Assembly: GCF_001927245.1 (NCBI RefSeq)
Contig: NZ_MJUX01000001.1
Coordinates: 806,001-870,000 of the forward strand
Length of the DNA: 64,000 nt
Direction: 5' to 3'
From: Acuticoccus yangtzensis
GTDB lineage: Bacteria > Pseudomonadota > Alphaproteobacteria > Rhizobiales > Amorphaceae
Shown here: piece after piece, positions 1 through 64,000 of the stretch
How the letters are laid out: each line of letters opens with the position of its first letter
How positions within the stretch are numbered: position 1 is the stretch's first letter
The notes under the pieces: model-generated
Told to the model about the DNA's origin: nothing
Database searches by the model: none
What the model saw: only the letters and a program-made list of their open reading frames with translations
Program-made: the position numbers and the translations under genes

Positions 1-669
1 ACGCACCACGCCGCCGTCGCCGGTCCCCAGCGTATAGGCCGCCTCCACCAGATCGCGCCGGGTGGAGCCGACCGCGACCGCCACCATCAGGATGATCTGA
101 AACACCGCGCCGATGAAGATGACGAGGAGCTTCTGCATCTCGCCGATGCCGGCCCACAGGATGAGGAGCGGAATGAAGGCCGACGCGGGCAGATAGCGCG
201 CGAAGGAGACGAACGGCTCGAAGAAGGCTTCGATCGGCTTGTAGGCGCCCATCAGGATGCCGATCGGCACGGCGACGACGGTCGCCATCACGAACCCGCC
301 GAACACGCGCCAGACGGTGATGGCGATGTCGTAGGAGAAGCCGAAGCGGGTCATCAGCCGCCAGCCCTCGTCGATCATGCGGATCGGCGTGGCGAGGAAG
401 ATGGGCCGCACGAAGCCGCCGAAGGTGGCGACCGACCAGACCGCAACGAAGAGGACGAAGAAGGAGAGGCCGAGGACGATGCGCGCCCGGCGCGACACCG
501 GCGTCAGCGGCCGCATGCGCAGGCGGCGGCGCCTGGCGGGCGCAGCAGATGTGGAAACCGGCGCAGCGGGAACCGCTGCACCCTCAGATGCGGAAACCGG
601 CGCAGCGGGAACCGCTGCGCCGGGCGATGAAGGGGCGCCGCTGCCGGCGCCGTCAGGGGATTGTGTCAC
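1..669 (-). CDS. ABC transporter permease, TauC/SsuC type (partial, cut by left edge)
   Basis: Inner-membrane permease of a nitrate/sulfonate/taurine-type importer. Only the first 223 residues lie in the window; the frame stays open to base 1. The GTG start at 669 lies 19 nt after the binding-protein stop, with AGGA upstream. A long Ala/Pro/Ser-rich cytoplasmic N-terminus of about 50 residues contains a duplicated 13-residue unit and is followed by a basic stretch. The first membrane segment is near residues 66-82 (LSFFVLFVAVWSVATF). The segment with RYLPASAFIPLLILWAGIG is typical of the BPD_transp_1 fold in TauC/SsuC proteins, and the coupling-helix region before the edge (EAAYTLG) is also family-like. 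The gene is co-directional with the upstream binding protein, so the ATPase is probably off the left edge. Substrate unknown. Confidence 0.9.
   Translation of the reverse strand, partial: MTQSPDGAGSGAPSSPGAAVPAAPVSASEGAAVPAAPVSTSAAPARRRRLRMRPLTPVSRRARIVLGLSFFVLFVAVWSVATFGGFVRPIFLATPIRMIDEGWRLMTRFGFSYDIAITVWRVFGGFVMATVVAVPIGILMGAYKPIEAFFEPFVSFARYLPASAFIPLLILWAGIGEMQKLLVIFIGAVFQIILMVAVAVGSTRRDLVEAAYTLGTGDGGVVR
549..618. repeat. Two-copy 39-bp-spaced direct repeat inside the permease N-terminus
   Basis: A 31-nt sequence beginning at 549 recurs at 588 with one mismatch, so the copies are exactly 39 bp (13 codons) apart and the frame is kept. Each copy contains the inverted repeat GCAGCGG-GAA-CCGCTGC, able to form a 7-bp hairpin. 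In the protein it gives two copies of an AAVPAAPVS-like linker. It looks like a recent in-frame duplication in a low-complexity linker. Confidence 0.85.
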
Positions 670-688
670 GGGTGGCTGCGATCCTGGA

Positions 689-1639
689 TCAGTTTTTCCA
701 GCTCGTGTCGATCAGGGTGTCGGTCTCCGGGATCTCGCGGATGATGCCGATCGTCTCCAAGAGCGGGCCCGCCTTGGCGTAGAACTCCTGGATGCCGCCG
801 GCCATGAACGCGTCAGACGCCTCGCGGCCCTGCCACTCCAGATAGCCGGCGGACTTGCCGAAGTCTTCGCCCGACTGGTTCACGTCGGCGCCCATGATCT
901 CGTAGGCCTTGGCCTCGTCGCTCTCGATCATGTCGAGCGCGGCGTAGTAGCCGTCGGCCAGCGCCTTCACGAGGTCCGGGTTCTCCTCGATGAATTCCGG
1001 CGTGCAGCCGAAGGTGTCCATAACGATCGGATAGTCGATCGTGGTGGCCATAATCTTGCCGGCGTCCGGCGCGTCGCGCACGGCCGACAGATACGGCTCA
1101 TAGGTCATCGCCGCATCGTTCTGTCCGGCGATGAAGGACTGCGCCGCGGCCGACGGCTCGAGGTTCACCACGGTCACGTCGTCGAGCGAGAGGCCGTTCT
1201 CGTTCAGCATCCACGCCAGGACAAAGTAGGGCGATGTGCCGGGGGCGGAGGCGGCGATGGTCTTGCCCTTCAGGTCGGCGATGGTTTCGATGTCGGACCG
1301 GGTCGCCATACCGTCGGCGCCGTGGGACATGTCGAGCTGGAAGAGCTGCTTGATCGGCACGCCGTTGGCGTTCCAGATCATGAACGTCTCCACCGTGGTG
1401 GCCGCGCACTGGATGTCGCCGGACGCGATGGCGAGGTGGCGGTCCTTCTGCGGGATCTTCTTGATCTCCACGTCGACGCCGGCTTCCTCGAAGAGGCCGG
1501 CTTCCTTGGCGAGCGTCAACGGGCCGAAGCCGGTCCAGCCGCTCATGCCGATGGCGACGTCGGCCGCGAAGGTGGGGGTGGAAAGGGCGGCGCCAAAGGC
1601 CGTGGCGAGGACGATCGTCCGAAAAGTGGTGTGAGGCAT
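689..1639 (-). CDS. ABC transporter substrate-binding protein, NMT1/TauA/NrtA type
   Basis: Periplasmic solute receptor for the permease at 1-669. The start is set at the ATG at 1639 because a classic signal peptide follows directly (MPHTTFRTIVLATAFGAALS, cleavage near TFAA-DVAIG). An in-frame start further upstream at 1696 would add 19 non-signal residues. The mature protein has family hallmarks: GFGPLTLAKEAGLFEEAG near the N-terminus, ASGDIQCAAT, a DLKGKTIAAS segment after a linker and GQNDAAMTYEPYL in the second lobe. Length (316 aa) is normal. Members bind taurine, alkanesulfonates, nitrate, bicarbonate or pyrimidine-like compounds; sequence reading alone does not decide which. Confidence 0.92.
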   Translation of the reverse strand: MPHTTFRTIVLATAFGAALSTPTFAADVAIGMSGWTGFGPLTLAKEAGLFEEAGVDVEIKKIPQKDRHLAIASGDIQCAATTVETFMIWNANGVPIKQLFQLDMSHGADGMATRSDIETIADLKGKTIAASAPGTSPYFVLAWMLNENGLSLDDVTVVNLEPSAAAQSFIAGQNDAAMTYEPYLSAVRDAPDAGKIMATTIDYPIVMDTFGCTPEFIEENPDLVKALADGYYAALDMIESDEAKAYEIMGADVNQSGEDFGKSAGYLEWQGREASDAFMAGGIQEFYAKAGPLLETIGIIREIPETDTLIDTSWKN

Positions 1640-2002
1640 GGTCTGTCCCAAATCCGCGGGCGTCGGGCCGCGTTTTATTGCCAGAGAACCGACCATATCG
1701 GGCGCCGAGTGTCAATAATTTGACCAGTCACGGCAGGTGCCCATAGAGTAGGCGAACATGCTGGTACGGCTCGCGATTTCGTGTCGCCCGGCGCTTCACG
1801 GCGCGCGCCGCTTCGGGTCGACCCGCATGCGGATCGCGGCAGGGTTGTGGCAAACGGCCTGACCGCCGCCACAACGATCGCTTAAGAAGACCACACATGC
1901 CTGCGGCGCGGCTTGACGGGCACGCGCCGTCCTGCGTCCGATCGCCTCAGACCGGGCGCCCGCTCTCCTCTCGCCCGCCTGCAACGGAACGATCTGCCGC
2001 CG
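1640..2002. promoter_or_regulatory. Divergent intergenic region with an inverted repeat upstream of the NMT1-type transporter
   Basis: This 363-nt gap separates the leftward transporter from a rightward membrane protein. It contains GTCAA-TAAT-TTGAC at 1711-1724. On the minus strand the right half of this site is part of TTGACA (complement of 1710-1715), a consensus -35 hexamer, but no convincing -10 follows at 16-18 nt. An operator overlapping the transporter promoter is plausible. I see no small gene in the remainder. Confidence 0.4.
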
Positions 2003-3517
2003 ATGACCTCTCCCGCCGCGGACGCGACATCCGCACACACCGCCCCCGACCGATCCGAAGGCGACCCAAGCGCAGCCGCCAGACCCGAGGCCGAAGCATC
2101 CACCACCCCGCCGTCGTCGCCGGCCGCGGCGCAACCGCTGTTCAGCCTGCTGGGCGTCCTCTTGGTGGTGCTCACCGTCCTCGTGGTCGCGTCGGACTGG
2201 GGCGCGCCCTCCCCGGTCGCGTCTCTGGTGCCGGTGGTGGAGATCGCCCTCGTCGCGGTTCTTTCGATCCTCGTGGTCCCGGCGCGGCGGGCCTTCGTCC
2301 TCGTCGCCCTCGCCATCACCGGCCTGCAGATCGCCCTGCACGAGGACTGGCTCGCCCAGACGCTGCACGGCCTGTCGGTGGCCGCCTTCATCGGCGCCTT
2401 CTTCTCCGCCCTCACCACCTTGCGCCACGCCGCGCAGACCTCGCCCTCCATCGCCGCGTGCGGGCGCTTCCTCGCCAGCCAGCCGCCGGGACGGCGCTAC
2501 GCCGCGCTGTCGGTCGGCGGGCAGATGTTCTCGCTCCTCCTCAACTACGGCGCCATCGCTCTCCTCGGCAGCCTCGCCGTCGCCAGCGCGCGGGAGGAGC
2601 CGGACCCGGAAATCCGCGCCATCCGCATGAAGCGCATGCTGCTGGCCGTGCAGCGTGCCCTCGTCGGCACCCTCCCCTGGTCGCCGCTGTCCTTCGCGGT
2701 CGCCATCTCCACCGCGCTGATCCCGGGCGCCAGCTGGGGCGCGCTGTTGGCGCCGGCGTTCATCTCGGGCGTGATCCTCGTCGGCATCGGCTACGCGCTC
2801 GACACCATTTTCAAGCCGCGCCCGCGCCGCCGCCCGCAACGCACCGAAACGACGGGCGGCTGGGGCGTCCTGCGCCCGCTGGTCCTGCTCCTCGTCATCC
2901 TCCTGACCCTCGTCGCCGTGCTGCAGACGGCGACGGGCGTGCGCACCGTGGGCGTCGTCGCGCTGGTGGTGCCGCTGGTGTCGGCCGCATGGGTGTTCAT
3001 GCAAGGGGCACCGGGCCGCCGGTTCGCCCACCTGCGCAGCCGCGCCGCTGGCTATGTCACGCGGGACTTGCCCACCTACCGCGGCGAGATCACGCTCCTG
3101 TCGATGGCCGGCTATATCGGCACCGTGGGCGCCACCTTGATGGCCGAGTGGCTGCAGGCCTCGGGCGTCAGCTTTGCGGCGCTTCCCACGGCGGTGATCC
3201 TCGTCGGCCTCATCTGGGTGTTCACATTGGCCGGGCAGGTGGCGATGAACCCGATCCTCACCGCCTCGCTGGTTCTGCCGCTGATCCCCTCGGCGGATGC
3301 GCTCGGCATCTCCTCCACCGCGATCCAGGTCGCGGTGACGGCAGGCTGGGCGCTCGCCGGTGCTAACTCACCCTTCACGGCGACGACGCTCCTCACCGGC
3401 TCATTCGCGGGCAAGAGCGCGTGGCACGTGGGGCTGCGGTGGAACGGCCTCTTCACCGTCCTGTGCGGCGTGGCGCTGTCGGCCTGGGCGCTGATCTACG
3501 CCTTCATCGTCTCCTGA
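2003..3517 (+). CDS. Polytopic inner-membrane protein of unknown function
   Basis: About 504 residues with roughly a dozen hydrophobic segments, the first near residues 44-66, and a hydrophilic Ser/Ala/Pro-rich N-terminal tail. An ATG at 1913 would add 30 residues with no clear function; 2003 is preferred because it has GGAAC upstream, but the choice is uncertain. Recurring GALLAPAFISG-like and MNPILTASLVLPLI-like segments (Asn-Pro in a membrane helix, then a cluster ANSPFTA near the end) recall the two-fold repeats of ion-transporter-superfamily symporters. That resemblance is weak and I assign no substrate. It is convergent with the deformylase-like gene (37-nt gap) and stands alone transcriptionally. 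Confidence 0.75.
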   Translation: MTSPAADATSAHTAPDRSEGDPSAAARPEAEASTTPPSSPAAAQPLFSLLGVLLVVLTVLVVASDWGAPSPVASLVPVVEIALVAVLSILVVPARRAFVLVALAITGLQIALHEDWLAQTLHGLSVAAFIGAFFSALTTLRHAAQTSPSIAACGRFLASQPPGRRYAALSVGGQMFSLLLNYGAIALLGSLAVASAREEPDPEIRAIRMKRMLLAVQRALVGTLPWSPLSFAVAISTALIPGASWGALLAPAFISGVILVGIGYALDTIFKPRPRRRPQRTETTGGWGVLRPLVLLLVILLTLVAVLQTATGVRTVGVVALVVPLVSAAWVFMQGAPGRRFAHLRSRAAGYVTRDLPTYRGEITLLSMAGYIGTVGATLMAEWLQASGVSFAALPTAVILVGLIWVFTLAGQVAMNPILTASLVLPLIPSADALGISSTAIQVAVTAGWALAGANSPFTATTLLTGSFAGKSAWHVGLRWNGLFTVLCGVALSAWALIYAFIVS

Positions 3518-3554
3518 CGGTCCGCGCCCGAGGGGCGCGCCGCATGGCGCCCCG

Positions 3555-4055
3555 TCAGCCCACCCGGCGCAGCTTCTCGTAACGCTTGATCACCCTGTCG
3601 CGCTTCAACCGCGACAGGGACTGCAGCCAGAACTTGCCGTCGAGCTGGTCGATCTCGTGCTGATGGCAGACGGCGCGCAGGCCCTCCGCCTCCTCCTCGT
3701 GAACGTCGCCCGCAAGGTCCTGGTAGCGCACCCGCACCTTGGCCGGACGCTCCACGTCCTCGGCGACACCCGGCATCGACACGCTCCCCTCCACATGGCG
3801 GAAGAGCTCGGCCGACGCCTCGACGATCTCCGGGTTCACGTACGTCACCGGCGCCTCATCCTCCGGCAGCGCCAGCACCACGACGCGCAGCGCCACGCCG
3901 ATGTGCGGCGCGGTGATGCCGATGCCGGGGGCGGCACGCATCGTGTCGGCGAGGTCGGTCGCGAGTGCGGCGAGGTCGGCGCCGAAGGTCTCCACAGGCG
4001 CCGCGACGTCGCGCAATCGCGGGTCGGGATAAATCACGATGGGCCGGACGGGCAC
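3555..4055 (-). CDS. Peptide deformylase-like protein with altered metal-site residues
   Basis: Length (166 aa) and fold markers match peptide deformylase, which removes the N-formyl group from new proteins. All three signature motifs are changed. Motif 1 reads GIGITAPH (residues 44-51), so the active-site Gln is His. Motif 2 reads EGSVS (89-93), with Ser in place of the metal-binding Cys. Motif 3 reads HEIDQ (133-137), keeping His133 and catalytic Glu134 but with Gln in place of the second metal-binding His. Two of three metal ligands are therefore substituted. The GTG start has GGAG seven bases upstream. No fmt or other translation gene is adjacent. It is probably a divergent paralog whose deformylase activity is doubtful. 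Confidence 0.88.
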
Positions 4056-4131
4056 GGCATCACTCCACAGGCTGCGCGCCCCTCATAGGCTCAGCGCGCC
4101 GGGCGATCCAGCCGCGGCCGGCGATGCGGGA

Positions 4132-5565
4132 TCAGATCGGCAGCGGCTCCGTCATGCCGCTCTCCTCCAGGTGCCAGCGCGCCTGCCACGCCCCGCCGAT
4201 GCGCTCCAGCACCAGATAGTTGCGCTCGGCCACATAGCGGCCGCGCTGACCCGGCAGGCGGCGGATGGTGATCGGATGCTCCGGCAGAGGGTCCTCGCCC
4301 AGCGCCGCCAGCGCCCCCAGGAACCGCGCCCACCCCTTCGGCGGTGGCCGGTGGGCGATGCCGGACGCCACGAGCTGGTCCAGCGTGCGGCCCTCCTTCA
4401 GGTCCATCGTCGCCCGCGTGGCGAGGTGGATCTCGCCGGACAGGGCGACGATATCGTGACCGTCGCGGTGGGCGAGGTCGCGCACCAGGCGCAGCATCCG
4501 CCGCCACTCGTCGCGGTGGGAGCGGCTCTGCCACTGGTCGCGCAGGTCGTCCTCGTATTTCTGCATCTTCGGGATCGCGACCATCAGGCGTTCGAGCAGC
4601 GACATGCGCGGCCCCAAAAGCGGTACGCTCGACATGAGGAAGGTGTGGCCGGCGGCGGGGCGCGCGGCCTCGGCGTCCATCATCGCCCAGCCGCCAGGCC
4701 CCATCACGCGGGTCCGGGTGCGTTCCGACCTCAGATCCGGCGCCAGGATGCGCAGGTCCGGCAGCGACACCGTCCACCCGAGCTGCGCCCCGCCGGTGTC
4801 GGCGAAGCGGGCGGGCAAGCTGCCGTCGGCGCAGGCGTGCTGGAAGACGAGCGTCGCCTCGCGGGCGGCGGCGAACAGCGTCTGGCCGACCGCCGAGCGC
4901 GTCACCTCCTCCGGCAGCGAGCCCCAGCCGTCGCAGATGTCGTGATCGTCCCACTGGGTGAGCGAGGGGACGCGCGCCGCAAGCCAGGCGAACTCGGGCG
5001 AGCGGTAGAGCGACACGTAACGCTCCATGAACCGCTCACGCAGGTGATGGGTGAGGCTGGCGAGGGCGGCCGCGCCCGGCGCGTCCTCGATGTCGTCCGG
5101 CCAGTCGTCGCTGAGCGGGTGCCCGTCGGTCACCTCGTCCGCATAGACCTGATCGCCGCCGTGGAGGAGCAGCGCGAAGGGGCGCACCTTGTGCTCGTCG
5201 CGCAGGCGGGCCCACATGGCGTTGCGCTCCGAGCCCTCGCGCTCCAGGTCGCCGATCTCCTCGCCGTTGCAGGACACGTAGGCGATGGCGAGGTCGCCTC
5301 CCATCGCCCCCGCCACCTCATAGGTCTCGGCGTTCCAGCGATAGGTCGACGCCCGGTCGGCCGGCACGGCGAAGCGCGCGCGCCATACGCTGGCGGTATC
5401 GTAGACCGCGATCTTCTCGGCCGCTGCGATCCCCTCGGCGGTCTCCACCGGCGACGGGGCCGCGTCCGCCGCCGCGATGAAGAGCGCGGCGAGGTGAAGC
5501 GTCCCGGCCTCCGCAGCGTCGAGGAAGAGGACGGGGCCGATGATATCGTCGATCTGAACGGGCAT
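4132..5565 (-). CDS. PhoD-like metallophosphatase (alkaline phosphatase D family)
   Basis: A 477-residue metallo-phosphoesterase predicted to cleave phosphodiester or phosphomonoester bonds. Metal-binding blocks visible in order are [31 protein letters not shown] and [11 protein letters not shown], matching the PhoD-like superfamily Asp/Asn/His ligand pattern. There is no Tat or Sec signal at the chosen start (ATG at 5565, GAAGGG upstream), unlike secreted Bacillus PhoD, so this member is probably cytoplasmic. An in-frame start at 5652 would add 29 residues without creating a signal. It is divergent from tex and separated from the deformylase-like gene by 76 nt. Confidence 0.88.
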
Positions 5566-5718
5566 AGCGCCCTTCAGGTAGGACGCCGGGCGGGTTTTCA
5601 AAGCACAATCGCAATCGCCGCGGCGGCGCGCCCCGGCCCACAGGCCGCACACGGTGGTGACTTGGAACCGGCGTTGAGTGGCGCTATGCCCACGGTCCGC
5701 CTGCGACAGGAGCCGACC

Positions 5719-8103
5719 ATGGACAAGACCGCCGAGACCATCGCTCGCCTAATTGCCGAGGAGATCGGCGCCAAGCCGGGTCAGGTTGCCGCAGCCGTCG
5801 AGCTGCTCGACGCCGGTTCGACCGTCCCCTTCATCGCCCGCTACCGCAAGGAGGCGACGGGCGGGCTCGACGACACGCAGCTTCGCACCTTGGGCGACAG
5901 GCTGGTCTATCTGCGCGAGCTGGAAGCGCGGCGGGCGGCGATCCTGACCTCGATCCGCGACCAGGGGAAGCTGACGGGCGAGCTGGAAGCCGCCATCGCC
6001 GGGGCCGACACCAAGGCGCGGCTGGAAGACCTCTACCTTCCGTTCAAGCCCAAGCGCCGCACCAAGGCGATGATCGCCCGCGAGAACGGCCTGGAGCCGC
6101 TGTTGCGCGCCATCGAGGGCGACCGGCGGGCCGATCCGCAGGCGCTCGCCGCCGCCTACGTCAACGACAAGGTCGCCACGGTGAAGGCGGCGCTGGAGGG
6201 GGCGCGCGACATCAAGGTCGAGGAGCTGGCGGAGAATGCCGACCTCATCGGCCGCCTGCGCGACTTCATGCGGCGCGAGGCGATCATCTCGGCCACGGTT
6301 GTGGCGGGCAAGGAAGAGGCGGGCGCGAAGTTCTCCGACTATTTCGACCACAAGGAGAAGTGGGCCGACATTCCCGCCCACCGCGCGCTCGCCATCATGC
6401 GCGCGGCGAACGAGGAGGTGGTGAGCGTCGACATCGCGCCGGATCCCGACACGGGCGTGGCGCGGGCGGAAGGCATCGTGGCGGCGGCGATCGGCATTTC
6501 GGGCGATGGGCCGGGCGACCAGTGGCTGCGTCAGGTGGCGTCCTGGGCGTGGCGGGTGAAGCTGAAGCTGTCGATGTATCTCGACCTCTTCGGCGACCTG
6601 CGCGCCCGCGCCCACGAGGACGCGATCACCGTCTTCTCCCGCAACCTCAAGGACCTGCTACACGCCGCCCCGGCCGGTGCGCGGGCGACTTTGGGCCTCG
6701 ACCCCGGCATCCGCACCGGCGTGAAGGCGGCGGTGGTGGACGCCACCGGCAAGCTCCTCGACACGGCGACGCTCTACCCGTTCCAGCCGAAGAACGACGT
6801 GCGCGGTGCCGAGGGGAAGATCATCGAGCTGATCCGCCGGCACAACGTGGAGCTGATCGCCATCGGCAACGGGACGGCGAGCCGCGAGACGGAGCGCCTC
6901 GTGGCCGACACGCTGAAGCTCTTGCCGGACGGCGGGCCGCGCCCGACGAAGGTCGTCGTCTCGGAGGCGGGCGCGTCGGTCTATTCGGCGTCGGAGCTGG
7001 CGGCGAAGGAGTTTCCGGGGCTGGACGTGTCGCTGCGCGGCGCGGTCTCCATCGCGCGGCGGCTGCAGGACCCGCTGGCGGAGCTCGTGAAGATCGAGCC
7101 GAAATCCATCGGCGTGGGCCAATATCAGCACGACGTGGACCAGGGCCGCCTCGCCCGCGCGCTGGACGGAGTGGTCGAGGACGCGGTGAACGCGGTGGGG
7201 GTCGACCTCAACACCGCCTCGGCGCCCTTGTTGGCGCAGGTGGCGGGTGTCGGTCCGTCGCTGGCGCAGAACATCGTCACCTACCGTGACGCGAACGGCG
7301 CCTTCCCGACGCGCAAGGCGCTGATGAAGGTGTCCGGCCTCGGCCCGAAGGCGTTCGAGCAGTGCGCGGGGTTCCTTCGCATCCGCGACGGCAAGGAGCC
7401 GCTGGACGGCTCGGCCGTGCACCCGGAGGCATACGGCCTGGCGCGTCGCATCGTCGAGGCGTGCGGGCGGGACATCCGCGACATCATGGGCAACGGCGCG
7501 GTGCTGAAGGGTCTCAACCCGGCGCAGTTCGTGGACGAGAAGTTCGGCTTGCCGACGGTGCGGGACATTCTGTCGGAGCTGGAGAAGCCGGGCCGTGACC
7601 CGCGCCCGGACTTCCGCACGGCCACCTTCGCGGAGGGCGTGGACCAGATCTCTGACCTGAAACCCGGCATGATGCTGGAAGGCACGGTGACGAACGTCGC
7701 GGCGTTCGGCGCGTTCGTCGACGTCGGCGTGCACCAGGACGGGCTCGTCCACATCAGCCAGCTTGCGGACCGCTTCGTGAAGGACCCGCACGAGGTGGTG
7801 AAGGCGGGCGACGTGGTGCGGGTTCGCGTGGTCGAAGTGGACATCCCCCGCAAGCGCATCGGCCTCTCCATGCGCAAGGATGCGGAAGCGGCGCCTCAGG
7901 ACAGCTCCCGCAACCGCGGCGGCGCCGGTGAGCGCCCGCACCGGAGCGGCGGCGGCGGCGGGCCCCAGCGTGGCGGCACGCCTCATGGAAAGGGCAAGCC
8001 GCAGGGGAACGGCGGACGGGGCCGCGACCCGAAGGCCACGTCCGGCGGCGGCGAGAGCGCGCTCGGCGCGGCGCTGCTGGAAGCGATGAAGAAGCGCACT
8101 TAG
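5719..8103 (+). CDS. tex: Tex, S1-domain RNA-binding transcription accessory protein
   Basis: Conserved nucleic-acid-binding protein of about 794 residues. Order of domains: Tex N-terminal helical region with [17 protein letters not shown] near residues 36-52, a YqgF/RNase H-like core beginning around [10 protein letters not shown] (about 330-340), helix-hairpin-helix repeats ([11 protein letters not shown] and GPSLAQNIV) near 495-530, and an S1 domain ([20 protein letters not shown]) near 650-720. The C-terminal tail of about 70 residues is rich in Gly, Arg, Pro and Lys and ends [10 protein letters not shown]. Start ATG 5719 has CAGGAG eight bases upstream. The open frame extends much further 5' but only antisense to the phosphatase gene. 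Length is slightly above the usual 770-780. Confidence 0.97.
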
Positions 8104-8115
8104 CCGCCGCCCGGC

Positions 8116-8179
8116 CGTCACGCGCGGCAACCGTCACCGGCGGCAACCGTCACGCGCGGAAGCCGTCGCGCGCGGCAGC
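8116..8179. repeat. Four degenerate 16-bp tandem repeats just after tex
   Basis: Four head-to-tail units start at 8116, 8132, 8148 and 8164, with consensus CGTCACGCGCGGCAAC; individual units differ by one to four bases. The unit length is not a multiple of three, so it is not a protein-level repeat. Further partial matches to CGGCAACCG follow at lower fidelity. Confidence 0.8.
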
Positions 8180-8478
8180 CGGCGCGGCGGCCCCCAGCAC
8201 GGCCGTCCCGTAACGGCGGCGACCGACACGCCGCAAACCAGCACGGCGGTAAAAAGCACGGCGGCAAACGGCGCGGCGACCGGCAACCGCCAACCGCCAC
8301 GGGCGGCAGGCGGCGCGCAGGCTTTTCGCACGACGGGTGCTTGCCGGGATCGTTCGAAGGAGCGTGGCGGGGTCAAGTGTCCGCGCGGACCCACGCGCAG
8401 GCCGCTTCTTCAGCGGGCGAGCATGGGGAGCACGGACGCTTGACGCCGTCACGCTCCTTCCGAGGCTCAATTCAGGCT

Positions 8479-8509
8479 GTCAGGTCAGGCTTCTTCAGCC
8501 TGATCTGAC
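8479..8509. terminator. Candidate bidirectional terminator hairpin between tex and oxoprolinase
   Basis: Arms of 13 bases (8479-8491 and 8497-8509) pair with one G-T wobble around a 5-nt loop (TCTTC). The stem lies between two convergent genes, as expected for a shared terminator, but neither side has a run of T, so intrinsic termination is uncertain. Confidence 0.45.
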
Positions 8510-8646
8510 GCCTGCCCGGTGGCGAACCGGGGGGAGCGCGAGGGGGGAACGCCCTCGCGGGGCGGCCCCTCTCGCAAAGGCGCTCGGGATGGACGAGGCC
8601 ACCCCGCAGCGGGTCCAGCGCGGGGGCGCAAAGGCCCCCACACGGC

Positions 8647-11600
8647 TCAGTCCTTCGGCATGCCGTAGCCGCCGGCGGTCGGGGTGATCACGATCACCGC
8701 TTCGCCCGGCTCCAGAAGCGTCTGGTCACAGGGCGCCAGCTCTTCCACCTCGCCGGAGTTGCGGCGCACGAGGGTCTTGCCGACCTCACCCGGCTCGCCG
8801 CCCTTCACGCCAAACGGGGGAACCTTGCGGTGGGAGGCGAGGATGGCGCAGTCCATCCGCTTCAGGAAGCGGATCGTGCGGCTGGTGCCGTCGCCGGCCG
8901 ACCACTCGCCGCGTCCGCCGGACCCTTTGCGGATGTGGAAGTCCTCCAGCACCACGGGGAAGCGCGTCTCGAACACTTCCGGATCTGTCAGGCGCGAGTT
9001 CGTCATGTGGACGTGAACGGCGTCGGTGCCGTCGAAGCCCGGCCCGGCGGGTGAGCCGGAACAGATCGTCTCGTAGTACTGATACTCGTCGTCGCCGAAG
9101 GTGAGGTTGTTCATCGTCCCCTGCGACGCCGACATCGCCTCGAGCGCACCGAACAGCGTGTTGGTGACGGCCTGTGACACCTCCACGTTGCCGGCCACGA
9201 CGGCGGCCGGATAACGCGGGCTCAGCATCGTCCCCTCGGGCACGACGATCTTGATCGGCCGCAGGCAGCCGGCGTTGATCGGGATCGCGTCGTCGACCAT
9301 CACGCGGAAGACGTAGAGCACGGCGGCGCGGGTCACCGGGGCGGGGGCGTTGAAGTTGTCGGCCCGCTGCTCGGAGGTGCCGGTGAAGTCCACCACCGCC
9401 TCGCGCTTCTCGCGGTCGATGGTCAGCTTCACGTGGATGGCGCAGCCCTGGTCCATCGGGAAATGGAACTCGGCGTCGTGCAGCTTGGTGAGAAGCCGCG
9501 CCACGCTCTCGGCGGCGTTGTCCTGCACGTGGCCCATATAGGCCTGCACGACGTCGAGCCCAAAGGCGCCGATCATCTTGCGCAATTCGGCCGCGCCCTT
9601 GGCGTTGGCGGCGATCTGCGCCTTCAGGTCGTTGACGTTCTGGATGTGGTTGCGCACCGGATAGGTGGCCCCCTTCAGGAGCGCGATCAGCTCCTCCTCG
9701 CGGAAGCGGCCCTGATCGACGATCTTGAAGTTGTCGATATAGACGCCTTCCTGCTCGATGTTGGTGGCGAGAGGCGACATGGAGCCGGGCGCGGTGCCGC
9801 CGACGTCGGCGTGGTGGCCGCGGCTCGCCACCCAGAACATGATCTCCTTGTCGTCCGGCCCGAAGACGGGGGTGCAGACGGTGATGTCCGGCAGGTGGGT
9901 GCCGCCGCGATAGGGCGCGTTGAGGCAGAAGACGTCGCCCGGCTTCACCTCGGCATTGTTGGCGACCACGGTTTCCACGGACCGGTCCATGGAGCCGAGG
10001 TGCACCGGAATGTGCGGAGCGTTCGCCACCAGCGCGCCGGTCTGGTCGAAGACGGCGCAGGAGAAGTCCAGCCGCTCCTTGATGTTGACGGAGTAGGCGG
10101 TGTTCTGGAGCGTCACGCCCATCTGCTCGGCGATGGACATGAAGAGGTTGTTGAAGATCTCCAGCATCACCGGGTCGGCCGCGGTGCCGATGGCCACCTG
10201 CCGGTCCAGCGCCTTCACGCGGGTCAGGACGAGGTGGTCCTTTGCCGTCAGCGTGGCGGACCACCCGTCCTCGACGACGACGGTCTGGTTCGGCTCGATG
10301 ATGATGGCCGGTCCCGCCAGGGTCTGGCCGGGGGCGATCGCCTCGCGCCGGACGACACGGGCCTCGTGCCACGCGCCCTTGGAGAAGAAGCGCGCGGTGT
10401 CGCCGCCCTCCACCTCGCCCTCGGTGACGGCCGCGGCCGCCTCCTCGAACTTGGCGCCGCCGCCGATGGCCTCGACCTCGATCGCTTCGACGACGAGGGA
10501 TTTGGTCTCGTCGGTGAAGCCGAAGCGGGCGTGGTGGGCGGCCTCGAAGGCCTCTTTCATGGCGCCGTCCGGCCCGGCGGGGACTGCGATCGGCGTGTCC
10601 GTCCCGGCGTAGCGCACGTGGGCGCGGACGATGAAGGTGATCGCGTCTTCGGCGACGCCCTGTCCCGCGACCTCGCCGCGCGCCTCGTCGATCAGCGGTG
10701 CGGCACCTTCCGTTATGGCGGCCTCGGCCCCCTCGCCCACCGGCACGTCGAGCGCGGAGGTGCGGGTGGAGCGGATCTCGGCAAGGCCCATCCCGTAGGC
10801 CGACAGAAGTCCGGAGAAGGGGTGCAGCAGAACGGTCTTGATGCCGAGCGCGTCGGCCACCAGGCAGGCGTGCTGGCCGGCGGCGCCGCCGAAGGAGTTC
10901 AGCGCGTAGCGGGTGATGTCGTAGCCGCGCTGGACGGAGATCTTTTTGATCGCCTCGGCCATGTTGGCGACGGCGATCTGAATGAACCCGTCCGCCACCT
11001 CCTCGGCGCTGCGCCCGTCGCCCACCTCGGCGGCCATCTCGGCAAATTTGGCGCGCACGGCGTCGGCGTCGAGAGGCTCGTCCTGGCCGGGACCGAACAC
11101 GGCGGGGAATGCCGAGGGGATCAGCTTGCCGACCATGACGTTGGCGTCGGTGACGGCGAGCGGGCCGCCGCGGCGGTAGGCGGCGGGGCCCGGATAGGCG
11201 CCGGCGGAATCGGGGCCGACGCGGAAGCGCGACCCGTCGAAATGGAGGATTGAGCCGCCGCCGGCCGCGACGGTGTGGATCAGCATCATCGGCGCGCGCA
11301 TGCGCACACCGGCGACTTCGGTCTCGAAAGCGCGTTCATATTCGCCGTCGAAGTGGGCGACGTCGGTGGACGTGCCGCCCATGTCGAAGCCGATCACCTT
11401 CTCGAACCCGGCCGAGCGCCCGGTCTCGGCGAGGCCGACGACGCCGCCCGCGGGGCCGGATAGGATCGCGTCCTTGCCCTGGAAGAGCTCCGCCGCGGTC
11501 AGCCCGCCCGACGACATCATGAACATCAGCCGCGCGCCGGTACGCTCGATGTCCAGTTCCTCGGACACCTGCCGCACGTAGCGGCCCAGGATGGGCGAGA

Positions 11601-12240
11601 GGTAGGCGTCGACCACGGTGGTATCGCCGCGCCCGACGAGCTTGATGAGGGGCGACACCTCGTGGCTAACGGACACCTGGGTGAAGCCGATCTCGCGGGC
11701 GACGCGGGCGGCCAGCGCCTCGTGCTCCGGGTAACGGAAGGCGTGCATGAAGACGATGGCGAGCGCACGGTAGCCCTCGTCGAACCGGGCCTGGAGGGCG
11801 GCGCGGATGGCGGCCTCGTCGGCAGCCTTCTCGACCGTGCCGTCGGCGAGGATGCGTTCGTCCACCTCCTCCACGGCATCATAGAGCGCCTCGGGCAGCA
11901 CGATCTTCTTGGCGAAGATGTCGGGCCGGCCCTGGTAGCCGATGCGCAGAGCGTCGCGGAAGCCGCGGGTGGTCACCAGAAGCGTGCGGTCGCCCTTGCG
12001 CTCAAGGAGGGCGTTGGTGGCGACGGTGGTGCCCATGCGCACATCGCCCACGGCGCCGCGCGGGATCGCTTCGCCCTTGGCGAGGCCGAGATGGTCGCGG
12101 ATGCCCTGGACGGCGGCGTCACGATAGGCGTCGGGGTTGTCGGACAGGAGTTTTTTGGCATGGAGTTTGCCTGTTGGATCGCGTCCGATCACGTCCGTGA
12201 AGGTGCCGCCCCGGTCGATCCAGAAATCCCAAGCGCTCAT
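8647..12240 (-). CDS. Single-chain 5-oxoprolinase / hydantoinase (HyuA-HyuB fusion)
   Basis: ATP-dependent amidohydrolase of about 1,197 residues that would open a 5-oxoproline, hydantoin or related lactam ring. The N-terminal half is HyuA-like: [14 protein letters not shown] at residues 5-18 (phosphate-binding loop), an [15 protein letters not shown] motif near 290 and [10 protein letters not shown] near 465. The C-terminal half is HyuB-like: [20 protein letters not shown] near 690, [15 protein letters not shown] and [17 protein letters not shown]. The fused order is that of eukaryotic 5-oxoprolinases and many proteobacterial homologues. The ATG at 12240 is chosen because FWIDRGG follows directly; a start at 12282 is possible. 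It lies downstream of a GntR gene on the same strand. Substrate is open. Confidence 0.93.
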
Positions 12241-12269
12241 GCCTGTACATGCCTCAACAGTCGGAAAGA

Positions 12270-12283
12270 TATGGCATGCCATA
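12270..12283. promoter_or_regulatory. 14-bp perfect palindrome upstream of the oxoprolinase gene
   Basis: TATGGCATGCCATA reads identically on both strands and lies 30 bp before the oxoprolinase ATG, in the 227-nt gap after the GntR gene. FCD-class GntR regulators bind short palindromes of this kind, so it is a candidate operator for the neighbouring regulator. The link is inferred from position. Confidence 0.5.
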
Positions 12284-12467
12284 GCCGACTGAGGCGGTCG
12301 CGGCTAGCACCATGGGGTGCTTTTGCGCAACGAACCGTATGTAAACAGCCGAATGGTTTAAGATCTACAGACTGAAGCGCCGCTGTGGACTTCGGAGGAA
12401 GACTCACGCTTGGGCGCTTCCCCTCCGCAATACTTGTAAGATCGATCCGAAATTCGTTCGCAAACCG

Positions 12468-13178
12468 TCAACGTGCGTCCACATCTTCTTCGGCGCTGGT
12501 ATCCACCCCGGGCGCCGCACCGTTGGCCGTGCCTTTCGCACGGCGCCGGTCCTCGCCGATCCGCCGGTAGGACGCGCGCGAGGAGAGAAGATGCGCCCGC
12601 ATCGTCGTCTCCGCCCACTCGGCATCGCGGGCCTCCAGCGCATCGACGAGCTCGCCGTGCTGGCGGTTGCTGCGCGTCAGCTCGGCCCGCGTCCAGTTGT
12701 TGAAGGTCGGGCTCACCACCGGGCGGCGGGCGATGGCGTTGATCATGTCCGCCATCATCGCGTTGCCGCCCTGCGCCCAGATCACGCGGTGGAACGCGGC
12801 GTTATATTCGCGGTAGGCGCGGCGGTCCGGCTCCGCCTCGCCGATCGCACCGTCCATCCGCGCATGCAGATCGCGCAGCTTGGCGATGAACGCGTCGTCC
12901 ACATACTGCACCGCGAGCCCCACCGCGATCGGCTCCACCGCGGCGCGCATGGTGAAGATGTGGATCACCTCGTCGGGGTCCGTCTCCGTCACCACCGCGC
13001 GGCGGTAGGCCTCGCGCTGGATCACCCCTTCGGCCTGCAGCCGGCGCAACGCCTCGCGGATCGGCGTGCGGCTGACCCCCAGCCGGTTGGCGAGCTCCCC
13101 CTCCGGCAGAACGTCGCCGCCGATATAAGTGCCGTCGGCGATCAGCGACCGGATCCGGCTATAAATGTCCTCGGCCAT
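12468..13178 (-). CDS. GntR family transcriptional regulator, FadR/FCD subfamily
   Basis: A 236-residue regulator. The N-terminal winged helix-turn-helix includes LPEGELANRLGVSRTPIREA (about residues 24-43), the GntR signature. An all-helical FCD ligand-binding domain follows (about 75-210), with Asp/His-type metal-site residues in DLHARMDGAI, YNAAFHRVIW and RQHGELVDAL. The last 30 residues are low-complexity. It closes a leftward gene series of importer, hydrolase and regulator (16 nt after the hydrolase stop) and precedes the oxoprolinase gene, so it probably controls this catabolic set in response to a carboxylic-acid-like ligand. Confidence 0.94.
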   Translation of the reverse strand: MAEDIYSRIRSLIADGTYIGGDVLPEGELANRLGVSRTPIREALRRLQAEGVIQREAYRRAVVTETDPDEVIHIFTMRAAVEPIAVGLAVQYVDDAFIAKLRDLHARMDGAIGEAEPDRRAYREYNAAFHRVIWAQGGNAMMADMINAIARRPVVSPTFNNWTRAELTRSNRQHGELVDALEARDAEWAETTMRAHLLSSRASYRRIGEDRRRAKGTANGAAPGVDTSAEEDVDAR

Positions 13179-13194
13179 GGCGCGTCCGGGCTGG

Positions 13195-14349
13195 TCAGTG
13201 GAACCCGCGCGCGGCCAGCCAGTCCGACAAAATCGTCGTGGCCTCAGCCAGTTGCGCGGGCTGGCCGACGAAATAGTGGTTCGCTCCGTCGATCAACCGG
13301 AAAGTCTTGTCCTCGGACGCCACCGCATCGTGCACGCGGCGGGTGTGGGGCTGCGGCACCGCGTCGTCCGCCCCGCACTCCACGGCGATGAAGGGGACAG
13401 TCACCGCGCGCCCGGTCACCAGGCTGTCCGCGCGGGTGTGCGCGGGCGACCACTGCGACAGCCAGCTCCGCAGGGTCGAAAACCGCCCCAGCCCCACCGG
13501 GCCGCTGTTCACCGTCTCCGGATTGCCGAGATAGCTCCACCCCGGCCGGCGCCCGTTCGGCTCGATCGTCGGGTCCAGAAAGCGCGGGTCCGCCATCGTG
13601 CGGTGGGTGACGAAGCCGCGCTCCATCTCGGCCCCGCCCTTGGTGCGCAGCCGGTGCAGCGTCTCCTCCACGCGCGCGGTGATCGCCGCCATGCGCGCCG
13701 CCTGCGCCGCGCGGTAGGCGGCGACGAAATCGGGATCGAACGGCACCGGACGGCCGGCATAGAGGTCCAGCGCGGGATCGCGGTCGTCGGGGTTCGCCTC
13801 GTCCTTCACCGAGGGGTCGAGCCATTCGGCCAACAGCACCGCGCGGGAGGAATGGGCGGCGAGATGCATCACCGCGTCCGCCGGGATCAGCCCCGCCCCG
13901 GCGATGTCGACCGGATCGCCAGCAGGAGTCGCCTCGATCGTCGGCCGCTCGGCCTGCGATTGGTACAGCATCGCCAGCGAGCCGCCCCCGCTCCACCCGC
14001 ACAGGACGACACGCTCATATCCCCACTCCTCCCGCGCCGCGCGGATATAGCGGCCGAGGTCCAGCAGCACGTTCTCCATGATCAGCGCCGTGTCGTTGCG
14101 CTGGTAGCGGCTCCCGGCGCACAGGACGTGGTGGCCGAGCTCGGCCATCCGGCGCGGCAGTGGCAGCAGATGCAGCGTCGACGCCGGGTGCATGAACACC
14201 AAAAGCGTGGACGACGGCACACCCGCCGGGCGGATCAGGATGCCCTCCATGTGGGTCAGCCCGGTGGTGCCGGCAAAACCGTAGGTCTCGGTGAAGGCGC
14301 GGTTGGCCTCCAGGGTCAGGTGCTTCCAGTCGAAGATGAGGTCGTGCAT
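13195..14349 (-). CDS. Alpha/beta hydrolase
   Basis: A 384-residue serine hydrolase fold. The nucleophile elbow is CGWSGGGSLAMLY near residues 122-134. An oxyanion-region segment VFMHPAST lies near 51-58, and late residues DDAVPQPHTRR and GANHYF supply candidate acid and base. Proteins of this kind hydrolyse esters, amides or C-C bonds; substrate unknown. The ATG at 14349 lies 3 nt after the ABC ATPase stop, so it is part of the importer operon, which suggests it acts on the imported compound or its first intermediate. Confidence 0.85.
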   Translation of the reverse strand: MHDLIFDWKHLTLEANRAFTETYGFAGTTGLTHMEGILIRPAGVPSSTLLVFMHPASTLHLLPLPRRMAELGHHVLCAGSRYQRNDTALIMENVLLDLGRYIRAAREEWGYERVVLCGWSGGGSLAMLYQSQAERPTIEATPAGDPVDIAGAGLIPADAVMHLAAHSSRAVLLAEWLDPSVKDEANPDDRDPALDLYAGRPVPFDPDFVAAYRAAQAARMAAITARVEETLHRLRTKGGAEMERGFVTHRTMADPRFLDPTIEPNGRRPGWSYLGNPETVNSGPVGLGRFSTLRSWLSQWSPAHTRADSLVTGRAVTVPFIAVECGADDAVPQPHTRRVHDAVASEDKTFRLIDGANHYFVGQPAQLAEATTILSDWLAARGFH

Positions 14350-14352
14350 CGC

Positions 14353-15456
14353 TCAGCTCGCGGCGTCGGCGAGGATGCCCACATCCTCGTCATGGGTGAC
14401 CCGGCCGGCGACCGGGCGGGCAAGGTCGGGGCGCAGCCGCGCCGCGCCGTCGTCGTGGATGTGGCAGCGCACGCGCCGCCCGCCCGGCTGGTCCGACAGC
14501 TCCGGCTCAACCGCCTCGCACAGCGGCGCCACGAACGGGCAGCGCGACGAGAACCGGCACCCCGGCGGCACGTTCAGCGGCGAAGGGACGTCACCGGTCA
14601 GCTCGTGCCGCTCCGGCGCCTCGGCCGGGTCCATGCGCGGGATCGCCGCGATCAGCCGCTCCGTATAAGGGTGCAGCGGCTCGGCCAAGATCTCCTCCGC
14701 AGGCCCCTCCTCGACGATGCGGCCGAGATACATCACCGCCACATGGTCGCAGATGTAACCCACCGTGGCGATGTCGTGGGAGATGTAGAGAACGGCGAGG
14801 CCCAGTTCGCGCGACAGCTCGTCGATCAGCTCCAGCACGCTCGCCTGGATCGACACGTCCAGCATCGACACCGGCTCGTCCGCGACGATGAATTTCGGCT
14901 CCAGCACCAGCGCGCGGGCAATGGCGATGCGCTGGCGCTGCCCGCCGGACAGATCGCTCGGATAGCGGTCGACGTTCTCCGCCGGAGGAATACGCACCAG
15001 GTTCATCGCCCGCGCCACCCTCTCCCGCCGCTCCGCCGCGTTGCCGATGCGGTGGATGATCAGCGGCTCCTCGATGATCTGGCCGATGGTCAGCCGCGGG
15101 TTGAGCGACGAATAAGGGTCCTGGAAAATGATCTGCGCCTGGCGCCGATAGTCCTTCAGCGCGCGCCCCTCGGCCCTGGTGATGTCCTCACCGCGATAGC
15201 GCACCCGCCCGCCCGTCGGCTGATACATGCGCACCAGCGACATGCCGAGCGTGGACTTGCCGCAGCCGGACTCGCCGACGAGGCCGACCACCTCGCGCTC
15301 GCGGATCGTCACGTCCACACCGTCCAGCGCCCGCGCCACCTTCGGCTTCTGGCCCACCAACGCGCTGATGATCCCGCTGCGCGCCTGGAAATGCGTCTTC
15401 AGCCCCTCGGCCTCGATCACGGTCGCCCGATCGCCCTCTCCCCTCCGCTCGCTCAT
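14353..15456 (-). CDS. Dipeptide/oligopeptide-type ABC transporter ATP-binding protein (DppF-like)
   Basis: Second ATPase of the importer, about 367 residues. It has Walker A GESGCGKST near residue 57, the ABC signature LSGGQRQRIAIARAL, Walker B FIVADEPVSMLD, and a C-terminal oligopeptide-transporter domain with cysteine-containing CRFSSRCPFVAPLCE, which in relatives can hold a 4Fe-4S cluster. The start ATG 15456 overlaps the stop of the preceding ATPase by 4 bp (ATGA), indicating translational coupling. Longer reading of the frame upstream runs antiparallel or out of frame in the previous gene and is discarded. Confidence 0.95.
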   Translation of the reverse strand: MSERRGEGDRATVIEAEGLKTHFQARSGIISALVGQKPKVARALDGVDVTIREREVVGLVGESGCGKSTLGMSLVRMYQPTGGRVRYRGEDITRAEGRALKDYRRQAQIIFQDPYSSLNPRLTIGQIIEEPLIIHRIGNAAERRERVARAMNLVRIPPAENVDRYPSDLSGGQRQRIAIARALVLEPKFIVADEPVSMLDVSIQASVLELIDELSRELGLAVLYISHDIATVGYICDHVAVMYLGRIVEEGPAEEILAEPLHPYTERLIAAIPRMDPAEAPERHELTGDVPSPLNVPPGCRFSSRCPFVAPLCEAVEPELSDQPGGRRVRCHIHDDGAARLRPDLARPVAGRVTHDEDVGILADAAS

Positions 15457-16517
15457 GCCGCGGCCCTCATCTTGCGCCACGTTTCGGGAAGCGCCGCCGC
15501 GGCGCGGAACTCTTCGGCGCGGTCGGTGAAGTGGCAGGCGGCCTGCTGCGGCCCAGCGGCGGCGACGGGCGGCGGCGTGGTGCGGCACAGGTCCGCCGCG
15601 AACGGGCAGCGCCCGGCGAAGCGGCAGCCCGGCGGCGGACTGGCAAGGTTCGGTACCACGCCCGGAATGGAGATCAGCGGCTGACGGGGCGCCCCGCGGA
15701 CGGGAAGCCGCGGGAAGGCGTTCTGCAGACCCATCGTATAAGGGTGCAGCGGACGGCCCAGCACCTGCCCCGTCGGCCCGCTCTCCACCACCTTGCCGGC
15801 ATACATCACGACGGTCGTCTCGCAGGTCTCCGCCACCACCGCGATATCGTGCGTGACGAGCACCATGGACCGGCGCATGTGGGCGTGAATGCCGCGGATG
15901 CGCGCCATGATCTGCGACTGCATGATCGGATCCAGCGCGGTGGTCGGCTCGTCGGCCAGCAGCATCCCCGCGTTCAGCGCCAGCGCCATGGCGATCACCG
16001 CGCGCTGGCGCATGCCGCCGGAGAACATGTGCGGGAACTCGGTCAGCCGCGCCGCGGGCAGGCCGACGAGGGCGAACATCTCCTCCGCCCGCGCCCAGGC
16101 CGTCGCCCGGCCGACCGGCTCGTGGGCGCGGATCGCCTCCACGATCTGATCGCCGATCGAATAGACCGGGTCGAGCGAATTCATCGCGCTCTGGGTGATC
16201 AGCGCGATCCGGTTCCACCGCACGTCCCTCAGCGCATCGTCGGTGAGGCCGAGAATGTCGTCCCCGTCGAGAAGCGCGCGCCCGGTCAGCCCCGTGCCTT
16301 CCGGCAAAAGCCCCATCAGCGCCTTCACCACCGTGCTCTTGCCGCACCCGCTCTCGCCCACCAGGCCGAGATTGGTCCCCGCCGGCACGGTGAAGCCGAC
16401 GTCCTCCACCGCGTGGAACGGCCCGCGCGCGGTGTTGTAGGTCACCGACAGACCGTCCACCCGAAGCTCGGCCGCGGGCTTGGCGGCGAGCCGCGCATTC
16501 AACTCCGCCAGCGACAT
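15453..16517 (-). CDS. Dipeptide/oligopeptide-type ABC transporter ATP-binding protein (DppD-like)
   Basis: First ATPase of the importer, about 354 residues. Walker A is GESGCGKST near residue 45; the signature is FSGGMRQRAVIAMAL; Walker B is MLLADEPTTALD; the C-terminal oligo-HPY domain has CRFAGRCPFAADLCR. The ATG at 16517 overlaps the upstream permease stop by one base (TGATG). Both ATPases are intact, so the importer should be functional as a heterodimeric motor. Confidence 0.95.
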   Translation of the reverse strand: MSLAELNARLAAKPAAELRVDGLSVTYNTARGPFHAVEDVGFTVPAGTNLGLVGESGCGKSTVVKALMGLLPEGTGLTGRALLDGDDILGLTDDALRDVRWNRIALITQSAMNSLDPVYSIGDQIVEAIRAHEPVGRATAWARAEEMFALVGLPAARLTEFPHMFSGGMRQRAVIAMALALNAGMLLADEPTTALDPIMQSQIMARIRGIHAHMRRSMVLVTHDIAVVAETCETTVVMYAGKVVESGPTGQVLGRPLHPYTMGLQNAFPRLPVRGAPRQPLISIPGVVPNLASPPPGCRFAGRCPFAADLCRTTPPPVAAAGPQQAACHFTDRAEEFRAAAALPETWRKMRAAA

Positions 16518-17464
16518 CAGCGCCTCCTCAGCCGCGGGTTGGTCTGCTCCTCGTAGGCGCGGCCGATCAGGTAGAGCGAGGAGACGAGGAGAACGAGCGC
16601 CACGGACGGCGGCACCACCCACCACCACGCGGTGCGCAGGTTACCGCTGGAGAAGGCGGTGTTGAGCATCTGCCCCCACGAGATCGCCTTCGGATCGCCG
16701 AGGCCGAGGAAGGACAGGCTCGCCTCCGTCAAAATGGCGAAGGCGACGGACATGGTGATCCACAGGAACACCACGCGGAACACGTTGGGCAGGATGTGCC
16801 GCATGATGATGTGAAAGTGCGACGCCCCCGCCGCCCGCGCCCATTTGACGTAGACGCGCTCCTTCTCCGTCAGCACCGCCGAGCGGATGATGCGCGCCCC
16901 GTTGCGCCAGAACAGGATGGTGATGACGAGGATGATGTTCTCGATGCTGGGGCCGAGCAGCGCCACCGCGACGATGGCGAAGGGCAGCGTCGGGATCGAC
17001 AAGGCGACGTCGGTGATGCGCATCAGGACATCGTCGACGAGGCCGCCGAAATAGCCGGAGAGCACCCCGAAAAGCGTGGAGATGAAGCCCACCGCGACGG
17101 CCGCCACCAGCCCCACCATCAGCGCCACGCGGAAGCCGTAGAGGAACTGGCTGAGCACGTCCTGGCCGAAGCCTGTGGTGCCGAAGGGGTTGGCCGCGGT
17201 CGGCGGGGAGAGGCGGTTGAGGCGCCCGGCCTCCGTCATCATCGCCTGAAACGGGTCGTAAGGCGCCAGCCACGGGGCGAGCACCGCGAGGACCACGAAC
17301 ACGGACAGGACGACGACGCCGATCAGCGCGAAGCTGTCCCGCATCATCAGCCGCAGCGAGTCCCACGCCGCCGCCCACGGGCTGCGGCCGCGGATGGTGA
17401 TCGGCGTGGCGCCGGACGAGGACACGGGGCCGGGCACGGGGGCGGGATCGGGCGCGACGGTCAT
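16517..17464 (-). CDS. Dipeptide/oligopeptide-type ABC transporter permease (DppC-like)
   Basis: About 315 residues with six predicted membrane spans. The first hydrophobic helix (FALIGVVVLSVFVVLAVLAP) follows a Pro/Ala-rich tail of about 40 residues. The sequence LAPYDPF after helix 1, NPFGTTGFGQDVLSQFLYG, and the coupling motif VKWARAAGASHFHIIMRHIL are typical of DppC. The ATG at 17464 overlaps the DppB stop by 4 bp. An open extension upstream to 17620 only overlaps the neighbouring permease and is not used. Confidence 0.95.
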   Translation of the reverse strand: MTVAPDPAPVPGPVSSSGATPITIRGRSPWAAAWDSLRLMMRDSFALIGVVVLSVFVVLAVLAPWLAPYDPFQAMMTEAGRLNRLSPPTAANPFGTTGFGQDVLSQFLYGFRVALMVGLVAAVAVGFISTLFGVLSGYFGGLVDDVLMRITDVALSIPTLPFAIVAVALLGPSIENIILVITILFWRNGARIIRSAVLTEKERVYVKWARAAGASHFHIIMRHILPNVFRVVFLWITMSVAFAILTEASLSFLGLGDPKAISWGQMLNTAFSSGNLRTAWWWVVPPSVALVLLVSSLYLIGRAYEEQTNPRLRRR

Positions 17465-18426
17465 TTGTACACCACCCTCGGGTCGAGCTTGCCGTAGACG
17501 AGGTCGGCGGCGAGGTTCGCCAGCACGATCATCACGGCGAGGAGGAAGAAGGCGGCCTGCGCCAAGGGGTAGTCCTGCCGCGTCACCGCCAGCACCAGCT
17601 CCCGCCCGACGCCCGGCCACGAGAAGACGATCTCGATCACCACGATGCCGGCGATCGTCTCCGCCAGCGCCGGAAACAGCCAGGTGATCAGCGGCAGCAT
17701 GGAATTGCGCGCCGCGTGCCAGGCCACCCGCCGCTGCGGCACCCCCTTGGCGCGCACCAGCTCGATATAATCTTCGGTCCGGTTCTCCACGACGCCGGAG
17801 CGCATCAGCAGGAGATTCTCGGGCAGGAAGTATATGATGACCGCCACCAGAGGCAGCGTCAGATGGTGCAGGAAGTCCAGCGTCAGATAGCGTGCGAAAC
17901 CCGTCGTCTCACCCGGATCGCCCATGCCGAAGCCCGGAAACCAGCCGAGCGTGCTGGAAAAGACCGTGAGAAGCGCGATGCCGATGACGAAATTGGGCAC
18001 CCCGCGGATGACGGTGGCGAGGAAGATGCCCGACCGCTCCAGCTTGCCGCCGCGCCGCGCCCAGCCGACCGCTGTGCCGATGGCCGCGCCGATCGCCGCC
18101 CCCAGCAAAAGCCCCGGCACGGCGATCCACAGCGTGTTGACGATGAGCGGGAACAGCACCTCCCACACCGGCTTGCGGTAGAAGAAGGACGCGCCGAAGT
18201 CGCCCTGCAGCAGATTGCCGAGATAGGCGATGTACTGGTCCCACAAGGAGCCGGTCAGGCCCCAGCGTTCCAGCAGCGCCTGGCGCGCCTCGTCGGTCAG
18301 GCCGCGCTCCAGCAGAATGGCGGTCGGGTCGGCGGGCATCACGCGGAACATGAAGAACATGATTGTGGTGACGGCCCAGACGACCAGAACGCTCTGCGCA
18401 AGGCGGCGGAGGATATAGGCGCGCAT
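17461..18426 (-). CDS. Dipeptide/oligopeptide-type ABC transporter permease (DppB-like)
   Basis: About 321 residues. The N-terminus MRAYILRRLAQSVLVVWAVT is the classic DppB start, so the ATG at 18426 is taken. RVMPADPTAI after the first helix and the coupling loop YIELVRAKGVPQRRVAWHAA are diagnostic. About six membrane segments. It is first in a run of overlapping genes (DppB-C-D-F then hydrolase) and is separated from the binding-protein gene by 171 nt that contain a very stable hairpin. Confidence 0.95.
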   Translation of the reverse strand: MRAYILRRLAQSVLVVWAVTTIMFFMFRVMPADPTAILLERGLTDEARQALLERWGLTGSLWDQYIAYLGNLLQGDFGASFFYRKPVWEVLFPLIVNTLWIAVPGLLLGAAIGAAIGTAVGWARRGGKLERSGIFLATVIRGVPNFVIGIALLTVFSSTLGWFPGFGMGDPGETTGFARYLTLDFLHHLTLPLVAVIIYFLPENLLLMRSGVVENRTEDYIELVRAKGVPQRRVAWHAARNSMLPLITWLFPALAETIAGIVVIEIVFSWPGVGRELVLAVTRQDYPLAQAAFFLLAVMIVLANLAADLVYGKLDPRVVYK

Positions 18427-18512
18427 GGCACAACTCGGGGCAAAGGTCGGGGCGTGACGGGGCCGCACCGCTCACGGTCCGGCGGAGCGGAGCAGCAATA
18501 AAGGTCGGCGGT

Positions 18513-18540
18513 CGAAGATCAGCGGCCGAAGATCAGCGGT
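18513..18540. repeat. 14-bp tandem duplication in the binding protein/permease gap
   Basis: Units 18513-18526 and 18527-18540 (CGAAGATCAGCGGC and CGAAGATCAGCGGT) differ at the last base only. They lie in the non-coding spacer next to the intercistronic hairpin. No function can be assigned. Confidence 0.7.
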
Positions 18541-18555
18541 TGGGGATCGGGACCA

Positions 18556-18591
18556 GCGGGCCGCCGCGGGTGAGACCCCGCCGCGGCCCGC
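18556..18591 (-). terminator. Strong intercistronic hairpin after the substrate-binding protein gene
   Basis: Fifteen-base arms (18556-18570 and 18577-18591) pair with a single mismatch around a 6-nt loop, starting 7 nt downstream of the binding-protein stop. There is no T-run. Such stems between binding-protein and permease genes usually stabilise or partially terminate the mRNA so the binding protein is made in excess. That role is inferred. Confidence 0.6.
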
Positions 18592-18597
18592 CTCGGA

Positions 18598-20223
18598 TCA
18601 CTTCTTGGGGTAGTGCAGGCGGCCGCTGGAATCCCAGCCGTAGCCCGCCTCTTCCAAGGTGGCGCGCGCGGCCTCCACGTCGAAAGGGATCTCCGGCAGG
18701 TCCTTGTTGTGCCACATGCCGATCTGCTCCGGAACGGGGCCTTCGCCCGCCGGAACCGCAAAGCCGAGCCAGCCTTCGATCGCCGCGCGCTGCTTCGACG
18801 TCGCCTGCCTGAGCGCCTTGCGGAAGGCGGGGTCGGTGAACGGCGCTTTCTGGTTGTTCAGCCAGACCAGCATCGACCCGTGGGACGGGATCTCGAGGAA
18901 GTCGAGGTGGTCGTTCTGCATCGCGAGGTCACTCATCGACGCCACGGGAAGCACCATGCTGGCGATGTCGCCGGTGCCATCCAGCATCGCCGAGCGGATG
19001 GCGTCCGCCTGCCCCAGAGCGAGACGGCGCAGACCGTCATATTCCGGCGCGTGGAAGTGCTCCTTGAAGGCGTCGAGCTGGTGCGTCTCGTTCACCCGCC
19101 AGGAGCGGAACTTGAACGGGCCGCTGCCGATCACCGCATTCTCGGCCACCACGTCACGTGCGATCATGTCGCCGTCATAGTCCGCCCACACGTGCTCGGG
19201 CAGGATGAAAACGTAAGGCAGAACCGTCGTCACGAACGACGCATCCGGCGTCTTCAGGCTGACGTTGAAGGTGAGGTCGTCCACCTTCTCCGCCCCGGCG
19301 AGGTTGCCGATGCGCGAGGACATCGCCGGCGGCTGCAGCTCCACGATGGTGTTGATCGTGAACACCGCGTCGTCCGCGCTGACGGGCTCGCCGTCGTGGA
19401 AGGTCATCCCCTCGCGCAGGGTGATCTTCACCGTTTGCGGGTCGGTGAACTCCCAGGCGCTGGCGGCCCAGGGCACCGTGTCACCGTCGCTGTTGTTCTT
19501 GGCGAAGGTGTCGTAGACGAAGCGGATCCAGCCCACCGCGCCCTCTTCGGCGAGCGGGTTGTAGGTCGTCACGTCCTCATAATGAGCCCAGTCGAGGATG
19601 CGGTCGTCGGTCAGCGGGCGGGCGGACAGCCACGGATCGACCAGCCCTTCGTGCGCGGCCACCGGCGCAGGGCTCGTCACGTTCTCCCATTTGTCGCTGT
19701 TCCAGAGGATGCCGTAGACGGTGTTCGTCGCCGGCCACCAGGGCATCGTGTCGTAGAAATATTGCTGCGCGTCGTGGACGACCTTCAGGCGCTCCACCGG
19801 GTCGACGATCTCGCGCTGGCGCTGGACGATTTCGGTATAGGCCTCGTCGCACCACTTGGCGCCGTTGCGGCGCGCCCCGCAGGCGCCCAGATCGTGCAGC
19901 CAATAGGTCGGGTCCACGCGGTCCGGGTCGGCACCGACGGTGAAGACGGCCATGTCCTCCAACCCGCCGCCGACGATGATGTTGGAGATGAAGCTGCTGA
20001 ACTGCACCGGCTGCATCTGGAAGCTGAGGCCGAGCTTGGCCCACTCCTCCGACATCACGCGGGCGGATTGCTCGTACATCGGCCCCATGTCGGTGGCGTA
20101 GTAGGCGATCTGGAGTTCGGGAACCGGCTCGCCCAGGTCCTGGGCCATGGCGGAGCCGCAAAGCGCGAAAAGTCCGGCCGGCAGCCACAAGGGCGCAGCC
20201 AGCCGTCTGACGGCGGTTGTCAT
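18598..20223 (-). CDS. Family 5 (peptide-type) substrate-binding protein, apparently circularly permuted
   Basis: Periplasmic receptor of the Dpp-like importer, 541 aa, with signal peptide (LPAGLFALCGSAMAQ). Segment order is unusual. Residues about 36-190 (LQIAYYATDMG, then EWAKLGLSFQMQPVQ, ADPDRVDPTYWL, VDPVERLKVVHDAQQYFYDT) are what SBP_bac_5 proteins normally carry after the hinge, at their C-terminus. The normal N-terminal part comes next: TTYNPLAEEG, then VKITLREGMTFHDGEPVSAD near 265 and SGPFKFRSW near 365. The protein ends at RATLEEAGYGWDSSGRLHYP, the point where ordinary members continue into the part found here at the front. The order is therefore CB-AB rather than AB-CB, a circular permutation, with a new N-terminal secretion signal. 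Nothing suggests frameshift or truncation. Confidence 0.88.
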   Translation of the reverse strand: MTTAVRRLAAPLWLPAGLFALCGSAMAQDLGEPVPELQIAYYATDMGPMYEQSARVMSEEWAKLGLSFQMQPVQFSSFISNIIVGGGLEDMAVFTVGADPDRVDPTYWLHDLGACGARRNGAKWCDEAYTEIVQRQREIVDPVERLKVVHDAQQYFYDTMPWWPATNTVYGILWNSDKWENVTSPAPVAAHEGLVDPWLSARPLTDDRILDWAHYEDVTTYNPLAEEGAVGWIRFVYDTFAKNNSDGDTVPWAASAWEFTDPQTVKITLREGMTFHDGEPVSADDAVFTINTIVELQPPAMSSRIGNLAGAEKVDDLTFNVSLKTPDASFVTTVLPYVFILPEHVWADYDGDMIARDVVAENAVIGSGPFKFRSWRVNETHQLDAFKEHFHAPEYDGLRRLALGQADAIRSAMLDGTGDIASMVLPVASMSDLAMQNDHLDFLEIPSHGSMLVWLNNQKAPFTDPAFRKALRQATSKQRAAIEGWLGFAVPAGEGPVPEQIGMWHNKDLPEIPFDVEAARATLEEAGYGWDSSGRLHYPKK

Positions 20224-20311
20224 CGTCGTTCCTCCCTTCCGGCCCGCGTTTTCATGCGACGGAGGCGCCGATCTTCCGACCAGTCTTCTTTTCCGTCGCC
20301 TGGGCCGTGCC

Positions 20312-20384
20312 CGTCAAAAGTGTATACGAAAACTTTCTCTGTCAATAGAATCCGCTTGCCAAGCGGGGCAATTCGTCAAAAGTG
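20312..20384. promoter_or_regulatory. Divergent promoter region with repeated CGTCAAAAGTG site
   Basis: The 11-mer CGTCAAAAGTG occurs at 20312-20322 and 20374-20384, same orientation, in the 245-nt gap between the leftward importer and rightward FAH-type genes. On the minus strand TTGACA (complement of 20340-20345) is followed after 15 nt by TACACT, a plausible promoter for the binding-protein gene that overlaps the first copy. The repeat is a candidate regulator site, possibly for the local GntR protein. Confidence 0.45.
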
Positions 20385-20468
20385 AGTGCAGTTACTGGCC
20401 GCACGGAGAGAGGCAAAGCCCAAGAGGCAGCCCGGCGGACGGCCTGAGCGAACGGCAGGGAGGGCCGG

Positions 20469-21731
20469 TTGAGACGTTCTTGGGTGGGCGGCGCCAACGC
20501 CGCCGAAACGGATTTTCCGTTGGCGAACCTGCCCTTCGGGGTGTTCTCCACCACCGCGGAGGGACCGCGCTGCGGCGTTGCCATCGGCGATCACGTGGCC
20601 GACCTCGCCGCCCTGGCAGCGGCCGGCCTGCTGCCGGGCGACTGCGGCTTCGACGCGCCGGCGCTGAACACCTTCATGGCGCTCGGCCCGGCGCGCTGGG
20701 ACGAGGTGCGCACCCGCCTCACCGCGCTCCTCGCCGAAGACGGCGACGGCGCCCTTCGAGGCGATGCCGCGCTGTGCGGCCGCGCCTTGGTGCCGCTCGC
20801 CGAGGTGGCGATGCACCTCCCCTTCCGCGTCACCGGCTACACGGACTTTTACGCAGGCCGCCAGCACGCCTTCAATTCCGGCTCCATCCTGCGCGGGCCG
20901 GACAATGCGCTGACGCCGAACTGGCCGCACATGCCGATTGCCTACAATGGGCGGACCTCCACCGTGGTGGTGTCCGGCACGCCGGTGCGCCGCCCGCTCG
21001 GCCAGGTGATGGGGCCGGACGGTGACGGCCCCGTCCTGTCGCCCTCGCGGCGGCTCGATATCGAGGTGGAATTCGGCGCCGTCGTCGGCGTGCCGACGCG
21101 CATGGGCGACACGCTCACCGTGGCCGAGGCGTGGGAGAACATCTTCGGGTTCGTCCTCCTGAACGACTGGTCCGCGCGTGACATCCAGCGCTGGGAGGGC
21201 CAGCCGCTCGGCCCCTTCCAGGCGAAGGCCTTCGCCACCACGATCAGCCCGTGGGTCGTCACCCGCGCCGCGCTGGAGCCGTTCCGCACCAAGGGCTGGC
21301 CGCGCGACAAGGCGCTGCTCCCCTACCTCGACGAGCCGGCCGACTACTTCTTCGACCTCACGCTCGAAACGCATCTCTGCCCCAAGGGCGGCGCCGCAAC
21401 CCGCATCGTCTCCACCAACACGCGCCACCTCTACTACAGCGCGCCGCAGCTCCTCACCCACCACGCCTTGTGCGGCTGCGCGATGAACGCCGGCGATCTC
21501 CTCGGCTCCGGCACCATCTCCGGGCCCGAGAAGTCGAGCTTCGGCTGCCTGCTCGAGCAGACATGGGGCGGGCGTGACCCGGTCCCGCTGGACGGTGGCG
21601 AACGGTTGTTCCTGGAGGACGGCGACACCGTCACCATGACCGGCTGGGGCCAGGGCGAAGACTACCGGATCGGATTCGGCCGCTGCGATGGCGAGATCTT
21701 GCCCGCACGGCCCAACGTTGGGGCAAATTGA
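20469..21731 (+). CDS. Fumarylacetoacetase-like hydrolase
   Basis: A 420-residue protein matching fumarylacetoacetase, which cleaves a beta-diketone C-C bond in tyrosine/homogentisate breakdown. Family marks: N-terminal FAA domain with LPFGVFST, then FRVTGYTDFYAGRQHAFNSG (metal-site Asp and catalytic His around residues 120-135), DIEVEFGAVVG, NDWSARDIQRWEGQPLGPFQ, and GSGTISGPEKSSFGCLLE near 345. The start is a TTG at 20469 with AGGGAGGG immediately upstream; a GTG at 20484 lacks such a site. It runs into the next FAH-family gene with TGATG overlap. No homogentisate dioxygenase is present here, so the substrate may be another acylpyruvate. Confidence 0.92.
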   Translation: MRRSWVGGANAAETDFPLANLPFGVFSTTAEGPRCGVAIGDHVADLAALAAAGLLPGDCGFDAPALNTFMALGPARWDEVRTRLTALLAEDGDGALRGDAALCGRALVPLAEVAMHLPFRVTGYTDFYAGRQHAFNSGSILRGPDNALTPNWPHMPIAYNGRTSTVVVSGTPVRRPLGQVMGPDGDGPVLSPSRRLDIEVEFGAVVGVPTRMGDTLTVAEAWENIFGFVLLNDWSARDIQRWEGQPLGPFQAKAFATTISPWVVTRAALEPFRTKGWPRDKALLPYLDEPADYFFDLTLETHLCPKGGAATRIVSTNTRHLYYSAPQLLTHHALCGCAMNAGDLLGSGTISGPEKSSFGCLLEQTWGGRDPVPLDGGERLFLEDGDTVTMTGWGQGEDYRIGFGRCDGEILPARPNVGAN

Positions 21732-22585
21732 TGAAACTCTGCCGATATGACGACAACCGCCTCGGCGTGGTGCGCGGCGACATGGTCCACGATGTCAGCG
21801 CCGTCTTGGACACGCTGCCCGCCGTGCGCTACCCGCTGCCGGACCATGACCCGCTGATCGCCGCCCTCCCGACGCTGCGCGACCGGATCGACGCGCTCGC
21901 CGACGCGGCGGTGCCGGTGCCGCTCGCCGGCGTCCACCTGCTGCCGCCGGTCGCCTCGCCACGCAAGATCATCGGCGCCCCGGTCAACTACCGCCTCCAC
22001 CATGACGAGGCGCTGGCGGACCCCACGATCCACCACCAGACCAACATCATGCCGATCGACAAGGCGGGCCTCTTCCTGAAGGCCACCAGCTCGCTGATCG
22101 GCGCCTCGTCGCCCGTGGTGCTGCGCCATCCGGACAAGCGCAACGACCACGAGATCGAGCTCGTCGTGGTGATCGGCCGCCGCGCCGACCGCGTCACGCA
22201 GGCCGATGCGCTGGACTATGTGGCGGGCTACGCCATCGGCCTCGACATGACCGTGCGCGGTACCGAGGAGCGCAGCATGCGAAAGTCCATCGACACCTAC
22301 ACGGTGCTGGGACCGTGGATGGTGACGGCGGACGAACTCACCGACCCCTCCGCGCTGACGATGGAACTCACCATCAACGGCTCTACACGGCAGAAGGCGA
22401 CCACCGCCGACATCCTGCGCGACGTGCCGACCCTGATCGAGCGCGCCTCGTCGTTCTACACGCTGATGCCGGGCGACCTCATCTATACCGGCACGCCGGA
22501 AGGGGTCAGCGCGGTTCAGGCCGGGGACGTGATGGTGTGTTCGATCGAGGCGATCGGCACCATGCAGGTCGCCGTCACCGTCTGA
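21731..22585 (+). CDS. FAH-superfamily hydrolase (acylpyruvase / hydratase-decarboxylase type)
   Basis: A 284-residue single-domain member of the fumarylacetoacetate hydrolase fold. Visible blocks are SPRKIIGAPVNYRLH (residues 78-92), FLKATSSLIGASSPV, HEIELVVVIGRRA (metal-binding Glu pair), GLDMTVRGTEERSMRKS, and GDLIYTGTPEGVSAV. Such enzymes cleave acylpyruvates or hydrate/decarboxylate 2-oxo-acids in meta-cleavage pathways. Translation is coupled to the preceding fumarylacetoacetase-like gene through a one-base overlap, so the two probably act on consecutive intermediates. It converges on the antiporter gene. Confidence 0.92.
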   Translation: MKLCRYDDNRLGVVRGDMVHDVSAVLDTLPAVRYPLPDHDPLIAALPTLRDRIDALADAAVPVPLAGVHLLPPVASPRKIIGAPVNYRLHHDEALADPTIHHQTNIMPIDKAGLFLKATSSLIGASSPVVLRHPDKRNDHEIELVVVIGRRADRVTQADALDYVAGYAIGLDMTVRGTEERSMRKSIDTYTVLGPWMVTADELTDPSALTMELTINGSTRQKATTADILRDVPTLIERASSFYTLMPGDLIYTGTPEGVSAVQAGDVMVCSIEAIGTMQVAVTV

Positions 22586-22640
22586 GAGCGGGCGTCCTTC
22601 GGCGGCGCCCGGTGCTGGCGAAGGGGGTGGACGGCGCGGC

Positions 22641-25127
22641 CTAAAGCTTCGTCAGCACCTCGCCCCGGCGTTCGGCGCTCGTCCTGACTGCGTCGCGCAC
22701 CGCGGGGCTGCGGTCGAGCAGGCGCCGGAACCTCGCCTCGTCGAGCACCAGCAGCGTCGACAGCGTCATCGACCGCGCTTCCGCACGCAGCGGGCGCTGT
22801 TCCAGAATGGAGAGCTGACCGAACATCTCGCCCGGTCCCAGCCGCCACGTCTGACCCGCCCGCTCCAGCTCCACAGCGCCCGACGCGATGAAGTAGACGC
22901 TCTTCGCCACCGTGTTCTTGGCGATGATCACGTCACCGATATTGGCATATTGGGTGATGAGGTTCTGGCCGAGCCGGCGGCGGGTCGGCTCGTCGAGATC
23001 GGCGAACAGGGGGAACTGCTGCACCAGCTCGGCGCGCTGCAGCACGAGGTCCAGCCGCGGGCGCCGTTCGGCCGCGGCGCGCCGGGCGGAGATCCCCTCC
23101 ATCAGCGCCGTGTGAAGCTCCGCGCCGATCAACCCGTCATCGCGCATCGCCTGATATTCCCGCTCCTCCAACCGCACCGCGGTGCGGCGGATGAAGCGTC
23201 GCTCCATCTCCTCGGCATAGCCCGGATATTGCAGCCGCAGCCCATCCAGCGCGGTTTCGACATTTTCCACACGCCGCGCCACGAGATCGTGCAGCAGCTC
23301 GGCCACCCGGCGGCCGTGAATGCGGCGGATGCGCCCGTCGATGAAGCCGTCGAGATCGCGCAGGATGAGGCGATGGGACAGGAGCGCCTCGAACCGGTCC
23401 GCCGTCATCCGCCCCAGCGGCCCGGCAATGCCGAGCCGGTTCTGCAGGTCCGCGGCCCATTGGAAGGAGCGGCCATAGGCGAGACTCTCGCGCGCCGCCC
23501 GCTCATACTGCGCCCGCCCGCCCCGCGCCGCCTCGATCAGCCGGTCCGCGTCGGACAGCATCGTTTCGGACAGCCGCGCCGAAATCATCCGCTCGTGCAT
23601 GCGGGCGATGATGGTGTCGCGCTCCGCACCCGCGACGGCGATCAGCCCCAGGGTGATGAGATCGCGGTCGAGAAGGTCTTCGTGGTCCTCCGCCTCCTTC
23701 ACGGCGCGGTCCAGCCGCTCGGCGAACCGCTTCGCCTCGGATCGCACGATGGTCTGCGTCAGCTCGTAATTCTCGGTCGACCGCGCCACGTCCTCGCGCA
23801 CGCTCTGCAGCGCCACGGCGACCACCTGGCGCGACAACGCCTCGTCGATCGGCGACAAGCGGTCGAGGCCCAGCCGGCCGATGACCCAGCGCAGCGTGGT
23901 CCCCTGGACGATGAGCGTGAAGAGAACGAACCCGGTGGCGAGGATGCCCACCACGCGCTTCGTCTCCACCGGCACGCGGATGCTCTCCGTCACCGCCAAT
24001 GCCAGCGCCAGGGTGACCGCCCCGCGCAGCCCGCCCCACAGGATCGCCGCGCGGTAGGCCCCGCCCACCACCGGCGAAACCTTCAACCGCGACAACAGCG
24101 GCAGAAGCCCGAACAGGATGACCACCCGCGCCAGGATCGCGGCGACCACCACGACGCCGGTGAGGGCGAGGTCGTGAAGGGTCACACCCTCGAGAAGGCG
24201 GGGGATGAGGAGCGCTGCGAGAATGAAGATGAGCGCCCCCGCCCAGTGGGCGAGCAGGCTCCAGATCTCGCGCATGTTCGCCCAGGCCTGGGGCGGCAGG
24301 CGGCCCGGCGCGGTCACATTCAGCGTCAACCCCGCCGCCACCACGGCGATGACGCCGGACGCGCCGATCATCTGCTCGGCGACGATATACGCAAGATAAG
24401 GAAGCGCCACCGAGATGGAGATCTGCGCCAATTCGTAACGCGCGAAAACCGCCATCACCGCCACCGCGAGGCGGGCCAGAACCAGCCCCGTCGCCGCACC
24501 GCCGACGATCAGCACCGGGAACTGCCCCAGCGCGCTGAGCAGCGACGGGTTCGGGATCCCCATCATGACGAAGCTCATGAAGAGGCCGAAGAGGGCGATC
24601 GCGGCCGCGTCGTTGAGAAGGCTCTCCCCCTCGATGATGCGCGCCAGCCGCTGCGGCGCTGAGATCGAGCGGAAGATCGTCACCACCGCCGAAGGGTCCG
24701 TGGTCGACACGATGGAGCCGACCAGAAGACACGCGGCGAGCGGCAGCGCCCCGGTGAGGAAGAGGCCGTATCCCACCGAAAGCGTCGCCACCACCACCGC
24801 GACGACGGCGAGCACCAGGATCGGCACCCAATCGTCCAGCATCCGCCGCACGTCGATGCCGAGCATGGCTTGAAAGAGCAGCGTCGGCAGGAAGACGTAG
24901 AGGAAGACGTTGGAGCGGATCGGGAAATCCAGGATCGCTTCGGCGACGGGGTTGAAGGCGTCCGTCAAGTCGGTGCGCAGCAGGAAGGTGGCCCCGAGCG
25001 CGATGAGGATGCCGAGCCCCGCCAGGATCACCGTGTAGGGAAGCCGCAACCGCGCCGCGAGCGGTTCCGCCGCCCCGATGACGAGGAAGAGCGAGGCGAT
25101 GACGGCAGTGACGACGATGATGTCCAT
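22641..25127 (-). CDS. CPA1-type Na+/H+ antiporter with C-terminal cyclic-nucleotide-binding-like domain
   Basis: About 828 residues. The N-terminal half is a 12-13 span sodium/proton exchanger with the ion-site helix GSIVSTTDPSAVVTIF and the IEGESLLNDAAAIALF motif. The middle (about 400-690) is a long charged helical cytosolic region. The C-terminal 120 residues form a cNMP-type beta-roll, starting near PLFADLDEPTRRRLGQNL and including YFIASGAVELERAGQTWRLG, GPGEMFGQLSILEQRPLRAE. The architecture resembles NhaP-like exchangers with a regulatory roll. ATG 25127 is favoured because membrane sequence follows directly; a start at 25172 is possible. Exports Na+ (or K+) against protons; isolated gene. 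Confidence 0.92.
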   Translation of the reverse strand: MDIIVVTAVIASLFLVIGAAEPLAARLRLPYTVILAGLGILIALGATFLLRTDLTDAFNPVAEAILDFPIRSNVFLYVFLPTLLFQAMLGIDVRRMLDDWVPILVLAVVAVVVATLSVGYGLFLTGALPLAACLLVGSIVSTTDPSAVVTIFRSISAPQRLARIIEGESLLNDAAAIALFGLFMSFVMMGIPNPSLLSALGQFPVLIVGGAATGLVLARLAVAVMAVFARYELAQISISVALPYLAYIVAEQMIGASGVIAVVAAGLTLNVTAPGRLPPQAWANMREIWSLLAHWAGALIFILAALLIPRLLEGVTLHDLALTGVVVVAAILARVVILFGLLPLLSRLKVSPVVGGAYRAAILWGGLRGAVTLALALAVTESIRVPVETKRVVGILATGFVLFTLIVQGTTLRWVIGRLGLDRLSPIDEALSRQVVAVALQSVREDVARSTENYELTQTIVRSEAKRFAERLDRAVKEAEDHEDLLDRDLITLGLIAVAGAERDTIIARMHERMISARLSETMLSDADRLIEAARGGRAQYERAARESLAYGRSFQWAADLQNRLGIAGPLGRMTADRFEALLSHRLILRDLDGFIDGRIRRIHGRRVAELLHDLVARRVENVETALDGLRLQYPGYAEEMERRFIRRTAVRLEEREYQAMRDDGLIGAELHTALMEGISARRAAAERRPRLDLVLQRAELVQQFPLFADLDEPTRRRLGQNLITQYANIGDVIIAKNTVAKSVYFIASGAVELERAGQTWRLGPGEMFGQLSILEQRPLRAEARSMTLSTLLVLDEARFRRLLDRSPAVRDAVRTSAERRGEVLTKL

Positions 25128-25298
25128 GAACGGGTAGCGGCCTAGCGTCCGGGGGGAAAGCCCGTTCAGCATGGCATCATTCGCCCGATTTCACAGCACT
25201 CATCGGCGCTTGGCCGCTACCGCGCCATGTCGCAGGCGCCCGCTCCCGGCGGACGATCCGCACCGCCTCACCGTCTTATGCGGCCGTCGCCGCCTTGC

Positions 25299-25745
25299 TC
25301 ACCGGGCCGGCGCCGCGCTGCCGTCGGCCGCGAAGCTCGCAAGGTAGGCGACGAGATTGTCGACATCGGCCGGGCGCAGCGGGCCGGGCGACGTCATCCG
25401 CGTGCCCCGCGCAACGCCCTGCGGATTGGCGACGAAGGCGGCGATGGTATCGTGGTCCCACACGATCGCCGCCGCCTTCAGCGCGGGCGAATAGGTGTAG
25501 CCGGGGGCGGTGCCGCTGGTGCGGCCGACAACCCCGTTCAGCTCCGGGCCGACGAGGTTGCGCGCCTTCGGGCCCACCTGGTGGCAGCTCTGGCAGCGGG
25601 CGAACACCCGCTTGCCCGCCGCGGGATCGCCGTCCGCCACCGCCGTGCCGGCGAAGATCAGCGGCGCCAGAAGCAGCGCCGCGAGGCAGAAGGCCGCACG
25701 GCGCCGTTCGCGCGGCGAGCGCCGCGCGTCGATCTCGTTCATCAT
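25299..25745 (-). CDS. Periplasmic c-type cytochrome (class I)
   Basis: About 148 residues with an N-terminal signal (AAFCLAALLLAPLIFAGTAVA), haem motif CQSCH in the mature part and an axial methionine in RGTRMTSPG; GPELNGVVGRTSG and VDNLVAYLAS are typical of c550/c2-like cytochromes. ATG 25745 has AAGGGG upstream. It lies 13 nt after the molybdenum subunit gene on the same strand, so it is the likely electron acceptor for that enzyme in the periplasm. Confidence 0.93.
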   Translation of the reverse strand: MMNEIDARRSPRERRRAAFCLAALLLAPLIFAGTAVADGDPAAGKRVFARCQSCHQVGPKARNLVGPELNGVVGRTSGTAPGYTYSPALKAAAIVWDHDTIAAFVANPQGVARGTRMTSPGPLRPADVDNLVAYLASFAADGSAAPAR

Positions 25746-25758
25746 TGGTTTGAACCCC

Positions 25759-27966
25759 TTAGGCGCCGGATAGGGCAGTGTTGGCGAGAGGCAGGCTCCG
25801 GACACGGGTCCCGGTCAGCGCGGCGACGGCGTTCACCACCGCCCCCGGCACGCCCGGAAGGCCCGGCTCGCCGACGCCGCCCATCGGCGCCCCGCTCTCG
25901 ACGATGGAGACGGTGACGGCGGGCATCATCTCCCGCCGCAGCACCTGATAGGTGTCATAGTTGGCGTCCCGCCGCTGGCCGTTCTCGTAAACCGCCTGCT
26001 CGACCAGCACCGCCGACAGCCCCAGCGCAACCGCCGACTCCACCTGCCGCTTGACGATGGCCGGGTTCACCACGCTGCCGGGGTCGAACGCCACCCACAC
26101 GTGATGCACCTTCGTCGCCCCGTCGGCGATGGACACCTCCGCGATGGTCGCCGTCTCTGACCCGAAGGGCGAGGCCATCGCGACACCGCGCGCCCGCACC
26201 GTGCCGTCCACCGTGTAGGGGCCGCGCTTCCATCCGCCGGAGATCCGCTCGACCTCGTCCAGCAGGGCCAGATGGCGCGGGCTTTGCGCCAGCAGCGCCT
26301 TGCGCAGCGCGAAGGGATCCTGCCCGCCCCCCTCGGCGACCTCGTCGAGGAAGCTTTCATAGAAGCCGTCGTTCATCGAGTGGCCGACCGAGCGCCAGAA
26401 GGCGATGTTGACCGGATGCGGCAGCGCCACGCTTTCCATCGCCCGGTTGGCGATCGCGTAGGGCTTTTCGGTGATCCCCTCGACCATGGAGCTGTCCGGC
26501 GCCGCGCCGAAATAGCGGCCCAACGGCCCTTCGCCCACCGTGCGGGCGGTGATGGCGGTCGGCATCCCGTCCGCGCCGATGGCGGCCTTGAAGCGGGTGA
26601 AGGAGAGCGGGCGCATCGCGTCCATCTTGAACTCTTCTTCGCGCGACCAGACGAGCTTCACCGGCCGGCCCGTCGCCTTCGCCAGCGCAATCGCCTGCGG
26701 GAAGGGATTGCCGCTGCCATAGGTGAAGTGCCGGCCGAAGAAGCCGCCCAGCATCGGCTGGTGCAGCGTCACCTTCTCCGGCGCGACACCGCCGGCCTCA
26801 GCGCACAGCTTCAGGAACGCGTCCGGCATCTGGTTGGGCAGCCACACCTCCAGCGTCCCGTCGGCATTGAACCGGGCGATGGCGGACGGCGGCTCGAGCT
26901 GGGCGTGGGCGAGGTAGGGCGCGTCATACTCGGCCTCCACCGTCTTCGCGGCGGCGGCGAAGGCGGCGTCAACGTCACCCTCGGCCTCCACGGACACACC
27001 CTCGGCGGTCGACGCCGCGAGCGCCGCACGCATCGCCGCTGACGAGAAATCCGCCGCGACGGTGTCGATCCCGCTCGGCGCCGGGTCGGACCACGTCACG
27101 TCGAGCGCCTCCACCGCCTTGCGGGCGCGCCACCAGGAATCCGCCGTCACCGCCACGGCGCCCGGCAGCGTGTGGACCGAATGAACGCCCGGCATCGCCT
27201 TCACGTCAGCCGCGTTGGCGAGCGAGAGCGGCTCGGTGCCATAATACGGCGCATGGACGACGGCGGCGAACAGCATCCCGTCCACCACCTGGTCGATGGT
27301 GAACTTGGCGAGGCCGCGGGACTTGTCCGCCACGTCGATCCGCGCGACCGGCTTGCCGATCCACCGGAAGGCGGCCGGATCGCGCAGCGCCACATCCTCG
27401 CGCGGGGTGAGCGCCATCGCCTCCTCGGCAAGGTCGCCATAGGTCAAGGTGCGCCCCGTGGCGGCATGCGTCACCACGCCGTCGCTGGTGGAGAGGGACG
27501 CCGCGTCCACCTCCAGCCGGGCGGCGGCGGCGCGCAGCATCATGTCGCGCGCCGTGGCCCCCAGCCGCCGCACGACCGGGAACGAGCTGCGGGTGGAGAA
27601 GCTGCCGCCGGTGAGGCGCATTCCGTTCACCACCAAATAGTCCGGCCCCGGCGGGGCATAGTCGACGGTGATGCGCGACGGATCCACGTCGAGCTCCTCG
27701 CCGACCGTCTGCGCCATGCCGGTGGCGATCCCCTGCCCGCCCTCCACGAAGGGTGACAGGAAGCGCACCGCATTGTCGGCGCCGATCTCGATGAAGGCGG
27801 CGACGCGGGTGCCGGGGGCGGGAGCCATGGCCGCGGCCCCTTCGCCCGCCCCCGCCGCCTCGGCGAGGACGCGGGCGGGCAGCGCCGCGCCGAGCACGAA
27901 GGCGCCGGATCCGGCGAGGAAGGTGCGGCGCGAAAGGCCGGCGGCGGTGTGCGACGAGGTGGTCAT
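25759..27966 (-). CDS. iorB: Molybdenum-binding subunit of an IorB-type aldehyde/isoquinoline oxidoreductase
   Basis: About 735 residues of the IorB branch of the xanthine oxidase family. The N-terminus has a twin-arginine signal (SRRTFLAGSGAFVLGAALPA), so the holoenzyme is exported folded. Family blocks include YLVVNGMRLTGGSFSTR, YDAPYLAHAQLEPP, LGGFFGRHFTYGSGN, and near the end GGVGEPGLPGVPGAVVNA, which carries the catalytic Glu. The ATG at 27966 has GAGG upstream. It follows the 2Fe-2S subunit closely and precedes a cytochrome c, giving a complete periplasmic hydroxylase-to-cytochrome chain. Substrate could be an aldehyde or an N-heterocycle. Confidence 0.94.
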   Translation of the reverse strand: MTTSSHTAAGLSRRTFLAGSGAFVLGAALPARVLAEAAGAGEGAAAMAPAPGTRVAAFIEIGADNAVRFLSPFVEGGQGIATGMAQTVGEELDVDPSRITVDYAPPGPDYLVVNGMRLTGGSFSTRSSFPVVRRLGATARDMMLRAAAARLEVDAASLSTSDGVVTHAATGRTLTYGDLAEEAMALTPREDVALRDPAAFRWIGKPVARIDVADKSRGLAKFTIDQVVDGMLFAAVVHAPYYGTEPLSLANAADVKAMPGVHSVHTLPGAVAVTADSWWRARKAVEALDVTWSDPAPSGIDTVAADFSSAAMRAALAASTAEGVSVEAEGDVDAAFAAAAKTVEAEYDAPYLAHAQLEPPSAIARFNADGTLEVWLPNQMPDAFLKLCAEAGGVAPEKVTLHQPMLGGFFGRHFTYGSGNPFPQAIALAKATGRPVKLVWSREEEFKMDAMRPLSFTRFKAAIGADGMPTAITARTVGEGPLGRYFGAAPDSSMVEGITEKPYAIANRAMESVALPHPVNIAFWRSVGHSMNDGFYESFLDEVAEGGGQDPFALRKALLAQSPRHLALLDEVERISGGWKRGPYTVDGTVRARGVAMASPFGSETATIAEVSIADGATKVHHVWVAFDPGSVVNPAIVKRQVESAVALGLSAVLVEQAVYENGQRRDANYDTYQVLRREMMPAVTVSIVESGAPMGGVGEPGLPGVPGAVVNAVAALTGTRVRSLPLANTALSGA

Positions 27967-27974
27967 GGCGCGCC

Positions 27975-28424
27975 TCACGCTTTGGCGGCCTGCCGCACGG
28001 CGGCGGCAATGGCGTTATAGGTGCCGCAGCGGCAGATGTTGGACATGCCGTAGAGGATGTCGTCGTCCGCGGGGTCCGGCGTGTCCTTCAAGAGCGCGGT
28101 CGCCGCCATCACCTGGCCCGACTGGCAATAGCCGCACTGCGGCACCTCGTTCTCGATCCACGCCGCAACCACGCGCCGGCCCACCTCGTCGGTCTCCACC
28201 GCCTCGATGGTGGTGATCGCCGAGTCGCCCACCGCCTCCACGGGAAGCTGACAGGAACGCGTCGCCGCGCCGTCCATCAACACCGTGCAGGCGCCGCATT
28301 GGGCGATCCCGCAGCCATATTTCGTGCCGGTCAGCCCAAGCGTGTCGCGCAGGACGAAGAGGAGCGGTGTGCCCTCCTCCACGTCGACCTCGCGCGCGTC
28401 TCCGTTGATGGTCAGGGTGAACAT
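27975..28424 (-). CDS. iorA: 2Fe-2S subunit of the IorAB oxidoreductase
   Basis: A 149-residue protein with the plant-type ferredoxin cluster motif CGIAQCGACTVL (residues 38-49, fourth Cys at about 58) and the second, helical-domain cluster CGYCQSGQVM plus NICRCGTY. Both clusters are intact. It passes electrons from the molybdenum site to the cytochrome. It has no signal of its own and should travel with the Tat-targeted IorB. It heads the leftward iorA-iorB-cytochrome operon, 90 nt from the GlxA-type regulator gene. Confidence 0.95.
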   Translation of the reverse strand: MFTLTINGDAREVDVEEGTPLLFVLRDTLGLTGTKYGCGIAQCGACTVLMDGAATRSCQLPVEAVGDSAITTIEAVETDEVGRRVVAAWIENEVPQCGYCQSGQVMAATALLKDTPDPADDDILYGMSNICRCGTYNAIAAAVRQAAKA

Positions 28425-28514
28425 GGGGAATGCCTCTGATGGTTGGCAAAGGGGGATCGTCGGCGCACGCAGCGCCGGTCGTGAACTGTTGAGTGACAGC
28501 GGCGAGACCGGCGG

Positions 28515-29459
28515 TCAGGCCGCCGCGAGATCGCGCGAGGCGCGTCTCAGATCCTGCGGCGGGCGCCCGTGGATACGCAGGAAGGCCCGCCGCATCCTCT
28601 CGCGGTCGGCAAATCCGGTCTCGGCGGCGATGGTATCGAGCGAGTGGCGCGAGGCGATGATCATCCCGTGCGCCGCATCGACGCGCAGCCGCTCGACCAC
28701 CTTGGCGGGGGATTCGCCCGTCGCCGCGTTGAACGCCCGGCTGAACTGCCGCGGCGACAGATGCGCCACCTCGGCGAGCTGGCCGACGGTAAGCGGCTCC
28801 TTCAGGTTCTTCTTGGCGAAGGCGAGGACGGTCTCGATCCGGTCCGTCTTCGGCACCAGCGTCAGGAGGCCGGAGACCTGCGCGCCGCCGCCCGGCCGCC
28901 GCCGCTCCATCACCATCCGCTCGGCCACCTCCCGCGCGATATCTTCGCCGAGGTCCGCCTCCACGAGGGCCAGCATCATGTCGATCCCGGCCGTCATCCC
29001 GGCCGCCGTCCAGAACGAGCCGTCCTCGACGTAGAGCCGGTCCCGCAACAGCCGCACCCGCGGGAAGGCCCGCTGAAGCTCCGCAAGGTGGCGCCAGTGC
29101 GTCGTCGCGCGGCGGCCGTCCAACAGCCCCGCCGCCGCCAGCACGAAGGCGCCGGTGCAGAAGGACCCGACCCGCCGCGCATCGGCCGCGAGGTGCCGGA
29201 CCGAGGCCACAAGCGCCTGCGAAGGCACCGCCGTCCCCACGAAGGCGCTGACGAGGAGGGTGTCGAAACGCGCATCCCCGATCGGCACCGTGTCGACGCC
29301 GAATCCGGCCGCCGTCGTCACGAGCCCGCCCTCTTCGGACAGGAGCGCGATGCGGTAGGCCGGCTCCGGCGTCAGCGAATTTGCCGTCTGCAGCACGGTC
29401 ATCGCCGCAAGCGACATGAGCTGCATGGGCGCGACCGCGATGAGACCCACGGTGATCAT
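28515..29459 (-). CDS. GlxA-type AraC family regulator (DJ-1/PfpI domain plus HTH)
   Basis: A 314-residue transcription regulator. The N-terminal 190 residues are a DJ-1/PfpI amidotransferase-like domain with the elbow GSFCTGAFVLAAAGLLDG; the C-terminal 100 residues form an AraC/XylS two-HTH domain (LTVGQLAEVAHLSPRQFSRA and IAAETGFADRERMRRAF). ATG 29459 follows GGGGG. It is immediately upstream of and co-directional with iorA-iorB-cytochrome c, making it the likely activator of that operon. Confidence 0.94.
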   Translation of the reverse strand: MITVGLIAVAPMQLMSLAAMTVLQTANSLTPEPAYRIALLSEEGGLVTTAAGFGVDTVPIGDARFDTLLVSAFVGTAVPSQALVASVRHLAADARRVGSFCTGAFVLAAAGLLDGRRATTHWRHLAELQRAFPRVRLLRDRLYVEDGSFWTAAGMTAGIDMMLALVEADLGEDIAREVAERMVMERRRPGGGAQVSGLLTLVPKTDRIETVLAFAKKNLKEPLTVGQLAEVAHLSPRQFSRAFNAATGESPAKVVERLRVDAAHGMIIASRHSLDTIAAETGFADRERMRRAFLRIHGRPPQDLRRASRDLAAA

Positions 29460-29843
29460 GGCAACCCCCGATCCGTTGATGGCGTCCCCAATAAAGCCGA
29501 ATTCGTCCGGCTCGGTCTCTTATATGCTGGTATAATTCGACACTAGATTGCGGACGGGTGATGTCCGCAATCGCTGTGCAAACGACCTTCGAGGCTCGGC
29601 CTCCGGGCGGCTAAACCTGTTCCGGCTTCTTCCGCTCGCCCGCAGGATCACGGGTTGCCCCGACGGCCGCAGACCGCTGCGCGGCCGCGATGGGCTTGCA
29701 TCCCCGTCTGCCGGCGAGGTGACCCGAAGAGGCGTTCACCGGCGCGGGACCCTCGTCCCGCCGCCAGCCACCCGGACACGACGATGATCACCGGCCACCG
29801 TCCCGACGTCGCACCCGCCCGCCGCCGCGCGGCCGTTCTGCGG
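29460..29843. other. 384-nt gap without a recognised gene
   Basis: This region between the GlxA-type gene start and the HxlR gene end holds a TATAAT box and a perfect hairpin (annotated separately) in its first 115 bases. The rest is GC-rich with no frame showing a ribosome-binding site or family resemblance. Confidence 0.4.
29531..29572 (+). promoter_or_regulatory. TATAAT box followed by a perfect 10-bp hairpin
   Basis: A consensus TATAAT is at 29531-29536, with no good -35 at 17 nt. Ten bases further on, GATTGCGGAC (29546-29555) and GTCCGCAATC (29563-29572) form a perfect 10-bp stem with a 7-nt loop. No rightward gene starts for 750 nt, so it is either an operator for the leftward GlxA-type gene (about 90 bp away) or the 5' end of an unannotated RNA. 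Confidence 0.35.
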
Positions 29844-30224
29844 TCAGGCCGCCTTCGACTGGCCATCGCACCGGCTCTCCTCACGCAGCGCAACGCCCGA
29901 ATGCTCCGTCCCCCACGCCTTGAGGGCGATGAGCACCGGCTGCAGCGTCCGCCCGCGCGCGGTGAGGCTATATTCCACCTTCGGCGGCACCTGCGGGTAG
30001 ACCGTGCGTTCGATGAGATCGTCCGCCTCGAGCTCGCGAAGCTGGTTGGTCAGCATGCGCTGGGTGACGCTCGGAATGGCCCGGCGGATCTCGTTGAAGC
30101 GCATCGTGCCGTCCAGCAGGTGATAGAGGATCACGCCCTTCCATTTCCCGTCGATGAACTGAAGCGCCGCCTCCACCGCGCATCCGGGGGAGCAGTCGAA
30201 GCGCTCGTGCCGCGCCTTCGGCAT
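29844..30224 (-). CDS. HxlR family winged-helix regulator
   Basis: A 126-residue regulator. The HxlR signature runs from CSPGCAVEAALQFIDGKWKG through MRFNEIRRAIPSVTQRML and LEADDLIERTVYPQVPPKVE to YSLTARGRTL. The ATG at 30224 has AAGGA 7 nt upstream (a GTG codon lies directly before it). It is divergent from the quinone oxidoreductase-like gene across about 100 nt; this pairing is common for HxlR proteins that sense electrophiles such as quinones or aldehydes, so it probably represses that gene. Confidence 0.94.
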   Translation of the reverse strand: MPKARHERFDCSPGCAVEAALQFIDGKWKGVILYHLLDGTMRFNEIRRAIPSVTQRMLTNQLRELEADDLIERTVYPQVPPKVEYSLTARGRTLQPVLIALKAWGTEHSGVALREESRCDGQSKAA

Positions 30225-30325
30225 CACGGTATCCTTTTCGACACTATGGGCTAGAAATGTGCGTTCTTGCTGTTTCCAAAGGTAATCGTCACTTCGGCTG
30301 GCAGCAATCCGCCATGGAGATGAAA

Positions 30326-31342
30326 ATGCGCGCTGTCGGTTATCAGACCTCCCTGCCCGTCGAGGACGACCAGTCCCTCCAGGACATCACCCTTCCCCAG
30401 CCCACGCCCGAAGGCCGCGACCTTCTGGTCGCCGTCCAGGCCATCTCGGTGAACCCGGTCGACACGAAGGTGCGCATGCGCGCCCAGCCCGAGGCCGGGT
30501 CGTGGAAGGTGCTCGGCTGGGACGCGGTCGGCGTGGTCGAGGCGGTCGGGCCGGAGGCGACGCTCTTCGCCCCCGGCGATCCGGTGTTCTATGCCGGCGC
30601 CCTCGGCCGCCAGGGCACCAATGCCGAGTTCCACCTCGTCGACGAGCGGATCGTCGGCGCCAAGCCCAAGACGCTGTCCGCGCCGGAGGCCGCCGCGCTT
30701 CCGCTGACGGCCATCACCGCATGGGAGGCGTTGTTCGACCGGCTGGAAGTCAACCGTCCGGTGCCGGGTGCCGCCGAGGCGATCCTCATCGTCGGCGGTG
30801 CGGGCGGCGTCGGCTCCATGGCCACCCAGCTCGCCGCCCGCCTCACCGGCCTCACCGTCATCACCACCGCCTCGCGCGGCGAGACGGCGGACTGGTCGAA
30901 GGGCCTCGGCGCCACCCACGTGATCGACCACACGCAGCCGCTGGCCGCGCAAGTGGAAGCGCTCGGCATCGGCGCCCCCGCCTTCGTCTTCTCCACCACG
31001 CACACCGACGAGCACCTGGCCGAAATCGCGAAGCTCATCGCCCCGCAAGGCCGCTTCGCCCTGATCGACGACCCGGAGAGCCTCGACATCTCGCCGCTCA
31101 AGCAGAAGAGCGTGTCGACCCACTGGGAGTTCATGTTCACCCGCTCGATGTTCGGCACCGCCGATATCGAGAAGCAGGGCGCGCTGCTGAACGAGATCGC
31201 CCGGCTGATCGACGAGGGCACGCTGCGCACGACGCTCGGCGAGTGCTTCGGCGCCATCAACGCGGCCAACCTGAAGCGCGCCCACGCGCTGCTCGAAAGC
31301 CACCGCGCGAAGGGCAAGATCGTGCTCGAAGGGTGGGAGTGA
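30326..31342 (+). CDS. Zinc-type alcohol dehydrogenase-like / quinone oxidoreductase (MDR family)
   Basis: A 338-residue medium-chain NADPH-dependent reductase. N-terminal MRAVGYQTSLP and the GroES-like segment VNPVDTKVRMRA are typical; the cofactor motif is VGGAGGVGSMATQLA near residues 152-166. It lacks the catalytic-zinc ligand set of true alcohol dehydrogenases, as in quinone oxidoreductases. Three in-frame ATGs (30314, 30320, 30326) cluster here; 30326 is chosen because GGAG is 7 nt upstream and MRAVGYQ is the usual beginning. Probably detoxifies quinones or enones under control of the divergent HxlR protein. Confidence 0.92.
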   Translation: MRAVGYQTSLPVEDDQSLQDITLPQPTPEGRDLLVAVQAISVNPVDTKVRMRAQPEAGSWKVLGWDAVGVVEAVGPEATLFAPGDPVFYAGALGRQGTNAEFHLVDERIVGAKPKTLSAPEAAALPLTAITAWEALFDRLEVNRPVPGAAEAILIVGGAGGVGSMATQLAARLTGLTVITTASRGETADWSKGLGATHVIDHTQPLAAQVEALGIGAPAFVFSTTHTDEHLAEIAKLIAPQGRFALIDDPESLDISPLKQKSVSTHWEFMFTRSMFGTADIEKQGALLNEIARLIDEGTLRTTLGECFGAINAANLKRAHALLESHRAKGKIVLEGWE

Positions 31343-31736
31343 CGGCAGCGCCTCGGCGTTCATGACGTCCGCGACGGCCGGCACGCTGTCACCGCCGCAG
31401 GGCGTGCCGCGCCTGTCGTCGCCGGGGTGAGATCGGTCGCCCGCAGGATACACCCCGCGCGACCCCGCCCCGCGAGCCATCGCCATCCCGATGATGCGGA
31501 CGGACGCCCGAGCGCGCCCGCCGCCCTACGAAGCCGCGCCGCCATCTTTCTTGGCGGCGCGTCGACCCAGGAGTCCGCCGCCGCGCCGTCGCCCCTGCCG
31601 ATCGGCTCCGGCGCCGCGCCGAACGCTCCCGGCTGATCGGGCCGCTTTACCGGCCGCACGTCCCCCTCAATCCCAGGCGGCGCACCCCGCGACCGCCCTC
31701 GCAGCGGCCGCGGCGATGCGGCCGAAGGAGACCGCC
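31343..31736. other. 394-nt gap, no gene seen
   Basis: Between the reductase and MFS genes. The only clear structure is a perfect stem-loop at 31535-31561. Although a rightward frame is open from 31491, it lacks family resemblance before the MFS start and has the look of non-coding GC-rich sequence. Confidence 0.4.
31535..31561. other. Perfect 10-bp stem-loop in intergenic DNA
   Basis: CGCGCCGCCA (31535-31544) pairs with TGGCGGCGCG (31552-31561) around TCTTTCT. It lies 190 nt after the reductase stop. Without a T-run its role as terminator is uncertain. Confidence 0.5.
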
Positions 31737-32903
31737 ATGCGTCGCTCCCCGCTCCCGGTGCGCCTCTGGGTCGCGTCGGGCGTCGTCGCGCACACGCTGT
31801 GGACCAGCGCCGCGCCGGCGATGACCTATCCCCTCTACGCCCGCGAATGGGGCCTCTCGACTACGCAGACGACCCTCGTCTTCGCCGTCTACCCGGCGGT
31901 CGTGGTCCTCGTCATGCTGCTGGCGGGCGACCTTGCCGATCACGTCGGCCGGCGCCGCGCGATGCTGTGGGGCCTTGCCGCCTCGGCCGCCGGGGTGGCG
32001 GTCTTCGCCGTCGCCGGAAACCTCGCCGCGCTCATCGCCGGACGCGTGTTGATGGGCGTCGGCGTCGGCCTGTCGGCGGGGCCGTCGGCGGCGGCGGTCG
32101 CCGAAAGCGCGCCCGACCGGCGGACCGGGGCCGCGATCACCGTCGCCGCACAGGCCGCCGGCCTCGTCGCCGCACTCACCATCGACGGCGCAATGATCGA
32201 GCACGCGCCGTTCCCGCTGCATCTCCCCTTCGCCGTGCTGCTCGTTTTCATCCTGGCGCTCATGGGTCTCACCGCCGGGCTGGAGCACGCGGCGGCGCGG
32301 CCCGGCCGCTGGCGCCCGCACCTGCCGGACCTCGCCGGCATCGGCGGGCCGGACCTTGCCGTCGCCACCATCGCCCTCGTCACCGCCTATGCGCACGGGG
32401 TGATGGTGGCCGCACTCGGCGCGCAGATCGCCGGCACCCTCGTCGGCTCGTCCAGCCCCACGGTGAACGGGCTGGCGCTCGCCCTCTTCCCGCTCGCCTT
32501 CGGGCTGGTCGGGCTGCGGTTCAAGGTCAAGGATCCGCGCGCCGCCATCTGCGTCGGCGCTCTCTCCACCGCGGCGGCGATGGCCTTCCTCGCCGCCTCC
32601 ATCCTCGCCCGCGATCTCGTCTTCTTCCTGGCGGCAACGTTCCTTTCCGGCGTCGGCTACGCGCTTCTTGTGGCCGGCGGCTTCCAGATCATCGACGCCG
32701 GGTCCACCGCCGCCAACCGCGCTGGGCGGATCTCCTTCGCCCTCCTCTTCGCCTACCTCGTCTCCGGCGCACTCGCGCTCGCCCTCGGCTGGCTCGCGTC
32801 GCGCACGGGGCTGTCCTTCTCCGTCTTCATCGGCGCCGGCCTGATGGCGACGCTCGCCGCATCGTCCATCGCGGGCGCTCTGCGGCGGCGGCGCCTGGCC
32901 TGA
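31737..32903 (+). CDS. Major facilitator superfamily transporter
   Basis: A 388-residue secondary transporter with about 12 membrane helices. The loop 2-3 signature is GDLADHVGRRRAMLWGL, near residue 64. Helix 4 has GRVLMGVGVGLSAGPSAAAV. The ATG at 31737 has AAGGAG 6 nt upstream and begins MRRSPLPVRLWVASG. It is followed after 20 nt by a metallo-beta-lactamase-fold gene, so the two form an operon. Probably a drug or metabolite exporter; substrate unknown. Confidence 0.92.
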   Translation: MRRSPLPVRLWVASGVVAHTLWTSAAPAMTYPLYAREWGLSTTQTTLVFAVYPAVVVLVMLLAGDLADHVGRRRAMLWGLAASAAGVAVFAVAGNLAALIAGRVLMGVGVGLSAGPSAAAVAESAPDRRTGAAITVAAQAAGLVAALTIDGAMIEHAPFPLHLPFAVLLVFILALMGLTAGLEHAAARPGRWRPHLPDLAGIGGPDLAVATIALVTAYAHGVMVAALGAQIAGTLVGSSSPTVNGLALALFPLAFGLVGLRFKVKDPRAAICVGALSTAAAMAFLAASILARDLVFFLAATFLSGVGYALLVAGGFQIIDAGSTAANRAGRISFALLFAYLVSGALALALGWLASRTGLSFSVFIGAGLMATLAASSIAGALRRRRLA

Positions 32904-32923
32904 ACGCAGCGCACAGAGGTCTT

Positions 32924-33775
32924 ATGCACATCACCATCCACGCCCTCACCTTCGGCCGCCTCACCATGGATTCCAGCGGCCTCGTCCTCTTCCGCCGCCC
33001 CGGCACGCGGGCGACGATCCCCTTCATCGGCTACCTCATCCTCGGCGCCGGCGACCCCATCCTCGTCGACACCGGCGCCAGCGATAGGATTGACTGGGCC
33101 GGCTGGGGCATGGCGTTCGAGAAGACGCCGGACATGACCGTCGCCGCGCAGCTCGACCGCTTCGGCGTGCGGCCGGAAGACGTGCGCACCGTCGTCCACA
33201 CCCACGCCCACCTCGACCATGTCGGCCAGGACGACCTCTTCCCGATGACGACCACCGTCGCCATGGCCCGCTCTGAGCTGGAATTCATGGTCTCCGGCGT
33301 CATGGGTCCGGGGATGTATACCGCAGGCGACACCCACCACCTGGTCGACCGCCTGCACACCCCCGGCGCGCTCCGCCTGTTCGATGTCGACGGGACCTTC
33401 GAAGAGGAGGTGGCGCCCGGTGTCGCGGTACGCCTGTCCGGCGGGCATACGCCGGGTTCGCTGTCGGTTCTGGTGGAGACCGGGGACGGGATCGCCAACA
33501 TCGCCGGTGACATCGTCTACCATATCGACGATCAGATCGCCGCGCCGCTGAACGACGTGATCGCTCACGAACCGACCATCTCCGGCAACCGCGCAATGCG
33601 ATCGCTGGAGGAGAAGCGGGCCGTGAAGAAGGCGCTGGCGACGAGCCGCTTCCTCCTCATCGGGCACGACCTCCCGGCGCTGATCGAGGGTGGACGCGTC
33701 ACCGGCCGCCACCACAGCGCGTTCGACGATGCGGCGGCCGACCTCACCGACGCCGCCAGCTATCAGTGGCCCTAA
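32924..33775 (+). CDS. Metallo-beta-lactamase-fold hydrolase (lactonase-like)
   Basis: A 283-residue dinuclear-zinc hydrolase. The metal motif HTHAHLDHVGQ (HxHxDH at residues 94-99) is intact, with further ligands in LSGGHTPGS, NIAGDIVYH and LIGHDLPA. The arrangement resembles AHL-lactonase-like members (AttM/AiiA branch). ATG 32924 has AGAGG upstream. It is cotranscribed with the MFS gene and converges on the ABM gene, separated by that gene's terminator. Quorum-signal hydrolysis is possible but unproven. Confidence 0.9.
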   Translation: MHITIHALTFGRLTMDSSGLVLFRRPGTRATIPFIGYLILGAGDPILVDTGASDRIDWAGWGMAFEKTPDMTVAAQLDRFGVRPEDVRTVVHTHAHLDHVGQDDLFPMTTTVAMARSELEFMVSGVMGPGMYTAGDTHHLVDRLHTPGALRLFDVDGTFEEEVAPGVAVRLSGGHTPGSLSVLVETGDGIANIAGDIVYHIDDQIAAPLNDVIAHEPTISGNRAMRSLEEKRAVKKALATSRFLLIGHDLPALIEGGRVTGRHHSAFDDAAADLTDAASYQWP

Positions 33776-33837
33776 GCGCCAATTCGGAGCCTCGCCTGCG
33801 CGGCGAGGCCCCCGCGTGGCCCCGGCAAAGCGAACGC

Positions 33838-33869
33838 AAAAAGGCCGCCCGGAGCGATCCGGGCGGCCT
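33838..33869 (-). terminator. Intrinsic (rho-independent) terminator of the leftward five-gene operon
   Basis: On the minus strand, AGGCCGCCCGG and CCGGGCGGCCT form a perfect 11-bp GC-rich stem with a 6-nt loop, followed directly by TTTTT (complement of 33838-33842). It begins 22 nt after the stop of the ABM gene. This is the best intrinsic terminator in the window. Confidence 0.92.
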
Positions 33870-33891
33870 CGTGGTGCAGGGCGCGGTGGGG

Positions 33892-34191
33892 TCAGGCGAT
33901 GCGGCGCAGGGGCTCCAGCCGCAGCGGCTCGGCCAGCAGCGCATCGAACCGGGCGGCCAACGCGGACAGAGCGGGCGCCGCGGCATGCACGTCGAGCGCG
34001 GCCTGATCGGCCCACACCTCGTACATCACGATGGTGCCCGGCGCCTCACGGCTGACATGGGCGGTGTAGCCGAGGCAGCCCTGCTCGCGCCGCACCTGCG
34101 GAACGAGCGCGGTCACCGCCTCTCGCAGCGCCGCCTCCTGTCCGGGCTTTGCCACCAGATGCGCAACGAGGCAGATTTCACGGTCGGTCAT
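33892..34191 (-). CDS. Antibiotic biosynthesis monooxygenase (ABM/YgiN-like) domain protein
   Basis: A 99-residue single-domain dimeric ferredoxin-like fold protein. Markers: ICLVAHLVAKPGQEAALREA near the start, REQGCLGYTAHVS in the middle, MYEVWADQAALDVH and a closing FDALLAEPLRLEPL. ATG 34191 has AAAGG upstream; an ATG at 34218 would overlap the neighbour. YgiN-like proteins oxidise quinols. It is the last gene of an operon that ends in a strong terminator. Confidence 0.9.
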   Translation of the reverse strand: MTDREICLVAHLVAKPGQEAALREAVTALVPQVRREQGCLGYTAHVSREAPGTIVMYEVWADQAALDVHAAAPALSALAARFDALLAEPLRLEPLRRIA

Positions 34192-34217
34192 GGCGGGCCT
34201 TTCGATCGCACTTGGCA

Positions 34218-35351
34218 TCAGTCGAGGTGGACGGGACCGGCGCCGATCGGCACCCTGAGGACCCGGTAGGGCTGCACCCGCCTGTCGATGCCGCCGTGGA
34301 AGACCGCCTGACGCTCCAACTGGTTGGCGGTGACGTAGAGGTAGCCGTCCGGTCCGACCGCCAGCGTGTCCGGCCAGTCGAGCCGCGTATCCTGCGCGAT
34401 CGTCGTCCACCGCCGCCCGTCCCAGCGGCGGATGGCATCGTTCTCGTAGTCGCCGGCATAGATGCGGCCGATGCTGTCCTCGGCCAACCCGTCCGACGCG
34501 CCCTTTTCGCCGAGATCGCGCACCGCCGCGGCGATCTCCTCCTCGCTCGCCTCGGGGTCCAGCAGCACCGCGGTCGGCACCGCATAAAGGCGGCGGCTCG
34601 ACAGCGCGCAATAATAGAGCGTCGCCCCGTCGGGCGAGATGGCGATACCGTCGCTCGCCACGCGCCACGGCTGGGCCGGTCCCTCCGCCGGGCGCACCAT
34701 CAGCGGCTCACCGTCGATCACCGGGACGAATTCAGGATCGGGCATCGTCGAGGCATGTCCCGACAATCGCCGCCGCGCCGTCCCTGTGGCGAGGTCCACC
34801 ACGATGATGCCGCCCGGCCCGGACAGCGAGCTGTCGGTGATGTAGGCCGTGCCCGCCTCGCCGGTGCCGAAGTCGAACCGCACGTCGTTGAGGTAGGTGC
34901 TCGGCAGGACCACGTCCGGCGCGAAGGTGATCGTGCGCACCACGTCGCCGGTCGTGACATCCACCGCGACGAGCTTGGCCCCGCCGGGGACGGGCGCCGC
35001 GAAGCCCGGCGCACCGGTGTCGAGGATCCACAGCCGGTCCATGGCGTCCGCCACCACGCTCTGCACGCTGAGGAGATGGTCCACCGGATCGGCGGTCCCA
35101 TTCGGCTGGTTGAACGGCGTGTCGGGAAAGGGCACCAGCCGCCCGCCGACGAGCTCGGCCACGGCGAACGGGCTCGCGTCGCCCCACTGCGGGAAGTTGA
35201 GGAAGATGCGCCCGCCCGGCGTGACGGTGATCCCCGTCGGCATCGCGCCGCGGACCTCCGCGACGAGTTCGACGGGTTCGGCCACCGCCGCCACGGGGGC
35301 GATCGGAACGAGCGCGCTCAGGCCGAGCGCGAGCACGGCGATGCGTGTCAT
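34218..35351 (-). CDS. Secreted beta-propeller protein, major royal jelly protein/Yellow family
   Basis: A 377-residue protein with an N-terminal signal (IAVLALGLSALVPIAPVAAV). Blocks typical of the MRJP/Yellow family are GRIFLNFPQWGDASPFAVAE, LWILDTGAPGF, YLNDVRFDFG, AYITDSSLSGPGGIIVVD, DGIAISPDGATLYYCALSSR and GLAEDSIGRIYAGD. It should fold as a six-bladed propeller in the periplasm. Bacterial members are poorly characterised; eukaryotic relatives act in dopachrome conversion or bind small ligands. It lies between the NTF2-like and ABM genes with short spacers. Confidence 0.9.
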   Translation of the reverse strand: MTRIAVLALGLSALVPIAPVAAVAEPVELVAEVRGAMPTGITVTPGGRIFLNFPQWGDASPFAVAELVGGRLVPFPDTPFNQPNGTADPVDHLLSVQSVVADAMDRLWILDTGAPGFAAPVPGGAKLVAVDVTTGDVVRTITFAPDVVLPSTYLNDVRFDFGTGEAGTAYITDSSLSGPGGIIVVDLATGTARRRLSGHASTMPDPEFVPVIDGEPLMVRPAEGPAQPWRVASDGIAISPDGATLYYCALSSRRLYAVPTAVLLDPEASEEEIAAAVRDLGEKGASDGLAEDSIGRIYAGDYENDAIRRWDGRRWTTIAQDTRLDWPDTLAVGPDGYLYVTANQLERQAVFHGGIDRRVQPYRVLRVPIGAGPVHLD

Positions 35352-35366
35352 GTCAGTCTCCGGGGT

Positions 35367-35906
35367 TCAGTCGGCGGCGCCGATCTGGCGCAGGAAGGTC
35401 AGGTTGTCTTCGAGGTGCCAGTTGTCGGTGATCCGGCCGTCCTCGATCCGCAGAATGTCGGTGGCGATGAAGTCGACCGGCTGCCCCGTGCCCTGGCGGC
35501 CCTGGAACGAGCCGGTGAAGTGGCCGGTGAAGTTGAGGTGCGACACCACCCGGTCACCGACGATGAGCCGCTGCACCACGGTCACCGAAAGATCCGGCAC
35601 CGCCGCCAGGAAGACGCGCGAGGCGGCCACCGGCCCGTCCGGCCCCTGCGGGCGGCCGGGCGGCAGTGTCCTGTCGGTGAAATCCGGGGCGATGGCGGCG
35701 GCCAGAAGGTCTGCGCTGCCACTCGCCCAGAAGCCGTAGAAGGCGTCGGCGGCGGCGATCATCGCAGCCCGCTCTTCGGCCGGGATCGCGGGCGAGGCGA
35801 TCTCCTCCAGCGGCCCCGTCAGACGAAGCGCCGCAGCGTCGCCCGCCGGAGCCGCCGCCGCCGGTCCGGGCAGAAGAGCGAGGGCGAAAAACAAAGCCTT
35901 GTGCAT
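35367..35906 (-). CDS. Secreted SnoaL/NTF2-like ester cyclase-type protein
   Basis: About 179 residues with a signal peptide (MHKALFFALALLPGPAAAAP); ATG 35906 has GGAGG at the right spacing, which rules out the longer frame from 36029. The mature part shows the SnoaL pattern: ADAFYGFWASGSADLLAAAI, APDFTDRT, VVSHLNFTGHFTGSF, and DILRIEDGRITDNWHLEDN. Such proteins bind or transform small polyketide-like or steroid-like molecules. It sits in the same leftward operon as the propeller protein. Confidence 0.88.
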   Translation of the reverse strand: MHKALFFALALLPGPAAAAPAGDAAALRLTGPLEEIASPAIPAEERAAMIAAADAFYGFWASGSADLLAAAIAPDFTDRTLPPGRPQGPDGPVAASRVFLAAVPDLSVTVVQRLIVGDRVVSHLNFTGHFTGSFQGRQGTGQPVDFIATDILRIEDGRITDNWHLEDNLTFLRQIGAAD

Positions 35907-36025
35907 CAGATCCTCCAGCGACGCGGCGGCGGCGGCGGCGACCCCGCGGGGTGCCCGCCCGGCCAGCATCGGGGAATGGTGGGAAGGTGGCCCGGCCGCT
36001 CCGGCCGGCGCATCGGGGCGGCGCC

Positions 36026-36757
36026 TCATCGCCGCGCCCGCTGCAAGGCGTCGTCGAGGGCGCTCACCTTGGCGTTGCCCAGGCTGAGGCGCGCGAGGCC
36101 GGCCAGCGCCCTCTCACCGATCAGCGCCTCGGCCTCCTTGCGCACGATGAGCGTCGCCTCGTCGCGCCCGCCGAGCAGGCCGCGCGGCTCCAACAGTGCG
36201 CGGATCTTGTAGCGGTGGTTCAGCCACTGCGGATGCCACAGCGGCACCACCACCCAGCGCCGCTCGGCCACCGCCTTCTCGAACCGGCCGAAACACTCCG
36301 CCTCCGTGCCGGTCTCGAAATGGTAGCCCGCAACGTCGAGCGCGTAGGCGGCGACGATGGCCTTGGAGAAGCGGCTGATGCCGGCGCCAGGATTGATCCC
36401 CTGGATCAGCCGGTCCATCCGCCGCAGCGCCATCGGGCCGAGCAGGTCCGCCACGCTTGTGATCGCGTCGGGCACATAATGCGGCACACCCCAGAAGCAG
36501 AACGGCTCGTAGAGGATGCCGAGCTTGCGCACCTCGGCCTCGAACGGGGCAAGGTAGGCCCCGTGGCTGGACGGCAGCCAGGCGGACACCAGAACGTCGA
36601 CCTCGCCGCGTCCCAGCCGGGCAAACATCTCCTCGTGCGGCGCTGCGGAGCGCTCGACCGCAAGGCCCTCCCCCGCCAGAACGGCCTCGACCTCACGGGC
36701 CGAGGCGTCGTGGAAGCTGAGGTCGATGTGGCCGACGCGGATCGGCCGCCCGCTCAT
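36026..36757 (-). CDS. OpuAC-like (glycine-betaine-binding fold) protein without signal peptide
   Basis: About 243 residues. The start ATG at 36757 overlaps the AhpD-like stop by 4 bp. The sequence matches OpuAC/ProX-type binding proteins: VGHIDLSFHDASAREVEAVL, VDVLVSAWLPSSHGAYL, GVPHYVPDAITSVADLLG, GINPGAGISRFSKA, VVPLWHPQWLNHRYKI. It begins directly with the first beta-strand and has no secretory signal, and there is no ATPase or permease near. It therefore looks like a cytoplasmic use of the fold, perhaps as a ligand sensor or carrier. Confidence 0.85.
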   Translation of the reverse strand: MSGRPIRVGHIDLSFHDASAREVEAVLAGEGLAVERSAAPHEEMFARLGRGEVDVLVSAWLPSSHGAYLAPFEAEVRKLGILYEPFCFWGVPHYVPDAITSVADLLGPMALRRMDRLIQGINPGAGISRFSKAIVAAYALDVAGYHFETGTEAECFGRFEKAVAERRWVVVPLWHPQWLNHRYKIRALLEPRGLLGGRDEATLIVRKEAEALIGERALAGLARLSLGNAKVSALDDALQRARR

Positions 36758-37104
36758 GCCTCGGCCGCCTCGTAGGTGGCGACCGCGTCCATCACCCGCG
36801 TCGAGTAGACGAGGGAGGCCCCGGCGCCGAGCGCGATCGCCACGCCGAGGGCCTCGGCGATCTCGTCCTCGCTGGCGCCCAGCTTCAACGCCTGCTCGGT
36901 GTGGATGGTGATGCACCCGTCACACCGCTGCGCCACCGCCACCGCGAGGGCGATCAATTCGCGCGTCTTGGCGCCGAGCACGTCCTTCTTCGCCCCGGCG
37001 GAGGACAGGCCGACATAGCTGCGGACGGTGTCCGGGCTGAGCCGTCCAAACGCACCGACTCCCGTTTTCAGGGCGGCGCGGTACGCATTCCAGTCAAGCA
37101 TCAT
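36754..37104 (-). CDS. AhpD-like / carboxymuconolactone decarboxylase family protein
   Basis: A 116-residue helical protein of the CMD/AhpD family. The redox motif CDGCITIH (CxxCxxxH) is intact within QRCDGCITIHTEQALKLGAS, arguing for disulfide reductase or peroxide-related chemistry rather than lactone decarboxylation. ATG 37104 has AGGAG 9 nt upstream. It is first of a leftward operon and is translationally coupled to the OpuAC-like gene. Confidence 0.92.
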   Translation of the reverse strand: MMLDWNAYRAALKTGVGAFGRLSPDTVRSYVGLSSAGAKKDVLGAKTRELIALAVAVAQRCDGCITIHTEQALKLGASEDEIAEALGVAIALGAGASLVYSTRVMDAVATYEAAEA

Positions 37105-37245
37105 GGCAAAATCTCCTGATGAGCAGGAGATAATCGTCAGACTACCCGCTGAATATGTATCCGAAGATATAGTATACGTACCGACACTGCATGATTATTT
37201 CATCAACCCACCCTCGAATCGTCTTGGGACAGAAGGTTGGAACCC
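37105..37245. promoter_or_regulatory. AT-rich divergent promoter region
   Basis: This is one of the most AT-rich stretches in the window and separates the leftward AhpD operon from the rightward SDR gene. TATAGT (37168-37173, plus strand) and TATACT (complement of 37171-37176) are both near-consensus -10 boxes and overlap around GTATACGTA. No regulator gene is adjacent. Confidence 0.5.
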
Positions 37246-38043
37246 ATGCAACAGGGAACAGCGGTGGTCACCGGCGCCTCGTCCGGCATCGGCAGGGCCT
37301 ATGCGCAGGAGCTCGCCCGCAGGGGCCACGATCTCGTCGTCGCCGCGCGCGACGAGGCGCGGCTCTCCGCGCTGGCGGCGCAACTGAGCGCCGATCATGG
37401 CGTCACCGTCGATGTCGTCCGCGCCGATCTCGCCGACAGCGCGGACGTGGCCCGGCTGGCGGAGCAAATCACCTCCGACCCGCGGATCAGCGCCCTCGTC
37501 AACTGCGCCGGGCTGTGGATCGCCGGGCGCACCCTCGGCAGCGACAGCCCCGACCACGGGCCGATGCTGGCGGTCAACGTCGTCGCCCTCCAGGAATTGA
37601 CGCTGGCCGCGGCGACCGCCTTCATCGCCCGCGGCGGCGGCGGCATCATCAACATCTCCTCCGCCGTGGTGATGGCGCCGGAGCGGTTTCACGCGCTCTA
37701 CGTCGCCGGCAAGGCCTACGTCCTGGCGCTGACCGAGGCGCTGCAAAGCGAGGTCGCCGGAACAGGGGTGCGGCTGCAAGCGGTGCTTCCCGGCTTCACC
37801 AAAACGGAGATCTTCGACCGCGCAGGGGGTGATGTCTCCGCCATCCCCGATGCGATGAAGATGGCCCCCGACCTCCTCGTCGAAGCCGCCCTCGCCGGGT
37901 TCGACGCGGGCGAGACGGTGACCATCCCCTCCCTGCCCGACGTTGCCGATTGGGAGGCCTTCCTCGCCGCACGGGCCGCGCTGGGGCCGAACCTGTCGCA
38001 TGATCGCCCGGCCCCGCGCTACCGGCTGTCCGCGGCGGTGTAA
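37246..38043 (+). CDS. Short-chain dehydrogenase/reductase
   Basis: A 265-residue classical SDR. Cofactor motif VTGASSGIGRAYA at residues 8-20, NNAG-equivalent NCAGLW, catalytic SSAVV serine and YVAGK (YxxxK) are present, and PGFTKTEIFDR follows. The presence of ARDEARL after strand 2 favours NADP. ATG 37246 follows GAAGGTTGGAACCC. Its last 25 nt overlap the 3' end of the MATE gene on the other strand. Confidence 0.93.
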   Translation: MQQGTAVVTGASSGIGRAYAQELARRGHDLVVAARDEARLSALAAQLSADHGVTVDVVRADLADSADVARLAEQITSDPRISALVNCAGLWIAGRTLGSDSPDHGPMLAVNVVALQELTLAAATAFIARGGGGIINISSAVVMAPERFHALYVAGKAYVLALTEALQSEVAGTGVRLQAVLPGFTKTEIFDRAGGDVSAIPDAMKMAPDLLVEAALAGFDAGETVTIPSLPDVADWEAFLAARAALGPNLSHDRPAPRYRLSAAV

Positions 38044-39404
38044 CCGACCGACAGGACGAGCCCGGCGAGGCCGAACGCGGCAAACACGGCCATGCCGACG
38101 CCGATGGCGAGGAAGGTCCCGCCGAGATGGCCCGCCAGCGCGCCGCCCCCGGCCGCCACAGCGGTCCGCGCGAAGGCCCCGGCGACAGGGAGCAGCATCC
38201 GCCCCGTCGCCTGGGCCGCGCAGTAGCAGACGAAGGCCGCGCCGAAGAAGCCGTAGAAGGGGCCGGTGGTGGTCAGATAGAGCGTTCCGACCGCCACGGC
38301 CTCGGGATCGGCGGTGAAGAGGCCGATCCAGGCGCCCGGCATCAGCGCCGCGGCGAGGCCGACCGCCTCGGCCGCGGCGAACCCCGCCGCCGTCGCCACC
38401 CACGCCGCCGCTTTGGCCCGCGCGACACGGCCCGCGCCCAGATTGGTGCCGACGATGACCCCGGCCGGGATCCCGATGCCGGCCGACAGCGGCACCAGCA
38501 GGATTTCGAGCCGCGCCCCCGCCCCGTAGCCCGCCAGCGCTTCGAGGCCGGACGCGCCGGCAAACGTCGTCATGACGGCGACGGTGAGATTGGTGGACCC
38601 GGCGACCAGCGCGGACAACAGCCCCACCCGCAAGATCACGCCGGTGAGACGAAGCGACAACCGCGGCGGCCACGGCGGGCGGATTGCACCCGTCCGGCCC
38701 CAGATCACGCACGCGAAGACGATCGACCCGCCGAGATAATAGACGAGGAGCGCCGTGGCGCCTCCGGCGATGCCGAGGCCGGGCCACGGCCCCGCGCCGA
38801 AGATCAGCAGCGGCGACAGCGGCACCATCATGACCGCGCCGCCGCACACCACCGCCGCCGCGAGCCTGATGCGCCCCGCGCCGCGCACAAGCGCCAGAAG
38901 CGCGTTGAAGGTCCATATCAGCGGCGCCCCGGCGAAGAGCACCGCGGCGTACCGGATCGCGAGCGCAAGCCCCTCGCCCTCGCCCCCCATGGCGGCGAAA
39001 ACGGCACCGCCGCAGGTCAGCATCACCGCCGCCGTGACACCGCCGAAGCCGATCGCGACGAGCAGCGCGCACCAGGCGATGAGCCCGGCATCATCATAAC
39101 GTCCGCGCCCGATGGCCCGGGCGAGGGCCACGGCGATGCCCCCGCCGATCGCCCCTTGAGACACCGCGACGGTGAGCGCCAGAAACGGAAAGACCAGCGC
39201 GGCGCCCGCCAGCGCGTCGAGGCCGAGCCGGGCGATGAAGGCGATCTCGAGAAGGCCCACCGCGGCCTGGGCGAGCTGAAGCGCCGCGTTCGTGGCCCCG
39301 AGGCCGAGGACCAGCGGCACCACCGGCGCCTCCAGCAGCGCGCGCGTGCGCGGGTCCGCCGGTGGCGGCGGTGCGGACGGCGCGTTCACGCCGACGCCAG
39401 CCAC
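38019..39404 (-). CDS. MATE family multidrug/metabolite exporter
   Basis: About 461 residues with 12 predicted membrane helices in two repeats. LLEAPVVPLVLGLGATNAAL near the start, VSQGAIGGGIAVALARAIGRG and the second-half equivalent ILRVGLLSALVAGSTNL and GIPAGVIVGTNLGAGRVARA are typical MATE elements. There is no ATG near the first helix: GTG at 39404 (or 39389) is assumed, while the frame is open to 39623, so the start is uncertain. Probably expels cationic organic compounds with Na+ or H+. Confidence 0.85.
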   Translation of the reverse strand: MAGVGVNAPSAPPPPADPRTRALLEAPVVPLVLGLGATNAALQLAQAAVGLLEIAFIARLGLDALAGAALVFPFLALTVAVSQGAIGGGIAVALARAIGRGRYDDAGLIAWCALLVAIGFGGVTAAVMLTCGGAVFAAMGGEGEGLALAIRYAAVLFAGAPLIWTFNALLALVRGAGRIRLAAAVVCGGAVMMVPLSPLLIFGAGPWPGLGIAGGATALLVYYLGGSIVFACVIWGRTGAIRPPWPPRLSLRLTGVILRVGLLSALVAGSTNLTVAVMTTFAGASGLEALAGYGAGARLEILLVPLSAGIGIPAGVIVGTNLGAGRVARAKAAAWVATAAGFAAAEAVGLAAALMPGAWIGLFTADPEAVAVGTLYLTTTGPFYGFFGAAFVCYCAAQATGRMLLPVAGAFARTAVAAGGGALAGHLGGTFLAIGVGMAVFAAFGLAGLVLSVGYTAADSR

Positions 39405-39748
39405 GGTGGCGGGGCCACGTCCCCGCGCGGCCTTATCCTTGGTCTCGACAGCCGCATCGCACCGTGTCTCCACGGCCCGAAGCGGCCGCGCGGCCCATTG
39501 AGGCACAGTCCAGCTGCCCCTCGGCAAACCTCTCGCCGATCCGTCCTCAATCGTCGGCAAAACGACCGCACGCACGGCATGCGGTCCATCCCGCGTGCAC
39601 TTCCCCGGACACGCGCCGGGCACCGCGCGGCTCGCCCGCGGCGGCTGCTGGCCCGCGGCGGCGTTCGGCGCTTGGGTGGGACGGGCTTACGGCGGTGGCG
39701 GGGCCGCGCGACGTGGCCGGAAGGGTGAGCCGCCCCCGGCCCGGCGGG
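39405..39748. other. 344-nt gap, no gene seen
   Basis: It holds the presumed promoter of the MATE gene and the tail of the receiver-only regulator. The MATE frame remains open through much of it, so part could be coding if an upstream start is used. I see no RNA gene or repeat. Confidence 0.35.
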
Positions 39749-40153
39749 TCAGCCCTCCCCGGCTCCCCCGCGGAGCACCTTGTCGATGCAGCCGATGATC
39801 TCGTCCTCCTGCACCGGCTTTTCCAGAACGCACACCGCGCCGCTGCGCATGGCGCGGCGCCGGACCGTGTCGTCGCCGAAGGACGTCACGAAAATGATCG
39901 GCGGCGCGGTCTTGTGCTCGACCAGATGCGTCTGCAGGTCGAGCCCAGTCATGCCGGGCATCTGCACGTCCAAGATCATGCACGCCACCTGCGACCGTTC
40001 GGGCGAGGCCAGATAGTCGTGCGCGGACCCGAACATCAACGCGCGATAACCCAGCGACCCGATCAGATCTTCCAGCGCCTCGCGCATGGAAACATCATCA
40101 TCGACAATGGCAACGAGGGGAGAGACTGACACCAGTTCAAAGCTTTCGATCAT
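39749..40153 (-). CDS. Receiver-only response regulator (FixJ-like receiver)
   Basis: A 134-residue single receiver domain. Acidic pocket VAIVDDDVSM near residues 14-23, phospho-acceptor Asp in MILDVQMPGMTGLDL, Thr/Ser in FVTSFGD and Lys in VLEKPV are all present. There is no output domain, so it probably acts in a phosphorelay or by sequestration. ATG 40153 is used; the ribosome-binding site is poor. It is 213 nt downstream of the FixJ-like gene on the same strand. Confidence 0.92.
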   Translation of the reverse strand: MIESFELVSVSPLVAIVDDDVSMREALEDLIGSLGYRALMFGSAHDYLASPERSQVACMILDVQMPGMTGLDLQTHLVEHKTAPPIIFVTSFGDDTVRRRAMRSGAVCVLEKPVQEDEIIGCIDKVLRGGAGEG

Positions 40154-40237
40154 GACGACGGCGGATCCGGGCACCGCACCTGCGCCGCTCCCGCCCGTTC
40201 GATGTTGGTAACGCCGCGCCGCACACCGGCACGTCCG

Positions 40238-40254
40238 CCGCTCCCGAAGAGCGG
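40238..40254 (-). terminator. Small hairpin downstream of the FixJ-like gene
   Basis: CCGCTC and GAGCGG form a 6-bp stem with a 5-nt loop (TTCGG on the minus strand), in the spacer before the receiver-only gene. It could attenuate transcription between the two regulators. Short and without T-run, so tentative. Confidence 0.25.
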
Positions 40255-40366
40255 ACCGGCCCCAAACCGCACCGCGCCCGGACCATGCGCGAAGGCGATC
40301 AGTTCGGCCTGCCGGCGGGCGTGCCGGTGGCCGGGGCCTGGGGCCGCGCCGGCAGAGGCCGGCCCG

Positions 40367-40990
40367 CTAGGCCGCCCCGTCGCGCATCTTGACGACCTCG
40401 ACCTTGCGCACGAGCTCGGCGACGGACGCCGCACCCATCTTCTGCATCACGTTGCGGCGGTGGATCTTCACCGTGATCTCCGCAATCCCGAGCTCGTAAG
40501 CGATCTGCTTGTTCATCAGCCCGCGCCACACGCACTCCATCACCTCCCGCTCGCGGGGCGTGAGCGAGCCCGCCTGGCGCAGCACTTCGTCCGTCGCATG
40601 ATGGCTCTGGCGTGCCTCGGCATCCTTGCGCAGCGCCTCGTTGATCGCGTCGATGAACTCCTGATTGCGGAAGGGCTTCGTCAGGAAGTCCACCGCGCCG
40701 CCCTTCATCGCACGCACCCCCATCGGAATGTCGCCGAAGCCGGTGATGAAGACGATCGGCACGCCGCTGCCCATCCGGTGCAGCCTGTCCTGAAGCTCCA
40801 GCCCGCTGAGCCCCGGCAGGCGCACGTCGAGAACGAGGCAGTTGACGCCCTCCAGTCCCGTCTCGAACAGCGCGTCGACGCTGGCGTGCGCCCGCGCCTC
40901 CATGCCGACCGAGCGCACCAGATCGCCGATCGCCTCGCGCATCCCCGGATCGTCGTCGACGACGACGACCAACGGCGTTCCCCCGCTCAT
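40367..40990 (-). CDS. FixJ/NarL-type response regulator with LuxR HTH
   Basis: A 207-residue regulator: receiver (residues 1-120) with VVVVDDDPGM, LVLDVRLPGLSGLEL, FITGFGD and FLTKPF; output domain LTPREREVMECVWRGLMNKQ with IAYELGIAEITVKIHRRNVM. This is the FixJ/TodT/StyR family layout. ATG 40990 follows GGAGGGCGAGGG. It starts 31 nt after the kinase stop, so the two make a cognate pair. Confidence 0.95.
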   Translation of the reverse strand: MSGGTPLVVVVDDDPGMREAIGDLVRSVGMEARAHASVDALFETGLEGVNCLVLDVRLPGLSGLELQDRLHRMGSGVPIVFITGFGDIPMGVRAMKGGAVDFLTKPFRNQEFIDAINEALRKDAEARQSHHATDEVLRQAGSLTPREREVMECVWRGLMNKQIAYELGIAEITVKIHRRNVMQKMGAASVAELVRKVEVVKMRDGAA

Positions 40991-41021
40991 CCCTCGCCCT
41001 CCGGTTCGGCGCCCGCGGCCC

Positions 41022-43076
41022 TCACCGCTCGTCCCCGTTCAAGAGCGGCAGCGTGAAGGCGAAGGTCGCCCCCTTCGCCTCGTTGTTGCGCACGTCGAGC
41101 GTGCCGCCGAACGACTCGATCGTCGCGCGGCAAATCTGAAGCCCCATGCCCATGCCCCCCGGCTTGGTGGTGTAGAATGCCTCGAAAAGGCGGTCGATGT
41201 GCGCCGGGTCGATCCCGGAACCCCGATCGGTGATCGCAACGGCGACCTCCGCCTCCGCGCGCGAGACGTCGACGATCACCTCCCGCTCGGCGGGCGGCGT
41301 GTCACGCATCGCCTGCACCGCATTCATGACGAGGTTGATGATCACCTGCTGCAGCTCGATCCGGTCCGCCTCCACCGGCGCGAGGTCCTCCGCGACTCGA
41401 AGCTCCGCGCGCGTCCGGTTCAGCCGCAGCTCCCGCTCGATCAGCGCGATCGCCGACGCCGCCACCTCGCCCGCGTCGAGCGGCTCGACGCTGCGCCGCC
41501 CCTTCACGAGCTGCTCGCGCGTGCGGCGCAGAATGCCGCTCGCCCGTTCCGCGTTGCCCGCCACCCGCGCCAGCGCGCGCTTGGCCGAGGCAAGGTCCGG
41601 CGGGTCGCGCTCCAGCCAGCGCGCCGCCGTCTGCGCGTCCATCATCACCGCGCCGATGGGCTGGTTCAACTCGTGCGCGATGGACGCGGACAACGCCCCC
41701 AAGGTCGCCGCCCGGTTCGCCCGCCCCAGCTCCTCCTGCGCCGCCAGGAGAAGCTCCTGCGCACGGTCCCTCTCTGTCACGTCGATCATGCCGACGAGAA
41801 CATGGCAGCGCCCGTCCGGCGCCTCGATCGGCGAGACGCCGAACAGCACCTTCACGACGCGCCCGTCCAGAACCACGATCTCCGCCTCGGCCTCGATCGT
41901 CTCGCGCCGCTCCACCAGCGCGTAATAGCGGTCGATGTCCTCCGCGGTGCGGCTGCGGATGAGCGGGCCCCGCCGCGCCAGCAGCGCCTCACGGTCCGTC
42001 GCCCCGAACAGGTCGACCGCGGCGCGGTTGGCATCCAGCACCCGCAACGCGTTCAGGCAGCGCTCGAACGCCTCCGGGTGCGCCGCCAAGTCCGCCGCAC
42101 CATCGCCGTTCCCCCTGAGGCGTGCCGCGTCCAGCTCCTGCGCGACCGCGGTCAGGTCGAGCTCCAGCATCGCCACATGCGTCTGCTCGAACGCGGAGCG
42201 ATAGCGCCGCTCGCTGCGGGCGAGCTCGGCCGTGCGCTCGGCCACGCGCGCCTCCAGCGTCTGATTGGTCGCGCGAACGGTGAGCTGGGCGCGCATCTCG
42301 TCGTCGATGTCGGTCGCGACGCCCGCCCACTTCTCGATCTCCCCGCTGCCCGCAGCCCGGACAGGCGAGGCGCTGATCTGCAGCCAGCGGTGACTCCCGT
42401 CCGCCATCCGCAGGCGGCGATAGAACTCGAACGGCACGCCGTCGCGGATGAACTCGGTCCACTCCTGCAGCGCGGTGGGCTGCTCGTCGGGATGGAACCA
42501 GCCGAGAAAGGCGAGACCGTCGCCGGCCAGCCCGTCGGCGATCGTCGCCCCCGTCATCTCCGTCCAGCGGCGGCTGAGATAGACGATGCGGCCGTCCGGC
42601 AGCGCCTGCCACAGGATCTGCGGCACGGTGTCCGCCATGATCCTGAGATTGGCCTCGCTCTCGCCGAGCGCCGTTCGGGCCTGATGCAGGCTGAGCCGGC
42701 TGAAGAGAAGCGCCGCCGTCAAGGCGATGGCGACGAGCGCGACCAGGACGCGCCCGATGTTGCTCGCGTCCATCGCCCCCCAATGCGTGGCGACGAACGA
42801 CATCACCGTGAGCGCGCCGCAGACGAGCGCGGCGGCGACCAGGACCCGCTGGTCCCGTCCCGGCGCGACGAGGACGAGCACCACGGCGTAAAGCACCGCG
42901 ATGGCGCTTTCGTACCCGCTGAAGGTGTCGAACGCGAACACGATGAGGGCGACCGACACCGCGGCGAGCGTGAGCGCCACACGCCGCCGCCTTCCCTGTG
43001 CACCCGCCGGAGTCGGGGCCCGCGCGGCCGGGCCGTCCGGCGCCGTGGCCGGCAGAGGGTCCGCCCGCATCAACAT
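41022..43076 (-). CDS. Membrane-anchored PAS sensor histidine kinase (FixL/TodS-like)
   Basis: A 684-residue kinase (682 if the ATG at 43070 is used). An N-terminal block of about four helices (residues 33-130) is followed by a PAS domain (about 145-265, ILWQALPDGRIVYLSRRWTE), a coiled linker, a second PAS-like region (about 275-440), then DHp with SASIAHELNQPIGAVMMDAQ and the ATPase domain with NLVMNAVQAM, DRGSGIDPAH and GMGMGLQICRATI. The IAHELNQP H-box is the FixL/DctB group. I see no haem-binding PAS histidine pattern, so oxygen sensing is not supported. It pairs with the FixJ-like gene downstream. Confidence 0.93.
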   Translation of the reverse strand: MLMRADPLPATAPDGPAARAPTPAGAQGRRRRVALTLAAVSVALIVFAFDTFSGYESAIAVLYAVVLVLVAPGRDQRVLVAAALVCGALTVMSFVATHWGAMDASNIGRVLVALVAIALTAALLFSRLSLHQARTALGESEANLRIMADTVPQILWQALPDGRIVYLSRRWTEMTGATIADGLAGDGLAFLGWFHPDEQPTALQEWTEFIRDGVPFEFYRRLRMADGSHRWLQISASPVRAAGSGEIEKWAGVATDIDDEMRAQLTVRATNQTLEARVAERTAELARSERRYRSAFEQTHVAMLELDLTAVAQELDAARLRGNGDGAADLAAHPEAFERCLNALRVLDANRAAVDLFGATDREALLARRGPLIRSRTAEDIDRYYALVERRETIEAEAEIVVLDGRVVKVLFGVSPIEAPDGRCHVLVGMIDVTERDRAQELLLAAQEELGRANRAATLGALSASIAHELNQPIGAVMMDAQTAARWLERDPPDLASAKRALARVAGNAERASGILRRTREQLVKGRRSVEPLDAGEVAASAIALIERELRLNRTRAELRVAEDLAPVEADRIELQQVIINLVMNAVQAMRDTPPAEREVIVDVSRAEAEVAVAITDRGSGIDPAHIDRLFEAFYTTKPGGMGMGLQICRATIESFGGTLDVRNNEAKGATFAFTLPLLNGDER

Positions 43077-43337
43077 GAGAACGCGGCGGGCGGCATGGCC
43101 CCCGCCGGCGCGCGGCCGGTGGAGCGGCGCGCCTCAGGCTGTGAGCGTCCCATTCTTGCGACCATCCGTCACCTGCCCGGCCCTGGCGCCGTCCCGGCGC
43201 TGCGAAGACTGAGAAAGCGCCATAATGACCAGATCCACCAAGCTATACATAGGTTCGACTTGCAGGGGTCCGCCGAACGGCGGGCGCTGTCACCGGCGAT
43301 GATCCCGTCGCGGTCACCGACCGCCGCCGTCACCCGA

Positions 43338-44360
43338 TCACGGCGTCGGCACATCCGTCCGCGCCAGGATCGCGTGGATCAGCCGCTGCGTCGCCAGCGC
43401 GTCGTCGCCCGAGGCGCGCGGCGGCCGGCCCGTCCGCACCGCCTCCAGAAAGTCGGCGATGACGCGGCGGTGAGGCTCGCTGGAAAAGGCCATCGGGTCC
43501 GCCCCGGTGCCGCCCGACCCGGCCGAGGCCACCGTCTCGGTCCGCCCGTCCAGCCAGCGCACCTCGAGATGATCCCCGGACAACGTGGCGCTTCCCTCGG
43601 TCCCCGCGATCTCGATGCGCTCGTCGGCACCCGGGTAGAACGCCGTCGTCGTCATCAAGGTGCCGGGCGCACCATCCTTCAGGCGCAGCAGCGCGGCGGC
43701 ATAGTCCTCGGTCTCCATCCGGTGGGCGGGCGTCGTCAGCGCGTCCGCGGCCACGACGTCGCACGCCCCGGTCAGCGCGCGGAAGAGGTCCACCACGTGG
43801 ATCGCCTGGGTGATGAGGACGCCGCCCCCGTCGCGTGCCAGGGTGCCGCGGCCGGGCTCGTCATAATAGCTCTGCGGTCGCCACCAGGGCACGCTGCAGG
43901 TGGCGAAGGTCAACCGGCCGAGTGCACCGTCCTCCATCAGCGCCGCCAGCCTCAGCGCCGCATCGCGGAACCGGTGCTGCAGCACCACGCCCAGCGTGAG
44001 CCGCGCATTGTGCGCCGCCGCCACCAGCGCCTCGGCGTTCGCCAAAGTGCGGTCCAGCGGCTTTTCCACCAACAGGTGCTTGCCCGCCTCCAGCGCCACG
44101 CGGCCGAGCGCCAGGTGCGTGTCCGGCGGCGTCAGCAACAGCACCGCCTCCACCGCCGGATCGGTCAGCGCGCGCGTCACGTCCCGCGTCACCGGCCAGG
44201 CCGCCGCCGCGGTTCCGGCCGCGCTCGCCGCGAAGGCGGCCGTGCGCGCCTCCGACCGGGCGGCCGCATGCACGATCTCGACCTCTCCCCCAAGGTTTAA
44301 CAAGGCACTAGCATGCGGTTTGACGGCCATTCCCAGACCGACCACGCTCAGACGAACCAT
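43338..44360 (-). CDS. Gfo/Idh/MocA family oxidoreductase
   Basis: A 340-residue NAD(P)-dependent dehydrogenase. Rossmann part begins LSVVGLGMAVKPHASALL; the VEKPLDRT motif (EKP) lies near residue 98, and the C-terminal substrate domain includes GGGVLITQAIHVVDLFRALT. Family members oxidise sugars, inositols or sugar acids. ATG 44360 has GAGG 5 nt upstream. It is divergent from a TRAP transporter across a 100-nt promoter region, suggesting that it oxidises the imported compound. Confidence 0.93.
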   Translation of the reverse strand: MVRLSVVGLGMAVKPHASALLNLGGEVEIVHAAARSEARTAAFAASAAGTAAAAWPVTRDVTRALTDPAVEAVLLLTPPDTHLALGRVALEAGKHLLVEKPLDRTLANAEALVAAAHNARLTLGVVLQHRFRDAALRLAALMEDGALGRLTFATCSVPWWRPQSYYDEPGRGTLARDGGGVLITQAIHVVDLFRALTGACDVVAADALTTPAHRMETEDYAAALLRLKDGAPGTLMTTTAFYPGADERIEIAGTEGSATLSGDHLEVRWLDGRTETVASAGSGGTGADPMAFSSEPHRRVIADFLEAVRTGRPPRASGDDALATQRLIHAILARTDVPTP

Positions 44361-44396
44361 AAATACCTCATTTCATTCTTGGCGAGGCTCGCGAAA

Positions 44397-44417
44397 TCTG
44401 GTGGTGTGTCAACCAGA
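44397..44417. promoter_or_regulatory. Inverted repeat in the Gfo/Idh/MocA-TRAP divergent promoter
   Basis: TCTGGT (44397-44402) and ACCAGA (44412-44417) form an inverted repeat with a 9-nt spacer; TTGACA lies inside it on the minus strand. It is a candidate operator shared by the two divergent units. No regulator gene is adjacent. Confidence 0.4.
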
Positions 44418-44460
44418 CCGGGCCGGAGAGCGCGGCACAAAGGGTAGGGAGCCACACCGT

Positions 44461-45438
44461 ATGACCTTCATGCGAACGATCACGATCGCCGCCATCCTCG
44501 CGGCCTCAGTGTCCACCGCACACGCTCAGAAGACATTGAAGTTGAACGGCGTTCAGCCGCCGTCACACCCCGTGTCGATGACCCACGAGTTCTTCGCCGA
44601 CCGGGTGAAAACCCTCACCGACGGGTCCATTAACATTGACGTCAACCATGCGCGCGCCCTCGGCGACGCCGTGGAATCGGTTCAGAGCCTGCGGGACGGC
44701 ACACTCGCCTTCGTCACCGTGTCGGCGTCGAACCTGTCGCAGATCGACCGGCGCATGGACATGTTTTCATTGCCGTTTCTATTCAAGACTGCCGATCATT
44801 ATTGGGATTATTTGACGTCCGAGAAGGCCGCGGAGTTCGTCGCGCCGCTCGAGGATCGCGGCATCCGCGTCCTCGCCTTCATGGATTCGGGCGCGCGCAA
44901 CTTCTTCGCCGGGAAGGCCATCAGGACGCCTGCCGACCTCGCCGGGCAGAAGATCCGCGTGATGGCCTCGCCGGTGCAGGTGAAGATGGTGGAGGCCATG
45001 GGCGGCACCGGCGTGCCGATCGCCTGGGGCGACCTCTACAACGCGCTGCAGACCGGCGTGGTGGACGGCGCGGAGAACAACCACCCCTCCGTGTTCACGA
45101 TGAAATTCTACGAAGTGTCCGACTACTACACGCTGGACGAACACGCCCGCATCCCGGACATGCTCATCATGTCCCAGGACGTCTATGACAGCCTGAGCGC
45201 CGACGAGCAGGCCGCCATCGACAAAGCCGCGGACGAGGCCGAAGCCTATATGCGCGGCGCCTGGGCCGCCTCCGAGCAGATGTCGCTGGAACAGCTCCGC
45301 CCCCTCTTCACCGAGATCATCGAGCCCGAGAAGCAACCCTTCATCGACGCCGTCACCCCGCTCCTGAAGGAGCAGGGCGAAGCGCTCGGCGTGACCGACG
45401 AGGTGAATTATCTCCTGGAATCGGGGAAGGACTTCTGA
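44461..45438 (+). CDS. dctP: TRAP transporter substrate-binding protein (DctP family)
   Basis: A 325-residue periplasmic binding protein with signal (MRTITIAAILAASVSTAHAQ). DctP features include LGDAVESVQSLRDGTLAFVT, MDSGARNFFAGKAIRTPADL, then KIRVMASPVQVKMVEAMGG with the Arg that grips the ligand carboxylate, and YNALQTGVVDGAENN. ATG 44461 follows GGGAG. The ligand is thus expected to be a carboxylate such as a sugar acid or keto acid. First gene of the TRAP operon. Confidence 0.95.
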   Translation: MTFMRTITIAAILAASVSTAHAQKTLKLNGVQPPSHPVSMTHEFFADRVKTLTDGSINIDVNHARALGDAVESVQSLRDGTLAFVTVSASNLSQIDRRMDMFSLPFLFKTADHYWDYLTSEKAAEFVAPLEDRGIRVLAFMDSGARNFFAGKAIRTPADLAGQKIRVMASPVQVKMVEAMGGTGVPIAWGDLYNALQTGVVDGAENNHPSVFTMKFYEVSDYYTLDEHARIPDMLIMSQDVYDSLSADEQAAIDKAADEAEAYMRGAWAASEQMSLEQLRPLFTEIIEPEKQPFIDAVTPLLKEQGEALGVTDEVNYLLESGKDF

Positions 45439-45470
45439 CCCGTCCCGCACGCTGACCGCCGAACCGGGCC

Positions 45471-45980
45471 ATGCTCGCGATCTTCAACAAGGCGGTGGAC
45501 GCCGTCGTCTGGCTGGTGCGCACGGTCGCGCTCCTCCAGGCGACGTCGCTCTTCGTCATCATCATCGCCACCGTGGTCATGCGCTACGGGTTCAACTTCG
45601 TCTTCTCCTGGTCGGAGGAGGTGCCGCGCTACCTGCTCATCTGGGTCGGCTTCCTCGGCGCCGCGGCGGGGGTGGACGCCAAGGATCACGTCGCCTTCAC
45701 GCTGCTGCACGATAAGCTGAAGGGCCTTGCCCACCGCCTCCTGTCGCTACTGCTCGACGTCGGCATCTTCGCCTTCGGGGCGGTGCTCCTCGTCTATGGC
45801 ACCGAGCTCACCGAGCGCTTCGGCGGCGACTACATGACCTCGCTGCCCTACACGAACGTGTGGTTCTATACCGCCGCCCCGGTCTCCGGCGCGCTGATGA
45901 TGCTGTTCAGCTTCCGCAACCAGCTCAACGCCTGGGCCGGCACCGAACGCGGCCCCGCCCCCACCCCGCTCTACGAATAG
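45471..45980 (+). CDS. dctQ: TRAP transporter small permease (DctQ family)
   Basis: A 169-residue protein with four membrane helices. FSWSEEVPRYLLIWVGFLGA is the diagnostic DctQ segment, followed by HVAFTLLHDKLKG. It begins 32 nt after dctP and precedes dctM by 48 nt. Together they form a Na+-driven high-affinity importer. Confidence 0.95.
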   Translation: MLAIFNKAVDAVVWLVRTVALLQATSLFVIIIATVVMRYGFNFVFSWSEEVPRYLLIWVGFLGAAAGVDAKDHVAFTLLHDKLKGLAHRLLSLLLDVGIFAFGAVLLVYGTELTERFGGDYMTSLPYTNVWFYTAAPVSGALMMLFSFRNQLNAWAGTERGPAPTPLYE

Positions 45981-46028
45981 ACCCTCACAAGAAGGCGCGC
46001 CGCCCGCGCGCGCCCGCCGGGACATGCC

Positions 46029-47318
46029 ATGACGGTCATCATCCTCTTCGTCAGCTTCATCGTGCTGCTCCTGGTGGGCATGCCGATCGCCTTCGCCATC
46101 GGCATCTCGTCCGCCATCGCGGCGATGAACATGGACGTCATGACCAACATGACGATCGTCCGGCGGATGATCTTCGGCATCAACTCCTTCCCGCTGCTCG
46201 CCGTAATCTTCTTCGTCTTCACCGGGGTGGTGATGGCGAACGGCGGCGTCGCGGGGCGCCTGGTGCGGCTGGCCGAGGTCATCGTCGGCCGCCTGCCGGG
46301 CGGGCTCGGCCAGATCAACGTCATGTCGTCGATGCTGTTCGGCGGCGTCTCGGGCTCGGCGGTGGCGGACGTCTCCTCCATCGGCCGCATGATGATCGAG
46401 GCGATGGAGAAGGACGGCTACACCCGCCGCTTCGCCACCTCCCTCACCCTCGCCTCGGCCACCATGGGGCCGATCATCCCGCCCTCGATCTCGATGATCC
46501 TCTACGCCTACATCGCCGGGTCCGTGTCCGTCGGCGGGCTGCTTCTGGCGGGCCTCACGCCTGGCCTCCTCATCGGCGGCGGGCTTCTGCTCGTCGCCTA
46601 CATCCACGGCCGCCTCTATCACAACACCCGCACGCCCAAGCTGACCGGGCGCGAGAAGCTGTCGCGGGTGGTCGACGGCGGGCTCGGCATGATGACCCTC
46701 GTCATCATCCTCGGCGGGATCACCACCGGGATCTTCACCGCCACGGAGGCCGGCGCCATCGCCTCCGTCTACGCCCTCTTCCTGACGATGGTGATCTACC
46801 GCGAGATCAAGCCGCGCCAGCTACCCACCCTCATGTGGGAGAGCGTGGTGACCACCGCGGTCGTCCTCTTCCTCATCGCCACCACGTCGATCTTCACGTT
46901 CATCCTCACCTACGAGAACGTGCCGCAGTGGATCTCGGAGAACATCCTGGGGCTGACGGACAACCGGATTCTCCTCCTCCTCATCATCAACCTTCTGCTT
47001 CTGGTGACGGGCCTCTTCATCGACCTCACCCCGGCGCTCATCATGCTGGTGCCGATCCTCCTGCCGCTGGCCGAGGCGATGGGGCTCGACCTCATCCACC
47101 TCGGCGTCATCATGGTGGTGAACCTCACCTTCGGCCTCATCACGCCGCCGGTGGGAACGGCGCTCTTCGTCGGCTGCCGCATCGCCAAGATCTCGATGGT
47201 GGAGCTGATCCCGCCGCTGATGCCGATGCTCGCCATCATGCTGGTGGTGCTCGGCATCGTCACCTACGTGCCGGAATCCTTCATGTGGGCGCCGCGCCTG
47301 TTCGGCTTCGCGCCCTGA
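46029..47318 (+). CDS. dctM: TRAP transporter large permease (DctM family)
   Basis: A 429-residue ion-transporter-type permease with about 12 helices and two re-entrant motifs. FGGVSGSAVADVSSIGRMMI near residue 108 and MGPIIPPSISMILYAYIAGS near 150 are the conserved DctM blocks, with LTFGLITPPVGTALFVG in the second half. Complete, so the TRAP system at 44461-47318 should be functional. Confidence 0.96.
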   Translation: MTVIILFVSFIVLLLVGMPIAFAIGISSAIAAMNMDVMTNMTIVRRMIFGINSFPLLAVIFFVFTGVVMANGGVAGRLVRLAEVIVGRLPGGLGQINVMSSMLFGGVSGSAVADVSSIGRMMIEAMEKDGYTRRFATSLTLASATMGPIIPPSISMILYAYIAGSVSVGGLLLAGLTPGLLIGGGLLLVAYIHGRLYHNTRTPKLTGREKLSRVVDGGLGMMTLVIILGGITTGIFTATEAGAIASVYALFLTMVIYREIKPRQLPTLMWESVVTTAVVLFLIATTSIFTFILTYENVPQWISENILGLTDNRILLLLIINLLLLVTGLFIDLTPALIMLVPILLPLAEAMGLDLIHLGVIMVVNLTFGLITPPVGTALFVGCRIAKISMVELIPPLMPMLAIMLVVLGIVTYVPESFMWAPRLFGFAP

Positions 47319-47334
47319 GCCCCGCGCAAACCCC

Positions 47335-47386
47335 GGCGCCTCGTCCATTGCGCCGTCCGCGGCGCCTCGCCCAATGGTGAGGCGCC
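47335..47386. terminator. Compound hairpin between convergent dctM and receiver gene
   Basis: GGCGCCTC (47335-47342) plus CCATTG (47345-47350) pair with CAATGG (47372-47377) plus GAGGCGCC (47379-47386), giving a 14-bp stem with a small 2/1 internal loop. The loop itself folds into GCGCCG/CGGCGC. Its location between two convergent genes suggests a bidirectional terminator, though no T-run is present. Confidence 0.5.
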
Positions 47387-47407
47387 TCGCGCTGGCAGGC
47401 CGGTGCC

Positions 47408-47836
47408 TCAGTGTCCCGGAAGCCGGGCCACGCCGAGCCAGTATTTCATCATCGTCTCGAACGCGCTGAAATAGGTCTGCAGATCCACCGGCTTGACGAA
47501 GAAGCTGTTCGCGCCGGCCTCATAGCAGAAGTCAACGTCCGCCGGGTTGTCCGACGTCGTCAGGATGATCACCGGAATCTTGCGAGTCGCGCTGTCGGCC
47601 TTCAGGCGGGTCAGCACCTCTCGCCCGTCCACCCCCGGCATGTTGAGATCGAGGAAGATGAGGTCCGGCCGCTCGGCAGTCCCGCCATCCGCCGAAAACA
47701 GCGCGGTCAGCGCCTTCGTCCCCCCGGCGCAATGGATCAAACCCACCTCACGCCCGGCCATGTCGATGAGTTCGGCGAAGAGTTCGGCATCCTCACGGCT
47801 GTCGTCGATCAGCATCACGGTGGCGCGCTGTGTCAT
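47408..47836 (-). CDS. Receiver-only response regulator (Rcp1/phytochrome-type)
   Basis: A 142-residue receiver: VMLIDDSREDAELF near residues 7-20, phospho-Asp in LIFLDLNMPGVDGREVL, Thr in IILTTSDNPAD and Lys in FFVKPVD. The NMPG and TSDNPADV wording matches the Rcp1-like receivers found with bacteriophytochrome kinases. Its ATG overlaps the upstream kinase stop by 4 bp, so the two are translated together. Confidence 0.94.
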   Translation of the reverse strand: MTQRATVMLIDDSREDAELFAELIDMAGREVGLIHCAGGTKALTALFSADGGTAERPDLIFLDLNMPGVDGREVLTRLKADSATRKIPVIILTTSDNPADVDFCYEAGANSFFVKPVDLQTYFSAFETMMKYWLGVARLPGH

Positions 47837-50307
47837 GCGACCAGACGGTCCTTCCCTTCGCTCGCCGCCGACGCCTTGCCGGCCCCTCGCACAAGAGGGA
47901 GCGTGAAATAGAAGACTGTGCCCGAACCCGGTTCCGACACAAGTCCGACACGTCCCCCTTCCTCCTCTACGATCTGCTTGACGAAGGCCAGCCCCATCCC
48001 CGTCCCCTCGCCGAAGACAGGGTCTTCATGCACCCGGCTGAAGACGCGGAACACCTTGTCACGGTGGGCGGGCGCGATGCCGATGCCATTGTCGGCGACG
48101 TAGAAGGCATCGCGGTAAGTCTCGCCGCCCACATCCGCCGTGTCGGTGAAGCCGATGCGCACCCGCCGCAAAGGCGCGCGGTTGTAGAGCACTGCATTCG
48201 ACACGAGGTTCTGGAACACCGTCCGCAGCCGCTCCGGCGCCATCCGCACCCGCGGCAACGGCGTCTCGACGATGATCTCCGCCCCCGCCTCGTCCAGTGT
48301 CTCGGCCATCAGATCGCGCAGCACCGCCACCGACAGCTCGGTGTCCACGGACCGGCGCGGCCCCGCCGCCCGCTTCAACCGCGCGAAGTCGAGCAGCGCG
48401 GTGATGATCTCGTCGGAGCGCACGCACAGATCCACCATCCGCTGCACGCGCTTGCGCATGGGCGGCGCCAGCTTGCTGCCGAGCAGAAAATGGGCGTTGA
48501 TGGCGATGCCCCTCAGCGGCGTGCGCAGGTCGTGCGAGGCGACGAAGGCGAACTCGTCGAGCTCGTGATTGGACCGGGCCAGCGCGCGGTTCAAACGGTC
48601 CAGCTCCACGTTCGCCGCCTCCACCGCGGCGAGGTGAGTGCGCTCGATCCGGCGCGACCAAAAAAGCGCCAGTGTCCACCCCAGGAGCAGGATGACGATG
48701 CCCGCCAGCGCCCCCGCCGTGAGCCTCAGCCGGGACGTGGTCCAGAACGTGGGCGCGCCGAACCACTTCTGATCCAGCGCCTGATATTCGGCCGACACCA
48801 GATAGCCCGGAATGATGCCGTTCAGCCGCTCGCGCACGGCGCCGAGGCCGAACCTGAGCGCGGGGGCGCGCACCGTCGACAGCACCGGCGGCACGATCTC
48901 CACCACGTCGTTTTCCTTGCCCGTTTCGGCAAGATATTTGAGGAACGGCGCGGTCGGGACCAAGGCGGCCGCCACCTGTCCCGTGAGCAGCAGGTCCAGA
49001 ATCTCGCCCCGCCGCTCCGACGTGACGATCCGCACATCCGGCACGTGGGCGAGAAGCGCCCGCGCGTGGCTCTGCCGCTCGATCGCCACCGCGCGGCCTT
49101 CGAGGTCCGCCACCGTGCCGACCGCGGCCGAATCTCCCGGCCGCACGAAAAGCGACCAGGAATCGGTCTTGATCGGCAGCGTGAAGTCCATGATGCGCGC
49201 ACGCTCTTCGGTCACGCCGACCTGGGCGAGCATGTCGTAGGTGCCGGGACGCGGCCCCTCGGCGAAGATGTCCCGGTCAATCGGCTTGAACACGAGCCGA
49301 AGGTCCGCCCGCGCCGCGAGGTCCCGCATCACGTCCACCGCGAAACCGCCGACCGTGCCGTCCGCGTAGATCTCCTGGAAGGGCGGGAAATGGGTGACGC
49401 CCACCGTGAGCACGTCGGGAACCGGCGGCGCGCCCTCCAGCATGTAGCGGGCCTTGATCTGGTCGAGCCGGCCGTCGGCGGCCATGGCGGCGAGCGCACC
49501 GTTGATCGCCGGCAGAAGATGGGCATGGCGCTTGTTCACGCTGAGGCTCAGCGCACTCGCCGACAAGGGCTGGCCGACAGCGACGATGCGGTCGTCCATC
49601 TTCAGGCTTCGGGCGACGGCCATCGCGAAGGTTTCGCTGAGGATCAGCCCGTCGATCCGCTCCTCCAGGAGCCGCAGCAGCGCCAATTCGAAATGGGCGA
49701 ATTCCACCAGGGTGTTGCGCCGGCCGATCTCCGACATGGCAAATTCGGCCACCGGCGGGACGATCCCGATCCGCAGCCGCGAGACCGTCTCCGGATCGAC
49801 CCCCGCCGCGCGCTCAGCCAGCATGTAGAGCCGCACGCGAACGTTGGCGAAGGGATCGGAACGGACGACGTCGGGCCCGAAGTTCGTTCTGTCCAGGCCG
49901 GGGAACATGTCGCTGCGTCCGTCGCGCATCGACTGGACGACGTCGCGCGGCGTTTCCATCGCGCGGTAGCTGGGAACGCGGCCGATGCGCGCCAGCACCT
50001 CGTCGATGATCTCCGCATAGGCGCCCGAGAGGCTGCCGTCCCGATTCTCGTAGAAGATCGGCTTCGTGTTGCCGTAGGGCACGATGATCGGCGCGTCATC
50101 CGGCGGCGCGGCATCCGGGGCCGCAGTAGAGGGGGCCGCAGTATCGGGGGACGCGCTGTCGAGCGGCACAACGGCCCCCGGCGCATACTCCGCAAAGGGC
50201 GCGACTTCAGCGGCATCACCGTCCTGTGCCGCGGCTCCGCTGCCGTGCGCGCACAGGAGCGCCGCCACCACACATCCCCGCACGAAACGCGACCACTTGT
50301 CCCCCAT
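47833..50307 (-). CDS. Histidine kinase with two periplasmic Venus-flytrap (SBP_bac_3-like) sensor domains
   Basis: About 824 residues. ATG 50307 gives an immediate signal sequence (FVRGCVVAALLCAHGSGAAA). Two solute-binding-type domains follow: the first about residues 72-290 (IIVPYGNTKPIFYENRDG) and the second about 298-520 (LTVGVTHFPPFQEIYADG, FAVDVMRDLAARADL, DMLAQVGVTEERA). A single membrane helix lies near 545-563. The cytoplasmic DHp begins near EFAFVASHDLRTPLRGIAIN and the ATPase domain has FQNLVSNAVLYN, VADNGIGI and GTGMGLAFVK. There is no HAMP or PAS domain in between. BvgS has a similar double flytrap, but the kinase core here is of the phytochrome-associated kind. Confidence 0.93.
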   Translation of the reverse strand: MGDKWSRFVRGCVVAALLCAHGSGAAAQDGDAAEVAPFAEYAPGAVVPLDSASPDTAAPSTAAPDAAPPDDAPIIVPYGNTKPIFYENRDGSLSGAYAEIIDEVLARIGRVPSYRAMETPRDVVQSMRDGRSDMFPGLDRTNFGPDVVRSDPFANVRVRLYMLAERAAGVDPETVSRLRIGIVPPVAEFAMSEIGRRNTLVEFAHFELALLRLLEERIDGLILSETFAMAVARSLKMDDRIVAVGQPLSASALSLSVNKRHAHLLPAINGALAAMAADGRLDQIKARYMLEGAPPVPDVLTVGVTHFPPFQEIYADGTVGGFAVDVMRDLAARADLRLVFKPIDRDIFAEGPRPGTYDMLAQVGVTEERARIMDFTLPIKTDSWSLFVRPGDSAAVGTVADLEGRAVAIERQSHARALLAHVPDVRIVTSERRGEILDLLLTGQVAAALVPTAPFLKYLAETGKENDVVEIVPPVLSTVRAPALRFGLGAVRERLNGIIPGYLVSAEYQALDQKWFGAPTFWTTSRLRLTAGALAGIVILLLGWTLALFWSRRIERTHLAAVEAANVELDRLNRALARSNHELDEFAFVASHDLRTPLRGIAINAHFLLGSKLAPPMRKRVQRMVDLCVRSDEIITALLDFARLKRAAGPRRSVDTELSVAVLRDLMAETLDEAGAEIIVETPLPRVRMAPERLRTVFQNLVSNAVLYNRAPLRRVRIGFTDTADVGGETYRDAFYVADNGIGIAPAHRDKVFRVFSRVHEDPVFGEGTGMGLAFVKQIVEEEGGRVGLVSEPGSGTVFYFTLPLVRGAGKASAASEGKDRLVA

Positions 50308-50436
50308 CGCCTCGCATTCCCTGTGGCACTCACGCACCCTTTGCGTCGGTGCTACCACAGGGTGGGAATCGCGTCGCGGCAACAACTTGTAAAATCGTTC
50401 GGCAGTTCAGGCTCGGCACGGCTTTGCGGCGGGGCA

Positions 50437-50461
50437 GGGCCGGAGCTGGGAGAGCCGGCCC
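50437..50461 (-). terminator. Possible terminator hairpin after the ggt-like gene
   Basis: GGGCCGG (50437-50443) and CCGGCCC (50455-50461) form a 7-bp GC stem with an 11-nt loop, 24 nt downstream of the ggt-like stop on the minus strand. No T-run, so tentative. Confidence 0.3.
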
Positions 50462-50484
50462 GCTCCCCCGCCCCAATCGCGATT

Positions 50485-51903
50485 TCAGAACACCGGCAAC
50501 GCCGACGCGCCGGTGCGCGGATCCACCGCGGCCTGATGCGGCCGGCCCGGCATCACGGTGAGGATCTGGTGCACCGACCGAAGCGCCATCGCCGCCACCG
50601 GGTCGGCGCCGGGCGCCGCCGCCCCCGGCTCGGCCGTCAGCCTGTCCGCCGCGTCGAGCGCCCAGCGCGGCCGGGTGATCGCCTCCGCAGGCTCGTCCCC
50701 CGCCAGCAGATGCGCCAGCGCCTGCACGTTCCACGGCAGTTGATTGACGCCACCGGGGGTCGCACCGGCGTCGAGCCTTGCGCCCCGCTCCAGCGCGAAG
50801 GCATGCACCGTGGTCGGCGGCACGCGGCCGGGACGCGGCGCGGCCAGCGCATCCGCCGGGGCCGAAAGGTCGAAGCCGCGGCCGGGGCGGTTGTTCAGCA
50901 CCAACCCGTCGTCCAGCACCAGGCCCGACGCGAACTGCGGGAACGAGTTGCTGTGCAGCACCACCGCCACGTTGCCCTCCGCATCCGCCGCGGTGACGCA
51001 GGATGTGCCGCCGTCCGTTCCGCCGCGCCCCGCAGAGCGCGCCGCCGCCTTCACCGCGCGCACGATCTCGGGCAGGCGCTCCAGGGGTTCGCCCGCCGCG
51101 CAGCGCACCGCCTCGGCGAGCGCCGGGCCATGGGTCGGCGCCGGGGTCACGTGGAGCACCGCGCCGTCCAGATCCACCGCGTGCGCCGGTGCGCCCACCG
51201 CCGGGCGCTGCGCGAAGTCCGCCCGCGCCATCACGCCGCCGCGCGCCGCCACGAATGCCGCCAACGCGTCGCCGTGCGGCCCGTCGAACAGCCCCGCCCC
51301 GCGCTCGGCAAAGCGCGTCAGCCAGGCGCCGAGGCCCGGCAGGCGGCGCACGTCGCCCACCTGCGGCACCCGCCCGCCCGGCGCATAGGGATTGTCAGGG
51401 CTGTAGCGCGCCAGAACCGGCAGCGCCTCCGTGAGATAGCCGAGCGCGAGCGCGCTCCACTCCACGCCTTCCTCCGCCGCCCGCACCGCAGGCGCCACCA
51501 GCGTCGCAAGGTCCTGCCGCGCCATCGCGTGAAGCCGCGCATACCCGTCCGGCGCACCGGGCACGCCGACCGACAGCGGCCCCACCCGCTCAGGCCGCGC
51601 CTCGGCAAGCCCCAGCGCCCCCGCGCCGACGCTCACCACCGTCTCCACCGGCCCGCCAGCGCGGCGGTAGAGCGCCACGAGATCACCCGCCAAGCCGCAC
51701 TTCATCGGCAGGAGGACGGTCTCCATGAAGGCCGCCGCCAGCACCGCGTCGAACGCGTTGCCGCCGCGCGCGAGGGCCGCCGCCCCCGCCGCCGTCGCCC
51801 CCGGATGCGCCGAGGTGACCACCGCCGGTCCCGCCACCCGCGCGTTGCGGGCGAGCACCGCGCGAAGGGCGTCCGCCTCCGCCTCCGTGGATGGGCCCGT
51901 CAC
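50485..51903 (-). CDS. ggt: Gamma-glutamyltransferase-like Ntn hydrolase
   Basis: About 472 residues, shorter than the usual 530-580. The N-terminal half has SAHPGATAAGAAALARGGNA, MKCGLAGDLVALY and SVGVPGAPDGYARLH. The autoprocessing site is in GGTDGGTSCVTAADAEGNVA, where the Thr of GTSC aligns with the catalytic Thr of GGT; FPQFASGLVLDDGLVLNN follows. No signal peptide, so it is likely cytoplasmic. The GTG start overlaps the ALDH stop by 4 bp (GTGA), placing it in the dioxygenase-ALDH operon. It could hydrolyse an amide in the pathway rather than glutathione. Confidence 0.88.
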   Translation of the reverse strand: MTGPSTEAEADALRAVLARNARVAGPAVVTSAHPGATAAGAAALARGGNAFDAVLAAAFMETVLLPMKCGLAGDLVALYRRAGGPVETVVSVGAGALGLAEARPERVGPLSVGVPGAPDGYARLHAMARQDLATLVAPAVRAAEEGVEWSALALGYLTEALPVLARYSPDNPYAPGGRVPQVGDVRRLPGLGAWLTRFAERGAGLFDGPHGDALAAFVAARGGVMARADFAQRPAVGAPAHAVDLDGAVLHVTPAPTHGPALAEAVRCAAGEPLERLPEIVRAVKAAARSAGRGGTDGGTSCVTAADAEGNVAVVLHSNSFPQFASGLVLDDGLVLNNRPGRGFDLSAPADALAAPRPGRVPPTTVHAFALERGARLDAGATPGGVNQLPWNVQALAHLLAGDEPAEAITRPRWALDAADRLTAEPGAAAPGADPVAAMALRSVHQILTVMPGRPHQAAVDPRTGASALPVF

Positions 51904-53324
51904 AACGCGAACCCGGTGAAGCGCACCTGCGACATCTCCTCGATGGCGTAGCGCACGCCCTCGCGCCCGACGCCGCTCTTCTTCATGCCACCGAACGGGT
52001 ACATGTCGAGCCGGAAGCGGCTCGCCTCGTTGATCCAGAGCGAACCCACCTCGAACTCCTCGGAAAGCCGCATCGCCGTCGCGAGCGACGCCGTGAAGGC
52101 CGCGCCCTGCAGGCCGAAGGGCGAGTCGTTGGCCATCGCGATCGCCTCGTCCAAGGTGTCGAACGGGGCCAGCAGCGCCAGCGGGCCGAACACCTCGTCC
52201 CGCCACAGCGCCGCCGTGGCCGGAACCTCGGCGAAGATGCCGGGCGAGACGATGCACCCGGTCCGCTCCGGCATCATCAGCGCCCTTGCCCCCGCGGCGA
52301 CGGCGCCCTCGGCCATCGCCATCACCCGGTCCGCCGCCGCGGCGTGGACCATCGGGCCGACGTCGGTCGCGGGGTCCGCCGCATCGCCCACCTTCAGCCG
52401 GTGCGCCGCGGCCACGAATTTCTCCGCGAAGGCATCGAACACCGGCCGCTCGACCAGAATGCGCTGGGCCGAGATGCACTGCTGCCCGCTCGCCTCGAAC
52501 GCCGCACCCGCGATCTTCGCGGCGGCGGCGCCGACGTCCGCATCGGCGAAGACGAGGTTGGCGGCGTTCGACCCTAGCTCGGCGGCGAACTTCTTCGCCC
52601 CCGCCGCCCGTGCGATCGCCTCGCCCGCCGCCGTGGCGCCGGTGAAGGACACCATCGCCACGTCCTCGTGCGCGGCCAGCGCCAGCGCGGTCTCGCGGTC
52701 GCCGGTGACCACATTGAAGAGCCCCGCCGGAACGCCCGCCGCCACGAAGGCGCGCGCCGCCCTCAGCGCCGCGCGGGTGCCGCCGGGCGCCGGCTTCACC
52801 ACCACCGCGTTGCCCGCCGCCAGCGCCGGGGCGACCTTCTGGACGAGCAGGTTGATCGGCGCGTTGAACGGCGTGATCGCCCCCACCACGCCAAACGGCA
52901 CCCGCCGCGTGAAGCCGAAATGGGCGCGCCCGTTCGGCACCGCGTCGACGGGCAGCGTCTCGCCGCCCATCTGCGTCAGCGCGTTGGCGGTCGCCTCCAG
53001 AAAGGCCCCGCCGCGCCCCGCCTCGAACTTCGCCGCGCGGATCGGCTTGCCGATGTCATCCGAGATGAGGTCGGCGATCGCGTCCGCATCCGCGTTCAGC
53101 GCGGCGGCCGCGGCGCGCAGCCACCCCGCCCGGTCGGCTACCGTGGCGCGGCGGTGGGCGAGGAACGTCGCCTTGGCCGCCGCCACCGCCGCGTCCACAC
53201 CGGACGCACCGGCCTCGACCAGCTCGCCGATCACCGCCCCGTCGGACGGGCGCACCAGCGTCGTCGACGGGCCGTCGGCGGGCACGTCCGCCGCGCCCAC
53301 GAAAGGTGTCAGCCGCACGCTCAC
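51900..53324 (-). CDS. NAD(P)-dependent aldehyde dehydrogenase
   Basis: About 474 residues. FTGATAAGEAI (cofactor loop), AAELGSNAANLVFADAD with the general-base Glu, GQQCISAQRILV with the nucleophilic Cys and DEVFGPLALLAPF are the standard ALDH blocks. There is no ATG; GTG at 53324 (after GAGGGCGGGGGG) is favoured, with 53339 and 53318 as alternatives. It lies 26 nt after the LigB-type dioxygenase gene. Ring-opening by that enzyme would produce a semialdehyde, which this protein could oxidise. Confidence 0.91.
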   Translation of the reverse strand: MSVRLTPFVGAADVPADGPSTTLVRPSDGAVIGELVEAGASGVDAAVAAAKATFLAHRRATVADRAGWLRAAAAALNADADAIADLISDDIGKPIRAAKFEAGRGGAFLEATANALTQMGGETLPVDAVPNGRAHFGFTRRVPFGVVGAITPFNAPINLLVQKVAPALAAGNAVVVKPAPGGTRAALRAARAFVAAGVPAGLFNVVTGDRETALALAAHEDVAMVSFTGATAAGEAIARAAGAKKFAAELGSNAANLVFADADVGAAAAKIAGAAFEASGQQCISAQRILVERPVFDAFAEKFVAAAHRLKVGDAADPATDVGPMVHAAAADRVMAMAEGAVAAGARALMMPERTGCIVSPGIFAEVPATAALWRDEVFGPLALLAPFDTLDEAIAMANDSPFGLQGAAFTASLATAMRLSEEFEVGSLWINEASRFRLDMYPFGGMKKSGVGREGVRYAIEEMSQVRFTGFAL

Positions 53325-53350
53325 GCCCCCCGCCCTCACGCTCCCCGCCG

Positions 53351-54415
53351 TCACGCCTTGGCGGCTTTCTTGATCCGCTCCAGCTGCATGTTGGCGAGGA
53401 AGGGCACCAGAGGATGCGTGCCCATCGCCACCATGGCGGGAACGTCCATTTTCGCCAGCGCCTCCGCCTGCTCGGGCGGAAGCTGACGCGCCGCGGCATA
53501 GGCGGCGGGGTTTTCCAGGAACGCGCGCCGCTCCGGGTCCTGATGCGCCAGCGCATGCAGCGCGCTCGTCAGCCCCACCAGCTCCGGCTTGATCGACGGA
53601 TAGTGCGCCTCGCGCGTATCCTTCTGCTCGGAAAACCAGCCGAAGGACGCATAATTGTGGTGCCACGAGGGCTCCATGGACACGATGTCCGGCACCCGCT
53701 CGCCGAGCGCCCCCGCGCCGCAGGCCCAGCAGCGCAGCTCGATGTTGCCGGTGTCGTCCAGCTCCGCCTCGTCGAAGCCGATCAGCGACTTCAGCTTGCC
53801 CTTGGCGAGCGTATCGAACAGCGCCTGGTCCCACTTCAGCTCGGGATTGGAATAGCGGTCCGTGCCCGGAAAGTGCGACATGCCGCCGGAGCAGATGACC
53901 GCCGTCCTGAGGCCCATCGCCGTCACCGCCCGCGCCACCGCCTGGCCGAACTGGTAGCACCGCTCCATCGGCGGTTGCGGCGGCAGGTAGGCGTTGACGT
54001 AGATCGGCAGCACCGGCGCCGTCAGGCCGATGTGCGTCAGCGGGATGCCGATGGCGTAGTCGATCTTCGCCGTGGACGAGAAGGCCGGGTCGAAGCCCTG
54101 CTTGTAGAGCTCGCGCACCAGCTCGAGACCGATTTCGCCCGGCACCTGCCAGTGGAAGTCGCGCCCCGCGAACTGCCCCTTCGCCTCACCGCCGACGTGG
54201 ATGGTGAAGGGGGGCGCCGCGTCGTGGAAGAACTGCTCGGCATGGTCGTTGGAGAAGATGATCCACAGGTCCGGGTCGAGAGCGCGCAGCTTCTCGCCAA
54301 TCTTGGCCGCCACCTCGCGGACGCGGATCACAGTGTCCTTGTCCTCGGTGTCGGGCATGGTGAAGAACTGGGGCGCATGGGGCAGCATGGCCCCGCCGAC
54401 GACGGTCGAATGCAT
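53351..54415 (-). CDS. Class III extradiol ring-cleavage dioxygenase (LigB-like with fused LigA-like tail)
   Basis: About 354 residues. Fe(II) ligands His13 (AMLPHAPQFF) and His58 (FSNDHAEQFF) are in place; the catalytic His is in VICSGGMSHFPG and the third ligand Glu in NIELRCWACGAGAL. From about residue 280 a LigA-like helical tail follows (RRAFLENPAAYAAARQLPPE and MGTHPLVPFLANM), so small and large subunits are fused, as in gallate-dioxygenase-type enzymes. ATG 54415 has GGAG upstream. It heads the leftward operon dioxygenase-ALDH-ggt. Substrate: a catechol, aminophenol or dihydroxypyridine. Confidence 0.92.
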   Translation of the reverse strand: MHSTVVGGAMLPHAPQFFTMPDTEDKDTVIRVREVAAKIGEKLRALDPDLWIIFSNDHAEQFFHDAAPPFTIHVGGEAKGQFAGRDFHWQVPGEIGLELVRELYKQGFDPAFSSTAKIDYAIGIPLTHIGLTAPVLPIYVNAYLPPQPPMERCYQFGQAVARAVTAMGLRTAVICSGGMSHFPGTDRYSNPELKWDQALFDTLAKGKLKSLIGFDEAELDDTGNIELRCWACGAGALGERVPDIVSMEPSWHHNYASFGWFSEQKDTREAHYPSIKPELVGLTSALHALAHQDPERRAFLENPAAYAAARQLPPEQAEALAKMDVPAMVAMGTHPLVPFLANMQLERIKKAAKA

Positions 54416-54522
54416 GGCTTTCTCCGGCAGATGAGAGGGCGGTGCGAAAGGGTCGGCGCACCGCGAACCGCAATCCATGGATGAAGCCTAGCCGCGCCGC
54501 CGCATGTCCGTTAGACGATGTT

Positions 54523-54551
54523 TTGACAAAAAGTATCGCTGAAACGACAAT
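54523..54551 (+). promoter_or_regulatory. Near-consensus sigma-70 promoter for the AraC gene
   Basis: TTGACA (54523-54528), 17-nt spacer, GACAAT (54546-54551). The transcription start is expected around 54558, which is exactly the first possible ATG of the AraC gene; that mRNA would be leaderless, or a later start is used. Confidence 0.6.
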
Positions 54552-54557
54552 CGCTCG

Positions 54558-55565
54558 ATGCCCGCCAAGCGCCTGCCCTCGCCCGCCAACACCACCGCTC
54601 GCTGCCCCCGGCCGGACCACGCGGCGGACGGCTCCGCGCCGGACAACACGCCGGACCATGCGGCGCACGCGTCGCAGCCGCGCCGCGACGGCACATGGAT
54701 GCGCCTCGAGGAGCCGGCCGCCGCCGCCCGCACCGCGCCCGGCGACCCGGCCGCCGCCGCGCCGCTCCTGGACCCGCCCGCGGAACGCCCCGTCGCCGCC
54801 TACGTGTTCGACCTGACGCGCGGCGGCGGACGCCCGGTCCACCAGCACGGGCGCGGCCAGTTCGTCTCTGTGGTGGAAGGGTCGATGGCGGTGTCGACGG
54901 ACGAGGGCACCTACGTCGTCCCCGCCCACCGCGCGCTGTGGCTTCCCGCGGGCACGGCGCATCGCACCCGGCATCTGTCGTCCACGCGCCTGCGCACGCT
55001 CTATGTCGACGGGGCCGCAGGGGCAGCCCTCCCCGCCCACGTCGCCTATGTCCACATGACACCGCTCATCGGCGCGCTGATCGACGCGGTGGTGGCGCTC
55101 CCCGCCGCCTACCCGCTGGGCGGACCGGAGGAGCGCATGATCGCCGTCCTCATCGACCAGATCGCCGCCGCCGAGGGCGTGCCGCTGCGCCTGCCCCTTC
55201 CCCGCGCGCCGGAGCTGCAACGGCTGGCCGAGGCGATCATGGCCGGCGAGGCCGAGGCGAGCGTGGGCGAGATCGCCAGCGCGCTCGCCCTCTCGGTGCG
55301 CACGCTGGAACGGCGCTTCAAGGCGCAAACGGGGATGACCCTGCGCGACTACCGCACCCAGGCGCGCCTCTTCCGCGCGGTGCAGCTTCTGGCGGCGGGG
55401 CAATCCGTCACCCGCACGGCCGAGGCGGTGGGGTTCGAGAGCCCCAGCACCTTCATCGCCCTCTTCAAGGCGACGTTGGGGGAGACCCCTGGCGTTTATC
55501 TTCGCGCCCGCCAGAGCGCGGCCCAGACCGCGACCCAGGCCCGGACCGCGCGCCGAGGCGCATGA
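54558..55565 (+). CDS. AraC family transcriptional regulator
   Basis: Up to 335 residues. N-terminal cupin-like sensor (VHQHGRGQFVSVVEGSMAV near residues 98-116, then VVPAHRALWLPAGTAHRT), C-terminal two-HTH AraC domain (VGEIASALALSVRTLERRFK and VTRTAEAVGFESPSTFIALF). The first 47 residues are low-complexity; an ATG at 54699 would remove them. It is divergent from the dioxygenase operon and its 3' end overlaps the MarR gene by 101 bp. Likely regulator of the dioxygenase-ALDH-ggt unit. Confidence 0.9.
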   Translation: MPAKRLPSPANTTARCPRPDHAADGSAPDNTPDHAAHASQPRRDGTWMRLEEPAAAARTAPGDPAAAAPLLDPPAERPVAAYVFDLTRGGGRPVHQHGRGQFVSVVEGSMAVSTDEGTYVVPAHRALWLPAGTAHRTRHLSSTRLRTLYVDGAAGAALPAHVAYVHMTPLIGALIDAVVALPAAYPLGGPEERMIAVLIDQIAAAEGVPLRLPLPRAPELQRLAEAIMAGEAEASVGEIASALALSVRTLERRFKAQTGMTLRDYRTQARLFRAVQLLAAGQSVTRTAEAVGFESPSTFIALFKATLGETPGVYLRARQSAAQTATQARTARRGA

Positions 55566-56028
55566 CCGCCCGCCCCAGCTCGTTGTTGTTCTCAACGATC
55601 TTGGTGGCGAGGCGGATGAACTCCTCCTTCTCGCCATCGTCCAGCGGCGCGAGCAATTCGCTCTGCACGAACTTCAGCCGCACGTTGGCGCGCTCCACCA
55701 GGCCGCGCCCGGCGTCGGTGATCCTCAATTCGCGCATCCGCCTGTCCCGCTGCGACGGTTCGCGCGTCAGAAGGCCGAGCTTGTCCAGCCGCGCCACCAC
55801 GTCCGCCCCGTTGGCGCGGTCGATCCCGAGTTCGGCCCCCAGCGCCGACTGGTCGATCCCCGGCCGCTCCAGCACCACCGTCAGCGCGCCGAGTTGCACC
55901 GGGGTCAGGTCCAGCCCCTCCATCTCGCGCAGGAAGATCGCCACCGAGATCTGATGCAGCCGCCGCACCAGGAAACCGGCGCGGCGCCACAGGGGCACGA
56001 TGGGCCCGTCATCCGACATATGTTCCAT
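55465..56028 (-). CDS. MarR family transcriptional regulator
   Basis: About 187 residues from ATG 56028 (a TTG at 56070 is the alternative). The winged-helix core reads LTPVQLGALTVVLERPGIDQ, then LGAELGIDRANGADVVARLD and EPSQRDRRMRELRITDAGR. MarR proteins of this layout (NicR, PicR) repress pyridine- or aromatic-acid degradation genes and release DNA on binding an intermediate. It is the last gene of the flavin monooxygenase/Mo-hydroxylase/amidohydrolase operon, pointing to autoregulated control of that operon. Confidence 0.9.
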   Translation of the reverse strand: MEHMSDDGPIVPLWRRAGFLVRRLHQISVAIFLREMEGLDLTPVQLGALTVVLERPGIDQSALGAELGIDRANGADVVARLDKLGLLTREPSQRDRRMRELRITDAGRGLVERANVRLKFVQSELLAPLDDGEKEEFIRLATKIVENNNELGRAVMRLGARSGPGSRSGPRSGGREDKRQGSPPTSP

Positions 56029-56071
56029 CCCATCGTGGTCCGGGGCGGTCGTGAGGGTGGTCTCCCTCAAC

Positions 56072-57076
56072 TCACTTCAGGCCGGTGAGCGCCTTGATGT
56101 TGCCCGAAAGGATCTTCTGCCGCACCTCGTCCGACACTTCCAGGCGGTCGATCACGGCCATCGTCTCACGGATGAACATGAACCCGTTTTCCGGATCGAA
56201 CGGGCAGTCCGACGCGAAGACGATGTTGTCCGCGCCGAAGAAGTCGAGCCCGCAGCGGGTGCCCGAGTCCGAGCCGAACAGCGCCGTGTCGGCATAGAAC
56301 CGCTTGAAATAGTCCACCGGCCGGTGCGGCATCGCCTCCAGCAGCGCCTCATAGTCCTCGTCGTCGGTGCGGCTGCCGAGCTGGTCCCAGCCGGGGCCGA
56401 CGCGCCCTTCGAAGAACGGGATCATCGCCCCCATGTGGTGGGTGATGACCTTGAGGTTCGGCAGCTTGTCGAACATGCCGGAGAAGACCATGCGCGACAT
56501 CGCGGCGCTGGTCTCGTAAGGCCAGCCGAAGGTCCACCAGATCTCGTATTTGGATTTGTCTTCCGACTTGTAGTCCGCGAAGCCCGGCCCGCGGCAGGGG
56601 TGCAGCCACACCGGCTTGTCGTGTTTCGCCACCGCCTCGAAGATCGGGAAGAAGGCCGCCTCGTCCAGCGGGCGGCCGTTCACGTTGGTGTGGATCTGCA
56701 CACCCACCGCGCCCAGCTCGCCGATCGCCCGGTTCACCTCCGCCACCGCCGCCTCGGGGTTGTTCATCGGCAGCGACGCGGCGAAGGCGGGAAACTCGTC
56801 CGGGTACTTCGCCACCAGCTCGGCCAGGCCGTCGTTGCCGATGCGCGCCAGCTCCGGGCTGTCCTGCGGCGAGGCGACGAACTCCACCGGCGGCATCGAG
56901 TTGGTGAGGATCTGCTGATAATCCGCGAACGAGCCGACCATCTTGCGGCGCGCTTCGAGGTCCCACAGCGTCGGCAGGTTCAGCCAGCGCTTGATGCTGC
57001 CTTTGTTGGAGACGAGCTCCTGCATCCTGGCGAAGTAGGCCGGGGGGAAGAAGTGGGTGAAGGCGTCAAGATGCAT
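56072..57076 (-). CDS. Amidohydrolase-2 family enzyme, ACMSD-like decarboxylase or hydrolase
   Basis: About 334 residues of the metal-dependent amidohydrolase-2 family (ACMSD, gamma-resorcylate and 5-carboxyvanillate decarboxylases). The first metal motif, usually HxH, reads DAFTH (residues 4-8), so Phe6 replaces the first His and His8 is kept. The others are VWLHPCRGPG, VITHHMGAMIPFFEGR and VFASDCPFDPENG with the catalytic Asp. The ATG at 57076 has GGAG upstream and lies inside the end of the 2Fe-2S gene. In a picolinate-type pathway such an enzyme removes a ring carboxylate. Confidence 0.9.
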   Translation of the reverse strand: MHLDAFTHFFPPAYFARMQELVSNKGSIKRWLNLPTLWDLEARRKMVGSFADYQQILTNSMPPVEFVASPQDSPELARIGNDGLAELVAKYPDEFPAFAASLPMNNPEAAVAEVNRAIGELGAVGVQIHTNVNGRPLDEAAFFPIFEAVAKHDKPVWLHPCRGPGFADYKSEDKSKYEIWWTFGWPYETSAAMSRMVFSGMFDKLPNLKVITHHMGAMIPFFEGRVGPGWDQLGSRTDDEDYEALLEAMPHRPVDYFKRFYADTALFGSDSGTRCGLDFFGADNIVFASDCPFDPENGFMFIRETMAVIDRLEVSDEVRQKILSGNIKALTGLK

Positions 57077-57599
57077 CGGAAGCTCCAGCGGCAGTGGCCG
57101 CGACGTGAGGTGCGGCAGCGGCCGCGTCTGAAGATGGGTTGAGGGCAGCGCCCGCCGCGGCGATCGCGGCGACGATGGGCGCATAGCCGGTGCAGCGGCA
57201 GATCTGCCCGGCCAGCTCCTTGCGGATCGTCGCCGGGGCCGCCGCGCCGTGGCGGGCGATGATGTCGCGCGCGGAAATCATCATCGCCGGGGTGCAGAAG
57301 CCGCACTGCAGCGCGTGCTTGTCGTGGAACTGGCGGCGCAGCTCGGCCATCACCGGGTCGTCCACCAGCCCCTCGGCGGTGGTGACGGCGCGGCCCTCGC
57401 ACATCGCGGCGAGCACGATGCAGGAGCGCGCAGGCTCCCCGTCGACGAGCACGGTGCAGGCGCCGCACGCCCCGTGCTCGCAGCCGACATGGGTGCCGGT
57501 CAGGCCATGCCCCTCGCGCACCAGGTCCGCGAGGCTGGTCCGGTCCTCGACGCGCTGGCTGACCGGCGCGCCGTTGAGGGTGAAACTGAGGTCGATCAC
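57066..57599 (-). CDS. 2Fe-2S subunit of a CoxS-type molybdenum hydroxylase
   Basis: About 177 residues. First cluster CEHGACGACTVLVDG with the fourth Cys in ARSCIVL; second cluster CGFCTPAMMI and GQICRCTGYAPIV. All eight cysteines are in place. After about residue 155 an Ala-rich tail extends the usual length. GTG 57599 overlaps the FAD-subunit stop by 4 bp, and its 3' end overlaps the amidohydrolase start. No signal peptide, so the enzyme is cytoplasmic. Confidence 0.95.
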   Translation of the reverse strand: MIDLSFTLNGAPVSQRVEDRTSLADLVREGHGLTGTHVGCEHGACGACTVLVDGEPARSCIVLAAMCEGRAVTTAEGLVDDPVMAELRRQFHDKHALQCGFCTPAMMISARDIIARHGAAAPATIRKELAGQICRCTGYAPIVAAIAAAGAALNPSSDAAAAAPHVAATAAGASDAS

Positions 57600-58405
57600 G
57601 CGCAAACCTCCCGCGCGGCGTTGAGGATGGTGGCGAGGTGGCAGCGGGCGCGGTAGGCGTCCGCGTCGGGGTCGGCCATGGCGATGTCGGCCCGCGCCGC
57701 CGCCGCGACGTCGCCGCCCGACGCCACCGCCTCGGCGACGGACGGCAGCAGCACCGCGTGCGACCCCGTGGCGCCGAGGGCGGCGCGCACACCGTCCGGC
57801 CGCTTCACCACCACGGCGATGGATTCGGCGAACGCGCCGGTCTTCCTCGCGTGCTTGGCGTGGCCCCAGCGCGTCCCCTCCTGCAACACCGGCACGGTGA
57901 TGGAGCGGATCAGCTCCCCCGGCTCCAGCACCGTGGAATAAGCCCCGTCGGCGAAGTCCTCCGCCGCCACCTGCCGCGCGCCGCCCGCCGACACGATGTC
58001 GTAGGTGGCCCCCAGCGCGATCAGCACCGGGCACCAGTCCGCGGCGGGGTCGGAGAGCGCCAGGCTGCCGCCGATCGTCCCGCGGTTGCGCACCGCGCGG
58101 TAGGCGATGCGCCCGGCCACACGCCGCATCAGCCCGCGCGACGGGTCCGGCACCTTGCCGTCCTCGATCATCGCGTGCGTCGTCGCCGCGCCGAACACCA
58201 CCGCGCCGTCCGCCTCGCGCGCGCCGCACAGCTCGGGAATGCGGGTGACGTCCACCAGCGTCTCGGCCCCGGCGAGGCGCAGGCCGAGAAGCACCAGAAG
58301 CGACTGGCCGCCGGCGATGGGCATGGCGTCATCGTCGGCGCCCAGCCGGGACAGCGCGTCGGCAAGACCGTCCGGCCGGGCGAAGGCGAAGGGGGCGGGC
58401 CTCAT
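57596..58405 (-). CDS. FAD-binding subunit of a CoxM-type molybdenum hydroxylase
   Basis: A 269-residue subunit. FAD-site blocks AGGQSLLVLLGLRLAG (residues 31-46) and RNRGTIGGSLALSDPAADW near 107-125 are typical of CoxM/NdhA/xanthine dehydrogenase medium subunits; AKHARKTGAFAESIAVV follows. ATG 58405 overlaps the large-subunit stop by 4 bp. It carries electrons from the iron-sulfur clusters towards NAD or another acceptor. Confidence 0.95.
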   Translation of the reverse strand: MRPAPFAFARPDGLADALSRLGADDDAMPIAGGQSLLVLLGLRLAGAETLVDVTRIPELCGAREADGAVVFGAATTHAMIEDGKVPDPSRGLMRRVAGRIAYRAVRNRGTIGGSLALSDPAADWCPVLIALGATYDIVSAGGARQVAAEDFADGAYSTVLEPGELIRSITVPVLQEGTRWGHAKHARKTGAFAESIAVVVKRPDGVRAALGATGSHAVLLPSVAEAVASGGDVAAAARADIAMADPDADAYRARCHLATILNAAREVCA

Positions 58406-60759
58406 CGTGCGCCCTCGCCATCTGCCGCCGCCACGGCGTCCGACACCCGGCGCGGCGTGAAGGGCGTCTCCAAAAACTGCGCGCGGCTCTGGCGGAACGC
58501 GTCGGCCAGCGCATTGCCCACCGCGGCAGGCGGGGCGATCGCGCCGCCCTCACCCATCCCCTTCACGCCGTATTCCGTCACCCTTGCGGGCGTCACCAGA
58601 TGGCCGATGCGGATGTCCGGGATCTCGCTGGCGCACGGCACCATGTAGTCCCCGAAGGTCGTCGCCAGAGGCTGGCCCAGTTCGGGGTCGAACGGGATTT
58701 CCTCATAAAGCGCGGTGCCGATGCCCTGCGCCACGCCGCCGACGATCTGCCCGTCGACGATGAGCGGATTGATCACCGTGCCGCAGTCCTCCGCCACCAC
58801 GTAGTCGAGAAGATCCACCGCCCCGGTCAGCGGCTCCACCGCCACGACCACAGCGTGGGCCCCATAAGAAAACACCCCGGCCGAATCCGCCGGCTCGTAC
58901 GACACCGTCGTCTCCAGCAGCGCATCCTCGCCTTCCGGCAAAAATTCCGGCCGCAGCGTCGCCGCGCGGGCGACTTCCGCAAGGCTCACCGAGCCCGCGG
59001 GGCCGACGATCTCGCCCGCCTCGATGCGCACATCGTCCGCGCTCACCTGCAGCAGCGCCGCGCCGATGCGCCGCGCCTTCGCCGCCACCTCGCGGCACCC
59101 CTTGGCCACCGCGCCGCCGGAAAAGACGATGCTGCGCGACGCGAAGGTGCCGAACCCAAACGGCGTCGTCGCCGTGTCGCCGTAGCGCACGTTGATCGCG
59201 TCCGGGTGCAGCCCCAGCTCGGTCGCGGCGATCTGCGACAACGTCGTCTCCAGCCCCTGGCCGTGGTTCTGGATGCCCACCGCGATGTCCACCGTGCCAT
59301 CGGGATGCATGCGCACATTGGCCGACTCGTGGCCCGGCACCACGCGCGCCTTGCGCTTCATCCATTCGGACGTGCCGTGCCCGCTCTGCTCGGTATAGAC
59401 GGCGATGCCGAGGCCGATCACCCGCCCGTCCGCCTCGCCCGCCTTCTGCCGCGCGCGAACCTTGTCCACGCCGATCATCTCGCACGCCATATCCAGCGCC
59501 GCCGGATAATGGCCGGTGTCGAGCGACAGTCCGCCGACGGTCCTCATGGGCAGATCCGCTTCGGTGATGAGGTTGCGGCGGCGGATCTCGATCGGGTCCA
59601 TGCCCAGCTCGGCCGCCAGTTCGTCCACCATTCGCTCGATGGCGAAGCACGCGCCCGGCCGCGCCACACCGCGGTACGGCCCCATCGGCGCCTTGTTGGT
59701 GGCGACGGTATAGGTCTGAAGGTTCAGCGCCCGCGCCTTGTACGGCCCCGTCAGGTTGCGCGCCGCCATGGAGGCTTCCATGAACGCCCCGGTCGGCCAC
59801 AGCGCATAGGCACCGGCGTCGATATAGACGTCGCCCGACATGCCGATAATGGTGCCGTCCGCCTCCGCATGCAGCGCGATCTCGTAGGTGTGCTCGCGCG
59901 CGTGGAGCGAGGCGATGAGGTGCTCGCGCCGGTCCTCGATCCACCGCAGCGGCTGGCCCGTCTTCAGCGCCATGGCGCAAACGGCGATCTCTTCGGGCGT
60001 CAGCCGGTTCTTGCCGCCGAAGCCTCCGCCGACATCCGGCGCGATGACGCGGATCCTGTTCTCGGCCAGCCCCAGCACCTCGGCGAGCCCCCGCCGCATG
60101 ACGTGCGCGCCCTGGGTCGACAGGTGAACGATCAGTTCGCCATAGCGCCGGTCATAGTGGGCGACGACGCCGCGCCCCTCCAAGGACACGGTCGCCTGGC
60201 GGTTCATCTTCAGCCGCCGCCGCACGACCACCGGGGCGGCGGCCAGCGCGTCCTGGTCACCGGCGATCACCGGGGCGGCGATGAAGGCGTTGTCGGCCCA
60301 CGCCTCGTGCAGGCGCGGCGCGTCCGGGGCGAGGGCGGCCACCGCGTCGGTGACGGCGCCCAGCTCCTCGGTCTCCACCAGCACCTCTGCGGCGATGTCC
60401 TCCGCCTCGGCCCGCGTCGCGGCGATCACCGCCGCAACGGGCTGGCCGACGAAGCGCACTTTGTCTCCCGCCAGCGGCGGATAGAGCGAGGTGCGGAACT
60501 CGGCGATCTCCGGCCCGGCGACGAGGTCGTTCAGCGGCCCCAGATCGGCCAGCGTGAAGACGTCCGCGCCCTCCGGCTTCGTGACCCCGAGAAGCCGTCC
60601 GTGGGCGACGTCCGAGCGCACGAAGGCGACGTCCTTCAGGCCGGGGAGGCGCACGTCGGCGACGTAGCGGCCCGCGGCATAGAGGAAGCGCTCGTCCTCC
60701 TTGCGCTTCAGGCGCGCGCCGATCCAGCCCGGCGCGCCGTCAGAGGTGGGCGAGGCCAT
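58402..60759 (-). CDS. Molybdopterin-binding large subunit of a CoxL-type hydroxylase
   Basis: A 785-residue catalytic subunit. GARLKRKEDERFLYAAGRYV at the start, VAPDVGGGFGGKNRLTPEE-type Mo-cofactor loop near residue 240, PYRGVARPGACFAIERMVDE, and KGMGEGGAIAPPAAVGNAL with the catalytic Glu near the end. The active-site loop is PYRGVARP, not the AYRCSFR of true CO dehydrogenase, so it is an aldehyde- or N-heterocycle-hydroxylating member. ATG 60759 lies 4 nt after the monooxygenase stop. It would insert a water-derived OH next to a ring nitrogen or oxidise an aldehyde. Confidence 0.95.
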   Translation of the reverse strand: MASPTSDGAPGWIGARLKRKEDERFLYAAGRYVADVRLPGLKDVAFVRSDVAHGRLLGVTKPEGADVFTLADLGPLNDLVAGPEIAEFRTSLYPPLAGDKVRFVGQPVAAVIAATRAEAEDIAAEVLVETEELGAVTDAVAALAPDAPRLHEAWADNAFIAAPVIAGDQDALAAAPVVVRRRLKMNRQATVSLEGRGVVAHYDRRYGELIVHLSTQGAHVMRRGLAEVLGLAENRIRVIAPDVGGGFGGKNRLTPEEIAVCAMALKTGQPLRWIEDRREHLIASLHAREHTYEIALHAEADGTIIGMSGDVYIDAGAYALWPTGAFMEASMAARNLTGPYKARALNLQTYTVATNKAPMGPYRGVARPGACFAIERMVDELAAELGMDPIEIRRRNLITEADLPMRTVGGLSLDTGHYPAALDMACEMIGVDKVRARQKAGEADGRVIGLGIAVYTEQSGHGTSEWMKRKARVVPGHESANVRMHPDGTVDIAVGIQNHGQGLETTLSQIAATELGLHPDAINVRYGDTATTPFGFGTFASRSIVFSGGAVAKGCREVAAKARRIGAALLQVSADDVRIEAGEIVGPAGSVSLAEVARAATLRPEFLPEGEDALLETTVSYEPADSAGVFSYGAHAVVVAVEPLTGAVDLLDYVVAEDCGTVINPLIVDGQIVGGVAQGIGTALYEEIPFDPELGQPLATTFGDYMVPCASEIPDIRIGHLVTPARVTEYGVKGMGEGGAIAPPAAVGNALADAFRQSRAQFLETPFTPRRVSDAVAAADGEGAR

Positions 60760-60763
60760 CGGA

Positions 60764-61984
60764 CTATTCGACCGCGTTGGCGATCGCGAGGCTGTCGATC
60801 AGCGAGGACCGCTTCAGGAAGGCCCTGTGGCGCTCCGGGTCCTCCGCCGTGGCGCGCAGATTGTCGAGGTGGGCGCGGCGCTTTTCCGGATCACGCTCCT
60901 CCAGCGCCTTCTTGTTGGCGATCGACTGGGCCTGCACGAAGTCCACCTGCGCCTTGCGCCGCTGGCGGGTATAGCGGTCCAGCAGCGGATCCGCCTCGGC
61001 CCCGTCGAACCAGATCGCGCCGAGCTTCTCGGCCAGATTCACCGCGTCGTGGATGCCGCCGTTCATGCCCATCCCGCCGATGGGATTGTTGACGTGGGCG
61101 CTGTCCCCCGCCAGCAGCACGCGGCCCTTGTTGAAGGTCTCCGCCACGCGCTGATGCACCTTGTAGAGCGCGTGATAGGCGATCTCGTAGGGCGTATCCT
61201 TCGGGTGAAGGCGTTGCAGCCGCTCCTGCACACCGGCCTCGGAGACCGCCGTCTCGTCCGGCTCCTCCGGCGGCACGGGGAAGATGCCGCGCCACACGCC
61301 GATCTCGTCGTCGCCCTTCACCTTGAAGAGGTTCAGCCACTCGTCCGGGTCGGAGAAATAGTTGCGGGTGCAATAGCCCGCCTCGGCCTTCAGGAAGTCG
61401 AAGGGCGTGCCGATCTTGATGAAGCGTTCGCCCCAGGTGAAGCCCTCGAACTCGATCCCGGCGAGCTTCCTCACCGTGGACGATGCGCCGTCGGTGCCGA
61501 TCACGTAGGAGGCGCGCATCGTCTCCGTCTCCCCGGCGGCGTTCGCCAGGGTCAGCATCACGTGGTCGCCCTTCTGGTCGATGCCGGTGAGGCGGGTGGA
61601 GAAGCGCACGTCCGCGTCGTCGTCCGCCATCTTCTTCACGGCGGCACGGACGAGCTTGTACTGCTCCCACTGGAGGACGAACGGGTAGTCCACCTCCCCT
61701 TCCAGCATCGAGATGTCGAAGCAGGCGACGAGTTCGCCCGTCTGGCGCTCGCGGAAATGGAACAGCGGCGACAGGAGGCCGGTCTCCCACGCGTCGTCCT
61801 TCAGGCCGAGGTCGGCCAGCATTTCGACGGTGGGCGGGTGAACGGTGGCGGCGCGCTGGTCGATGACCGGCCCGGCCTCCGCTTCGATGAGGGTGACGGG
61901 GATGCCCTTCTTGGCGAGCGCCAGTGTCATCACGGCGCCGACGGGTCCTGCCCCGACGACGACGATGCGGTCCTTCACAGTCAC
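60764..61984 (-). CDS. FAD-dependent aromatic monooxygenase (UbiH/PheA family)
   Basis: A 406-residue class A flavoprotein hydroxylase. Dinucleotide fold VVVGAGPVGAVMTLAL (GxGxxG at residues 11-16), DG motif YVIGTDGASSTVRKL near 160, and GD motif VLLAGDSAHVNNPIGGMGMN near 285 are intact. The GTG start at 61984 has GGAG 5 nt upstream. It is the first gene of the leftward operon with the Mo hydroxylase, amidohydrolase and MarR genes, so ring hydroxylation is its likely role. Confidence 0.94.
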   Translation of the reverse strand: MTVKDRIVVVGAGPVGAVMTLALAKKGIPVTLIEAEAGPVIDQRAATVHPPTVEMLADLGLKDDAWETGLLSPLFHFRERQTGELVACFDISMLEGEVDYPFVLQWEQYKLVRAAVKKMADDDADVRFSTRLTGIDQKGDHVMLTLANAAGETETMRASYVIGTDGASSTVRKLAGIEFEGFTWGERFIKIGTPFDFLKAEAGYCTRNYFSDPDEWLNLFKVKGDDEIGVWRGIFPVPPEEPDETAVSEAGVQERLQRLHPKDTPYEIAYHALYKVHQRVAETFNKGRVLLAGDSAHVNNPIGGMGMNGGIHDAVNLAEKLGAIWFDGAEADPLLDRYTRQRRKAQVDFVQAQSIANKKALEERDPEKRRAHLDNLRATAEDPERHRAFLKRSSLIDSLAIANAVE

Positions 61985-62050
61985 GGTAACTCCGTATCCG
62001 GCTATGCGCGGCGAGCGGCGCTCACGGTGAGCGGGGCCGCGTCTCTATTT

Positions 62051-62061
62051 CGTCAGTGTAC
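62051..62061 (+). promoter_or_regulatory. Regulator-site candidate, copy 1 (CGTCAGTGTAC)
   Basis: Part of TCAGT-GT-ACTGA, itself an inverted repeat, located 67 bp before the monooxygenase GTG. The same 11-mer in opposite orientation is at 62265-62275. Confidence 0.5.
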
Positions 62062-62264
62062 TGATGAATTGGCCGACTGCAATCGCGGATCGGCCATGCA
62101 TTTACGGACGAAGCGGCGATCAACGCGCTATATCGCACATTTTTCGGCATTATTCGGACACACCGGCGCTCATCCGTGCAAAAATTGATCAGAGTGCCCG
62201 AAATTTGAATGTCCAAACTTTGATCTTGCTCAATTTTCCGCCGTTGACGGCCTCAGATTAGTTT

Positions 62265-62275
62265 GTACACTGACG
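62265..62275 (-). promoter_or_regulatory. Regulator-site candidate, copy 2 (inverted CGTCAGTGTAC)
   Basis: Exact inverted copy of the site at 62051-62061, overlapping the -10 element of the probable rightward promoter. The MarR protein at 55465-56028 is the nearest candidate binder. Confidence 0.5.
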
Positions 62276-62386
62276 GATATCGACGGGCCGCACCCCGCAC
62301 AGCAATCCGCCAGCCGACCAGACCCAGGCGACCCCGCGGACCACACCCCGCATCCACACCGCGAAACGCCGGAGATTCCACGCATC

Positions 62387-63214
62387 ATGACGCGCCGCGA
62401 CCCTTCCCAGCCGATCAAAGTCGCCGTCGCCGGCCTCGGCGCCGTCGGCATGACCGTCGTGCGCGCCATCGCCAGCGGGGACCTGCCGGGCTTCACCCTC
62501 GCCGCCGTCTCCGCGCGCGACACCGAAGCCGCCGCCAAGCGCCTCGACGCGCTTGCAGTATCGGTGCCGGTCGTGCCGATCGACGCGCTGGAGCCCTACG
62601 CCGACCTCGTCGTCGAAGCCGCGCCCTCCGAGCTCGTCCCGGCCATCGTCACACCATTCCTCAAGGCCGGAAAATCCGCGCTCGTCATCTCCGTCGGCGC
62701 GCTTCTCGCCCACGAAGACCTCATCGCCGTGGCGCGTGAGCATGGCGGCCAGATCGTCGTTCCCACCGGCGCGCTCCTGGGGCTCGACGCGGTCACCGCC
62801 GCCGCCGAAGGCACCATCCATTCCGTCACCATGGTGACGCGCAAGCCGCCGCGCGGCCTCAAGGGCGCGCCCTACCTGACCGACAACGCCATCTCGGTCG
62901 ACGATCTGACCGAGGCCAAGCTCGTCTTCAGCGGCACCGCGCGCGAGGCGGCCAAGGGTTTCCCCGCCAACGTCAACGTCGCCGCCGCGCTCGGCCTCGC
63001 CGGGATCGGCGCCGACAGGACCACCATCGAGATCTGGGCCGACCCGGCGGTCACCCGCAACACGCACACGATCTCGGTGGATTCCGACAGCGCCAGCTTC
63101 ACCCTCGCGATCCAGAACATCCCGTCCGAGAATCCCAAGACCGGACGCATCACGCCGCTCTCCATGCTGGCGGCCCTGCGCAAGATGACGGCGCCCATCC
63201 GCGTCGGCACCTGA
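62387..63214 (+). CDS. Aspartate dehydrogenase-like NAD(P)-dependent enzyme
   Basis: A 275-residue protein with a Rossmann fold (VAVAGLGAVGMTVV, residues 12-25) and the aspartate-dehydrogenase C-terminal domain: VPTGALLGLDAVTAAAEG, GFPANVNVAAALGLAGIG and TRNTHTISVDSD with the catalytic His. The family interconverts L-aspartate and iminoaspartate/oxaloacetate with ammonia; some members act on related amino-dicarboxylates. No nadA or nadC is near, so NAD biosynthesis is unlikely; handling ring nitrogen as an imino or amino acid in the island fits better. It precedes an NMT1-type binding protein by 74 nt. Confidence 0.9.
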   Translation: MTRRDPSQPIKVAVAGLGAVGMTVVRAIASGDLPGFTLAAVSARDTEAAAKRLDALAVSVPVVPIDALEPYADLVVEAAPSELVPAIVTPFLKAGKSALVISVGALLAHEDLIAVAREHGGQIVVPTGALLGLDAVTAAAEGTIHSVTMVTRKPPRGLKGAPYLTDNAISVDDLTEAKLVFSGTAREAAKGFPANVNVAAALGLAGIGADRTTIEIWADPAVTRNTHTISVDSDSASFTLAIQNIPSENPKTGRITPLSMLAALRKMTAPIRVGT

Positions 63215-63288
63215 CGCCGCGCGGCGACGCCGCCATCCCGGCCACGACCTTCCACCTCCCCCGCCCCTCCCGACCCGAGGAACTCACG

Positions 63289-64000
63289 ATGGACTTGAAG
63301 GCCCTCACCGCCCGCTTCGCCGGGCCGCTCACCGCGATCGCCGCCACGGCGAGCTTCGCCGCGCCCGCCGCCGCAATCACCGTCACGGTGGACGCCAGCG
63401 CCGTGCCCGTCTTCGTCGCCGCCGACCGCGGCTTCTTCGGTGACCTCGATGTCGAGGTGTCCCAGGTCGGTTACGCCCAGGTGCAGGCGCTCCTCATCGC
63501 CGGCGAGACCGATATCGGCTGGTTCTCCCCCATCGAGGCGGTCCAGTTCGTCACCGAAGGCTCGGACTTCAAGTACTTCTCCACCGCCGGCGCGCAGAAC
63601 ATGTACAACGGCGTCGTCGTGCGCGCGTCCGAAGGCGAAACGTACAACGACATCACCGACCTGAAGGGCAAGCGCCTCGGCATTCCGGGCTACGGCACCG
63701 GCACCTGGGCAAGCTTCGTCTCCTTCATGAAGGCCTACTACGACATCGACGATCCGCAGGCCGAATTCGAAGTCGTCACCGCCAGCTCCGGCGCCCTCCT
63801 CGCCCTCGTCGAGCGTGAGCAGGTCGACGGCGCGCTGCTCTTCTCCGGCTCCTCCGCCGCCGCCCGGTCGATGGACACGTTCAAAACCATCTTCTCCTTC
63901 ACCGAGGCGATGCAGGAGAACACCGGCCAGCCGCTCGTCATCACCGGCTCCATCGCCACCACCCCGTGGCTGGAAGAGCACGCCGAAGAGGCCGCCCAGT
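63289..64000 (+). CDS. ABC transporter substrate-binding protein, NMT1/TauA type (partial, cut by right edge)
   Basis: The first 237 residues of a periplasmic receptor; the frame is open at base 64000. ATG 63289 has GAGG upstream and leads a signal peptide (GPLTAIAATASFAAPAAAIT). VPVFVAADRGFFGDLDVEVS, LLIAGETDIGWFSPIEAVQF and DLKGKRLGIPGYGTGTWASF are NMT1/TauA features, with VEREQVDGALLFS in the second lobe. Permease and ATPase genes probably lie to the right. It is co-directional with the aspartate-dehydrogenase-like gene and probably imports the compound degraded by the island. Confidence 0.92.
   Translation, partial: MDLKALTARFAGPLTAIAATASFAAPAAAITVTVDASAVPVFVAADRGFFGDLDVEVSQVGYAQVQALLIAGETDIGWFSPIEAVQFVTEGSDFKYFSTAGAQNMYNGVVVRASEGETYNDITDLKGKRLGIPGYGTGTWASFVSFMKAYYDIDDPQAEFEVVTASSGALLALVEREQVDGALLFSGSSAAARSMDTFKTIFSFTEAMQENTGQPLVITGSIATTPWLEEHAEEAAQ

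Follow-up and report, generated by a model that had tools for sequence, protein, structure and literature searches.

A very probable natural circular permutant among family 5 substrate-binding proteins, forming an old lineage with its own Dpp-type permeases in Bacteria and Archaea

Does a receptor gene of an ABC importer in Acuticoccus yangtzensis encode a protein of the DppA/OppA/AppA type (family 5) in which the two parts of the chain have changed places, and, if so, is this a local accident or the mark of a family? In binding proteins the ordinary order of segments is taken as ancestral. The gene lies in the window, i.e. the whole stretch of 64,000 nucleotides that was analysed, and the initial annotation had proposed that the first 190 or so mature residues correspond to the C-terminal part of ordinary SBP_bac_5 proteins, that the standard N-terminal half comes second, with a boundary near residue 200, and that the protein stops where ordinary members continue. 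The window protein is indeed a family 5 receptor with its C-terminal segment placed ahead of its N-terminal and middle part. Its reading frame starts with the ATG at 20223, which is preceded by a purine-rich stretch that by eye resembles a ribosome-binding site, and is divided as follows:

18598..20223, minus strand: circularly permuted family 5 substrate-binding protein, 541 aa
20143..20223, minus strand: signal peptide, residues 1-27, its end set by eye after AMA
19636..20124, minus strand: residues 34-196, counterpart of the C-terminal segment in ordinary members (AppA chain 359-514), from profile matches
19603..19635, minus strand: residues 197-207, short joint of the old C-terminus and the old N-terminus, from the gap between the AppA matches and low pLDDT
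18622..19602, minus strand: residues 208-534, matching ordinary members in their N-terminal and middle part (AppA chain 22-345), from Pfam and profiles
18601..18621, minus strand: residues 535-541, new C-terminus, two residues past the G-x-L-x-x-P motif, from a 13-member alignment

Aligning both parts separately with DppA/OppA structures had been set as a test beforehand, and each part found its counterpart in DppA and AppA, in swapped order. A phmmer search of the PDB matched E. coli DppA (1dpp) twice, with residues 248-528 of the window protein corresponding to residues 45-340 of the 1dpp chain and residues 48-162 to residues 359-472 (independent E 0.00056). With a 63-row profile, B. subtilis AppA (1xoc, 520 residues) was covered nearly end to end by two swapped matches (207-528 to chain 22-345; 33-195 to chain 359-514), which meet at 195/207, as the proposed boundary demands, and thus place the junction of the old termini within about 11 residues. 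Other solved structures also gave two swapped matches, and the 63-row profile gave no single full-length match among the best 60 of 103 PDB matches at E<=1e-20. PF00496 (SBP_bac_5), which is the sole Pfam family matched by the window protein at E<=0.001 and is also found in 63/63 permuted members at E<=0.01, scores 162.4 bits against a gathering score of 32.4. This match is confined to residues 250-534, i.e. to positions 3-284 of a profile of 368, so that the profile runs out where the window protein stops; residues 208-541 do not hold a full SBP_bac_5 fold. Nor are residues 36-200 an unrelated domain, since a profile of the ordinary C segment matches residues 43-176 (E 1.1e-14), while the profile of the ordinary N segment matches residues 210-531 (E 1.3e-64). 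No NCBIfam model reached its cut-off on the window protein.

A search for homologues with a like segment order brought out 99 distinct ORFs, which form a lineage (see below). Among 159 distinct ORFs of at least 300 aa that contain both segments (179 loci, segment profiles taken from the permuted set), these 99 show the swapped and 60 the ordinary order, with none ambiguous; the swapped ones include the contig-end fragments L080 and L125, and the ordinary ones the fragments L074 and L114. Profiles made from ordinary proteins matched both segments, C segment first, in 99/99 permuted ORFs (worst C-segment E 4.6e-14), a test that is not wholly independent because the 99 had been chosen by the permuted profiles, which also set the borders of the ordinary segments. 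The C-segment profile gave no match at E<1e-2 in 99 letter-shuffled permuted proteins, and the direct phmmer matches to DppA are independent of both segment-profile tests. Throughout loci L049-L143 the best ORF was a single collinear domain against the permuted profile (95/95, L080 and L125 being truncated at contig ends). None of the 99 permuted ORFs carries a second C segment at its end, as a duplicated C-N-C intermediate would. The window genome holds 18 further matches, none of which spans both segments in one match.

An end shortly after the G-x-L-x-x-P motif is the rule among the permuted ORFs, though not universal. The C-terminus lies 1-11 residues past this motif in 13 aligned members, and 74 of the 99 ORFs end within 11 residues of it; in 7 it is followed by a tail of 14-41 residues, and in 18 it is absent from the last 60 residues. 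A TGA that had appeared inside the match in 4 of 10 Deinococcota members proved, on the fetched loci, to be the normal stop after the end motif.

How might such a protein fold and operate? An AlphaFold2 model from the single sequence was useless (pLDDT 35.1) and was replaced by one calculated with 63 permuted relatives, which reaches a pLDDT of 90.8 and a pTM of 0.88. Ten-residue blocks with pLDDT below 70 occur only at residues 1-30 (48, 47, 60) and 181-200 (62, 64), which in terms of the model correspond to the signal peptide and approximately to the joint of the old termini. Foldseek recovered family 5 structures with this model, aligning 341-396 columns with TMq 0.37-0.50 in the best 50 matches listed; such short alignments are expected if a sequential aligner follows one segment only. 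Two long strands of the model, at residues 162-175 and 440-455, look like the lobe-crossing strands of the fold, as judged from the strand list and general knowledge. Lobe I would then be continuous, comprising about residues 176-440, and lobe II would be assembled from the first and last segments, the reverse of the situation in ordinary members.

In this rearrangement, a short linker near residue 200 would have come to connect the old N- and C-termini, and the chain would have been opened anew in the short loop that leads from the last helix of the N-terminal and middle part (LLEEAGY) to the following strand, with the export signal now carried on the new N-terminus. According to the strand list of the model, the termini, which lie on lobe I in ordinary members, would both be on lobe II after this cut, making lobe I the continuous and lobe II the split one, and the signal peptide would leave from lobe II. 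A crude motif search detected a lipobox-like motif within the first 110 residues of 24 of the 99 permuted proteins, including archaeal and Gram-positive ones; being located on the new N-terminus, a lipid anchor in those members would also hold lobe II. Most likely, the two lobes are predicted to close on the ligand as they do in ordinary cluster C receptors and would hand it over to the DppB/DppC channel and the two ATPases encoded directly downstream. In E. coli, DppB reaches with its scoop motif into the interlobe cleft of DppA, with E41 and R42 of DppB binding R383 and D436 of DppA (PMC12136057, accessible text). If that numbering is the one of the 535-residue 1dpp chain, D436 would by eye align with D101 of the window protein, and the adjacent R102 and D104 are nearly invariant in 63 permuted members. 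No clear difference between permuted and ordinary systems emerged in the scoop loop of DppB, in a search that did not find the motif in 42 of 86 permuted rows and 18 of 39 ordinary ones.

The window operon contains the gene set of a Dpp/Opp-type importer, i.e. two permeases and two ATPases, downstream of the receptor:

17461..18468, minus strand: DppB-type permease, 130 bp downstream of the receptor (Pfam BPD_transp_1)
16517..17620, minus strand: DppC-type permease (ORF as listed, true start probably further in; Pfam BPD_transp_1, OppC_N)
15453..16628, minus strand: DppD-type ATPase with oligo_HPY tail (Pfam)
14353..16347, minus strand: DppF-type ATPase in the distal half of a long ORF (ABC_tran at residues 341-493)

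By analogy with known importers, this Dpp-type system would bind a ligand and take it up in an ATP-driven manner. The arrangement recurs with the permuted receptors. Among the 95 permuted loci with enough room (4 of the 99 have none), 87 have a dppB-like ORF no more than 400 bp downstream of the receptor, and dppB, dppC and an ATPase gene are found within 5 kb in 56 of the 58 with more than 4.5 kb of room; for ordinary loci with room, dppB lies within 400 bp in 41 of 57, a comparison in which the query, the DppB of the window, favours detection of its own kind. In a tree of DppB proteins, from which near copies had been dropped, the 27 rows encoded beside permuted receptors make up one side of a branch, with 36 ordinary rows on the other (support 100), and the DppB of the window is a member of the former clade. 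This clade constitutes evidence, apart from the receptor sequence, for a coherent old transporter lineage.

At loci L114 and L126 (Spirochaetales) and L074 (Roseibium), a further set of Dpp-type permease and ATPase genes stands upstream of the permuted operon and is read in the same direction; in L114 and L074, a fragment of an ordinary-order receptor precedes this set. Unlike the usual order, an ATPase gene stands between the permuted receptor and the first permease in L062, L063 and L189. At six loci from Halomonas and spirochaetes (L083-L085, L097, L098, L123) a single ATPase ORF, scoring 478-527 bits with DppF, replaces the two, as if DppD and DppF had been fused.

The permuted receptors are distributed over several bacterial phyla and extend to Halobacteria. 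A scan of 84,980 species, with one genome per species, yielded 571 stretches with 467 relatives of the query (segment order unsorted), and 79 of the best 80 stretches cover 480 or more of the 541 query residues, L080 (333 residues) being cut by the end of its contig. Relatives of the permuted receptor are present in Stappia, Paracoccus, Devosia, Aminobacter, Billgrantia and Halomonas, among others, and also in Anaerolineae, Trueperaceae, Spirochaetaceae, Tissierellia, Acidimicrobiia and Halobacteriales. In the order to which the window genome belongs, a near full-length collinear match was found in 15 of 397 genomes and 10 of 141 genera (E<=1e-60). Surveys with the 63-row profile, in which each count includes the centre genome of its survey, were positive at E<=1e-110 for 11 of 289 genomes of the class, for 1 of 299 of the phylum of the window (the window genome itself) and for 5 of 148 in the phylum of a Natronosalvus genome (L093), and, at E<=1e-85, for 2 of 201 genomes from the phylum to which an Anaerolineaceae genome belongs, 1 of 198 from the phylum of Alkalispirochaeta, 6 of 199 from that of a Bacillus and 10 of 111 from Deinococcota (the phylum of a Trueperaceae genome); with the best 3-13 candidates scored per genome and with strict limits, survey counts are low estimates. 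The distant permuted proteins L156 and L175 of Natronosalvus fall below the survey limit of E<=1e-110.

At the limits of these surveys, the gene is present as a single copy in 15/15 positive genomes of the order, 10/11 of the class, 10/10 of Deinococcota and 8/8 of a further survey, and in two copies in 3/5 positive genomes of the Natronosalvus phylum and 3/6 of the Bacillus phylum. The Natronosalvus genome that carries L144 encodes two more distant permuted receptors of 620-647 aa (L156 and L175), i.e. at least three altogether. Among plasmids, 21 records match at E<=1e-30, each of them (21/21) covering 80% of the query or more; 16 of these matches are annotated as ‘ABC transporter substrate-binding protein’ and 5 are without annotation. 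The patchy distribution suggests horizontal spread.

Do the permuted receptors share one origin? In an unrooted tree with 30 rows of permuted and 52 of ordinary receptors (the latter mostly from the order of the window and six other genomes), calculated with the segments restored to ordinary order and without fragments and near copies, the permuted rows make up one side of one branch with an SH-aLRT support of 99, and the N segment alone supports this branch with 98. When the C segment is left free, the permuted rows do not form one group (2 changes needed). A C-segment tree that holds them together has a likelihood above that of the free tree (p-AU 0.81), and so does one that holds them together with the ten ordinary rows adjacent to them in the N tree (p-AU 0.74), with neither test being strong since the C segment provides only 167 columns. 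It is supported, then, that the permuted family is a lineage, and its origin is most simply explained by one gene having been permuted once. A chimera, to which one family 5 receptor gave its C segment as the front part and another its N-terminal and middle part behind, and which spread thereafter, would have the same fold and segment order and would differ in its history alone. It would fit with the lack of correlation, from one segment to the other, in how far ordinary proteins lie from the permuted clade (rho 0.13, p 0.35), and a like possibility is raised by the authors of the MglB-2 structure for their own protein (PMC4990184, accessible text); yet the C-segment data, with their 167 columns, reject neither the permuted rows as one clade nor this clade joined by the ten ordinary rows, and we consider such a fusion unlikely.

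An assembly error, a frameshift or a recent local rearrangement in the window genome, for which no support was found, is refuted by independent genomes: the swapped order appears in many independent assemblies, with receptors ranging from 85% down to about 25-30% identity, which leaves this explanation a practically negligible chance. It is also highly improbable that the receptor no longer serves transport and has become, e.g., a sensor or a decaying copy. This could apply to the 8 of 95 permuted loci with room where no dppB-like ORF lies within 400 bp, or to L059, L130, L156 and L175, where the stretch examined downstream contains neither permease nor ATPase, but it is at odds with 56 of 58 permuted receptor genes with more than 4.5 kb of room heading a permease and ATPase set and with the complete transporter set of the window itself. 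Taken as a whole, the data are best explained by a natural circular permutant of family 5 (cluster C) that forms an old lineage and is accompanied by permeases of a lineage of their own, a reading that we hold with high confidence.

Some of the genes that surround this importer may reflect what it takes up:

13195..14349, minus strand: alpha/beta-hydrolase-like gene, kept in close relatives
12468..13178, minus strand: GntR/FCD regulator, kept in close relatives
8647-12282, minus strand: fused hydantoinase/oxoprolinase A-B gene, 1211-aa ORF
20469..21731, plus strand: fumarylacetoacetase, divergent, kept in close relatives (TIGR01266, 501.8 bits, cut-off 375.3)
21728..22585, plus strand: FAA-hydrolase family protein, divergent, kept in close relatives
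22641-25172, minus strand: sodium/hydrogen exchanger with C-terminal cyclic-nucleotide-binding domain

Eight close relatives (L064-L069, L075, L078), whose receptors are 77-85% identical, all have a common cluster of two divergent FAA-hydrolase genes, the receptor, the B, C, D and F genes, the alpha/beta hydrolase and the GntR regulator. The fused hydantoinase gene, for which caprolactamase subunit alpha is the best NCBIfam match, far below its cut-off, was not found in the examined flanks of these eight. More widely, a Pfam comparison of 94 of 233 picked neighbour ORFs gave 133 families, with no control set, and none among the best 25 of these 133 is dominant (IclR 5, mandelate-racemase type 3, M24 peptidase 3). 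Four of seven plasmid neighbourhoods, a subset of the 21 plasmid matches and likewise with no control set, contain peptidases M20, M28 or M81, hydantoinases, creatininase, D-aminoacylase and dipeptide epimerase, and the other three are without these enzymes. Small amide- or peptide-like compounds might tentatively be put forward as the likeliest ligands, and the ligand in the window could perhaps be one ending in an aromatic ring-cleavage product.

Natural permutants among binding proteins are already known. MglB-2 (Tp0684) of Treponema pallidum, an ABC ligand-binding protein whose structure has been solved, is naturally circularly permuted; it binds glucose, belongs to structural cluster B and was assigned to a class termed ‘Type Ic / Cluster Bc’; in the accessible text, its final 70-100 residues are said to have escaped sequence searches, a fourth crossing near the hinge is described, and its homologues are reported mostly from treponemes and Gram-positives (PMC4990184). 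It differs from the window protein in structural cluster and in the position of the cut, and homology to MglB did not appear in Pfam, where the window protein matches PF00496 only at E<=0.001. Glycine-betaine-binding proteins, on the one hand, and molybdate-binding proteins and CysB, on the other, are also related by permutation, a relation recognized by structure between families of different function with less than 24% identity (PMC2395249, accessible text). In contrast, permuted and ordinary family 5 receptors belong to one sequence family. AppA (1xoc), DppA (1dpp), NikA and OppA share with the window protein both segments, homologous over nearly the whole length, and ordinary cluster C systems have the same DppB/C/D/F type of operon; the permuted receptors differ from them in segment order, termini, signal peptide and, where present, the position of the lipid anchor. 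Besides the two precedents, the literature on permutants mostly concerns engineered proteins (fluorescent sensors), and no permuted family 5 receptor is described in the open-licence literature among the matches listed. Thus, a family 5 permutant that spans Bacteria and Archaea and has its own permease lineage appears to be new.

To our knowledge, natural circular permutants spread over both Bacteria and Archaea are uncommon, and here the permutation affects a very common kind of nutrient receptor. In the annotations examined, i.e. those of 16 of the 21 plasmid matches, the permuted receptors pass as ordinary ones, and the Pfam model covers only the second part of the window protein. They may represent an unrecognized class of Dpp-type importers in Bacteria and Archaea, which would have arisen once by permutation of the receptor and in which receptor and dedicated permease would evolve as a unit; with the termini in lobe II, the receptor would be held by the opposite lobe, through the export signal and also, where Gram-positives and haloarchaea are concerned, through the lipid anchor, so that the channel would be met with a tether unlike that of ordinary cluster C receptors, a proposal to which we give an even chance. 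Permuted and ordinary receptors, each with permeases of their own, amount to a natural experiment on how a flytrap receptor works with its channel, which bears on the question of which lobe must be continuous or tethered for this joint function.
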